From positions 1 through 47,488 of the forward strand of contig JAIUMA010000022.1 in assembly GCA_022565795.1 (NCBI GenBank): DNA of 47,488 nt, given 5' to 3'. Shown here piece by piece: positions 1 to 47,488 of the stretch. Every line of letters begins with the position of its first letter. The stretch's first letter is position 1. The notes beneath the pieces were generated by a model that did no database searches, had not been told where the DNA came from, and worked only from the letters and a program-made list of their open reading frames with translations. The translations under genes were made by a program, and so were the position numbers. The DNA is from Balneolia bacterium (GTDB taxonomy: Bacteria > Bacteroidota > Rhodothermia > Balneolales > Cyclonatronaceae).

Positions 1-1106
1 AGACCAACTTCAGGGTACAGAGTGATGTCGTGACACTGATTCGGGCCCACATCGCGGCCGCGGCCACGGGCAGCCATCATTTCATCAATCATTTCCTGCA
101 GATTTTCACGAAGCAATACAGAATCGGCAGCTGTTGGTTCGGTTCCGCCGCGCTCATCTACGATACGGTTCATAAACTGATTCAGCCATCCACCGCGGAT
201 AACACGCTCTGTACCGCCAATCTCTGCAATAAATGCACCGGCTTCGCGGGCACGCTCTAAGGCAGCAAGCTCTTCAGGAGCAGGTCCGTGTACCGGTGGT
301 GCGGTCAGGTCTTCAAATATACGTGGTGATGATACGATTTCGGCCAGCTCCGGATTAGACAACGGAACCTGAATCACCTCAATGCGGAACAATGCGCTGT
401 CGGGATCCTCATCCGGGAATGCGCTGGAGCAGCCGGGAAGCTCATCTTCAGGACGTACAGGCGCTGAGCCTGAAACGTACACATAGATGTTTTCTTCATC
501 CTTAGGATCGATCAGCAGCGAATGGGTGTGCGAGCCGCGGCAGGTCTGCACGTTGGCTACGTACTCAGGATTATGAATATCGGAAATATCAAAAATACGG
601 ATACCGCGCAGACGCTCTTCGCTAACCGACGTTCTTACGCCTTCGGTACCGCAGTCGAGACGCCCCTCAAGGCCTTCACCCGAAACAAAAAGCAGATCAC
701 CGTAAACGGAAACATCACTTTGTGATGCCGGGCACAGGATTTCATTAACCAGAACCGGATTCGACGGATCTGAGATATCCCAGATCACGATACCGTTGTA
801 ATTTCCCTGTATGGCATAGTTGTCCTTAAACGCCAGGTCGGTATTAAACGCGCCTACAAAATCTTCGGGTGATGGCACCGTGGTAAGCATGCGCATGTTC
901 CAGATAGCTTCTTCGGCATCAAACAGGCCGGGAGCGAGCCCGACGCGGGGATCCGGATAGGGAGCCTCAATTTCAGAAATGGGCTGCAGCGTTGGTTCGG
1001 CTGCCGTTTCCGTGCTCCGGTCGGCTGATGCGCAGGCAAATGCGAACATCATCAGCGCGATGGCAATGATGCCTGGCGTTAGTTTGGTTGTAAATATGGA
1101 TTTCAT
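1..1106 (-). CDS. LVIVD-repeat surface protein, C-terminus cut by window edge
   Basis: The reading frame is open from an ATG at 1106 to the left edge (about 368 codons), so the C-terminus is missing. The N-terminus is a hydrophobic signal segment ending in a Cys (MMFAFACAS), suggesting a lipoprotein. The body contains repeated WDISDPSNPVLV and FDISDIHNPEYV motifs typical of LVIVD repeats, which form a beta-propeller-like fold in exported proteins of unknown function, and near the left edge NQCHDITLYPE, a motif common in that family. It starts 33 bp after the DUF305 gene on the same strand, so the two are probably co-transcribed. I infer an exported, perhaps metal-related role only from the neighbour; the biochemical function is unknown. 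Confidence 0.85.
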   Translation of the reverse strand, partial: MKSIFTTKLTPGIIAIALMMFAFACASADRSTETAAEPTLQPISEIEAPYPDPRVGLAPGLFDAEEAIWNMRMLTTVPSPEDFVGAFNTDLAFKDNYAIQGNYNGIVIWDISDPSNPVLVNEILCPASQSDVSVYGDLLFVSGEGLEGRLDCGTEGVRTSVSEERLRGIRIFDISDIHNPEYVANVQTCRGSHTHSLLIDPKDEENIYVYVSGSAPVRPEDELPGCSSAFPDEDPDSALFRIEVIQVPLSNPELAEIVSSPRIFEDLTAPPVHGPAPEELAALERAREAGAFIAEIGGTERVIRGGWLNQFMNRIVDERGGTEPTAADSVLLRENLQEMIDEMMAARGRGRDVGPNQCHDITLYPEVG

Positions 1107-1139
1107 TCGGTAGTTAGTTAGTCCTTTAGGGATCGTTTG

Positions 1140-2096
1140 TTAGTGATGCTGGTGATGGCTTTCGTGCCTGTTCGATGCCGGCTGATGCATTTCGTGGTCG
1201 GTGTTATGTTCGTGCTGCATGTCATGCTCGTGGTGATGCTCATGATCGTCGTGACCGTCTACCTGAAGCGGCCCGACCGGCTCCTCTCCCCGTGCTTCGA
1301 GCATCAGGTTCATGAGCTGAATCTCGGTGACCTGCTCGGCGTAAATATCCACGGCAAGGCGGTAGGATTCCAGATCGAGGGCGGCTCCGTCGGCGGCAAA
1401 CAGCTGATCCACCATCCATACGGCACCCTGATGGTGTTCAATCATAAAGCGAAGAAACAGAATGTCAAACTCTTCAGAGCTGGCTGCTTCAAGCTGCTCA
1501 AGCTGCTCCTGTGTGAGCATGCCCGGCATATCGTGGTGATCGTGGCCGTGACCCATGCCACCGTGCCCTCCATGCCCCATAGCATGATCAGAGGTATGTT
1601 TCGGAATTTCGTTGTCACGATGGCTTTCATGGTGGTCTTCAGGGTGATGCGCTTCGTGCTCCTCACCCGGCATCTGCATATCCACATGCATTATGATGCC
1701 GTCGAAACGGACAATCGGCACCGGCTGTGATCTGTCGCGCAGCCATTTTTGCATGAGAGCGATTTCATCCTCCTGAGCGGCAAGTATGCGTGCAGCAAGG
1801 CGCCTGACATCACCACTGGCCTCATTTTCAGGAGCAAGCCTCGACATAATGATGGCCTGAGCATGGTGTACAATCATATCGGTCATGAAGGTGACGTCTT
1901 CTTCCACAAAGGAAGTGCGGGATGCATCAAGACGCGACCAGAACAGTTCTTCGAGATGCGCCTTATCGGGCTGAGCAGCTTCAGGCTGAGGCTGATCGGC
2001 TGGTTCAGCAACCTGCTCGCCGGCGGAGCAGGAGAACATCACAACTGAAGCAGACAGCAGGAAAAGCACGCTCCCGTGTTTAGCAATTGAATTCAA
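1140..2096 (-). CDS. His-rich DUF305 lipoprotein
   Basis: 318 aa. An N-terminal hydrophobic segment ends at Cys23 (VMFSC), consistent with a loose Bacteroidota-type lipobox. The DUF305 ferritin-like four-helix signature is seen twice: residues 74-84 (MIVHHAQAIIM) and 218-228 (MIEHHQGAVWM), each with the paired His, plus AAQEDEIALMQKWL at 106-119. Between them (147-193) and at the C-terminus (282-318) are extremely His-rich stretches, which suggests binding of divalent or copper ions. DUF305 proteins are linked to copper tolerance in some bacteria (CopM-like), but metal identity cannot be read from sequence. It is the first gene of a two-gene unit with the LVIVD protein downstream. The long plus-strand frame over this gene is an antisense shadow. 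Confidence 0.9.
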   Translation of the reverse strand: MNSIAKHGSVLFLLSASVVMFSCSAGEQVAEPADQPQPEAAQPDKAHLEELFWSRLDASRTSFVEEDVTFMTDMIVHHAQAIIMSRLAPENEASGDVRRLAARILAAQEDEIALMQKWLRDRSQPVPIVRFDGIIMHVDMQMPGEEHEAHHPEDHHESHRDNEIPKHTSDHAMGHGGHGGMGHGHDHHDMPGMLTQEQLEQLEAASSEEFDILFLRFMIEHHQGAVWMVDQLFAADGAALDLESYRLAVDIYAEQVTEIQLMNLMLEARGEEPVGPLQVDGHDDHEHHHEHDMQHEHNTDHEMHQPASNRHESHHQHH

Positions 2097-2236
2097 GGTT
2101 GAAAAGTATTAGTTAGTTAGCTGGAAATCACTCAAGTTGTCAGATTAGCCATTAATTTTAATTTATCAAAACCACAAGCTGTAAACACTGGTAACAAAAG
2201 GGTGTTATATGAAAGTGTTATAAGCTCCGGCTGCTG

Positions 2237-2279
2237 CAAAAAAATTAAACGCCCCGACAGATTTGCTCCATCAGGGCGT
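2237..2279 (-). terminator. Rho-independent terminator after hutU
   Basis: On the minus strand a 9-bp stem (ACGCCCTGA at 2271-2279 pairing with TCGGGGCGT at 2249-2257, one T-G wobble) with a 13-nt loop is followed by TTTAATTTTTTT. It lies about 30 bp beyond the hutU stop codon. Confidence 0.82.
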
Positions 2280-2309
2280 ATGTTCCACGTAAAACATTGG
2301 GCTTTATAT

Positions 2310-3971
2310 CTACAGCATCGGCATATCCACACCACGGTCGCGGGCCGTGTTTTTAGCAATATCATATCCGGCATCTGCGTGGCGCATTACGCCCGTGCCC
2401 GGATCGGCCGTAAGCACGCGCTCCAGCCGGCGGTCGGCCATTTCGGTACCATCGGCCACGCTTACCATACCCGAATGGATGGAGTAACCAATGCCCACTC
2501 CCCCGCCGTGGTGCAGCGACACCCAGCTGGCGCCGCAGGCCGTATTAAGCAGCGCGTTAAGCAGCGGCCAGTCGGCAATGGCATCGGAGCCGTCCATCAT
2601 CCCCTCCGTTTCTCTGTTGGGTGATGCCACCGAGCCCGTATCCAGATGGTCGCGGCCAATTACAAGAGGCGCTTTCACCTTCCCCTTTTTCACCAGCCAG
2701 TTGAACTTAAGGCCCATTTCGGCGCGCTCACCATACTCCAGCCAGCAGATGCGCGACGGAAGTCCCTGAAAGTGCACTTTCTCCTGAGCGTTGCGGATCC
2801 AGTTGGTGAGATGATCCTTGTCCGGGAAGGTTTCCAGCACCGCCTGATCCGTTACCGCAATATCATTCGGATCGCCCGAAAGCGCCGCCCAGCGAAACGG
2901 TCCGGAGCCCTTGCAGAACAGCGGACGAATAAACTCAGGCACAAATCCGGGAATATCAAACGCCTCGGTTTTGCCGCGCAAGTCGGCTACGTGACCGCGA
3001 AGGTTATTGCCGTAATCAAAGGTGATGGCTCCCTTTTTCTTTAGGGCAAGCTTGGCATCCACGTGCTCGCACATGCTGTCGAGCACTTTTTCCTCGTAGC
3101 CGGCATAATCCTGCTTGCGCAGGCTATCGGCCTCATCGAGGCTAAGCCCCGCCGGAATGTAGCCCAGCTTGAGATCGTGTGCCGATGTCTGATCGGTAAG
3201 CACGTCGGGCGTAACACCCATTTCAATAAGCTTTGGGAGCACTTCGGCTATGTTGCCCACCAGGCCAATCGAAAAAGCCCGCTTCTGCTCTTTGGCCCTC
3301 AGAACCTGCTCGAGCGCGTCTTCCAGATTATGGGAGATAGCGTCGCAATAGCCGTCGTTCACGCGCTTCATGATGCGGCTTTCATCTACATCCACGCCCA
3401 GGAAAGCGCCTCCGCAGAGGGTTGCCGCCAACGGCTGAGCTCCCCCCATGCCGCCTAATCCACCGGTCACAACCAGCCTTCCGGCCAGCGTGCCGCCAAA
3501 ATGCTGACGCGCACATTCCGCGAAGGTCTCATACGTGCCCTGCAGAATACCCTGCGTGCCGATATAAATCCACGAGCCGGCGGTCATCTGTCCGTACATG
3601 GTGAGCCCGAGCTCTTCCAGACGGCGAAATTCGCTCCAGTTAGCCCAGTTGGGAACCAGCTGAGCGTTGGAAATGAGAACGCGGGGCGCCTCCTCATGCG
3701 TACGGAACACGCCAACCGGCTTGCCGCTCTGCACCAGCAGGGTTTCGGTGTTTTCAAGTCGTTTAAGCGTTTCAATAATTTTGTGATAAGACGCCCAGTT
3801 TCTCGCCGCTTTGCCGCCACCGCCGTAAACGATGAGCTCGTCCGGACGCTCGGCCACTTCAGGGTCCAGGTTGTTCATAAGCATGCGCATGGCGGCTTCC
3901 TGATGCCAGCCTTTACAGCTGAGCGTTGCGCCGCGCGGTGAACGAATATTTTGTACAACTTTATCCATCAT
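2310..3971 (-). CDS. hutU: Urocanate hydratase
   Basis: 553 aa from the chosen ATG, matching the usual 550-560 aa. It catalyses hydration of urocanate to imidazolonepropionate, step two of histidine degradation, in the cytoplasm with tightly bound NAD+. Visible hallmarks are [11 protein letters not shown] near the N-terminus, the NAD-binding glycine-rich [13 protein letters not shown], the [14 protein letters not shown] segment carrying the conserved active-site Cys, and [18 protein letters not shown] near the C-terminus. An in-frame upstream start at 4016 would add 15 residues unlike the family; an AAAGGTG ribosome-binding-like sequence precedes the ATG at 3971, with a second ATG at 3968. 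No other hut genes are within the window, so it appears as a single transcription unit with its own terminator. Confidence 0.97.
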
Positions 3972-4187
3972 AAACACCTTTTTTATAGTCGAACCGCAGT
4001 CTTTGGGCAGAGCCACCTATTACGCATTGAAAGACCGCATAGTAATTAAGTTTATTAGCTACACTGAGCTGGAAATCAAATAGAACGGGTTTTTAAGGAG
4101 CTGCTGATAAACAGCTGCGGTAGCGCCCTTTTCACCCTTGTCGAAAAATAGATTCTTTAGCGCTTGATACCAACCCGGAAACAGATT

Positions 4188-5105
4188 TTAATCCTCATCA
4201 TTCTGCTTATTATCCGCTTTCAGACGCATGGTTCGGAAAGCAAATTCGATATCTTTTTCGGTTTGGTAGCGCTCAAGTAGATCCAGAACAATGGCCTGCT
4301 CCGTGCTTCTGGTCTTACGAACCGGACATAAGTAGCGGGCAGTAAGCTTTATGCCGTTTTCGGTTGTGGAAACATAAACGGCCGGAGTAAAAATGGTAAA
4401 CATAAGCATGAAGGACTCCTGTGCGTGTTTGAGGGCAGCTTCAGCTTCATCCACAAACTCAGCGGCATGAGTATTTGTGACCTCATCCAGGATGGCGCGG
4501 GCTTTTTTTACGTTGGAGTCGAACGTCAGAGCGACCGCGACTTCGTGCCATATGAAGGGAAAGCCGCTTGTATAATTGGCTACCGTATCGGTAAACACCT
4601 TACTGTTTGGGATATGGATGATGCGGCCCGTGCTCTGTTCGGCATCAACCCTGTTGCCGACTTCTATAACTGAGAAGGTAAACATTCGCTTATCGATGAT
4701 ATCGCCTTTTACTCCGGCAACTTCAATACGATCGCCCATCTCAAACGGCTGCCTTACGATAATGTAGATCCAGCCGGCCAGGCCGGTAAGCAGCTCTCGC
4801 AATGCCAGCGCCAGACCAACCGATAGAAGGCCCAGGAACGTAGCAACCGACTGAAACCCTTCAATCCACACTTTGCCAACCAGCAGCAGACCCAGCACTA
4901 CAAAAATCTGCGTGGAGTAGCGCTTAAAATTATAATGCACGGCTGCGGAAGAGCTTCTCCAGTAAACCAATACGATGAGCAGATAACGTATCGCTATTAG
5001 CCCCAGTATGATGAAAAGCGTCTGGAGCAGGTTTTCAGATATGGCGGTCGAGGTACCCAGGTACTCCGATACCTGCACAGCTATGTCCTGAAAGTATGGA
5101 ATCAT
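4188..5105 (-). CDS. MscS-family mechanosensitive ion channel
   Basis: 305 aa inner-membrane protein. Three hydrophobic segments are visible, about residues 27-48, 66-80 and 86-115; the third is Gly/Ala rich (LGLLSVGLALALRELLTGLAG) like the pore-lining TM3 of MscS. It is followed by RQPFEMGDRIEVAGVKGDI, the MscS beta-domain signature, and an IPNSKVF motif at 165-171. The C-terminal alpha/beta region extends to a charged tail. The family gates on membrane tension during osmotic downshock. It lies 83 bp downstream of the DUF2892 gene on the same strand. Conductance and ion selectivity cannot be inferred. Confidence 0.93.
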   Translation of the reverse strand: MIPYFQDIAVQVSEYLGTSTAISENLLQTLFIILGLIAIRYLLIVLVYWRSSSAAVHYNFKRYSTQIFVVLGLLLVGKVWIEGFQSVATFLGLLSVGLALALRELLTGLAGWIYIIVRQPFEMGDRIEVAGVKGDIIDKRMFTFSVIEVGNRVDAEQSTGRIIHIPNSKVFTDTVANYTSGFPFIWHEVAVALTFDSNVKKARAILDEVTNTHAAEFVDEAEAALKHAQESFMLMFTIFTPAVYVSTTENGIKLTARYLCPVRKTRSTEQAIVLDLLERYQTEKDIEFAFRTMRLKADNKQNDED

Positions 5106-5188
5106 GCACCAAAGGTACGACCCGCCGTCAGTTATTTCAATTCGAATTAACGGCTGGTCTCTTTTAGCAGATTCTTTTTATTCGTTAG

Positions 5189-5392
5189 CTATTCTGCTTT
5201 ACAGGTTCGTATTCCAAACGGCGCGTAAAGCGGGCAAAATGAAACCAGACTGGTAAGCAGAAATACGCCTGCAAAAACGAGCAAAACAACGCCCAGCGTA
5301 CCGGTTATCACACCCGTGAAGTACAAAATAGCGACAACAAGCGCCACAACCGAGCGAATGGCTTTATCGGCAGTTCCCATGTTCTTTTTCAT
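5189..5392 (-). CDS. DUF2892 small membrane protein
   Basis: 67 aa. It begins MKKNMGTADKAIRSVVA, the characteristic DUF2892 opening (N-terminal amphipathic helix), followed by two closely spaced hydrophobic helices and the FCPLYAPFGIRTC segment with two Cys. DUF2892 domains are found alone or fused to rhodanese domains (YgaP), suggesting a role with sulfur carriers. Its 59-bp spacing from the upstream DsrE-like gene on the same strand supports that link here. Its own biochemical activity is unknown. Confidence 0.9.
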   Translation of the reverse strand: MKKNMGTADKAIRSVVALVVAILYFTGVITGTLGVVLLVFAGVFLLTSLVSFCPLYAPFGIRTCKAE

Positions 5393-5451
5393 AATACTGA
5401 TCTCTTTTGAGCTGGTGGTTAATGGTGACGGGCTTCGTGGCTGTTTTCAGC

Positions 5452-5901
5452 CTAAAAGCTGAAATAACGAACGTGTGGCTGCTTCATGTAGGCAGCAACC
5501 TCCGGCGGGGCAGCGGTTCCGATGCCTTCAATAAGATCATCGGCGCTAAGGTGATCGCGATTGGGCAGGTAGATTCCGCACACCTCAACCGTTACGCCGT
5601 TATTGAGCAGGTTCTGAAGCAGCTGCTTAGGCGAACGGTCAGCCGGCTGAAAAGCAGGCGATTCCGAGTTTTTTAGAGCCAGGTCACCGGCTTCACTGCA
5701 AAGCAGAATACGCACAGGTACATCCTGATTAAAAGACTGCGTAGCCAGCACAAGGGCCATCATTTGTGTTTCAGGATTTTCAGAGGTGAGCACGACAAAA
5801 AGCTCCCCTTCATGCTCGTTCGAATGATTATCCATAGCATTAACGGTTAAAAATGATCCCGCAAAAAGTGTAATGATAAGGGCCGAAAGTAGTGATTTCA
5901 T
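5452..5901 (-). CDS. Exported DsrE-family protein
   Basis: 149 aa. Signal peptide about residues 1-22 (LFAGSFLTVNA). The mature part follows the DsrE/F fold pattern: strand ELFVVLTS at 33-40, a helix with TQMMALVLA, strand VPVRILLCSEAG, and VTVEVCGIYLPN with Cys108 in the position of the conserved sulfur-relay Cys of the family. A second Cys (68) is also present. DsrE-like proteins usually bind or transfer sulfane sulfur; an exported copy is seen in Bacteroidota, where the role is not settled. It is the first gene of a likely DsrE-DUF2892 unit, with MscS further downstream. Confidence 0.85.
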   Translation of the reverse strand: MKSLLSALIITLFAGSFLTVNAMDNHSNEHEGELFVVLTSENPETQMMALVLATQSFNQDVPVRILLCSEAGDLALKNSESPAFQPADRSPKQLLQNLLNNGVTVEVCGIYLPNRDHLSADDLIEGIGTAAPPEVAAYMKQPHVRYFSF

Positions 5902-6086
5902 AACTACTGAGTTTAATATTCCTATTTAGTGATATAATTATACGATACGAATAACAATATCTAATAGCAATATTCGATTAAAGCTTAAGAACCAACAAGC
6001 TCCGCTTCCTAATCCTGTTTGTACAAAAGCCTGCTTTTGAGCACATTACAGATTAAGTTCAATAAACCTGCATTCAGGAAAAACCG

Positions 6087-6755
6087 ATGTCCGCTCAATC
6101 CGTCTCAATAAAACTGATCATAGTAAGCCTATTGGCATTTATGATGGGAGCATGCAGCTCGGCCAACCGGGATCTCTTCCCCGCCGATCCGGAGCTGAGA
6201 GATATTGAAGTCCACGTGGTATCACACGGCTGGCATGTCGGGCTCGTGCTTCCGGTAGACAATATCTTTAATGAAATCATGCCTTCATCGCTGCACATAA
6301 CCAACGGGCAGAACTTTGCAGAATTTGGCTGGGGCGACCGGGATTTCTACATGGCCGACAGCCCCGGAGTCTGGACCACCATAAAGGGCGGACTCCTGCC
6401 AAGCTCTTCTGCAATTCATGTGGCCGCTTTCTCCAACGCGCCGGAGGAGCAGTTTTCCCGGCTTGAGAGGGTAACCATCCGCCTGACCGAAGACGGATAC
6501 CGCGCCCTGCTGAAAAGAGCCGAAAGCTACTTCAGCCGTGATGACGAAGGTGATGTTATTGAACTGGAAGATGGTTTGTATGCCGATGCGCGTTTTTATA
6601 AATCACCCCGCTGGTACTACGTGCCCAAAACCAGCAATAAATGGGTGGCGCTACTGCTCGATGAGGCCGGAGTGCCAATTAACACCTTTACGGCCGTAAG
6701 ATCATCTAACGTAATTCGACAGGCCGCTAAATCCGGGGCACATGTGAAGCAGTGA
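6087..6755 (+). CDS. DUF2459/TIGR02117-family lipoprotein
   Basis: 222 aa. Lipobox MMGAC places the lipidated Cys at residue 23. The body has the family hallmarks VVSHGWHVGLVLP, FGWGDRDFY and GVWTTIKGGLLPSSSAIHV, with conserved His and Trp residues resembling a papain-like or urease-associated protease-type fold; no catalytic role has been demonstrated that I know of. It is transcribed alone, diverging from the DsrE gene (185-bp gap) and converging with the DUF502 gene. Call is by family resemblance. Confidence 0.85.
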   Translation: MSAQSVSIKLIIVSLLAFMMGACSSANRDLFPADPELRDIEVHVVSHGWHVGLVLPVDNIFNEIMPSSLHITNGQNFAEFGWGDRDFYMADSPGVWTTIKGGLLPSSSAIHVAAFSNAPEEQFSRLERVTIRLTEDGYRALLKRAESYFSRDDEGDVIELEDGLYADARFYKSPRWYYVPKTSNKWVALLLDEAGVPINTFTAVRSSNVIRQAAKSGAHVKQ

Positions 6756-6826
6756 AATCAGGTATCATTATTCAGGTGACAGGTTACATGAATGAGCTAT
6801 TAGGATAAAGGTCTTAAAGCCTTTTG

Positions 6827-7426
6827 TTATTGAGATGGCTTTGTATCCCCATTCCCGTTAAAACCCGCCACGCCGCCCGAAACCACAAACTTCATTACGT
6901 CTCCGGGATGCAGATCGACCGGCTTAACCTGCTCTTTAGGCACAATAAACATTTCGCCGGAAAAGTTGTAGGAGTGCGGAAAATAGACGGCAACTTTACC
7001 AGGCTCGTTGAGCATACTCAGATCTTCTTCAGTTAGAAACCCCAGCTTCTCCAGATTCGTCACGGGATTAACCAGTACCAGTACCGGCTGATTAAACTTT
7101 CGCTCGGTACCCAGCAGGGATGAAAACAGATCAGCAAATGCCGAATAGACGATATTGAGGATGGGAATTTTAGCCAGAAGAGCCTCAATCCAGGATTTAA
7201 GCGGCCGCCCAACGAACGTCTGGGCAAAATACCCCAGAAGGATAAGCAGCAGCACCATAATAAGTATACCGAGCCCGGGAATTACTGGCCCGAAAACGGA
7301 CTGAAGCGCTGAGCGAAGCAGAGAATCCACAAAGGAGAATATCACCCAGATGATATACAGGGTGATGGCAAGAGGAGCCACATACAGCATACCCTGCAGG
7401 AAATAGCGAAGAAGTTGACGGGTCAT
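6827..7426 (-). CDS. DUF502 inner-membrane protein
   Basis: 199 aa. Two N-terminal transmembrane helices are evident at about residues 10-33 (MLYVAPLAITLYIIWVIF) and 50-72 (LGILIMVLLLILLGYFA), followed by the family signature LLAKIPILNIVYSAFADL and a soluble beta-rich domain (KVAVYFPHSYNFSGEMFIVP). DUF502 proteins are widespread and uncharacterised. The gene stands alone and ends 71 bp from the converging DUF2459 gene. Confidence 0.88.
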   Translation of the reverse strand: MTRQLLRYFLQGMLYVAPLAITLYIIWVIFSFVDSLLRSALQSVFGPVIPGLGILIMVLLLILLGYFAQTFVGRPLKSWIEALLAKIPILNIVYSAFADLFSSLLGTERKFNQPVLVLVNPVTNLEKLGFLTEEDLSMLNEPGKVAVYFPHSYNFSGEMFIVPKEQVKPVDLHPGDVMKFVVSGGVAGFNGNGDTKPSQ

Positions 7427-7567
7427 CGTGAAAAGTCAGGTGATCAGAAGTTTTAGCTCAATTTAGGTCAGCCCGGCGTATGTGGCAACAATCGATTTTT
7501 AAAGTTCCTCAGATGCATTTAATAACTATTGGGGCCGCCAATGCTCCTGTTACCTGCAAACCGTCTA

Positions 7568-9115
7568 TTAAAATCTGTAGGACGTCCCAAACGAAAACGC
7601 TGCCCAGGCGCCGCGTCTTTCCGTAGCCGGGCTAAAAGAGGTACCCAGATCCAGTTGAAAATGCCTGAAGTTGAGTCCGGTTCCGAAACCGGCTATGAAC
7701 CCGTTTTTACCTCCAAACGCGAAGCCGGTCCGAAGCGGCAGAAAATAGAGCGGCCTATACTCAATTCCCGTTCCGATTCGCAGCACGCGGCTGTTTATGC
7801 CCTCATTATTGAAGCCTTTCTGAAGATCAAGCGAAATGTCGGCATTCGGCGCCCGAAGCGTGCCGCTCAGACTGCCATAACCCGGCAGCGAAACGGTGTA
7901 GGAATCCCGGTCGATACCATACCCAAGGTATTTGGATGTACCCAGACTGTCGTTCAGCACAAAATCTATATAGTCTTCGATATTGCCGTCAAACTCATTG
8001 TCGATCCAGTCGTTATCTATGGCAAGTCCCCGCCAGCGCAGTTCACCAGAATGGGCAACTCTGCCGGACTCCCGTGAAATGACTGTTCTGCCCATATCCG
8101 ATAAAGCAAAGCCGACCTCAAGCTGTTTCGAACCGCGGCCAAAGAAGGCATTATCCAGAAAATGTTGGGGAAGGGTGATGTCGGCTACGGCGCCAAAGCT
8201 AAGCCCGAATCCATATCCGGCCGGCGAACCGAGGTTGTCGAAAGAGTCGCCCGTGTAGTCCGAAAGCGAAGGATTGACACCATCTGACGCTGCATCGCGG
8301 TCAAATGCATACTGCTGGAGGTTGTTTGCCAGTTCCCCATGCGTAAGCACGCTGTAGTTGAACTGATGCACAACCAGACTGTCACCCGAGACCTTCAGCG
8401 TGGATTGAATGTCGAAATCAAATGAGCCATAGGCTACAATCAGCTTTGGAGAAGCACCGGCTCTGATTCTTAGGGGGAGTCCGAATATGGGACTGTCTTC
8501 ATCATAATAAACCTGTCCGGCCCAGCCGGCAGAAAACTCGGATAACACCATCACGCTTGTCCGCATATCGAGTCGCTGCGGGTCGGCAAAAAGCTGATCA
8601 TCGAGCCCGCCGAACGCAGCCTCAAAAACACCCTTGGAAACGCCAGCGCTGCCATATGCCCGAAAACGATGGCCTGCCGCAAAAGCATGATTCCCGTATC
8701 GGTAGCTGATTCCAAGCGTGGTGATGCCCGTTTGAAACGCACCGTACTCTTTCTGATTTCCTCCGTTTGGAAACCATTTACCAAGCATTTCGGCCTGCTT
8801 TTCACTATTCAGAATGCGACCCCTTGTGAGGTATTCGTTGTACACGCTTATGTTGACGAGCTGACCTCCCCCGCCAAAACTAACGGCCGGAATGCTGAAG
8901 CTGAGCCTGTGCCGGTCTGAGTAGCTGAAGATCGTGGCCGGATTAAGATGAAGGGCATCATAGCCGTTTACGCCCAGCGAGCCGGAACCCGCCATGGAAA
9001 TCGTTACAGGATGATCATGAAACGACTGAGCTTTAGCAGAACCAAAGCTGAAGGCCATCGCTGAGGCCATCACCATTAAACAAAATACGCGAACCTGCTG
9101 CGCTTGAATCTTCAT
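7568..9115 (-). CDS. Outer-membrane beta-barrel protein (DUF5723/PorV-like)
   Basis: About 515 aa. Signal peptide roughly 1-30 (FSFGSAKAQS). The rest is alternating hydrophobic/aromatic beta strands with the PorV/DUF5723-like opening VNGYDALHLNPATIFSYSDRHRLSFSIP, in which predicted barrels place NPA early in the mature chain, and a C-terminal SYRF ending in Phe, typical of BAM-assembled barrels. The ATG at 9115 is preferred over the GTG at 9118: a strong AAGGAGG lies 8 nt before it and overlaps the stop codon of the upstream lipoprotein, so translation is probably coupled. Cargo or ligand is unknown; assignment to a named family is tentative. Confidence 0.8.
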   Translation of the reverse strand: MKIQAQQVRVFCLMVMASAMAFSFGSAKAQSFHDHPVTISMAGSGSLGVNGYDALHLNPATIFSYSDRHRLSFSIPAVSFGGGGQLVNISVYNEYLTRGRILNSEKQAEMLGKWFPNGGNQKEYGAFQTGITTLGISYRYGNHAFAAGHRFRAYGSAGVSKGVFEAAFGGLDDQLFADPQRLDMRTSVMVLSEFSAGWAGQVYYDEDSPIFGLPLRIRAGASPKLIVAYGSFDFDIQSTLKVSGDSLVVHQFNYSVLTHGELANNLQQYAFDRDAASDGVNPSLSDYTGDSFDNLGSPAGYGFGLSFGAVADITLPQHFLDNAFFGRGSKQLEVGFALSDMGRTVISRESGRVAHSGELRWRGLAIDNDWIDNEFDGNIEDYIDFVLNDSLGTSKYLGYGIDRDSYTVSLPGYGSLSGTLRAPNADISLDLQKGFNNEGINSRVLRIGTGIEYRPLYFLPLRTGFAFGGKNGFIAGFGTGLNFRHFQLDLGTSFSPATERRGAWAAFSFGTSYRF

Positions 9116-9128
9116 CACTCTGTCCTCC

Positions 9129-10907
9129 TTAATCGACTACCAGCCGAACCGTAAAGTTCGACCTGAGGTCCACATTGAGGAAGTCGCTTCCGCGCAGATT
9201 CACCGGTCGGAAATCACTGGTGATGAGCTCGCCATCAAGTGAAATAAACTCCGATCTGTTTAGCACCTCAAGCTGCTCTTCGTTGAGCGAGAACTGAATC
9301 GTTTCGGTTCGCACGTCGCTGGAAAACCCGGCCGGACCAACCGGCGCAGACAGCATTCGTATGCGCTCTGAGGGCTCAAAAGGAAGTATGGTTACTGAAT
9401 CCTCGTTTTCATCCAGAAAGGTGAGGCGGATATCCACATCGAGCGGAAGCCGGTTTTGGTAGACAAGCGTAAACTGCGCGTCGGAAATGTAGGCTTCATC
9501 CCGGCGGTCCGGCAGGCGCGACAGGGAGACTTCAATCAGATCGTCGAAGGTGGCCGGCTGGTCTTCCGTAGCGAGTGAGAACGGGATATTAACGCGCCAG
9601 AAGACATCGAAATCAACCGGAACCTCTGCAAAACCGGGCTCCATATCCGGATTACTGAGCACTTTATTCACCAGAAAAATTTCGGTGGGAAACTGACTCA
9701 GAAACTCATTTACGTTACTGTTTTCATTTGTGAAGGTATGCGTATCGTTAATTTTAATCTCATCCCCATCGGGGAAAGTAGGGAAACGAAGCAGGGTCTC
9801 CTGCGGCACAACCTCGCCCCGGTAAAGGAAGCCGTCTACCGTGTCGGACGGACTCACATAGTAGGGTGAGCCGGGTATGCCGCTGAGGAAGAACTCCTCG
9901 CCTTTATCATTCCGGCCCATCACCAATGCGTATACCATGGTGCCGATACCAAGATTTGTGGTATAGTCGAGCTCCAGACTTGAGTTGGTTAGAGTGATGC
10001 CCTCAAAGCGAGCAGAAAGAAAATCCAGATCATTAAACTCCGATTCAAAATAGCGATTGGGGTCGATTACGTCGATTGGCCCGTTATCGGAAGTGGAACC
10101 ATCGTTGCCGAGTGCGATCACTTTCGGCATAATAATTCCTCTGGCGGAAACCGGCTGAAAAGGCTCGGATGACATCATAATACCAAAACCGCCCTGAGGC
10201 GGACCGGATTCATCACTTTCGAACCGGATGCTTACAAGTACGGGAATCTCGTTGCCTTCAGCAAAAATGCGAACATCGCGTATGGTGCTGGTAAACGACC
10301 CACCGGCAATTTGTGACCCGGATCGTGTTATCACCAGCGTATCGGAAGGAATGATGTTTCCGGATACATCGAGCCCGTAGATGGTCGGAAACGAAAGCTG
10401 AAGCTGTTCGATTTCGAGTCCGGTTTGGTTTTCAATATCGCTGAAAACAAGCGTGGCTGAACCGATTTCTACAAAGTCTTCAGGAGAGCTGAATTCGAAA
10501 GATGAAAGGCTGATTTTTGTGCTGAAGCTTCCGTTAAGCGTAAGCTGATTGGACAAGGGCATCATGCTTCCCGCAGGAGAAATAGTACCGCCAGTTGGCT
10601 CCAGCTCGAAACCCGACAGCACGTCGTTAAACGCACCAAATGGCATCTGGGACTCAAAACCAAGAATAGCAAGCCCCGTTTCAGCATCTACGTTGAAACG
10701 ATCACGAAAGCCCGACCTGGTAGTATCAATTATAGAGCCCGAACCACCAAGAAGGCGGTACTCGGTATTATTGATAAGTGGTATGGTATAGCGCTGCTCC
10801 GTTTCGAATGAGGGCGACATCGGCCGCTCACAAGCTGAAAGTACAATAAGTATTAGCAGCCCGATTACATATCGAGCCGCAGGCTGGTACGTATCTGTTT
10901 TTCCCAT
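9129..10907 (-). CDS. Large uncharacterised lipoprotein, partner of the barrel
   Basis: 592 aa. A hydrophobic N-terminus ends LIVLSACERP, a clear lipobox. The rest is beta-rich with no catalytic motif that I recognise; it contains repeated strand-like blocks (LTLNGSFSTKISLSSFEF, SSLELDYTTNLGIGTMVYAL) and mentions no Cys-rich or metal motif. Its stop codon lies 13 bp before the start of the barrel gene and overlaps that gene's Shine-Dalgarno sequence, so the two proteins are likely made in a fixed ratio and may form a lipoprotein/barrel complex in the outer membrane. Function is unknown. Confidence 0.8.
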   Translation of the reverse strand: MGKTDTYQPAARYVIGLLILIVLSACERPMSPSFETEQRYTIPLINNTEYRLLGGSGSIIDTTRSGFRDRFNVDAETGLAILGFESQMPFGAFNDVLSGFELEPTGGTISPAGSMMPLSNQLTLNGSFSTKISLSSFEFSSPEDFVEIGSATLVFSDIENQTGLEIEQLQLSFPTIYGLDVSGNIIPSDTLVITRSGSQIAGGSFTSTIRDVRIFAEGNEIPVLVSIRFESDESGPPQGGFGIMMSSEPFQPVSARGIIMPKVIALGNDGSTSDNGPIDVIDPNRYFESEFNDLDFLSARFEGITLTNSSLELDYTTNLGIGTMVYALVMGRNDKGEEFFLSGIPGSPYYVSPSDTVDGFLYRGEVVPQETLLRFPTFPDGDEIKINDTHTFTNENSNVNEFLSQFPTEIFLVNKVLSNPDMEPGFAEVPVDFDVFWRVNIPFSLATEDQPATFDDLIEVSLSRLPDRRDEAYISDAQFTLVYQNRLPLDVDIRLTFLDENEDSVTILPFEPSERIRMLSAPVGPAGFSSDVRTETIQFSLNEEQLEVLNRSEFISLDGELITSDFRPVNLRGSDFLNVDLRSNFTVRLVVD

Positions 10908-10935
10908 AATGCTGGACCTTCTCTCTTAGGCAAGA

Positions 10936-10961
10936 TTAATGCATCCCTGATGATGCATTAA
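10936..10961. repeat. Perfect 10-bp inverted repeat
   Basis: TTAATGCATC (10936-10945) and GATGCATTAA (10952-10961) flank a 6-nt loop. It lies 29 bp upstream of the lipoprotein start and 67 bp beyond the AGCS stop codon. There is no long T-tract on the minus strand, so an operator or weak attenuator is as likely as a terminator. Confidence 0.55.
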
Positions 10962-11027
10962 AATTACTTAATAATTAGATCAAAACCGACTTACGGGGTA
11001 AACCTTATCGAAAACCTTTAATTGCCT

Positions 11028-12422
11028 TTAGCTAAAATCTCCCCGGTCGTACTTTTTGAAGTATTCTTTGGATGCTGCAACTACTTTAGGCGCAAGAAGT
11101 ATGGTAGAAATCATCGTTGGGATGGCCATCATGGCAAACGCGCTGTCCAGAAGATTGATAACCGCTCCAATGGTTGCAACAGAGCCGAAAACAATGCTTA
11201 AAACGTAGAAGTAGTTAAAGTACTTTTTCTTATCGGCACCGGCCAGGAAGCTGATACACTTGGCGCCGTAATACGAATAGGTAAACATGGTTGTGAGCGC
11301 AAAAACCGTAACGCAGACGATAAGAATCGGCACGCCTAAAACAGGAATACCGGAAGAGAAGGCCATGGCCGTGAGCGTAACGCCATCTGTATCGGTGTTC
11401 ATCCATACGCCGGTAACCAGAATGGCCAGGGCGGTCATGGTGCAGACAAGAATAGTATCAATAGCGGGCTCGAGCATTGCAACAAGGCCTTCACGCACCG
11501 GTTCGTTGGTTTTAGCCGCGCCGTGTGCCATAGACTCGGTTCCGATACCGGCCTCATTGGAAAAGGCCGCCCGGCGGACCCCTATAATAATAACGGCACC
11601 GACTGCTCCGCCCAGCATGGATTCCGAGTTCACATATTCACCTCTGAAGGCATCCGTAACGATGAGCGACAGATAGTAAGGAACAACATCAATATGGGTG
11701 ATGAGGATATAGACGACGGAAACCACGTAAAGCACAACCATAAACGGAACAAGCGTAGCCGCTACGTTTCCGATTCTTTTGATGCCCCCAAAAATCACCA
11801 GTGCTACAATTGCGGTAAGAATAAGACCGGTGATGAGATCCGAGCCAAAATGAGCTTCCGGACTTACAGCAGCCATAGGAATAAGCACGCTGTCGCGGAT
11901 AATTTGCGTAAGCTGATTAGCCTGAAAAAGCGGAAGACACCCAAGAAGGCCACAAAAGCTGAAAAACCAAGCCAAAGGATGCCATTTCTTATCAAGACCC
12001 TCGCGAATAACGTACATCGGGCCGCCCTGAATCTTGCCTTCGCTGTCGCGGCCCCTATACATTATTGATAGCGTACAGGTGAAGAATTTCGTAGCCATAC
12101 CAACCAGCGCGCTCACCCACATCCAGAAAATGGCGCCCGGGCCACCCATGGTAATCGCAACGGCCACGCCGCCAATATTACCCATTCCAACCGTAGCCGC
12201 AAGCGCCGCGCTTAAAGCCTGAAAGTGGTTTATATCCCCTTCTGCATCGGGATCGTCGTACTTCCCTGTAAGCACGCCTACCGCATGACCTATGTATCTG
12301 TAGGGAGAAAAGCGGGAAAGGATTACAAAGAAAATGCCGCCGCCGACCAGCAGGGCAACAAGAGGCGGGCCCCACGCAAAGTCAGCAAACTGACCGGTGA
12401 GAGCTTCAAGGCGTTCAATCAT
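11028..12422 (-). CDS. AGCS-family sodium:alanine (amino acid) symporter
   Basis: 464 aa polytopic inner-membrane carrier, the usual length. It shows the family signatures GMGNIGGVAVAITMGGPGA followed by IFWMWVSALVGM, the QGGPMYV segment, and RRAAFSNEAGIGTESMAHGA. The family imports alanine, glycine or related small amino acids with Na+. About eleven hydrophobic segments can be picked out. It is monocistronic, diverging from the small barrel gene across a 240-bp gap that contains a 20-bp palindrome. Exact substrate is not deducible. Confidence 0.95.
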   Translation of the reverse strand: MIERLEALTGQFADFAWGPPLVALLVGGGIFFVILSRFSPYRYIGHAVGVLTGKYDDPDAEGDINHFQALSAALAATVGMGNIGGVAVAITMGGPGAIFWMWVSALVGMATKFFTCTLSIMYRGRDSEGKIQGGPMYVIREGLDKKWHPLAWFFSFCGLLGCLPLFQANQLTQIIRDSVLIPMAAVSPEAHFGSDLITGLILTAIVALVIFGGIKRIGNVAATLVPFMVVLYVVSVVYILITHIDVVPYYLSLIVTDAFRGEYVNSESMLGGAVGAVIIIGVRRAAFSNEAGIGTESMAHGAAKTNEPVREGLVAMLEPAIDTILVCTMTALAILVTGVWMNTDTDGVTLTAMAFSSGIPVLGVPILIVCVTVFALTTMFTYSYYGAKCISFLAGADKKKYFNYFYVLSIVFGSVATIGAVINLLDSAFAMMAIPTMISTILLAPKVVAASKEYFKKYDRGDFS

Positions 12423-12586
12423 GCGAAAACGTCAGAAAAGGAGTAGAAAAGTTATGTTGGACTGAGTGAATTGCGCTAACAAGCAAATACGGCAAATCAG
12501 TTCATTAAACTAATGAATTCAGACGAAGCATAAAACAGGGGGCTGGGACTGCTAAACAGTCAGGTGCTAAGCTTCTTTAACCTGAA

Positions 12587-12606
12587 TTCAAAGCCCGGGC
12601 TTTGAA
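12587..12606. promoter_or_regulatory. 20-bp perfect palindrome between divergent genes
   Basis: TTCAAAGCCCGGGCTTTGAA is its own reverse complement over all 20 bases. It sits 57 bp before the barrel gene ATG and 165 bp before the AGCS start. A position between two divergent promoters suits a dimeric regulator site; a very tight hairpin in the barrel-gene leader is the alternative. Confidence 0.5.
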
Positions 12607-12662
12607 CGGATGCAAAAATATTCCATATTCAAGTTCAATGACCGTCATCTATCCAAATCATC

Positions 12663-13340
12663 ATGAACGCCTCTATTTTACCCTTCTTATCCATACTGTT
12701 CCTGCTCTTTTCCTGCGCCGGGCAGTTAAAAGCCCAGGCCGTGCATGAATGGAAAGTCGGTTTCTCCATAGATCGAACAAGCCTGGATATTGCCAATGAT
12801 AACCTATTTCTAACCCCGCAAACCAGTTTCTCTATATCAGTGCAACCCGTATTCAGGGTTAACGAGGACTTTTCTCTGATAACCGGGCTGGAATACAGCT
12901 ATTTTAACTATAGCATGCCTTCCTTTCAGACGGGAACCCAATTACTGGATGAGGCGGGCAACCCCCATGTATCCTATTTAAACCTGCCGCTGCTTGTAAA
13001 CATGCACTTTTTGGAAAACCTGAGGGAGCTCAACTTTACCGCTGGCTTCCGCATATCCAGACGCATAGCTCATACAGACGGTGTTGCCAGGATACGTACC
13101 GAAAACATTGATACAGAAGTCACCCACTTTTTCTCGGAGTTTTCGCAAAACTTCATTTTGGGATATACTCTTGGAATAGGCTACCGCCTGCCGGGACAGC
13201 CCATAGGCATAGACCTTATATATAACCAGGACCTGACACCATTCTACAACCTCCGTGACCTTGCCCCCGGCACGTTCATAGGTTTTCAGCTCAACACCTG
13301 GAGAAGAAGCATAGGGCTAAGAGTAAACTACCATTTTTAG
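12663..13340 (+). CDS. Small outer-membrane beta-barrel protein
   Basis: 225 aa. Signal peptide about 1-25 (LFSCAGQLKAQA); the internal Cys is not in a good lipobox. The mature chain resembles the PorT/OmpW-like outer-membrane beta-barrel families of Bacteroidota: EWKVGFSIDRTSLDI, SISVQPVFRVNEDFSLITGLEYS, SYLNLPLLVNMHF, and a final RVNYHF ending in Phe. No ligand can be inferred. It is transcribed alone, and is followed by a bidirectional terminator. Confidence 0.82.
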   Translation: MNASILPFLSILFLLFSCAGQLKAQAVHEWKVGFSIDRTSLDIANDNLFLTPQTSFSISVQPVFRVNEDFSLITGLEYSYFNYSMPSFQTGTQLLDEAGNPHVSYLNLPLLVNMHFLENLRELNFTAGFRISRRIAHTDGVARIRTENIDTEVTHFFSEFSQNFILGYTLGIGYRLPGQPIGIDLIYNQDLTPFYNLRDLAPGTFIGFQLNTWRRSIGLRVNYHF

Positions 13341-13370
13341 ACCTCCTGCCTCAATTCTATCCATTTAAAG

Positions 13371-13404
13371 TTTTGCACCTGCCTGCAGCAGTCAGGTGCA
13401 AAAA
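13371..13404. terminator. Bidirectional terminator between convergent genes
   Basis: A perfect 11-bp stem (TTTTGCACCTG at 13371-13381 with CAGGTGCAAAA at 13393-13403) with an 11-nt loop has A/T runs on both sides. It lies 31 bp after the barrel gene and 28 bp after the protease gene stop. Confidence 0.82.
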
Positions 13405-13431
13405 TTAACATCGCAAGCGAATGCGAGCCTC

Positions 13432-16400
13432 CTACTTCACCAGCATCATTTTGTTCGTCTGGGTAAAGCTGCCCGCATGAATTCGGTAAAGATACAGCCC
13501 TGAAGCCAGTCGGTTGGCGTCGAACGATACCGTATGGTGACCCGCATTCTGCTGACCATTCACCAACACAGCCACTCTTTGCCCCTGCAGGTTGAACACC
13601 TCCAGCCTCACATCAGAAGCTTCAGGAAGCGCATAGGAAATAAGCGTAGTCGGATTAAACGGATTCGGATAGTTCTGGCCCAGAGAAAAGTCGGCAGGTA
13701 ATCCGGGTACAGGCTCCGTGCCAACCAGCTGACCGTTGTTGAAACTGGCAAGCGGCAGGTTGATTTCATTGTCCTCTCCGGTAAGTTCCAAGGTGCGGTT
13801 CGGTGTTCCTGATTCGCCCACATCATCTGTTTCCCAGCCGTTGTTCGGAAGGCTGCGCTCATCACCTGCAACAATCACATATTTATATTCAACCAAATCA
13901 CCGCTCTCGCCGGCAATGCGAGCGCTGAAGCTGTACACACTAGCCTGATCCGTTTCGGTCATTGGCAAAACGTCTTCCCCCTCAATAAACTCCCACCCAT
14001 TGAAACTTCCCCGAACAAAAACAAGATCTCCGGCATGAGGTTTAAAATCACCGTTTAAAGCAAACTGCGACATATCGACCGTAAACGTTACCACATCTGA
14101 AGGGCCGGCGGATATACGAATGAACGCGTCTGAGCTAAGCGTGTCGGTTATTGGTGAGTCGGTATTAATCTCAAAGCTCAGAGCAAACTCCAGGGGGTCT
14201 TTAATTTCAGACAGCGGAACCGATGTAACCGTAACCAGCACAACCGATTCGCTTTCCGCTTCTATCACACCCGAATCCGGCGAAAAGCTGAGTATCTCGC
14301 CGGCCTGAACCGGAATCAAATCTGAAATGGCTGATAGTCCTAAATTCACAAAGCTGTAGCTAATCGGGTCATCGCCCGGGTTGCTTACAAGGAGTTCGAC
14401 TGTTTCCACGCTGTTGTAGGGAACATCGATATCGAGTTCATCTTCATCAAAAACAAGCTCAGCATACCTTCGACCCACGCCCTCAAGTCCGATTTCCAGC
14501 ACCGGGTTTGGCGCATCACTTTCAATACGCAAAACAGCTGTGTTGAGTCCGCGCTTTTCGGGTTCGAAACCAGCAAACAGGATTATCGATTCACCCGGAG
14601 CAATTTCACTCCCAATGTATGAAACAGAAAACGCCGCATCTGATGTGCTTATATCCTCAATCTGAACCGTTGATGATGATTCATTCGTAAGCTCAATTTC
14701 CATCACCTTCGACCCGGAAATATAGACCTCATCAAAATCGAGTTCCGTAACCGAAGCAGCCAGCCCAGGAAGCTCATCCAGTATCGAAAGCTCAAAACCA
14801 AGCTCTATGAGCGGGTTCGTCAGATCATTGCTAAAAAGGCGCGTTTTGCCTTCGAAGAAGCCCGTATTGAGGTACGAAGCGTCTAGGGTGATGGCCAGGT
14901 CGATCGATTCACCCGGCGGAACGGTTGCAGCGGCCGGACTAATATTCTGAATAAACGACGGGGTGTCGGATGCGCCCAGCAGATCGAGGCTGCCCGACCA
15001 TGTTGTTGCCGGCCCCATATCCCATCCGTTTCCGATCCAAACGTACAAATTGGCCATGTTGAGCGGTGCAGGAATGGTAACCGTGCGATTGACGGGCGTG
15101 CCGTCTGCACCAATATCTCCGGTGCCCCACGGAATAAGCGTGCCCGGAGCACCGTAATTCGAAAAACCGCCCATTTGCAGCACTACCGAGCCTGAATGGA
15201 TATCCTCACGGTCGGTTATAAGCAGGGTAAAGTCGCTGGCCCATGAGCCGCCTCCGTTGGCAGCCATCACAAAATTGGCATCAATGGCATAGAGCTCGCC
15301 CGTGTAGCCATTGCCCGTTACGTTTATAAACTGGTTTCCGGCCAGGGTGAGGTCCTCAAACTCCAAGAGTACACTGCTGCTGAAACCGCCGTCATGGTTT
15401 AACACTGAAGAAGAATCATCGTGATAAATAGCTGACTGATCAATACGATCGTAATAGCTCTGAATTATTTGGAGGCTGCGATTATCCGTGGCATAGCCTT
15501 CTCCTGACAGATAATCTGAAAGCATGGCTCTTTCGTGTTCACTAATCTCCGTATTCTGAGAAGATTCAGGCAGCACGGAGTATCGTAGCGGTCCGGCCGT
15601 TTTATTGTTGAGAACAGTCTCCGATATAAAATTAGGAAACACATAGGAAAGCTGGCCTTCACCCGTGTTGGTGATTGTGAGGAGCTCCGTTCCGGTAAGG
15701 CCAGGAGTCAGAATACCGTTGACGACTTCGGTGCTGAGTGAGATGCGCGGCGAGCCGTCTGTCGTAACCTCAATCACGTTTGAAACTTCGGATACGTTTC
15801 CAAAGAAATCGGCTGTACGGATGGCGATGTAGTAGGTGGTTAACGGTTCGAGCCGGGATATGGTAAGGGTTTCCGTTTCTCCGGCCGGTCGCGGATTTGT
15901 GGTATCGCTAACCGGCCGCGCTTTCTCAAATTCTGAAGCATCGAAAGCTACAGTAGAAATCCGCATATCGTATGCCGCAGCGCGACCTTCCATTCCGCTT
16001 CCGCCTGGTGCAGTCCAGCTTAGGGTGATAGAATTCTCGGCAGGGTCGGTCACCACGCTTAAATCGGTTATTACCGCGGGAGCAATGCCGTCATCTTCGC
16101 CCGGGCCGGAAAATGTGAGGCCGGAGTTCTCGAATATCCACTCTTCAAAATAGGAAACGCGTGCATAGATTCCCATATAGTTGGGTTCTGCGCAGCCATA
16201 GCCCCAGCTTGTGATTCCTGCGAGAACCACGCCCAAAGGCGCATCAGGGTCCGGAACAACCAATGGCCCACCGCTGTCACCCTGACACGTATCCACGCCT
16301 CCTTCGCCCCAGAAGCCGGCTGCCAGCATATCATCGGAAATAACTTCACCGGGATACCCCTCCTGAGCCTGAGCGTTCGACACAATCGGTACCTGTGCTA

Positions 16401-17028
16401 CCTGAAGCACGAGCGGATACGGCCCGCCTGATGATACTCTGCCCCAGCCTGTAATCGTGCCCGTTGTTCCATCTTCCTCGAAGCCGAGCGCACGATGAAG
16501 TCCGGTTGAGATACCAACGGCCTCCACATTCGGGTCGCTTAGGTCAAGCGGCTCCGACAAGCGAACAAGTGCTATATCATTACCCGTGAAAACACTCTCA
16601 AAATCGGGATGATTAATAATATCTGCGGCCTGACGATCCTGACCACTTTCATCATCTTTGGCAGAAAAGCCCGCTCTGATAAATACGGAACTGCCCATGC
16701 AGTGCGCCGCTGTTAAAATCCACTCATCATCAAGCACAGTCCCGCCGCAGTATGGGTCGCCGGCCTCGGTAACAATAGCAACAGTCCACGGATAGTCGGC
16801 AATATCGGCATCATCACCGCCTACAATTTTTATAGTCGGCAATCCGACTGACTGATACATCTGTTGCAAATGCGAACGCTCCTCAGTCGTGAGCGCAAGC
16901 GTGTTTAAGTAGGAAGAAATAGCTTCGGAATCTGTTGTCCGCTGAGCCATAGCTTCTCCGGCCTGCATCACAGGAAAAACAAATGAAAAAATAATGAGCA
17001 GAGCCGGGAGGCTTCTCAGGCGCTTCAT
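13432..17028 (-). CDS. Secreted trypsin-like S1 protease with T9SS sorting domain
   Basis: 1198 aa. Signal peptide about 1-28, then a propeptide to Lys67, which precedes the mature-type N-terminus IVGG (68-71), so activation by a trypsin-like cut (possibly autocatalytic) is expected. Catalytic triad: His109 in TAAHC, Asp151 in GNDIALV, Ser252 in GDSGGP; Asp246, six residues before Ser, corresponds to trypsin Asp189, predicting Arg/Lys specificity. Next come a fibronectin III-like domain (about 318-405), beta-sandwich modules of the choice-of-anchor and ASPM/Hydin type, a CBM48-like/AMPK glycogen-binding early-set domain ([12 protein letters not shown]-like segment), and a C-terminal [10 protein letters not shown] sorting domain ending MMLVK. 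It is a tandem paralog of the next gene. The passenger presumably crosses the outer membrane through T9SS, whose machinery is not in this window. Confidence 0.95.
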
Positions 17029-17190
17029 TATGATAGGTGACGATGAAAAAAGTACTACACCGCGAACGGCAACAGAGCCGCCAAACTAAGGTGCAAAGGA
17101 TATAACGCTAATTTATGAATTTTAAAGCACTGTTTTCTCTAAAATATCCCTGTGGCCGATTAGGTAAAAACATCACGAAACCCATCACCC

Positions 17191-17230
17191 TAATATAAAA
17201 AGGGAACCCGAACCAAAGCCGGATTCCCTT
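17191..17230 (-). terminator. Rho-independent terminator after the upstream protease
   Basis: On the minus strand an 11-bp stem (AAGGGAATCCG at 17220-17230 with CGGGTTCCCTT at 17200-17210, one wobble) and a 9-nt loop is followed by TTTTATATT. It suggests that the two protease genes are transcribed separately although they are adjacent. Confidence 0.8.
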
Positions 17231-17292
17231 CTGTCAAAAAACGTCAAACGTATACAGGAGTCAATACACTGATTACTGCTGACTGTTCAGTG

Positions 17293-20200
17293 CTATTTCA
17301 CCAGCATCATCTTATTAGTCTGGCTGAAGCTGCCCGCCTGTATGCGGTACAGATACATGCCCGAGGCCAGACGGTTGGCGTCGAAAGTAGCCGTATGTAC
17401 GCCTGCGTTCTGCTGACCATTAACCAGAACCGCTACGCGCTGGCCCTGCAGGTTGAAAACTTCCAGCGTCACTTCGGCCGCTTCCGGCAGCGCATAGCTG
17501 ATGGATGTAGTCGGGTTGAAGGGATTCGGGTAGTTCTGACCCAGCTCAAACGCTGTCGGCAGATTCATTTCATCACCCGTGCTGGTCGATACGTCGTCGT
17601 TATAGAACACAACCGGTAGATCGGTTTCTTCACCTGTAAGAACATGAACCCGGTTATCGGTTCCGTTTTCGGCTACGCGGTCGCTTTCCCAACCATCGTT
17701 GAACATCTCGCGCCCGTCGCCTGAGGCAATATAGAATTTGTACTCATGCTCATCTCCGGCTTCACCACGAAGCTCCAGACTGATCGTGTATACGCCGCTG
17801 CCGTCGCTTACCATAGGCTGCTCGGGATCATACTCCCAGTCGTTGAAGCTGCCGCGGACATAAACGGCATCATTAACCGAAGGGTCGTAGAGGCCTTCCG
17901 ACTGAAACAGACTCATGTTAACACTAAAGGTTACAAGATCTGAAGGCGGGTCTACCGCTTCTGCCGTAAGCGGGATTTCGATGTTGCCTCCTGGTGAATC
18001 ATTAAGAATGATGATAAGCCCGTCTACCTCGGCTTCCTGCGATGGTGAATAGCTTACCTCAATTTCGAGCGTTTCGTCCGGACCGATGGCGCCACTTCGG
18101 GGAGTTGCCGAAAAGCCCTGGCGGTTCGTAAGAATCTGCTCCACATTGATCACCTCTTCACTGGTGTTTGTGAGTTCGAAGGTCTTCATTTCAACATCTC
18201 CTGTAAACACAGTGCCGAAATCGAGCGCATCAACCGAGGCAAAAAGTCCGCCCGTCTGACCAATTTCGAGGAAAAACTCCAGCGTCTGGTTCGGGTTGCT
18301 GAGGTCGTTGCTTCTCAAATTGGTGAGGCCTTCATAGGTTCCTTCCTCGAGCTCTCCCGCATCGAAGCTGATGGTTACCTGAACTTGCTCACCTACAGGA
18401 ATGGAACCCGAAGACGGAGATATTGAGGTGATGAAGTTCGGCGCGTCGCTTATGCCGATGAGCTCAACCAATCCGCTCCAGGTGCTGCTTGGTCCGGTGT
18501 TCCAGCCGTGACCGATCCATACGAACAGATCATCCACAAGAAGCGGGGTTGGGATAGAGACGGTTGTGTTAACCGGCGTTCCGGTTCCGCTGCCGCCGGT
18601 TCCCCATGGAACTCTTGTGCCGGAAGGCCCAAAGTCCGAAAAACCGCCTACCTGAAGCACGACCGTAGAATTGGAAATGGTTTCCTCCGTAGTAAACAAT
18701 ACGGCAAAATCGCTCGCCCAGGTTTGGCCACCGGCCTGATCTAAAACAAAATCGGCTCTTACTGCCGTTAACTCGCCTGTGTAACCATCACCGGTTACAT
18801 CAAAAAACTCGCTGCCCTGCGCGGTGAAGTCTTCAAATTCGATGAGCACGCTGTCGCCTTCGTCGAGCAGGCCGGCATCGCTTCTTTCGTTGAACAGACG
18901 CTCTTCAGCCAAATCGAGCAGTCGCTGCTCACGCGCTGACGGATTCTGAAGCGTACCGTTTTCACGCGCATTCATCAGGTCTCTCGCCTGATACTCAGCT
19001 TCCGCTACTCCGCGGCTAAACTCCGTTTGTGCAAACGACCGAAGAGGTGCACTGTTTTCGCTGTTCAGCACGGTTTCGCCCAGGAAGGATGGAAAAACAT
19101 AGGTAAGCAGTCCCTCACCTGAGTTTGTAATTGTAAGACTGCGTTCCGTTGTTTGCCCTTCTCCAAGCACCAGATCAAAGCTCGTGCTGCTGAGGCTTAT
19201 GGCCGGAGAGCCATCGGTTTCACCTTCTGCAATATTGGAAATATCAGAGAGGTTGCCGTAAAAATCGCGTGTTTTCAGAGCAATGTAGTAGGTCGTTTGC
19301 GGATCGAGACCGGTAAGCTCGAAGCTTTCTGCCTCACCTGCGAAAGCGGGGCGTATGACGTCTTCCACTTCATCAGCGTCTTCGAAATTTGCTTCGGTGA
19401 TTGGCGATTCGGAAATACGGAGATCATAAAAAGCGGCACGGCCTTCATCATCGCTTCCGCCGGGTGCCGTCCAGGAAAGGGTGAAGCTGTTCTCGGTCGG
19501 AATGCCCTCAACGGCAAGGTCGTTTACGGCTGAAGGCGGGATTCCGTCGTCTTCACCCGGACCCGGAAAGCTGAGCCCGGAGTTTTCAAAAATCCACTCT
19601 TCGAAATAGGAAACGCGCGCATACATCCCCATGTGCGTAGGGCTGGCACAGCCGGTTCCCCAGCTTGTGATACCCGCTAAAACAACGCCAAGCGGAGCGC
19701 TCGGATCCGGCACAACAAGCGGACCACCGCTGTCGCCCTGGCAGGCATCAACGCCGCCTTCGCCCCAGAGACCGGCCGCGATCATATCGTCGGTAATCGT
19801 AACGTTCGGATAACCAACCTGCGCCTGCTCGTTAGATACAATCGGTACTTCAGCAGCCTGAAGAATTTGCGGAGATACACCGCCCGAAGACAAACGGCCC
19901 CAGCCGGTTATCACCGATATAACGTCTTCATCTTCAAAACCGAGCGCGTTATGCATTTCGGTGGAAGTCCAGATAGCCTCTACGTTTGGATCGCTCAAAT
20001 CGAGCGGCTCACCAAGACGAAGCAGCGAAATATCGTTACCGGTTGTTACGCTCACATAATCCGGATGGTTGATGATCTCAACGGCTTGTCTGTCCTGCCC
20101 GCTGGTATCATTTTTGTTGGTTACGCCCGCACGAATAAAGGCCGAGCCTCCAATACAGTGGGCAGCCGTGAGAATCCACTCCGCGTCAATAACTGTACCG

Positions 20201-20475
20201 CCGCAGTATTGCGATCCTGATGCGGTTACAAGCGCCACGGTCCAGGGGTAGTCGGCTATATCGGCGTCTTCACCGCCTACGATCTTGCCGGTGCGGAGAC
20301 CGACCATTTCATACATCTGCTGCAGATGGCGACGCTCTTCGGGCGTAAGCTCCAGCGTATCGAGGTATTCAGAGATTATTTCGGGGTCTTTGATAAACTG
20401 GGCCTGAGCTTCATCAGCCGGCATAGCCGTAAGCATGACGAAGAGCAGAACCAGCATTGTAGCCAGTTGCTTCAT
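17293..20475 (-). CDS. Second secreted trypsin-like S1 protease with T9SS sorting domain
   Basis: 1060 aa paralog of the downstream protease. Signal peptide about 1-26 (MPADEAQA), propeptide to Lys64, then IVGG (65-68). Triad His106, Asp148 and Ser249, with pocket Asp243, so trypsin-like specificity is again expected. The propeptide shares the [14 protein letters not shown] element with its paralog, and the sandwich domains, early-set carbohydrate-binding-like domain and C-terminal sorting domain occur in the same order; it is 138 residues shorter, the difference lying in the middle sandwich region. A 264-bp gap with a terminator separates the two. This is probably a tandem gene duplication with divergence; substrate unknown. 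Confidence 0.95.
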
Positions 20476-20649
20476 AGTGTTAGTCAGTTGTTTATCATGT
20501 TTGAGTTATTTGAAAAACGTCGAAGGTCGAGGGAATTAACAATAAGTAATTAAAAAATAAACAATGGGCCTGCGTGAAGCTGCGTCCTCAATCCATTCAA
20601 AACTTAAAATTACCCCACCTCTGATTTGATCAAATCCATAAGTTCACAA

Positions 20650-22401
20650 TTAAGCGTTTTGCGCTTCCGGGTTTTTCCCATAGAATTTGAGGATAAAGTA
20701 GAGAATCACAAAGCCGGTAATAAGTCCGAATACAGGATGAATCCAGTCGAAAGCGGCAGGGATTTCACCAACAACAAGGGCAACGCCAGCAACAACAAGC
20801 GCATAAGGCAGCTGTGTGCGAACGTGATCAATCAGGTCGCAGGCGGACGACATCGAGCTGAGTACGGTGGTATCCGAAATCGGTGAGCAGTGGTCGCCGA
20901 ATACCGCACCGGCCATTACCGAGCTGATGGAGCCCAAAAGAATGCCGTAGTTTTCACCACCGGCAAAACCCACGCCGGCGCCCATCACCACCGCCAGCGG
21001 AATCACTACCGGAAACAGAATCGCCATAGTACCCCATGAGGTTCCTGTGGAGAAGGCAGTAAGAGCGGCGATAAAAAAGACAAGACCCGGCAGAAGGAAT
21101 ATCGGCAGCGTATCCTGAAGCATGCCCGCCAGAAATGGTCCGGTACCAACGGCCTGCGTAACCTCACCCAAGCCCCACGCCAGCACCAGAATTATGACCG
21201 CCATAAGCATCGACTGCATCCCGCCAACGAGCGATTCAAGCGCCTGCCCAACGGAGAGCACCTTTTGGTACACAACCATTGCGATAGCCACGGCACAACC
21301 CGCAAATGACGCCCAGAGCAGGGCCGCGAACGGATCGGCATCACCGATTATATTGGTGATGCTTCGCTCGCCCGGCTCGAGTCCGCTCACGCCGGTCGAG
21401 TAAAGTCCGTAAAGCGCCACCACAATTACGGTGAGCACCGGCACGGCTGCATTGTACCAGCGCTGCGGCTTATCGGGCAGCGGCTGAAGCGTTTCCATGT
21501 TGGTATCGGCAGCCGGCATGGATCCGGGACGCAGAACACCTCCGCCGGAAGCCGCGCGCTGCTCGGCTTCGAGCATGGGCCCGAAATCGCGGCGCATCAC
21601 AATAACCATCAGCACAAAGCCGAGGGCCAGAATGGGATAGAATAGATAGGGAATGGAGTCCAGAAAAATGAGGAAGGCGTTATCGGCTCCGGCCTGTAAT
21701 TGCGCGGCAAGAGCGACGTCTTCGGTCTGACCCGCCAGCGTGGAGAGTGAATTCGATATCTGCGTAATCTCAAATCCGATCCAGGTGGTAATCACGGCGC
21801 TAACGGCCAGTGGAGCGGCGGTGGAATCCACGATATAGGCCAGCTTTTCACGCGAAATGTTGAGGCGGTCGGTCATGGGGCGCAGGGCGTTACCGCGGAT
21901 GAGCGTATTAGCGTAGTCATCAAAAAAGATAAACAGAGCCGAAAGCCAGGTATACATCTGTCCCTGAGTTCGGGTTTTAGCAAACTTCTGGAGCTGGGCC
22001 ACCACGCCCTTTGTTCCGCCACCGCGTGACATCACCCCAACCATACCGCCAAGCAGCAGACTGAAAATGATTATGGAAACGTGGTAGGAATCCGACATGG
22101 CCTCAACCAGAAAGTTGAATGAGGCCGCCGTGCCTGCAAACGGATTGTAGCCCATCAGAAAGAAAGCCCCAATCCAAACGCCCGCAAAAAGCGACAAAAT
22201 TACTTCTCTGGTGATAAGCGCCAAAGCGATTGCAACCAGAGGCGGCAGCAGGCTGATCCATGTGCCAAAAACGGGCGATACTTCCCCGTTATCCGCCGTT
22301 TCGGCAAAGCTGAAGCCAAATAGCCCCGTAGCTCCGAAGATGGTGAGCAGCACTAAAGAAAGCGCCGCGATGATCGTGAAATTTTTTACGCCACCGTTCA
22401 T
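20650..22401 (-). CDS. NhaC-family Na+/H+ antiporter
   Basis: 583 aa polytopic membrane protein. Family motifs visible are FFDDYANTLIRGNALRPMTD, DSTAAPLAVSAVITTWIGFE and FGDHCSPISDTTVLSSM, the last carrying the acidic residue pair characteristic of the NhaC superfamily. Such carriers exchange Na+ for H+, or in some members malate or lactate. Transcribed alone, upstream of the protease pair. With AGCS and MscS nearby it fits a salt-exposed lifestyle, which is an inference. Confidence 0.93.
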   Translation of the reverse strand: MNGGVKNFTIIAALSLVLLTIFGATGLFGFSFAETADNGEVSPVFGTWISLLPPLVAIALALITREVILSLFAGVWIGAFFLMGYNPFAGTAASFNFLVEAMSDSYHVSIIIFSLLLGGMVGVMSRGGGTKGVVAQLQKFAKTRTQGQMYTWLSALFIFFDDYANTLIRGNALRPMTDRLNISREKLAYIVDSTAAPLAVSAVITTWIGFEITQISNSLSTLAGQTEDVALAAQLQAGADNAFLIFLDSIPYLFYPILALGFVLMVIVMRRDFGPMLEAEQRAASGGGVLRPGSMPAADTNMETLQPLPDKPQRWYNAAVPVLTVIVVALYGLYSTGVSGLEPGERSITNIIGDADPFAALLWASFAGCAVAIAMVVYQKVLSVGQALESLVGGMQSMLMAVIILVLAWGLGEVTQAVGTGPFLAGMLQDTLPIFLLPGLVFFIAALTAFSTGTSWGTMAILFPVVIPLAVVMGAGVGFAGGENYGILLGSISSVMAGAVFGDHCSPISDTTVLSSMSSACDLIDHVRTQLPYALVVAGVALVVGEIPAAFDWIHPVFGLITGFVILYFILKFYGKNPEAQNA

Positions 22402-22607
22402 GTATGTTGGTTATGTTGATTAAGTTTAAGCAAAGCACATAGTTGCCTTTTGCGTTTCAGGCATCAGCCAGTCAAAATAGCAAAATTGATGGCTACGCTC
22501 CCAATGCAAAATTCATATAGCTTCAAGCAGGCTTAAAACCGGTTAAAGCAATTTTATGCGGGATTTTTTTTTATCATACATCTCCCATTCCGATAACTCA
22601 TCCTCAC

Positions 22608-23819
22608 ATGCTATTTATGCGCAATAAACGACTCTCCGTTTCTCAGCTATTGGTTTCTGTACTTGTTATCTCTTTTTTAACTGCCGGGTGTTCCGGTGAG
22701 GCCGGTGAATCAGCTGCGGATAATGGTCTGAGCATTCTTGAATCGGTACCGGAATTCACATTAAATGAAGCATTCAGGATTTCTGAGTTCGGAGACAATA
22801 GCTCATACTTCTTCGCCTCCGTTAGCGATGTCGTGGCTGATCCGAACGGCGTAATTTTTGCATCGGATATTCGCGCGGTTGCCCTGCATCAGTTCGGGGC
22901 AGATGGCAATTATACCGGACTTGTAGGCCGAGAGGGATCCGGACCCGGCGAATACCAAAGCATTGGCTCCATAGCAATTTCTGAAGACGGAACCTTGTTT
23001 GTAAACGACTGGAGGCAGCTTCGTATAGTTAGCTATAATGACACAAACGGTACCCGCAGACACGCCCGAACCGAAACGATGGGGCTGCCCGATCGCGGAA
23101 GTTTTAACGGGATTGAAGAGTTTTTTTATCTAAGAAAACTGCATGATACGCAGGAAGGATTAATCGCTGAGTTTCAAAGCTCGGTTTCCTACGATGGAGG
23201 CGATACCATCTGGAGCTGCTTTGCCCGACTGAACGGTGACTTTACTATTGACGACAGCAGCGACCCCCTCTGTTTTGAAATGGTGCAGTCGATGGTGAGC
23301 AGATCAAGCAGCGGTAATTCCATATCTGTCTCCATGATGAGCGTGCCCGAGAACCACCGCTCGCTTTTGACCGTCACCTCCGGCGGCAGCATTATCAAGC
23401 TGCATACCTCCCAAAAAAATGTTTCAGTTTATAATCCTGACGGCATTGTTAGTAACGAATTCAGCTTTCCCGCTGTAAAAGTCTCCATTTCTCCGCAAAT
23501 GAAACAGCAGCTTGTACAGGAATCGATACCCAATCCTCAAAATTCAGATTTCCGCACAAGTGAACTTTCTGACGCCATACCCGAGCACAAAGGCTACGCC
23601 GAACAGCTTATTACCGACGATGAAAACCGTATCTGGATTCTCTCCCGCACCGGCGAAGAGGAGCTTACCTGGCTCGTCTACACTCACGATGGCGACCTTC
23701 TCGCCCGGACCGAACATCCCGGAGGCGACTTCACCCACATCTCAAACGGCAGAGCCTACGCAGCGTTTAATCCGGGCGATGATGATCCTTCGTTTGCGGT
23801 GTACAGTTTTAGCTTTTGA
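22608..23819 (+). CDS. 6-bladed beta-propeller lipoprotein
   Basis: 403 aa. Lipobox LTAGC gives lipidated Cys28. The NHL/6-bladed-propeller hallmark GREGSGPGEY is at 107-116, preceded by VVADPNGVIFASDIRAV and followed by further blade-like repeats ending with DDENRIWILSR and VYTHDGDLL. These 6-bladed proteins are very abundant in Balneolota and Bacteroidota as extracytoplasmic lipoproteins of unknown function. It is monocistronic, and a paralog lies at 33294-34463. No signal of recent transfer is apparent, although the DNA directly downstream is repeat-rich. Confidence 0.92.
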   Translation: MLFMRNKRLSVSQLLVSVLVISFLTAGCSGEAGESAADNGLSILESVPEFTLNEAFRISEFGDNSSYFFASVSDVVADPNGVIFASDIRAVALHQFGADGNYTGLVGREGSGPGEYQSIGSIAISEDGTLFVNDWRQLRIVSYNDTNGTRRHARTETMGLPDRGSFNGIEEFFYLRKLHDTQEGLIAEFQSSVSYDGGDTIWSCFARLNGDFTIDDSSDPLCFEMVQSMVSRSSSGNSISVSMMSVPENHRSLLTVTSGGSIIKLHTSQKNVSVYNPDGIVSNEFSFPAVKVSISPQMKQQLVQESIPNPQNSDFRTSELSDAIPEHKGYAEQLITDDENRIWILSRTGEEELTWLVYTHDGDLLARTEHPGGDFTHISNGRAYAAFNPGDDDPSFAVYSFSF

Positions 23820-23838
23820 TGTGCACCCTTTTGAAAAT

Positions 23839-23866
23839 TGTGAATGGTGAATTTTGAATGGTGAAT
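23839..23866 (-). repeat. Phased heptamer tract ATTCACM, site 1
   Basis: On the minus strand four in-phase 7-bp units read ATTCACC, ATTCAAA, ATTCACC, ATTCACA. The same heptamer occurs in phase at 26722-26756 and 47317-47337. It begins about 20 bp after the propeller lipoprotein stop. Confidence 0.75.
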
Positions 23867-23900
23867 TACTGATTTGATCAATTTTTCAGGCGACGATGCT

Positions 23901-23951
23901 TGGTCCGGCGAGAAGTAAACACAAAAAATGAAAGCACAAAGTTACACTAGG
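23901..23951 (+). repeat. Dispersed repeat, copy A
   Basis: A 51-bp unit whose first 20 bases match 17 of 20 with 25141-25160, and whose remainder (ACAAAAAATGAAAGCAC onward) matches 25211-25240 with only a few substitutions and one base of length difference. Copy A has no insertion between the two halves, so it shows the uninterrupted form of the repeat. Confidence 0.7.
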
Positions 23952-24115
23952 TTTGAAATTGCTGATGTGAGACATCTCAGGAATGCACTCGCTATTAAGG
24001 TTGTGCTACGTGGCGACAAAGCCCTTAGATGAGCGAGAGTGGCTTAAACGTCAGCAGTGCCTGCCCCGCCCATTCGGTGATCCTCCGGCTGGCGGACAGT
24101 GAAGCGCAATGCTTG

Positions 24116-24484
24116 TTATGAAACTGGTTCTGGTTCATGAATCAAAACTTCAGCCGGGATACCAAGTTTTCGATACATGATTTTAATTTGGCGAAGTGAA
24201 AGCGATCGTTTGCCGGATAAAATTTCGCTGGCCCTGGACTTCGATCCCAATAATTTTGCCAAATCTTTTTGCTCCATACCAAGCTGTTCCATTCTAAACT
24301 TTATCGCTTCAACCGGTGTAGGTGCTTCTATTGGGAAGTGCTTTTTTTCATATTCATCTACCAATATGCCTAAAATTTCCAATTCATCACCTTCTGCCGT
24401 ACCGGGCCTGGCATCAAAAATTTCTTCAATGCGCTCCAATGCTTTTTGATGATCCTGTTCGGTGTGTATGGGTTGAATTCGCAT
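24116..24484 (-). CDS. higA: HigA-type antitoxin (HTH transcriptional regulator)
   Basis: 122 aa. The C-terminal half holds an Xre-type helix-turn-helix at about 68-92 (LGMEQKDLAKLLGSKSRASEI) followed by LSLRQIKIMYRKLGIPAEVL, typical of HigA antitoxins of the HigA/VapA group. The N-terminal half is acidic and helical, as expected for toxin neutralisation. It is the second gene of the pair, 15 bp after the toxin stop. HigA proteins usually repress their own promoter; a candidate operator is at 24809-24825. Confidence 0.92.
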   Translation of the reverse strand: MRIQPIHTEQDHQKALERIEEIFDARPGTAEGDELEILGILVDEYEKKHFPIEAPTPVEAIKFRMEQLGMEQKDLAKLLGSKSRASEILSGKRSLSLRQIKIMYRKLGIPAEVLIHEPEPVS

Positions 24485-24499
24485 AATTATGGTTCCACT

Positions 24500-24793
24500 T
24501 TAAATTTTCGTTGCATCAATTTTGTCGTATTCAGCATGAGTACCTACAAAACGGATGAACACCTGTCTGTAGTCATAGTTAATTTTAGCTACTAACCGGT
24601 AGTTATTACCCTTGATATTAAAAACCACGCGATTGTCAGGAAGAATACTGGCATGTGGATATTTGTTCTTAATATCAACAGGTGATTCCCAGGAGGAATT
24701 TTCAGCTTCAGAAAACCACGCCTTCAAAGCATCTTTGCTGTCTGAATGATTGTTCCAAAATTCACGCAACGTTTTCCGGGCAAATACTCGCAT
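24500..24793 (-). CDS. higB: HigB-type mRNA interferase toxin
   Basis: 97 aa, normal for the HigB_toxin family. It starts MRVFARKTLREFW and ends with the characteristic VFIRFVGTHAEYDKIDATKI; the middle has ALKAWFSEAENSSWESPVDIKNKYPHAS, also typical. HigB toxins have a RelE-like fold and cleave mRNA on the ribosome. It precedes its antitoxin, the usual order for higBA. The module lies inside a repeat-rich segment and is likely a mobile accessory unit; whether it is active is unknown. Confidence 0.93.
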   Translation of the reverse strand: MRVFARKTLREFWNNHSDSKDALKAWFSEAENSSWESPVDIKNKYPHASILPDNRVVFNIKGNNYRLVAKINYDYRQVFIRFVGTHAEYDKIDATKI

Positions 24794-24808
24794 AGATGAA
24801 TATAGAAA

Positions 24809-24825
24809 GTTCCACTATTGGGAAC
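24809..24825. promoter_or_regulatory. Candidate HigA operator
   Basis: GTTCC-N7-GGAAC (24809-24813 and 24821-24825) lies 16 bp before the higB start. A second inverted repeat, ACACTT-N9-AAGTGT, is at 24851-24871. Autorepression is usual for higBA; this particular site is inferred from symmetry only. Confidence 0.4.
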
Positions 24826-24952
24826 AAATGGAAAGGGTAAGCTACATATCACACTTATATGCCAAAAGTGTACTATGTGTATTACAGTTTCATGGCTAAA
24901 TTGTAAAGTTAATAGTACACAATATGACGGGCCTTCTGAATCCCTGCGAGAG

Positions 24953-25088
24953 TTTGAATCAGGATTCGGTGGATTTAAGGATTAAAACGATTCCTTGCTT
25001 AATACGCTCAATAGAGCTGATTACCCTATATCCCAACACCTCCCGGACCATCCGTGAAATCCATAAATCCTGTACATCCTGATTCAAA
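24953..25088. repeat. 136-bp element with 31-bp imperfect terminal inverted repeats
   Basis: The arms at 24953-24983 and 25058-25088 are complementary at 25 of 31 positions; the outer 13 (TTTGAATCAGGAT) are perfect. The arms are of the AATCC/ATCCTGATTC type often seen between genes in Bacteroidota. No coding frame is visible inside and no clear flanking target duplication. It is MITE-like or a long hairpin. Confidence 0.65.
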
Positions 25089-25140
25089 TAGACGCGATGC
25101 AGATTTTTCTCTGAGTATCTATTTCCCAGACAAATTTATG

Positions 25141-25240
25141 TGGACCGGCGGGAATTAAACCTGCCAAGCCTGTCAGGCAGGCCTGTCTGCCGCGGCGAAG
25201 ACAGGCAGGCACGAAAAAACAAAGCACGAATTTCACTAAG
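25141..25240 (+). repeat. Dispersed repeat, copy B, with a nested 50-bp insertion
   Basis: The left part (25141-25160) and right part (25211-25240) together match copy A at 23901-23951. Between them, at 25161-25210, is a GC-rich 50-bp segment absent from copy A. The right part is followed by a CACTAAG (25234-25240) / CTTAGTG (25254-25260) inverted repeat. Confidence 0.7.
25161..25210. repeat. GC-rich palindromic insert inside copy B
   Basis: Contains GCCTGTCT (25181-25188) and AGACAGGC (25199-25206), an 8-bp perfect inverted repeat with a GC-rich 10-nt loop that itself includes GCCGCGGC. It resembles REP-like palindromic units found between genes of this bacterial group. Confidence 0.65.
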
Positions 25241-25485
25241 AATTTTCGTGGTCCTTAGTGCCTTCCTTTTTAGTGTTTCTTCATAAGCGGCTCAACCCGG
25301 CCGGTAGATCCTTCCCCACCCCCAGTTGCAAAAAAATCTAAATACCTTGCCGGAAACTATGAAAATCAGCTGAACATGGGCATATTCACGAAATAAGACC
25401 GCGTATAAGGCCAACCATCAGGAGATGTGCCCTTTCGCCCGAATAGAATATGCTATTGAACCAATTCAGATTTTAGAGTCCGTCT

Positions 25486-26634
25486 ATGAACAAATACGTA
25501 CTAATTGGAATCGTGCTTATCGCCGCTGTTGGCGCATTTTTGTGGTGGAACCAGTCCGGCTCGGCCGATCAGGGTTTGCCGCCCCTAACCACCGTCGAGG
25601 TCGATAAGGGTGATGTTTCCCGGCGCGTGGTCGCTTTTGGCGCCATTCAGCCGGTGCAGAAGGTGACCGTCGGCAGCCAGGTTTCGGGCATAATTGAAGA
25701 CATTTTTGTGGATTTCAACAGCATGGTTTCCCGCGGCGACGTCATTGCACGGATTGAATCATCCACCTTCGAGGCCGAGGTGAGCTCGGCTCAGGCGGAG
25801 CTGGAATCGGCTGAAGCTGGCCTGGAGCTTGCCAGGCTGCAGTGGGAGCGCACCAATGAGCTGCGCGAGCGACAGTTTGTTTCTCCGTCTGATGTGGATC
25901 AGGCCTCCTCTACCCTGCGTCAGGCTGAGGCCCAGGTTCGCGTGCGGCGTCATGCCCTGGAGCGGGCGCAGCGCGAGCTCGACCGATGCACCATCAAAGC
26001 GCCGACCGACGGCATGATTATCTCCCGCGATGTGGACGTAGGTCAGACCGTAGCCGCCAGCCTCAACGCACCCGAGCTTTTCCAGATCGCCACCGACCTG
26101 CGGCAGATGCACATTTACGCCAACGTATCGGAAGCGGATATCGGGCAGGTTCAGTAAGGTCAGCGCGTAATTTTTCGGGTTGATGCCTATCGTGACCGTG
26201 ATTTCACGGGTGAAGTCATCCAGGTTCGCAACGCCCCCCTCATAGAGGATAACGTGGTGCATTACGAGACGCTGATTGCGGTTGATAACGAGTAGATGCT
26301 CCTCAAACCGGGAATGACAACGGAAGTGAGCGTAATTACGGCCGAGCAGCATGATGTAATCCGTGTCCGCAACACCGCCCTTCGCGCCCGTCTGCCCGAC
26401 GGATTGCGTCCGCCCACGCCGGACCATATCAGTGAAGGCGAGCCGCGGGTGTACGTGGTGCGTGATGGTAAGCTGGAAGTTATAGCCGTAGAAACCGGCC
26501 TCAGCGACGGGGTAAACACTGAAATCATAAGCGGACTTCAGGAAGGCGACGTACTAGCCGTTGGCCTTACCCTAACCACCGGCGGAGATGGCGAACGAAG
26601 AAGTCTCTTCGGCGGCCAACAAGCTCAATACTAA
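25486..26634 (+). pseudogene. MacA/HlyD-type ABC-exporter adaptor with two in-frame stops
   Basis: One continuous frame of about 382 codons interrupted by TAA at 26155 and TAG at 26293 without any frame change. Segment one (223 aa) has an N-terminal membrane anchor (VLIGIVLIAAVGAFLWW), a biotinyl/lipoyl-like half (VGSQVSGIIEDIFVDFNSMV), a coiled-coil hairpin (about 95-165) and the returning lipoyl half TIKAPTDGMIISR. Segment two (45 codons) continues with GQRVIFRVDAYRDRDF. Segment three restarts at an ATG immediately after the TAG (26296) with LLKPGMTTEVSV and the C-terminal domain. In homologs both stop positions commonly hold Glu, so single G-to-T changes could explain both. Downstream ATPase and permease appear intact. 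Pseudogene is the simplest reading; readthrough, reinitiation and sequence error are alternatives. Confidence 0.85.
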
Positions 26635-26721
26635 TGGTGAGGACGCAGAGGCGCGCCGATTATACCGCGGAGTAACGCAAATTGAGTATGATGATTATGA
26701 ATCTGGAGGTTCACGGTTTTA

Positions 26722-26756
26722 ATTCACAATTCACCATTCCCAATTCACAATTTACG
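26722..26756 (+). repeat. Phased heptamer tract ATTCACM, site 2
   Basis: Five in-phase 7-bp units: ATTCACA, ATTCACC, ATTCCCA, ATTCACA, ATTTACG. It lies in the 177-bp gap between the interrupted adaptor gene and the ATPase gene, so it splits what would normally be a compact operon. Confidence 0.78.
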
Positions 26757-26811
26757 AAAGGTTTTCAACTACCGCTATATTTTCAACCATCGTTATAGAT
26801 GACTTAAAGTT

Positions 26812-27564
26812 ATGATCTCTTTAAAGGATATCACCAAATCTTATCGATCCGGTTCGCTCTCGGTGGACGCTTTGCGGGGCATCACCATGGAAATTGAGGA
26901 AGGTGAGTTTACGACAATTATGGGTTCGAGCGGGTCGGGGAAGTCTACGCTGATGAATATTCTGGGCTGTCTCGACAAGCCTACGGAAGGATCATATCTG
27001 CTGAATGGTGAGGATGTCTCCAAGTTCAAAAAAGAAAAGTTATCTCAGGTACGTAACCGGATGATTGGCTTTGTGTTTCAGAATTTTCATCTTTTGCCGC
27101 GAACCACAGCTCTGGAAAACGTGGAGCTGCCGCTGCTGTATACCGAGGAAAAGCTGAGCTGGAAGGAGATCCACAAGCGGGCAGGCGAAGCCCTCGACAT
27201 TGTGGGGCTTGGCGACCGTAAGAAGCACTCGCCCAACGAGCTTTCGGGCGGACAAATGCAGCGGGTGGCCATTGCCCGGGCGCTGGTTACGCGTCCGTCG
27301 GTGCTGCTGGCCGACGAGCCCACTGGAAACCTCGACAGCCGCACCAGCCTGGAGATTATGGACATTTTTCAGCGGCTCAACCGGGAAGGCCTCACCATCC
27401 TGATGGTCTCCCACGAGCCGGATATCGCCCGCTTCTCGAAACGCATCACCATTCTGCGGGACGGGCTCATCATATCCGACAAGCCCAATACGCCCCGATC
27501 CTCCGCCGACGCCATTGCGCAGTGGAAGGATGAAGCCGAAATTATGAGTGAGGAAACCGCCTGA
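26812..27564 (+). CDS. MacB/LolD-type ABC transporter ATP-binding protein
   Basis: 250 aa. Walker [10 protein letters not shown] at about 38-46, Q-loop [13 protein letters not shown] at 88-99, ABC signature LSGGQMQR at 144-151, Walker B VLLADEP at 164-170 and an H-loop MVSHEP. The subfamily (LolD/MacB/FtsE) powers mechanotransmission-type exporters rather than classic transport through the permease. The stop overlaps the permease start (TGATG-type overlap at 27562-27566), so the two subunits are translationally coupled. Here ATPase and permease are separate chains, unlike fused E. coli MacB. Confidence 0.96.
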
Positions 27565-28781
27565 TGAAACTTTCTGCCGTACCTTATGTGGCCCTCAAAG
27601 CCCTTCGACGAAACCGAATGCGTACCCTGCTCACCGCTCTTGGCATCATTATAGGCGTGGCGGCTGTAATTACCATGGTTGGTCTGGGTCAGGGCGCCGG
27701 TGCCGAAGTGCGCGAGCAGGTCAACCGGCTGGGACAAAACGTGGTGCTCGTCTTTCCGGGTGCGCGACAGCTTGGGGGCGTTAGCATTGGCGGGGGCAGC
27801 GCAAACACCCTCACCGTAGATGACGCCCGTGCCCTACGCGAAGAAATTCCCGAAGTAATTGCCGCCAGCCCCGAAGTTCGCTCACAGCGCGTGGTCGTGT
27901 ATGGCAACCAGAACTGGTTCACCCGAATTTATGGTCAGTCGGCCGACTACCTGCAGATTCGTCAGTGGGGGATCGAAAGCGGCCGCATGTTTGATGAAGG
28001 TGATGTGGAAAATGCCGCCCTCGTAGCCGTTGTGGGTCAGACTATTGTGGAAGAACTTTTTGAAGGCGCCGACCCTATTGGCGAAACCGTGCGCGTGCGC
28101 GGCCTTCCGCTCGAATTAATCGGCATACTCGAGCCTAAAGGTATGTCGCTCATGGGTTCGGTGCAGGATGATATCGTGCTTATGCCCTACACCACCGGCT
28201 TCCAGCGCATCTCGGGCCGTTCCCACGCCATGGTGATAAATGTGCAGGTTTTTGATGAGCAGTCGATGGAAATTGCGCAGCTTAAAATAACGGACCTGCT
28301 TCGTGAGCGTCACGGACTTGCGCCCTACCAGGAAAATGATTTCACCGTGCAGACGCAAGAAGAAGTGGCCGCCGCTGCAACCGAAACCTCCCGCATCATG
28401 ACCTGGCTATTGGCCTCCATTGCGGGCGTCTCGCTCTTTGTGGGCGGGATTGGCATCATGAACGTGATGCTGGTGAGCGTAACCGAACGCACCCGCGAAA
28501 TCGGCCTCCGACTTGCAGTGGGCGCCCGTGGTCCTGACGTGCTGCTTCAGTTTCTGATTGAAAGCGTAGTGCTCTGCCTGCTCGGCGGTATTGGCGGCAT
28601 TCTGCTCGGCCTGGCCGCCACCGAAATCATCGCCAGCTACGCCGGCTGGCCGGCCTTATTCTCCACCGAAGCCATGATCATAGTCGTAAGCGTCTCCGCC
28701 GCCGTTGGCGTCTTCTTCGGGTTTTACCCTGCGTGGAAAGCATCGAGACTGGATCCTATTGAGGCACTGAGGCGCGAGTAA
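27564..28781 (+). CDS. MacB-like ABC transporter permease
   Basis: 405 aa. N-terminal transmembrane helix (RMRTLLTALGIIIGVAAVI, about 13-32), a long extracytoplasmic MacB core domain (about 50-270), and three C-terminal helices within the FtsX domain, with the GGIGIMNVMLVSVTERTREIG signature (about 293-314). The family couples ATP hydrolysis to expulsion of macrolides, lipopeptides, haem or signalling peptides through a periplasmic adaptor and an outer-membrane channel. The adaptor gene upstream is interrupted, and no TolC-like gene is in the window, so the substrate and activity of this exporter remain uncertain. Confidence 0.95.
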   Translation: MKLSAVPYVALKALRRNRMRTLLTALGIIIGVAAVITMVGLGQGAGAEVREQVNRLGQNVVLVFPGARQLGGVSIGGGSANTLTVDDARALREEIPEVIAASPEVRSQRVVVYGNQNWFTRIYGQSADYLQIRQWGIESGRMFDEGDVENAALVAVVGQTIVEELFEGADPIGETVRVRGLPLELIGILEPKGMSLMGSVQDDIVLMPYTTGFQRISGRSHAMVINVQVFDEQSMEIAQLKITDLLRERHGLAPYQENDFTVQTQEEVAAAATETSRIMTWLLASIAGVSLFVGGIGIMNVMLVSVTERTREIGLRLAVGARGPDVLLQFLIESVVLCLLGGIGGILLGLAATEIIASYAGWPALFSTEAMIIVVSVSAAVGVFFGFYPAWKASRLDPIEALRRE

Positions 28782-28903
28782 GTTAGATTTGTTTACCGCA
28801 TTTGTCTAAGGGAAAGATCTCAATCTTTCAGGGTTTTGTGGCTGTAAAGCCGTAAAATACGCCATGTTTTGGCAACCACTTTTCTATTCAAACCCACTCT
28901 GTC

Positions 28904-29275
28904 ATGATTATTCGTTTAATTAAAACATACTTCGTCTTACCACTTCTCTTGTTCGCTGTCGGATGCGCCTCGTCAGCTACTGTGGAGCCAGTCGCTCCTC
29001 AAACGGATTTGCCGGAAATTTCTGAGGCATATTCAATCAGCCAGGCAACTTCAACAATGATATCAATTTCGGCCCCCAATGATGAAGAAATCGCTGTTTA
29101 CCTGTATGAGCCTGACGGATCCCTTGGTCTTACTTTATACGAAGGAAGCGGCGGCATTATGGTATTCAGCCTGGCAATGGTGGCAAATGATCAAAACTAT
29201 ACCTTTCAGTCAGGCCCTAACACTATCATCCTGATCGGACCACAGGGCCGCGCAGAATATGTGGTAAATATATAG
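28904..29275 (+). CDS. Small hypothetical lipoprotein
   Basis: 123 aa. Lipobox LFAVGC near residue 21. The mature part is short and beta-rich (STMISISAPNDEEIAVYLYEPDGS; FSLAMVANDQNYTFQSG) and resembles a small Ig-like or bacterial pre-peptidase-type sandwich, but I do not recognise a family. It is preceded by a weak 7-bp hairpin (28812-28829). No link to the ABC genes is evident. Confidence 0.75.
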   Translation: MIIRLIKTYFVLPLLLFAVGCASSATVEPVAPQTDLPEISEAYSISQATSTMISISAPNDEEIAVYLYEPDGSLGLTLYEGSGGIMVFSLAMVANDQNYTFQSGPNTIILIGPQGRAEYVVNI

Positions 29276-29381
29276 GAAGGAGCCGAAATTAAGGGTAGGT
29301 GCAAAAAGTGTATTGAATAAATACTCATACAGAGCTATCTACGTAATACCATTTTTGGAAAAAATGTGAGCAAAACCAGCA

Positions 29382-29885
29382 ATGAGCGAAAGATCCAAAA
29401 ACAGCTACAATACCCTGCTACACGATTTTGTGCGGTTCGACATGCCCGTTATTTGCCCCGGCTGTGCAGGAAAAGCTGTGGTGAAGCCCGGAAACTTCAC
29501 CTTTGAGAATTTTGATTTCAGCGAGGTTAGAGCTGTGTGTATAAGCTGTGGATTCAGCAAAAAGATAGAAGACAAACCGGAGCCGGTGCTTTATACTACA
29601 AAAAACCGGATTGTAACCGGCCGCGCTGTTTCTATAGGTGATGCAACTGACCCATTTTTCGGCTACCCGCTTTGGCTCTCCGCCAGTTTTGGTGAGCATA
29701 CATTATGGGCCTATAACCCGGAGCATCTTGCCTTTTTGCGTACTCATATTTCTGCCATGCTCCGAGAGAGGAATCCCGACAAAAAGCTAAACCGAAGCCT
29801 GGGAAGCCGTCTCCCGAAGTGGATGAGCGCAGCAGGAAACAGAGATGCCCTTCTAAAGAAAATATCTGAGCTCGAGTCTAAGTAG
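29382..29885 (+). CDS. Zinc-ribbon-containing hypothetical protein
   Basis: 167 aa, no signal peptide. Two CxxC knuckles, Cys25/Cys28 (CPGC) and Cys53/Cys56 (CISC), would form a TFIIB-type zinc ribbon. After it comes a hydrophilic region with FFGYPLWLSASFGEHTLWAYNPEHL and a basic C-terminus (NPDKKLNRSLGSRLPKW). I know related ORFs in Bacteroidota only as hypothetical zinc-ribbon proteins. Cytoplasmic location and nucleic-acid or protein binding are inferred from the knuckles alone. Confidence 0.75.
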   Translation: MSERSKNSYNTLLHDFVRFDMPVICPGCAGKAVVKPGNFTFENFDFSEVRAVCISCGFSKKIEDKPEPVLYTTKNRIVTGRAVSIGDATDPFFGYPLWLSASFGEHTLWAYNPEHLAFLRTHISAMLRERNPDKKLNRSLGSRLPKWMSAAGNRDALLKKISELESK

Positions 29886-30202
29886 CTGCAGACAAAATAG
29901 TTGATCGCATTAATCTGCCGCTTTTTATTAAACAGCTGACGTCCAGCGCTGTCCCTTTCGTTTATCACTGGTGATGAAGCTGATTATCACGCTTTGAACG
30001 ATTACAAGTGCTTCCTTTTTCGAATTTCGCTAATCCGGGGGAAACGCCTTCAATATCACGGTGATTTTTGTACCAGTGGCGCCCGGCCGTAATATTCCGC
30101 TTAGGTGAGGAACATTAACCGCGATCGAACGGTATATTCATATGTAGTTGCACGCATCGTTCATAATTAACAACGTTTCTAACAGCCCAAAAACAACACC
30201 CC
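29886..30202. other. 317-bp intergenic gap, no gene recognised
   Basis: No convincing frame, RNA gene or strong terminator is visible. It contains the promoter region of the M23-like gene, with a 5' leader lacking a clear Shine-Dalgarno sequence. Confidence 0.5.
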
Positions 30203-30694
30203 ATGAACTCCCTCATCACATTCCTTCTTGCTTCATTCCTGCTTTTATCAGGCGGCTTTGGATCAGAAAACTCAGAATCGGGCACAAATACCTTCACCCT
30301 TTCCCTTAGCAGCCCGCTAAATGGCAGCGCCGAGATTATTGCTGATTTTGGTAACCGCACACACCCCATTACCGGAGAAGAGCGCCTTCACAGCGGCATA
30401 GACTTTGAAGTAAACATAGGCGATCCGGTTCACGCTTCTGCAGCCGGTATAGTGCGGTTTGCAGGCACGAAGGCATCATTCGGCAAGGTAGTCGAAATTA
30501 CGCATGAGGGCGGTTACGTTACCCGCTATGCGCATCTTTCCGGATTTAGTGACTCTATCGAGGAAGGTTCCGTTGTTGAAGCGGGTCAGCAAATCGGCCT
30601 TGCCGGCGAGTCGGGCCATATTTCAAGCCCTGTACTGCATTTTGAGCTTATGAAACACGGTGAACATGTGGACCCTGCGGAATATTTAAATTAG
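30203..30694 (+). CDS. Exported M23-like peptidase with one catalytic His replaced
   Basis: 163 aa. N-terminal signal segment about 1-20. The LytM/M23 fold is clear from HPITGEERLHSGIDF, GKVVEITHEGGYVTRYAHLS and PVLHFELMKHGEHVDPAEYL. His63, Asp67 and His146 match the zinc ligands, and His111 matches the conserved active-site His. The canonical H-x-H motif is here V-L-H: Val144 occupies the position of the catalytic base His. The enzyme may be weak or inactive and act as a regulator of cell-wall hydrolases, as degenerate LytM proteins such as EnvC do. It converges with the reductase gene 10 bp away. Confidence 0.88.
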   Translation: MNSLITFLLASFLLLSGGFGSENSESGTNTFTLSLSSPLNGSAEIIADFGNRTHPITGEERLHSGIDFEVNIGDPVHASAAGIVRFAGTKASFGKVVEITHEGGYVTRYAHLSGFSDSIEEGSVVEAGQQIGLAGESGHISSPVLHFELMKHGEHVDPAEYLN

Positions 30695-30704
30695 TGCAGT
30701 GTTG

Positions 30705-31388
30705 CTACTCTTCAAACACCAGTGAATCCGGACTGGCGCCAAGCTCTTTCAGCTCATCAATCATGGCTTCGTTGAACGCTTCTGGTCCGCAGACATAAAA
30801 AGACTGACTGAAATCATCGATATTCTGTTTGAGGAAGTCACGATCTATATGACCGCCAAGAAAGCGATGGGCTGAACTCTCGTATCCCGGCTTTTCATCG
30901 GTAATTACGCTGATGAAATCATCACCCAATAGCTCCCGAAACTCATCTTCAAGGATTACATCCCGTGATGTCTTGTTAGAAAATATGAGCGTGTTTCCGG
31001 CAAGCTTTCCCTTGTTCTTCAGGTCGCGAAAAATGGCGATAAATGGTGTTATCCCCGCTCCACCGGCAAGAAAAACCCCGCTTCCTTTATAGCTGATAGC
31101 ACCCCAGGCGTCCTTAATAATCAGCTCATCGCCTTCTTTAAGTTTACCAATCTGCTCGGTCACGCCATCGTGACTCGAATAGGACTTTATCACAAATTCA
31201 AGATAGTTCTCTTCAGTAAGTGATGTGAAGGTAAACGGACGAAATTCTTCTTTCCAACCCTGCTTATTTACAGCAACTTCTGTTGCCTGTCCGGGCTCGT
31301 AGCTGTAGCCTTCCGGTTTTTCAACTCTTATTTGACGTACATCGTGGGTTAATTGAGTTATACTAATAATTTTTAATACAGCACTCAT
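30705..31388 (-). CDS. Ferredoxin/flavodoxin-NADP reductase-like flavoprotein
   Basis: 227 aa, cytoplasmic. FNR-type layout: an FAD-binding barrel with RPFTFTS at 50-56 (variant of RxYS), and an NAD(P)-binding half with GGAGITPFIAIFRDL at 109-123 and YVCGPEAF near 192-199. No 2Fe-2S ferredoxin domain is fused, so it probably passes electrons between NAD(P)H and a separate partner protein. It is transcribed alone, diverging from the amine-oxidase-like gene; partner unknown. Confidence 0.92.
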   Translation of the reverse strand: MSAVLKIISITQLTHDVRQIRVEKPEGYSYEPGQATEVAVNKQGWKEEFRPFTFTSLTEENYLEFVIKSYSSHDGVTEQIGKLKEGDELIIKDAWGAISYKGSGVFLAGGAGITPFIAIFRDLKNKGKLAGNTLIFSNKTSRDVILEDEFRELLGDDFISVITDEKPGYESSAHRFLGGHIDRDFLKQNIDDFSQSFYVCGPEAFNEAMIDELKELGASPDSLVFEE

Positions 31389-31781
31389 AGTAATTTTTAT
31401 AGGTTTGCAATTCTTGCTATAAAAAACTTTGTAAGAAGTATATCCGTTCAGTTCTCACAATACCATTCATTTAATGGCCAAACCTAAAACCTTAAATCTG
31501 CTATGGGCACCATTACCGGTAATCCTTTGTTTTACATGAGTGTTGAAGCACAATAATCCTGTTTAGCATCTTGATTGCCGAAGCTTTTTGTACACCAGTT
31601 TTTTTCTACCTTATATCGATTATTCTTGGTTTTGAAAAACCCAGCCTTTTTAATTTTTTACCATAGCGATTATTATGATAGGCGTAATGCTGCTGACAGT
31701 AACAGGCCTGAGCATTTCTACAGGAATGAGACGGCACTAACACTCAAACAAACGTTACCCTTAATCCGGTACATATAAACT
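31389..31781. other. 393-bp divergent promoter region
   Basis: Lies between the reductase and the amine-oxidase-like gene. It is AT-rich in places. A 67-codon frame inside has no recognisable features, so I treat the region as regulatory. No specific promoter or operator can be assigned with confidence. Confidence 0.5.
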
Positions 31782-33053
31782 ATGAATATTAGGATCAGTA
31801 GTGCCATGACTGAAAAAGCAGTTAGAGAAGATTTAAACGTGATAATCATCGGCGCCGGTGCGGCCGGGCTTTACGCAGGTCTGAGTCTCAGAAAACTGGG
31901 CATCTCATTTCAGATTCTGGAAGCATCAGATGTTTACGGCGGAAGACTGGCGCCCCTCTACGACTTCGCTGATTTCCAGATTGATCTCGGCGCCCAATGG
32001 CTTCATGGCAAAAATAGTCTGCTCGGCGACATCATAAAACAGCACAGCATTCCAATTAAGGCCGATGATAGCCGGGAGTACTTTTGGTTCAGAAATGCCA
32101 TCACAAAAAAGCCACCCTTCAACTTTGATATATTCGAAGATGATGACCTTCCCGACCTAAGCTATACCGACTTCGCCCGAAAACAGGGACTGAACGCCGA
32201 CTACGACGGCATCATCGAATATCTTGCCGGTGATCTTGGCGCTTCCGCATCACAGCTTTCTGTATATCACAACAACAGGGAGTTTGAAGAATGGACCTCC
32301 GGTGAAACCAACTACAAGTTTGAAGACACCTTTTTCGATGTTATAGATAAGCACGTGGCGAGTACGATTAAGGACGCCATCACCCTTAACACAGCCGCCC
32401 TGCGGTTCGATTACTCAAAGGATGATGTCATCATAACAGACGATTCGGGTCGCACTCACCGGGCCGATAAAGTAATTATTACCTCACCCGTCACCGTGCT
32501 GAGGTCCGGAGATATGGAGTTCATTCCGAAGCTCCCTGCTGAAAAAATCAGCGTTTTTTCAAAATTGGGTATGGAGGCAGCAATTAAGATTTATCTGCGC
32601 TTCAGTGAGCGGTTTTATCATGAAACCACCTTGGGCGGTAAGGTTTGCGCAGCCTACATAGACGAGCGGTACGGCAAAAAGGGTGATGACAACGTGCTTT
32701 TGGCCTACCTGATGGGAGAACAGGCCGAAAAGCTAATGGCCTTAGGTAATGACAATAAAATGACACAAGCTATACTGAAGGAGCTGGATAGGATGTATGA
32801 TGGCAAGGCCAGTCGCCATTTTGAGGCCGCCCGTATCAAGAACTGGACAGCGCATCCGTGGATTCGTGGCGGCTACTCCTACAGTACCTGCGGAATGGGC
32901 AACGCGCGGCAAGTTGCCGCAAAGCCTGTTTCGGGCAAGCTCTATTTTGCAGGCGAGGCCATGAACACAAAGGGACACCATCAGTCCGTGCATGGCGCAA
33001 TGGAATCGGGCCTTCGGGCCGTAGTGGAAATAGTGGGTGAGGTACAGGGGTAA
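31782..33053 (+). CDS. FAD-dependent amine oxidase-like flavoenzyme
   Basis: 423 aa. Dinucleotide-binding motif GAGAAG at 24-29 with ILEASDVYGGRL following, as in the amine oxidase/polyamine oxidase family, then DLGAQWLHG. The C-terminus has the second FAD motif GKLYFAGEAMNTKGHHQSVHGAMESG preceded by HPWIRGGYSYS, both family hallmarks. The substrate (monoamine, polyamine or another) is not inferable. The start may be 31782 or the ATG eight codons later (31806). No signal peptide is apparent, so a cytoplasmic enzyme is likely. Confidence 0.93.
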   Translation: MNIRISSAMTEKAVREDLNVIIIGAGAAGLYAGLSLRKLGISFQILEASDVYGGRLAPLYDFADFQIDLGAQWLHGKNSLLGDIIKQHSIPIKADDSREYFWFRNAITKKPPFNFDIFEDDDLPDLSYTDFARKQGLNADYDGIIEYLAGDLGASASQLSVYHNNREFEEWTSGETNYKFEDTFFDVIDKHVASTIKDAITLNTAALRFDYSKDDVIITDDSGRTHRADKVIITSPVTVLRSGDMEFIPKLPAEKISVFSKLGMEAAIKIYLRFSERFYHETTLGGKVCAAYIDERYGKKGDDNVLLAYLMGEQAEKLMALGNDNKMTQAILKELDRMYDGKASRHFEAARIKNWTAHPWIRGGYSYSTCGMGNARQVAAKPVSGKLYFAGEAMNTKGHHQSVHGAMESGLRAVVEIVGEVQG

Positions 33054-33293
33054 GCCGTTTCATTGTAATTCATTCGACAATAGCTCCTGATTCTGAGTAA
33101 AATCAATACAATACTATAGCATAATACCGAATGTAAAACTTGAAATATTATGAAGTTCAAAACACCTGCCGAGCAATACGCAGCCTGACCCCATTAGCTT
33201 ATTAGCACATAGTTCACGCCAAACTTATTGAAAAAGATAACCTGATTCACTATTTAAAGGAAGCTTGTAACCAAACTTCAAACTTTCCCGATC

Positions 33294-34463
33294 ATGGTCA
33301 TTCGGCTTTCCTTTATTTTTACATCTGTATTAGTCCTTCTCTTCTTTTCTGCCTGCTCTGCTCCTGATGAGTACGAATTGCCGGAAGCAGCCATAGGTCT
33401 GGATCATCTTACCATTCACGAGTATGGCGCAGAACCGGTTTCAAACCTTTCACTTACTCCGGTCCTGACCATTTCCGATTCCGATGACGTAATTTTTGGT
33501 CACATCAGTACTGTTGCGATTGATGAATCCGGAAGAATCTACATCACTGAAAGCTCAAGAGGAAACACCAGTATCAATGTATTTGATTCTGATGGCAGCT
33601 ACATAACGACTATCGGTCGGCAGGGAGCTGGACCCGGCGAATTCAGGTCAATATGGAATCTTCGGATTGCGAATAACAAACTCTACACAATCGATGCGGC
33701 TTTGTTAAGGATACAGGTATTTGAGCTCGACAATTTCACCCTGCAGAAAGAAATAGCATTAGAGCCGATTGGCTCAGGCGATGCAGAACCCGATGAAGTC
33801 GGTATGCCGATGGATCTGCATGTTTTGAATGATGACCTGTTTGTAATGACCTATATGAGCGGTTTATCGGAGCAGACCACCCACTCCCTTTACCAGATGA
33901 ATGCTGATGGAAACATTGTTTCCGACCGCCTGCTCTCTATACTGCATACAGATCTTTTACCAGATCAGGAATCAGGCATTTTTTTCAATGACCCCTTTTC
34001 CGGACTTGGGTGGGCTTTTGTATCCGCAGAACAGGAGCTGATCGCATCCTACTCCCAGGACATGCTGTTTAAGGTTTACGACTTGGGCGGAAACTATAAG
34101 CGCGCATTTTATCACCCTTACACCAACAGTCCGCTTTCGCGCAGAGATGCCCTCAATCACCTGGGAGAGGATAACGAGAATTTCCAGCGGGCGCTTCGTA
34201 ACAACGGCATACCCGACAGGTGGATGGCCTACTACAGCATGAGGCTGGATGATGAAAACCGAATCTGGATATCAGCTGTGACAGATAACAAGGATATCTA
34301 CGAGTGGCGCGTGATGGACCGCGAAGGAAAGCTGTTAGGGAAAAAAGAGATGCCTCGATCAGCTCACATACGAACGATTCATCAAAACCATCTCTACATG
34401 GCCGAAATCGATGAAGATACCGACGCATGGACGCTCGTCAAATACCGCGTTGATTTAATGTGA
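33294..34463 (+). CDS. 6-bladed beta-propeller lipoprotein (paralog)
   Basis: 389 aa. Lipobox FFSAC, Cys21. The NHL-type GRQGAGPGEF motif is at 108-117, equivalent to that of the gene at 22608. Blade motifs VAIDESGRIYITESS and RLDDENRIWISAV are visible. An extracytoplasmic lipoprotein of unknown ligand; no operon partner is evident, the next gene starting 137 bp later. Confidence 0.92.
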   Translation: MVIRLSFIFTSVLVLLFFSACSAPDEYELPEAAIGLDHLTIHEYGAEPVSNLSLTPVLTISDSDDVIFGHISTVAIDESGRIYITESSRGNTSINVFDSDGSYITTIGRQGAGPGEFRSIWNLRIANNKLYTIDAALLRIQVFELDNFTLQKEIALEPIGSGDAEPDEVGMPMDLHVLNDDLFVMTYMSGLSEQTTHSLYQMNADGNIVSDRLLSILHTDLLPDQESGIFFNDPFSGLGWAFVSAEQELIASYSQDMLFKVYDLGGNYKRAFYHPYTNSPLSRRDALNHLGEDNENFQRALRNNGIPDRWMAYYSMRLDDENRIWISAVTDNKDIYEWRVMDREGKLLGKKEMPRSAHIRTIHQNHLYMAEIDEDTDAWTLVKYRVDLM

Positions 34464-34600
34464 TCTGCGGGTTCTATCCTAATTTCTGTTTTGTCATTAA
34501 ACTCCTGTCCGAAGTTTTTTTTGGCACAAGCCAATCGTTTTTTTCGCTCTAAATAATACGATCTCAATTATTCAAAGCTGTAAAAATACTGTATTTGCTT

Positions 34601-35500
34601 ATGTCCTTACTCTATGATGACAGATCCGCAAAACGAAACATTCCGGGGTTCTTTCTTCTTGCGCTAACTACATTCATCCTTATATCCTGCTCCGGCGATA
34701 TGCTTCGCATTATTGATGAAGTAGCTTCAGATGAAATGCGCTCCGCCTCACGCTCAGGCTCCGCTGTTGAGCTCAAACCTACCATTCATGGATTCCAGTG
34801 CGGCTCTGATGTGTCGTTTACCTACATGGGAGAAAGGGTAACCTACGGAACGCTTTACAAGCACGGCCTCTGCTGGATGGACCGAAATCTCGGAGCGGAA
34901 AAGCTACCCCAAAACTATGATGATGAGGGTGGTTACGGTCATCTTTTCCAGTGGGGCCGATCCGCCGACGGGCATCAGCTGCGCGAGAGCCGTACCAGCT
35001 CCGGTCCTGTTGAAACGTCTCAACCTGGCCATAATCGCTTCATTACAAACAGCGGAGCAGGAAGTGCAACGACACGAAGCTGGAACAGGCGTCTCGACTA
35101 TGACCTCTGGAAAGGATATGATGCCGAGAACGGCGTGTGTCCCGATGGCTGGAGAATTCCGCTAATAGAAGAGCTCCGAAAAGAAAAAGACTCCTGGCGC
35201 ACGGGTCATATCATAGCTTCATTCCGGTCGGATGAACGGGAGCTGCTATGGCCCCTGAGCGGGATACGAAATGCCAACGGTGTTGTTTTGAGTACAGGCA
35301 GAAGAGGATATGTGTGGAGCGCAAACGTAACGGGAGAGCAAACAACATCCAGCCTCACAGGCCGTGGCGAGGCGATAAGCTGGAGCCGCAACTCAAAATG
35401 GGCCAATATCATGGGTACAGGAGTTGGCCTGCCCGTACGCTGCGTATCTGATCTCGCTCCTGAACCTGAACCAGAACCAGAACCAGATTCAAATCTTTAA
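34601..35500 (+). CDS. FISUMP-domain lipoprotein (TIGR02145-like)
   Basis: 299 aa from the ATG at 34601; an in-frame TTG at 34595 is a weaker start. Lipobox LISC gives Cys30. Hallmarks of the fibrobacter major paralogous domain are present: TYGTLYKHGLCWMDRNLGA, GHLFQWGRSADG, ENGVCPDGWRIPLIEEL, and GLPVRCVSD at the end. The C-terminus ends in EPEPEPEP, a low-complexity linker of the kind that usually connects modules, so the domain may sit at the end of a truncated architecture. Role unknown; likely surface-exposed. Confidence 0.9.
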   Translation: MSLLYDDRSAKRNIPGFFLLALTTFILISCSGDMLRIIDEVASDEMRSASRSGSAVELKPTIHGFQCGSDVSFTYMGERVTYGTLYKHGLCWMDRNLGAEKLPQNYDDEGGYGHLFQWGRSADGHQLRESRTSSGPVETSQPGHNRFITNSGAGSATTRSWNRRLDYDLWKGYDAENGVCPDGWRIPLIEELRKEKDSWRTGHIIASFRSDERELLWPLSGIRNANGVVLSTGRRGYVWSANVTGEQTTSSLTGRGEAISWSRNSKWANIMGTGVGLPVRCVSDLAPEPEPEPEPDSNL

Positions 35501-35797
35501 GTTTCTGCTTATTCTGTTTTGGCTAAACTCCAGCCCTCTCCCTTTCCGGGTGAAACATACTATCCGTAATGTTTGTGATGAACAGCACTATTCGGGGCTG
35601 GATATATGTTTAGGTCGCTGTAATGCTGCAGAAACCTGCTCATAATCTGCGTTCCTTATCGTCTTTTTAAATGAGCTTTTACGGGATAACCATAACCCTT
35701 CAAAAAACCTGATATCAAAAACCCACTCCGCAATTTCCTATCTTCCCCATTCAAAAATTGCACATAGAATATTATTTATCAAATTTCGCATATCTGA

Positions 35798-36934
35798 ATG
35801 GATCCGCTCGCACATACCCTGTTTGGGGCTGCGCTCTCTGAAGCCGGCCTGAAGCGCAAGACCGCCCTCGCCACGGCCACGCTCATAATCGGGGCAAATA
35901 TCCCGGATGTAGACGCGATTGCGATGTTTATAAGCAACGACTACGCCCTGCTCGTTCGGCGCGGCTGGACGCACGGCATTCTGGCGATGGTGCTGTGGCC
36001 GTTTATTCTCACGGGAATGATGTTAGGTATCGACCGGCTGCTCGAACGGTGGCGAAAACGATCCGGGCGGGAAAGATCCGGTCCGCCGCTGAATCCCGGC
36101 TGGCTGCTGGCGCTGGCCTTCATCGGGGTGTGGAGTCATCCGCTGCTCGACTGGCTCAACACCTATGGCGTGCGATTTCTCATGCCCTTCGACGGCACCT
36201 GGTTTTATGGCGATACGCTATTCATCATAGACGCATGGTTCTGGCTGCTTACGGGGGCGGCCGTAGTGCTGGCACGCTCCGAAAGCTGGAAGAGCATAAG
36301 CGCGTGGCTGGTGCTTGTAACCGCCACTTCAGCCCTTATCCTCACCACGGATTTTGTGCCTTTTGCGGCTAAAGCAGCATGGGTTGCAGGAATAGCAGGC
36401 GTGGCTCTTATTCGCGGACTCGGACTTCAGCGAAAATACGGGGCAAAGCTATCGGCCGGCTTTCTAATTGCCGCAATTGCCTACACCGCCTTCATGTATA
36501 CCGGCTCACGCATGACGGTGCATCACGCTAAAAACGGTATAATTGCCGAGGGTGACACCGCCCGAAGCGTGCTTGCCAATCCCCTGCCAGCCCGGATATT
36601 TGAACGCAACGGCGTAGCCGCATCACACAGCCACTACTACTTCTACTCCGTAAACTGGCTGAGGCCGGACAGCTTCCGATTCACGCGGGAGCCCATAGCG
36701 ATTGAACCGCCGGACGAAATTGCCCGGGCCGCTCTCGAAGTACCAGAGGTACAAGGCATGCGCAACTGGCTGCGCTTTCCACACTATGAAGTACAGGAAA
36801 CAGAAACCGGCTGGCGCGTCTTCATCCGCGACCTCCGCTACGTGCAGCCCGATGACACAACGTCCATGGGCATCGGCATGGCGATTGTCGATATGGACCC
36901 AAATCTGAACCTTGACCGTGTCGTAGTTGATTGA
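35798..36934 (+). CDS. YdjM-like membrane-bound metal-dependent hydrolase
   Basis: 378 aa. The N-terminus MDPLAHTLFGAALSEAG, then IIGANIPDVDAIAMF, RRGWTHGILAMVLWP and WSHPLLDWLNTYGVRF, carry the His and Asp residues conserved in the DUF457/YdjM family of inner-membrane proteins annotated as metal-dependent hydrolases. Several transmembrane helices lie between about residues 55 and 245, followed by a soluble C-terminal domain. Substrate unknown. Transcribed alone. A 297-bp gap precedes it with no further gene. Confidence 0.9.
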   Translation: MDPLAHTLFGAALSEAGLKRKTALATATLIIGANIPDVDAIAMFISNDYALLVRRGWTHGILAMVLWPFILTGMMLGIDRLLERWRKRSGRERSGPPLNPGWLLALAFIGVWSHPLLDWLNTYGVRFLMPFDGTWFYGDTLFIIDAWFWLLTGAAVVLARSESWKSISAWLVLVTATSALILTTDFVPFAAKAAWVAGIAGVALIRGLGLQRKYGAKLSAGFLIAAIAYTAFMYTGSRMTVHHAKNGIIAEGDTARSVLANPLPARIFERNGVAASHSHYYFYSVNWLRPDSFRFTREPIAIEPPDEIARAALEVPEVQGMRNWLRFPHYEVQETETGWRVFIRDLRYVQPDDTTSMGIGMAIVDMDPNLNLDRVVVD

Positions 36935-37045
36935 CGATGCAGATTGACAGGACCTTTCGACGCATAGACACCAGACTTTAAAATTATGCCGGCGCTCCGA
37001 CCTTTCATTTGGCGGAATGAGGACGCGGCTTCGATTACGGAGGTG

Positions 37046-37075
37046 CCCCTGCCTTAGGCTCCGCTCTGGGCAGGC
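37046..37075. repeat. GC-rich intergenic palindromic unit
   Basis: CCTGCC (37048-37053) and GGCAGG (37069-37074) bracket an AGAGCGGAGCC-type core on the minus strand. Its form resembles the CCTGAGCG-AGTCGAAGG palindromes scattered between genes of Bacteroidota. It lies in the 284-bp gap before the next gene. Confidence 0.5.
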
Positions 37076-37218
37076 GTTAAACGGGTTTTCCAGCTCAGAA
37101 CACTGATTCAAAATCACAAATAAAACAATTTCAGTCTTCCCGTACTACTCCATTTTTTATCGGCTTTTTTAATGCTACATTTGGTACTACGCCTTCCTCA
37201 TACATCTTACCATTTACC

Positions 37219-38106
37219 ATGCTGCGGTTCCGTTTTGTGTTAATCATTCTTACGCTTTCTGCGCTTATTTCAGCCCTGCCATCTGTTTCTGAAGCTCAGA
37301 TCAGAGCCGGAACCACTGTGGGTGAGACCTACCGCGTTGAGACTACCGACGGCAGCATTTTTGTCGGGGAGCTGATTTCCGAGAGCAGTGAAGCTATTGT
37401 GCTGCTTACAGAAAGCTCGGGTGAAATCACCATTCGAAGGGCCAACATAAGTAGAATGACGCTTGTCGATACGGGCAGAGTTGTTAACGGACGGAACTGG
37501 TACGAAAACCCGCACCCAACCCGCTATCTGTTTGCTCCCAATGCCATCGGCCTTAAAAAGGGAAAAGGCTACTACCAGAATACCTGGGTCTTTTTCAACA
37601 ATGTTAACTACGGTGTTTCAGATAACTTTTCCGTAGGCCTGGGGCTTGTGCCTTTGTTTTTATTCGGCACCTCTACGCCGGTCTGGATTACGCCCAAAGT
37701 TTCGTTTCCGGTAATTGATGAGCAGCTTCACCTTTCGGCCGGCGCCCTGCTGGGAGGCATAATCGGAACTGATGGTGGCATAGGCGGCGTATTTTTTGGC
37801 TCCGCCACGTACGGAAGCACCGACAGCAACGTCTCACTCAGCCTCGGATATGGCTACAGCGACGCTGAGATTTCCAGCACGCCTGTTCTTAACCTGAGCG
37901 CCATGCACCGCATTTCGCGCAGAAGCTACATCATTACGGAAAACTACTTCTTTCCGGGAAGCGGAGAGAACGTCATCATATCGGCAGCATACAGGTTTGC
38001 AGCCGAGAGCGCTTCATTAGATTTCGGACTTGTTCGACCGCTGGAAGATTTCGGAACAGTAATTGGTATTCCGTGGCTTGGTATCGCTATTCCTTTCGGG
38101 AATTAG
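37219..38106 (+). CDS. Exported beta-barrel protein with N-terminal SH3/LSm-like module
   Basis: 295 aa. Signal peptide about 1-26 (PSVSEA). Residues 33-80 (YRVETTDGSIFVGELISESSE then EITIRRANISRMTLV) look like a small SH3- or LSm-like barrel. The rest, from about 95, is alternating amphipathic strands (NVNYGVSDNFSVGLGLVPL, GSATYGSTDSNVSLSLGYGY, VIISAAYRF) and looks like an outer-membrane barrel. I recognise no named family. It converges with mlaD, 87 bp away. Confidence 0.78.
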   Translation: MLRFRFVLIILTLSALISALPSVSEAQIRAGTTVGETYRVETTDGSIFVGELISESSEAIVLLTESSGEITIRRANISRMTLVDTGRVVNGRNWYENPHPTRYLFAPNAIGLKKGKGYYQNTWVFFNNVNYGVSDNFSVGLGLVPLFLFGTSTPVWITPKVSFPVIDEQLHLSAGALLGGIIGTDGGIGGVFFGSATYGSTDSNVSLSLGYGYSDAEISSTPVLNLSAMHRISRRSYIITENYFFPGSGENVIISAAYRFAAESASLDFGLVRPLEDFGTVIGIPWLGIAIPFGN

Positions 38107-38192
38107 TTGCGCAGCAGGATAGCGGATACCCGAGGCTGAAAGAGTTTGATTAAGATTGGTTTCTCGGCCCGGTGGCACTGGCCCTGCTCCAT

Positions 38193-39158
38193 TTATATTT
38201 CCATTTCAATGGTCTGTTCCTGCTGCAGCTGCAGTTCTTTAATCCGCTGCTCTTCGTCCCGTATTCTCTGGCGCTCCAGACGCCTGAAGTATCGTCTGAA
38301 CAGGAAGTTGTGCTTCAGCGCCTCCATGTTTTCATCCAGCCCTGCGCTGCTGCTGCGCAGGTTTATGATGGTTTCACTCAGATTCGTCGCCATAGTGGTA
38401 TCGTTGATGAGTGCGCCAATGGTGCCATCTCCTCTGTTTATCTTGGTCATAATTTCGCCAAGCTCCTGAGAGGCAATCTCGGTTTTGGCTGCCGTCTCCT
38501 GCAGCTTCTCCATAAACTCATACACGTTCTGCTGGGTTATTTCCACAATTTCATCAAAGTCCTCAGAGCTCTTTTTGAAGTTATCGATGGTTTGGGCAAT
38601 GTTATCAGCTATGGTCTCATCAAAAATCATTCTGCCCACCATGCCTTCACCACTGTTCACGAACGTTACTATTTCAGAAAGCTGATTGGTGATAATCTCG
38701 GCGCTGTAGGCCGAAGCCTGCAGGCTCTGCATAATTTCGTCGGTTTCTATAGGCTCTTTCGACTCTATATGCTGCCCGTCCCGCACCGTTGGGGCTCCGC
38801 TTGTCCCCTGCGTAATCACAAGCACCCGGTCTCCGATAATACCCTCCGAGCCAATACTAGCCTTGCTGTCTGCCTTTATAAACTCCTGTACATTCCGCCT
38901 GACAAAAAAACTGATCTGCACCGTAGAATCGTTAATGATGGCGATATTATCCACTATACCAACGTTGATGCCCGAATAGCGCACGTTGTTACCCACAAGC
39001 AGCCCGCTCACGTTCTGAAAGTTGGTGGTAACTTTAAATACCGGATTAAACAGATTTTGCTGCTTGCCTATAAAGAATATGACGATCACAAAAATCGTCA
39101 GTCCGAGGGCTATAAATATTCCAAGGCGGGTTTTAAACGCCGGGCTAAAATTATCCAT
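38193..39158 (-). CDS. mlaD: MlaD-like MCE-domain substrate-binding protein
   Basis: 321 aa. One N-terminal transmembrane anchor (GIFIALGLTIFVIVIFFI, about 13-30), then an MCE domain (VFKVTTNFQNVSGLLVGNNVRYSGINVG pattern, about 39-120) and a long coiled-coil C-terminus rich in Glu, Gln and Arg (to ELQLQQEQTIEMEI). MCE proteins form rings that move phospholipids between membranes. It is the last gene of mlaE-mlaF-mlaD, overlapping mlaF by 8 bp. Coiled-coil length exceeds that of E. coli MlaD (about 183 aa). Confidence 0.92.
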   Translation of the reverse strand: MDNFSPAFKTRLGIFIALGLTIFVIVIFFIGKQQNLFNPVFKVTTNFQNVSGLLVGNNVRYSGINVGIVDNIAIINDSTVQISFFVRRNVQEFIKADSKASIGSEGIIGDRVLVITQGTSGAPTVRDGQHIESKEPIETDEIMQSLQASAYSAEIITNQLSEIVTFVNSGEGMVGRMIFDETIADNIAQTIDNFKKSSEDFDEIVEITQQNVYEFMEKLQETAAKTEIASQELGEIMTKINRGDGTIGALINDTTMATNLSETIINLRSSSAGLDENMEALKHNFLFRRYFRRLERQRIRDEEQRIKELQLQQEQTIEMEI

Positions 39159-39978
39159 GATGGGTTTGGGCTTTGGTAGAAGACGGTTGTCTAATTTTGA
39201 AAAAAGACTGAATCAGCGCGTCTGTAGATTGTTCAAATTCTTCGATGCTGCCTTCCATATAAACTTCACCCTTATCAAGCATTATCACGCGATCACCCGT
39301 TGCGCGTGCGCACTCAATATCGTGGGTGATGATGATGGATGAGGTGTTATACGTTTTCTTTACATTGTTGATGAGGATGCTAATTTCGTCTGAAGTTACC
39401 GGATCGAGTCCGGTGGTCGGCTCATCATACAGCATAATCATGGGGTCTACCACAATGGTACGCGCCAGGCTTGCCCGCTTGCGCATACCGCCCGAAAGCT
39501 GAGACGGCATCTTGTTGATGGTATCCGACAGGCCTACGTTATGCAGCGCCTCTTCTATTTTTTCGTCTATCTCTTTGCGGGAAAGATGCTTCTTTATCCT
39601 GATGAGCGGGAATTCGAGATTTTCTTTAATGGTCATCGAATCATACAGCGCCCCGCTCTGAAATAGAAAACCGATTTTAACCCTCACTTCCGCAAGCTCC
39701 CGCTCGTTCATTTCCTGCACGTTCTTGCCAAAAATATGGATTGAGCCGGAATCGGCAATCAGCAGGCGAACCATGCATTTTATCAGAACGGATTTCCCGG
39801 ATCCTGATTTTCCGAGCACAACCAGGTTCTCGTTTTCGAAGAGCTGAAGCGACAAGTCTCTGAGCACAGGCACCTTATCGAATCCTTTCTGGAGATTTTT
39901 TACCTCTATGATTGCTTCGGTGTTTGACACCGCAGCGCCTGCATGCCCGTTTATGTTGAGTTGCTGTTCCATATCCAT
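39151..39978 (-). CDS. mlaF: MlaF-like ABC transporter ATPase
   Basis: 275 aa. Walker A GKSGSGKSVL, signature LSGGMRKRASLA, Walker B MIMLYDEPTTGLDP and an H-loop ITHDIE, in the order and with the GMRKR variant typical of MlaF/Ttg2A. It powers lipid transport with MlaE. It starts 4 bp after the mlaE stop, overlaps mlaD, and is therefore in an operon. Confidence 0.95.
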   Translation of the reverse strand: MDMEQQLNINGHAGAAVSNTEAIIEVKNLQKGFDKVPVLRDLSLQLFENENLVVLGKSGSGKSVLIKCMVRLLIADSGSIHIFGKNVQEMNERELAEVRVKIGFLFQSGALYDSMTIKENLEFPLIRIKKHLSRKEIDEKIEEALHNVGLSDTINKMPSQLSGGMRKRASLARTIVVDPMIMLYDEPTTGLDPVTSDEISILINNVKKTYNTSSIIITHDIECARATGDRVIMLDKGEVYMEGSIEEFEQSTDALIQSFFKIRQPSSTKAQTHHG

Positions 39979-39982
39979 GTAT

Positions 39983-40831
39983 TTAATAGAGCATATCGGT
40001 TATTTGCACAGCAATCAGGTCAATCAGTATAACAAATACCGAGGCCAGCACTACCGACTGATTGGCCGCTTTGCCCACGCTTTCGGTTCCGCGACCCGCA
40101 GTAAAGCCTTTATAGCACCCGACAAACCCGATGGCAGCGCCAAAAAAGAACGTTTTAATAACGGCCGGCAGAAAATCAGAAAAACCTATAGAGCGGAAGG
40201 CCTGCGTGAAAAACAGCGCAAAGGTGACGTCTCCCTTTATGTTGGCTCCGACCCAGCTGCCCAGAATACCGAGTGCATCGGCATAAAGCACCAATACGGG
40301 TATCATAAGGGTGGCGGCCAGAACACGGGGGACCACTAAGTAGCGCATGGGGTTAGTGGATGAGACCTCCATGGCGTCTATCTGCTCGCTTACTTTCATA
40401 GAGCCTAATTCGGCACCCATTCCGGATCCGATTTTCCCACAACAGATGAGCGCGGTTACCACCGGGCCCATTTCCCGAATAATCGACACTGCAACCATGC
40501 CGGGCAGCATCGAGGTAGCTCCGAAATCGGCAAGAATCGGACGGCTTTGGATAGTGAGCACCAGCCCGATTACCAGTCCGGTAAGGGAGATGAGCGGCAG
40601 GGTTTTATTCCCCACCTGAAAACACTGGCGCAGAAATTCCTTAAACTCGAAGCTTCGGGAAAAAGTAGCTCTAAAGGTGAGCCAGCCAAACAGGTAGAAC
40701 TCTCCGATTTCACGGAAAAAGCGGGTGGTTAGCTGCGTCTTCTTGATCGCATTATCGCTGATCTTTATAGCCTGCGTCTTAACGGAAGGCAGCTTGGGAA
40801 TTCTTTTGAGTACGGGCCGGATAGCTTTCAT
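39983..40831 (-). CDS. mlaE: MlaE-like ABC transporter permease
   Basis: 282 aa. MlaE/Ttg2B hallmarks: LISLTGLVIGLVLTIQS, REMGPVVTALICCGKIGSGMGAELG, VSEQIDAMEVSSTNPMRYLVVPR, and a C-terminal FTAGRGTESVGKAANQSVV. It is the first gene of the operon; a near-palindrome at 40870-40894 lies just upstream. MlaB and MlaC are not in the window, as is usual outside proteobacteria. Confidence 0.95.
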   Translation of the reverse strand: MKAIRPVLKRIPKLPSVKTQAIKISDNAIKKTQLTTRFFREIGEFYLFGWLTFRATFSRSFEFKEFLRQCFQVGNKTLPLISLTGLVIGLVLTIQSRPILADFGATSMLPGMVAVSIIREMGPVVTALICCGKIGSGMGAELGSMKVSEQIDAMEVSSTNPMRYLVVPRVLAATLMIPVLVLYADALGILGSWVGANIKGDVTFALFFTQAFRSIGFSDFLPAVIKTFFFGAAIGFVGCYKGFTAGRGTESVGKAANQSVVLASVFVILIDLIAVQITDMLY

Positions 40832-40869
40832 CTGAGTAGTTTTCGGTTGTTGAAAGCCGTATTAGGGTG

Positions 40870-40894
40870 CTGCAAATCTGATCAGATTCTGCAG
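40870..40894. promoter_or_regulatory. Near-perfect palindrome upstream of mlaE
   Basis: AATCTGATCAGATT (40875-40888) is a perfect 14-bp palindrome, extended by CTGCA and TGCAG arms with one unpaired base. It is 39 bp before the mlaE start, so could be an operator for the lipid-transport operon. Confidence 0.45.
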
Positions 40895-40938
40895 TCCTGG
40901 GTATAGCCTACATAAAACAAATGTAGAGCGTATAATAC

Positions 40939-41011
40939 GGCTTATTCCATCCGTTTATGCTACATATATTACTGTTTTATAAATAAATAACCGGCGTATT
41001 GTGAATAAGCC
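40939..41011. repeat. 9-bp inverted repeat with 55-bp spacer
   Basis: GGCTTATTC (40939-40947) and GAATAAGCC (41003-41011). It lies in a 699-bp region (40832-41530) without a confident gene, which also has a short CTCTCCCA-type tandem near 41395-41415. Confidence 0.4.
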
Positions 41012-41038
41012 TGGATACCAGTCCGGTTTAAATCAAAT

Positions 41039-41263
41039 ATGATGGTTGATGCCTCCTACAGCTTCCGCAGCATGTATCGCTCATTAGCCAGCTTTGCAAT
41101 GCTGATTACCGTGCTCGTAACAATACTCCAGACATTAGCTTTCCTCCAGGCGATTTCATCATCCGGATGGATGGAAGGCGGCTCTTCCTTATACATTTTA
41201 GTCCAGCTTTTTCTTGCGGGCTGGTTTAGTGCAAGCCAACGAGTACCGATGCGCCTATTATGA
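41039..41263 (+). CDS. Possible small membrane protein (doubtful)
   Basis: 74 codons with two hydrophobic stretches (SFAMLITVLVTILQTLAFL and LYILVQLFLAGWF). No family resemblance and no clear ribosome-binding site are seen. It is the only plausible frame in the 40832-41530 gap and may be fortuitous or a decayed gene. Confidence 0.25.
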   Translation: MMVDASYSFRSMYRSLASFAMLITVLVTILQTLAFLQAISSSGWMEGGSSLYILVQLFLAGWFSASQRVPMRLL

Positions 41264-41530
41264 ATAATCTCATGTTTGCAGAATCCATTCTTAATCTCTC
41301 TTTTGGTTAAGATTAATCATGGGGCTACGCTGCACTTTATCCCATGCTGATGCTGAGCGCTCCGTTGGAGCTTGTGTGAGACCCGTCTCCACTCTCCCAC
41401 TCTCCCATCTCCCGAATAACTTTCAACCAAAAAACCACCACACATCCCCCTTAATTTGCACAATTAGTGCGATTTTCTATTTTAACAGCAAAAGAATTTT
41501 TAAATCAGATTACTACTAAAAGGAATTGAT

Positions 41531-42352
41531 ATGTTAATCGACGTTCATACCCACCTCAACAACTATCATGAAGAGCGCGTGGTCTCGATAAAAGATTGCC
41601 TCGATAATCTGCAGCAAGCCATGGACGAAAACGGCGTTGACTGCTCGCTGGTCCTCACATCATATAAAGTAACCGAACACCGGCCCAGCACAAAGTCGGT
41701 GATTGAAGCCACCCGGGACCTGGATAACATTTTCGTGGTGGCGGGCATCAGCTATCTGAACTATAAGGAAAAAGACCTGCGGGAAATAAGCGATTACCTC
41801 AAAGACGGACTGGTGAAGGGTCTGAAGCTCTACCCCGGCTACGAGCCGTTTTATCCGCACGATAAACGCCTGCAGGTGGTCTATGATCTGGCCGTAGAGT
41901 ACGACGTTCCGGTGATGATCCACTCGGGCGACACCTACTCCCAGAGCGCCAAGGTGCGGTACGCCCATCCGCTGCATATAGATGATGTGGCCGTAGATTT
42001 TCCCGATCTCAAAATCATAATCTGCCACGTTGGCAACCCGTGGATTGTGGACTGCATGGAGGTTGTCTATAAAAATGATAACGTCTATGCCGACTTCTCA
42101 GGACTGGTGCTGGGCGATTTTACCGACAGGTTCGAGCGCTATATGAAAGAGCAGCTCGAAAACATGATGCAGTTCACCGGCGATCCCAAATACCTGCTGT
42201 TTGGCACCGACTGGCCCATCTCCAGCATGAAATCCTACGTAAGCTTCATGAACCAACTCGACCTCGACGACGAAACCCGGGAACTCGTCCGCTGGAAAAA
42301 CGCAGTGAAGCTGTTTAAAATTGATGTAGACAAGCTGAAGAAGCGGAAATGA
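41531..42352 (+). CDS. Amidohydrolase-2 family metal-dependent hydrolase
   Basis: 273 aa, cytoplasmic. TIM-barrel metallo-hydrolase hallmarks: MLIDVHTHLNNY (HxH) at 1-12, GLKLYPGYEPFYPHD, VPVMIHSGDTYS, IIICHVGNPW and LFGTDWPISS near the C-terminus supplying the conserved Asp. These match the amidohydrolase_2 group, which contains decarboxylases and lactone hydrolases. Substrate unknown. An AAAAGGAATTG leader with a Shine-Dalgarno-like AAAGGAA lies just before the ATG. Monocistronic. Confidence 0.92.
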   Translation: MLIDVHTHLNNYHEERVVSIKDCLDNLQQAMDENGVDCSLVLTSYKVTEHRPSTKSVIEATRDLDNIFVVAGISYLNYKEKDLREISDYLKDGLVKGLKLYPGYEPFYPHDKRLQVVYDLAVEYDVPVMIHSGDTYSQSAKVRYAHPLHIDDVAVDFPDLKIIICHVGNPWIVDCMEVVYKNDNVYADFSGLVLGDFTDRFERYMKEQLENMMQFTGDPKYLLFGTDWPISSMKSYVSFMNQLDLDDETRELVRWKNAVKLFKIDVDKLKKRK

Positions 42353-42639
42353 AGTCTGATTTCTGATTTTTGAATGGGTAGGGTGAACCACGAGTCAGCA
42401 TGGCACGAAGAAAGTAGATGAAGTTGCTTTTTGTGATTCTGCGCGCCAGCTCATCCTTTGCGAAAATCCACGTGCACATTATGCCAATCTGCGTCCAGGC
42501 TCAAGTTCAAAATCCAGTTTCCAAAGTGTAAAAGGACAGCTATTTATCTGTAAACTACCTGATATTTTGTTTAGATTAGGTTCAATATAGCTGATCGATT
42601 CAATTCAGAAACACCTTTTATCACTTAAGTATAAAAATC

Positions 42640-44055
42640 ATGCGCACACGGTCATTATCTGCCCTATTTACTTCATTTTCACTATTGCTTCTATATGCGT
42701 TAGCAGGCTGCAGTACCCACGCTGAGCCGGAAAATGGTGCCAGCGATTCTACACCGGCTGCTTCTGATGCCGGTACAGTAGTTACAGAGCCCGGTTCCGT
42801 CATCTTTGAAAATGTTCGCATTTTTGACGGTCAGTCCGAAAGCCTGCTCCCGCCTTCATCCGTACTTGTTGAAGAAAATAAAATCGTTCGAATAAGCCCG
42901 GAGTCGCTTTCTGCCGAATATCCCGATGCACGAATAATACAGGGTGATGGCTACACGCTAATGCCCGGCCTTATCGATGTGCACGTGCACCTCACATTCG
43001 GCTCTCTGTCGATGAACGACCTCATGAATCCGGATTTGAGCATGGATGATCTTGCGCCTAAAATTGCGCAGCAGTCCACAGACATGCTTATGCGCGGCTT
43101 TACCGCCGTTCGGGACGCGGGCGGACCGATTTTTGAAATCAAATACGCGATCGACCGGGGCATGTTTCCGGGGCCAAGAGTATGGCCGTCAGGAGCCACG
43201 ATCAGCCAGACCGCAGGCCATGGCGACTTTCGCCTTCCGAGCGAGCGCTCCCGCCGCTTTTTTGGCGAGCCTTCTCGTGCCGAACTGCTTGGTGCTACTT
43301 TTATTGCCGACGGGCGTGATGAGGTACTTACCGCCGTGCGGGAAAACCTGCGCTTCGGAGCCAGCCAGATCAAACTGATGGCAGGTGGCGGTACATCATC
43401 GGCCTACGATCCGGTTGATGTAACCCAGTACACCTTCGACGAAATGCGGGCCGCCGTAGAGGCTGCCGAAGACTGGGGCACCTATGTGATGGTTCACGCC
43501 TACACACCCAGAGCGATTCAGCGCGCTATAGAAGCTGGAGTAAAAGTAATTGAGCACGGACAAATGCTGGATGAGGAAACCATTCGCATGATGGCCGAAA
43601 ACGACGTCTGGCTGGGCAGTCAGGTGCTCAGAGAATCCACGCCGGATATGGATCCGCAGCGCGTAGAAAAGCGCAAGCCCGTTCTTGAGGGTCAGGCCGA
43701 AATGTGGCCATTGGTGAAAGAGCTGGGCGTAAGAGTTGGCTTTGGAACTGACTTCCTTTTTGAGCCGGATCTCAACCGCGAGCAAAACAGCAGCATACTG
43801 CAGCTACTCGAATGGTACAGCCCTCACCAAGTTCTCAAAATGGTTACTTACGATAACGCTCAAATGCTGGCATTGTCCGGACTCAGAAGTCCTTATCAGG
43901 GTACGCTCGGCGTGGTGGAAGAAGGCGCCCTGGCCGATCTGATTCTCGTAAATGGAGACGTGCTTGAAAACATCGAACTCATCGGAGATCCGGAAGCCAA
44001 CTTTTTAGTCATTATGAAAGACGGACGGATATATAAAAACATGCTTGATGAGTAA
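42640..44055 (+). CDS. Lipoprotein amidohydrolase (imidazolonepropionase-like)
   Basis: 471 aa. Lipobox ALAGC gives Cys24, so it acts outside the cytoplasm. Metal site: His115 and His117 in LIDVHVHLTF, the carboxylated Lys candidate in SQIKLMAGGG, His in VMVHAYTP and VIEHGQML, and Asp in GFGTDFLFEPD; the complete set suggests an active binuclear enzyme. Family members include Xaa-Pro dipeptidases and other amide hydrolases. A bidirectional terminator follows. Substrate not inferable. Confidence 0.93.
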   Translation: MRTRSLSALFTSFSLLLLYALAGCSTHAEPENGASDSTPAASDAGTVVTEPGSVIFENVRIFDGQSESLLPPSSVLVEENKIVRISPESLSAEYPDARIIQGDGYTLMPGLIDVHVHLTFGSLSMNDLMNPDLSMDDLAPKIAQQSTDMLMRGFTAVRDAGGPIFEIKYAIDRGMFPGPRVWPSGATISQTAGHGDFRLPSERSRRFFGEPSRAELLGATFIADGRDEVLTAVRENLRFGASQIKLMAGGGTSSAYDPVDVTQYTFDEMRAAVEAAEDWGTYVMVHAYTPRAIQRAIEAGVKVIEHGQMLDEETIRMMAENDVWLGSQVLRESTPDMDPQRVEKRKPVLEGQAEMWPLVKELGVRVGFGTDFLFEPDLNREQNSSILQLLEWYSPHQVLKMVTYDNAQMLALSGLRSPYQGTLGVVEEGALADLILVNGDVLENIELIGDPEANFLVIMKDGRIYKNMLDE

Positions 44056-44110
44056 TCCGAACGGTCTGCTAAGCATATTCAGTAACCTGTACTAATTTCC
44101 TTAAAAAATT

Positions 44111-44153
44111 AAAGGCAGCTTCATCAACTAAGAAAAAGCTGCCTTCATTTTTC
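44111..44153. terminator. Bidirectional terminator between convergent genes
   Basis: Perfect 10-bp stem AAGGCAGCTT (44112-44121) / AAGCTGCCTT (44136-44145) with a T-run after it on the plus strand and TTTTTTAA after it on the minus strand. It serves the amidohydrolase gene and the small lipoprotein gene. Confidence 0.85.
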
Positions 44154-44165
44154 TGAATTGTGGTA

Positions 44166-44570
44166 TCAGAAATCGAAATTCGGGAAGTTTCCTACGGTAA
44201 TCACGTAATCTCCATCGCTGTCGGGGTTATCGGTATCCGCTACCAAAGAACCATCGCTCAGCAGCGCTACAAGCACGGTTGACTCTTCATCGAACAGGCT
44301 TACGACAACCTCCAATCCGTCGAAACCGCTTCCTTCAATATTCATTGTAAACTCTCCTGATTCCGGCAGGTTGGCCGTAGTGCCGTCGAAATCCAGCTCC
44401 TGTGCGCTGGCGTCCCACGTGGCATAACTTACAAACATGCCGGTGCCCGGAGGTCCGTCAATCTGTATAGATAGGTCACCGTCGAGACCGGGATCATCGC
44501 TTGAGCTGCTGCATGCCGTAGCAAACCATGTTCCGGTTATAAGCAGTAGCACGGCCAAAAGCATTCTCAT
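44166..44570 (-). CDS. Small hypothetical lipoprotein
   Basis: 134 aa from the ATG at 44570, which puts a clean signal peptide directly at the N-terminus (MRMLLAVLLLITGTWFATAC, Cys20); the longer frame from 44636 would place 22 polar residues before it. The mature chain begins SSSSDDPG and is an acidic, beta-rich domain (LDGDLSIQIDGPPGTGMFVS, VVVSLFDEESTVLVALLSDGS). No known family recognised. Likely an outer-membrane or surface lipoprotein. Confidence 0.78.
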   Translation of the reverse strand: MRMLLAVLLLITGTWFATACSSSSDDPGLDGDLSIQIDGPPGTGMFVSYATWDASAQELDFDGTTANLPESGEFTMNIEGSGFDGLEVVVSLFDEESTVLVALLSDGSLVADTDNPDSDGDYVITVGNFPNFDF

Positions 44571-44636
44571 TTTACCAACCGCTTTACGGATTTCAAAAGT
44601 CTGTTTTTGGGATTCTATAGTATATGGCACATTCAT

Positions 44637-44983
44637 TGTTCAATCTTTTTGGTTAAAGGTATCAACCTTAAATGCGTAATTATATTTGTAAATGTGACAT
44701 TTAAAAAAAACTTGCTTACAGTTCATTTATCCCGCTCAATCAAAGCTTCGGTACGATAGTTTCTTCTACCTTTGGGGGAATCTGTTTTGATGAAATTTGA
44801 AGCTTTTTTTACAAAAATTACTTACAAGTAAGTATTGAGGTCACAGAATAATATTATCAATTTTATAATCACAAACTCACATTTAATAAATAAACAGTAG
44901 GTTCAAATTCTTCTTTTTTTTAAACACTCTACACACTGCATTTACATTTCATTTAGCATATACCCTAAAAAACACAACTTGTT
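44637..44983. other. 347-bp AT-rich divergent promoter region
   Basis: Between the small lipoprotein and the T9SS-sorted protein gene. Strongly AT-rich with several A and T runs and no convincing frame. Promoters for both genes should lie here, but no specific motif can be assigned. Confidence 0.5.
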
Positions 44984-46936
44984 ATGAAACCAAAAACTAA
45001 GTCCCCTATCTTTATCATCATCATCGTCCTGTTCGTATTGACTCTGTCAGGATTAGATACAACTGCGCTTGGTCAGCAAGAGGATCCTTTGTTGTACCAC
45101 TACAGTGATACCCGGTTCCAAAAAACAAATCTTGCCACACAGACAACCGAGGTACTCGGACATGCCGCGCCCGAAATGCGTATGGCTTTCTATATTGCTG
45201 AAGAAGACAGTTTTATAGTCTGGACAGATACACACCCCAGAAATTTTGTCAAAACGAACAATGATTTTTCGAGCTACAGATATTTCTCAGATAATCTTAG
45301 TTCAAGCCCGGATAACATCAGCTTTAACTCCGACTATTCCATGTTTTTTTATTTTACCTTCTTTGGTATTTACGCTTTTGATATTGAGTCCGGAGAGGAA
45401 AGCTTACTATATGAACGAGACGAGCACTCCCCGGAAGCCAGCGCTTATTACGACGGAAACGTATATTTTATTAAAAGAACAGTAGAAAATGGTTCTCTGA
45501 TCAATGGATTTTTCCGTTTAGACATGAACGGAGAAACCGAGCTTATTACAGATCTGGATCTGCCGAACGTTAATAATCTGGATTTATTCATAAATAATGA
45601 TGGCAAAGTATTCGTGGTGCATAGTCTTTTCTCAGGTAATACTCTGTTACGCTTTAATCACGATGGATCCGACATGCAAAGCTTTAATCCGGATCATTCA
45701 AGTTATGGATCCAGAGTTTACTTCGATGCGGTAACCAGCAAAATGTTTTATGATAGATTCCAAGATGGTGATAACGTTTTCTATTATTTAGATTTGATGT
45801 CTGACACTATGGAAGAGACAGAGTTATTCACTGAAAGCACGCACAGCCCATCAAATATAATTTATAATCCAAACACAGACGATCTCCTGTATAACGCAGG
45901 TGAAGGCCTGGTTCTGGCATTCAACATGGATACCGAAGCGATTACTCAAATTACTTCCAGAATGCCCGACAATCGCTTTTTTGTAGATGAGGATAACGGG
46001 TATATCTATTTCAACAGTCTGGGTACGGCAGCTCGTACCGATTTAGAGTTCAATAACCTGACCTATTTGTATGAAATAAACTATCTTTTAAGATCGATTC
46101 GCTATTTCTATGAAGAAGACACGCAGCATTTTTACTATTACAGAGGCCAGGCAATCCACTATTTTAATGTAAACGATGAAAATCCGGAACCATCTGTTCT
46201 TGTTGAGACTAATGGCAATGTCGCCCACGACTTTGAAGTAGACTACAGCAACAATACGGTTTATATGTACACAGATGGCAGCGCCATATATAGTATTGAC
46301 ATCAGTACAGGAGAAATGACATCGCTCGCAGACAACCCGCGCCACGTTCATGCTATTGCCTATAATCCGGATCGGGACGAGGTAGTATTTGGCAGCAATC
46401 AGTGGATCTACAGAGTTTCTGCAGATGGCGAAGGATCATCGAGTATTTTTCAGCTCCTCGATGGTACCATTAACAATATCCAGTACGTCCCTGCAATGGG
46501 GGGATATGTGTACAGAGAAAATCGTGATGATGATTACAAAGTATTTTTTGGTTCTGCTGATCCTGATGGTGAAGATCGTGTTGAACTTTTTAGTGCCCCT
46601 CAAATTAATCATTTTTATCTCTTATCAGATGGTGACGTAGGCACCTCTGCAAATCCGGAGCCAGAAATAGCAGGCGACATATCGCTCGAACAAAACTACC
46701 CCAACCCCTTTAACCCCACTACGGCCATAACCTATACGCTTCCTGAAGCTTCTGAAGTACGACTTGAAGTGTTTAACCTTATGGGTCAGCGGGTTGCTGT
46801 CTTAGAGCAGGGTTCAGTATCGGCCGGCTCCCACACCGTTTCGTTTGATGCCGGCAGCCTGGCGAGCGGAATGTACATCTACCGCCTGCAGGCAGGAAGC
46901 CATATTGAGACCAAGAAGATGATGCTGGTTAAATAA
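44984..46936 (+). CDS. Secreted beta-propeller-like protein with T9SS sorting domain
   Basis: 650 aa. Signal peptide about 1-31. The long middle part repeats FYIAEEDS, DGNVYFIKRT, DNGYIYFNSLG, YSNNTVYMYTDGS motifs that suggest a DUF5050/YWTD-like propeller, with no catalytic residues recognised. The C-terminus has [20 protein letters not shown] and ends KKMMLVK, the same sorting domain as the two proteases. The codon use and AT content look higher than in the neighbours, which may indicate a different history. Followed by a terminator. Confidence 0.9.
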   Translation: MKPKTKSPIFIIIIVLFVLTLSGLDTTALGQQEDPLLYHYSDTRFQKTNLATQTTEVLGHAAPEMRMAFYIAEEDSFIVWTDTHPRNFVKTNNDFSSYRYFSDNLSSSPDNISFNSDYSMFFYFTFFGIYAFDIESGEESLLYERDEHSPEASAYYDGNVYFIKRTVENGSLINGFFRLDMNGETELITDLDLPNVNNLDLFINNDGKVFVVHSLFSGNTLLRFNHDGSDMQSFNPDHSSYGSRVYFDAVTSKMFYDRFQDGDNVFYYLDLMSDTMEETELFTESTHSPSNIIYNPNTDDLLYNAGEGLVLAFNMDTEAITQITSRMPDNRFFVDEDNGYIYFNSLGTAARTDLEFNNLTYLYEINYLLRSIRYFYEEDTQHFYYYRGQAIHYFNVNDENPEPSVLVETNGNVAHDFEVDYSNNTVYMYTDGSAIYSIDISTGEMTSLADNPRHVHAIAYNPDRDEVVFGSNQWIYRVSADGEGSSSIFQLLDGTINNIQYVPAMGGYVYRENRDDDYKVFFGSADPDGEDRVELFSAPQINHFYLLSDGDVGTSANPEPEIAGDISLEQNYPNPFNPTTAITYTLPEASEVRLEVFNLMGQRVAVLEQGSVSAGSHTVSFDAGSLASGMYIYRLQAGSHIETKKMMLVK

Positions 46937-46957
46937 GCCGGACTTTTCATAACAGAC

Positions 46958-46998
46958 AAAAGGGCCTGATGTATGTTGATATACGACGGCCCTTTTTT
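46958..46998 (+). terminator. Rho-independent terminator
   Basis: AAAAGGGCC (46958-46966) pairs with GGCCCTTTT (46988-46996) and is followed by further Ts, 22 bp after the stop codon of the T9SS-sorted protein. Confidence 0.85.
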
Positions 46999-47043
46999 AA
47001 TTCCGGCTCATCCGCTGAAAGCAAATGATGTTAAAGATGATAA

Positions 47044-47295
47044 TTAGTCCATATCAGGGAATAGAATGGAATCTATAACGTGAAAAACGCCGTTCACTCC
47101 GTCGTTATCGGCTGAGGTCACCATCGCATTTCCGTTGATGATAATTTCCCCGTCCTGAGAAGACAAATTGATTGATGAGCCCTCCTTGAAAGTTGAAAAC
47201 TCAACCTGAGAACCAATTGCATCAGACAGGAAACGACCTTCTACAATGTGATTAAGCAGCACGTCTCTTAGCTCATCGTCTGTTAAACCGGCAAG
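47044..47295 (-). pseudogene. 5'-truncated fasciclin (FAS1) domain remnant
   Basis: 83 codons in frame, bounded upstream by an in-frame TAG at 47296-47298. They match only the C-terminal half of a FAS1 domain: LLNHIVEGRF, then IIINGNAMVTSADNDGVNGVFHVIDSILFP. A full FAS1 domain is about 130 aa with a preceding half and, usually, a signal peptide, both absent here. The frame breaks just where the repeat tract (47317 onward) begins, so the gene was probably truncated by rearrangement. A short protein from an internal GTG (47262) is possible but unlikely to fold. Confidence 0.75.
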
Positions 47296-47316
47296 CTAAT
47301 TCAGGGATAGACAGCA

Positions 47317-47337
47317 ATTCACCATTCACCATTCACA
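47317..47337 (+). repeat. Phased heptamer tract ATTCACM, site 3
   Basis: Three in-phase units ATTCACC, ATTCACC, ATTCACA, adjoining the truncated fasciclin remnant. Confidence 0.72.
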
Positions 47338-47342
47338 ATCAT

Positions 47343-47406
47343 TGGTGTCCGGGTAAACTATACGGCCGTTGAGGAGAAACACTAAAAAGTAAAGCACTAA
47401 AAACCA
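47343..47406 (+). repeat. Dispersed repeat, degenerate copy C
   Basis: TGGTGTCCGGGTAAAC (47343-47358) resembles the start of copies A and B, and ACTAAAAAGTAAAGCACTAA (47381-47400) resembles their second half. Between them are about 22 unrelated bases. Two CCTAGGAAAA units follow at 47423 and 47439. Confidence 0.5.
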
Positions 47407-47488
47407 CAAAAGGATAAATATACCTAGGAAAATTCCGGCCTAGGAAAAAAATAGCGTTAAGAAGCGCTGCGGAGTGGAGCGTTAAAAA

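Follow-up and report, generated by a model that had tools for sequence, protein, structure and literature searches.

An adaptor gene with two in-frame stops

The window, the whole stretch of 47,488 nucleotides analysed here, corresponds to contig C22 of a draft genome (3.59 Mb, 145 contigs) that was estimated to be 100% complete and 0.16% contaminated. It carries a three-gene MacAB-like exporter consisting of a periplasmic adaptor, an ABC ATPase and a permease (Table 1). The 382 codons of the adaptor gene were translated in a single frame, with internal stops solely at codons 224 and 270 and then the terminal TAA. Orthologues of equal length aligned with it end to end and without an indel, including that of the closest relative, G003, at 83% identity over codons 1-382. 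Translation and alignment agree with the first-pass annotation, which had placed TAA and TAG in one frame with no shift and had described ATPase and permease as intact; both are open and full length. A chance open frame was rejected, as both flanks of both stops scored as coding and aligned with the 41 orthologous reads.

Table 1. Features at the exporter locus (positions in the window)
Feature	Position	Strand	Remarks
Gene adjoining the operon in same-genus genomes	11028..12422		see text
NhaC-like antiporter gene	20650..22401		see text
HigB-like toxin (PF09907) and adjoining HTH protein	24116..24793	-	upstream of the exporter
Inverted-repeat element	24953..25088		31-nt arms, 81% complementary
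MacA/RND_mfp-type periplasmic adaptor gene, two internal stops	25486..26634	+	TIGR01730 above cut-off, codons 1-223
TAA, codon 224	26155..26157	+	Glu 25, Asp 16 in 41 orthologous reads; GAG in closest relative
45 conserved codons between the stops, beta-barrel region	26158..26292	+	homology with MacA; pN 0.048 against closest relative
TAG, codon 270	26293..26295	+	Glu 32, Asp 6, Gln 1, Ala 1, Asn 1 in orthologous reads
112-codon 3' part, end of beta-barrel and membrane-proximal region	26296..26634	+	begins with ATG; without anchor or export signal
Adaptor-ATPase gap	26635..26811		177 bp, AATTCAC-type repeats
ABC ATPase, intact	26812..27564	+	PF00005; nearest NCBIfam equivalogs MacB and LolD, neither reaching its cut-off
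MacB-like permease, intact	27564..28781	+	PF12704 and PF02687; 91-93% identical to full-length same-genus orthologues

The first-pass annotation had also proposed two single G-to-T changes. This was only partly right: codon 224 is GAA, GAG, GAC or GAT in all relatives, but codon 270 is CAA (Gln) in the closest relative. Since G003 carries GAG and CAA at the two positions, a G-to-T change is compatible with the first stop, and either a G-to-T or a C-to-T change with the second.

Codons 1-223 of the adaptor reached 131.9 bits against TIGR01730 (RND_mfp; cut-off 94.9) and 53.6 bits against PF16576 (HlyD_D23; cut-off 30), and the 3' part still gave a sub-threshold match to the C-terminal portion of RND_mfp. 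The intact G003 orthologue scored 185.5 bits with TIGR01730 (1.2e-54). With the MacA equivalog NF008606, an intact orthologue scored 167 bits, below the cut-off of 342. The window adaptor chain ends at codon 223, so that no single chain contains the full beta-barrel together with the membrane-proximal domain. The permease was identified as MacB-type by matches to PF12704 (MacB_PCD, 166 bits) and PF02687 (FtsX, 68.8 bits). The score for the MacB equivalog NF007826 was 278.1 bits, below its cut-off of 966, and ATPase and permease are separate genes, not fused.

The gap between adaptor and ATPase is long in the window compared with about 80 bp in G003 and about 60 bp in G001. A gene of the wax ester/triacylglycerol synthase family (TIGR02946) lies between adaptor and ATPase in G005 (L134, 8359-10320), where a small ORF without an NCBIfam family adjoins it, and at the matching place in G004 (L135). 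Its position inside the operon may hint at a lipid-related exporter substrate. About ten partial copies of the inverted-repeat element upstream of the adaptor, with 70-91% identity, occur elsewhere in the genome. The NhaC-like antiporter gene or the gene at 11028..12422 adjoins the operon in several same-genus genomes, and from this partial synteny the operon looks inherited within the genus.

Orthologues and selection on the adaptor gene

The orthologue set comprised 41 reads, 36 of them distinct beside the window, with 59-83% identity to the adaptor. Many of the orthologous exporter loci belong to Balneolaceae or Balneolales MAGs, and the bacterium carrying the window is probably of this group as well. 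Neither window stop was present in any of these reads, and a shared or ancestral stop was rejected on this count (0/41). As in pseudogenes, the lesions are private to the lineage and the orthologues are intact, here in nearly all relatives.

Between the window adaptor and its relatives, pS was 0.67-0.83, and synonymous sites were saturated or nearly so. With this saturation dN/dS by segment was unusable, and pN and counts of conserved columns were used. Against G003, pN was about 0.10 gene-wide. By segment it was 0.113 upstream of the TAA, 0.048 over the codons enclosed by the two stops and 0.107 downstream of the TAG, with no increase past either stop. Columns at which at most one of the other sequences deviated were taken as near-invariant. 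At the 123 columns of this kind, the window adaptor had two private changes next to each other, D91E and P92S, and the same-genus relatives had 0-3. As a test for relaxed selection on the rest of the gene, this count revealed no acceleration, so that relaxation is either too recent or absent. Given the few private changes and the saturated synonymous sites against every relative, the stops appear recent, and we infer from the alignments that the gene was under constraint until very recently. The proposal of recent decay made in the first-pass annotation is thus supported: the frame is conserved over its full length, near-invariant positions have rarely changed and the orthologues are intact.

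Under neutral decay, about 6-8 missense changes at near-invariant columns are expected per nonsense change. For two nonsense changes and so small a number of missense ones, P was about 0.06-0.10 counting both private missense changes and 0.01-0.02 counting neither. The window adaptor is accordingly somewhat stop-rich for neutral decay, a mild signal under which assembly error or conserved function keeps some plausibility.

The operon was also incomplete or damaged in relatives. In the same-genus genome G002 (93% complete), no adaptor or permease orthologue was found. In the permease of G004, of the same genus (L135, C169), a +1 shift at a CCCC run breaks the frame near codon 171. In G020 (L138, C145), from another family of the order, the adaptor has a TAG at codon 336, which is Ser in most relatives, and the permease has a TGA at codon 57, which is Gly in the window permease. 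G020 provides another example of this operon damaged by nonsense codons only. The remaining loci that were checked were unbroken over their covered parts. As the neighbour genomes are also drafts, some of their lesions could be assembly errors. Absence of or damage to the operon in several related genomes suggests that it is a dispensable accessory pump in Balneolaceae-like bacteria.

Probable loss of function and competing explanations

The adaptor was, with a probability of roughly 0.8, recently inactivated by two nonsense substitutions, which would be present in the organism and not merely in the assembly. Translation would halt after 223 residues and leave an anchored fragment keeping the lipoyl/hairpin part. 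By homology with MacA, this fragment would lack the membrane-proximal domain and the greater part of the beta-barrel. In MacAB, the membrane-proximal domain of MacA contacts the periplasmic domain of MacB (PMC5985334); stimulation of MacB ATPase activity, for which MacA is critical, was mapped to this region (PMC4446572). By analogy, it is reasonable to expect that an ATPase/permease pair is non-functional without its adaptor, and the pump is probably non-functional in this strain. ATPase and permease would have had too little time yet for decay. With the membrane-proximal domain predicted to be lost and no support for readthrough or reinitiation, loss of function is the simplest reading.

One or both stops might instead be consensus errors of the draft assembly, with an intact gene in the organism. 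Consistent with this improbable explanation, few missense changes accompany the two stops and isolated single-base lesions were found in the drafts G004 and G020 and once more in the genome of the window, at C8:4844. However, internal stops were rare in this genome, which makes two independent errors in one gene improbable: none occurred in 39 ABC ATPase matches and one in 46 HATPase matches, namely the single in-frame TGA at C8:4844, which lies in a histidine kinase HATPase domain. No indel errors were seen in the window operon. A strict hexamer scan over 400 kb of the genome found no further clean nonsense; its sensitivity was limited, as C8:4844 escaped it and only one window stop of the two was caught. 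A lax scan returned mostly antisense-looking frames, and no genome-wide nonsense rate is claimed. Genome-wide stop reassignment was rejected, since other adaptors, MacB-type permeases and ABC ATPases were free of internal stops.

It is unlikely that only the adaptor is being lost and that ATPase and permease are still useful, either alone or with another adaptor of the genome. Both partners are intact and strongly conserved, but this is expected anyway given the recency of the stops. A search of the genome for a second adaptor gene, which the first-pass annotation had recommended, yielded six more distant adaptors and no near-identical copy or close paralogue. An intact second copy was rejected, as the best other adaptor was 33% identical. 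The six genes could supply a replacement, yet none exceeds this identity and the closest, on C11, is directly followed by two permease genes of its own. In reported work MacB ATPase activity depends critically on MacA (PMC4446572), which also argues against this reading.

The first-pass annotation had further offered that the protein is made by readthrough or reinitiation. Reading through of the stops, or synthesis of cooperating fragments, is very unlikely. The frame and the residues beyond the first stop are conserved, but recency explains this equally well, and the stops were kept in no relative. An ATG directly follows the TAG, but the Met at 26296 aligns with an ordinary Met of many orthologues and was therefore not acquired as a special start for reinitiation. 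Reinitiation there would leave out codons 225-269, and the resulting 112 residues would have neither an anchor nor an export signal. Two different stop codons are involved, the RNA around and downstream of them was not unusually structured (z -1.1 to 0.2) and no suppressor anticodon was present among about 15 tRNAs recovered in an incomplete survey. Neither a conserved stop nor a stimulatory signal, the marks of programmed readthrough, was found. A literature search on readthrough of bacterial pseudogenes gave only eukaryotic work among the matches listed. Efficient readthrough of both stops in this lineage, yielding full-length adaptor at a low, regulated level, is more improbable still.

Comparison with known systems

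The locus most likely represents a recently inactivated adaptor gene in an exporter of known type; the interruption is real in this sequence and ordinary in kind. As a single case of small weight, it points to a MacAB-like exporter that is probably silent in the genome of the window. The absence of or damage to the operon in several related genomes adds a modest wider warning that a working pump should not be annotated from ATPase and permease matches alone. The adaptor gene resembles bacterial pseudogenes made by single nonsense substitutions in that its frame is conserved, its premature stops are private and its orthologues are intact, and differs from them in having two stops without other obvious damage.

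Among characterised exporters, MacA-MacB-TolC of E. coli and Aggregatibacter is similar in that the adaptor matched the MacA structures 5nik, 3fpp and 4dk0 and the permease matched MacB (5gko, 5nik), all by sequence. In contrast to that system, ATPase and permease are separate genes in the window and the adaptor carries two stops; the exporter also remained below all NCBIfam MacA and MacB equivalog cut-offs. YknXYZ of Bacillus and Spr0693-0695 of pneumococcus likewise have one gene each for adaptor, ATPase and MacB-type permease, and the window permease matched YknZ (5f9q) and 5xu1. Unlike these systems, the window-type exporter occurs in Gram-negative-type Balneolaceae and others, and its adaptor is broken in the window. 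Because the host is of the Gram-negative type, this kind of exporter presumably docks to an outer membrane channel.
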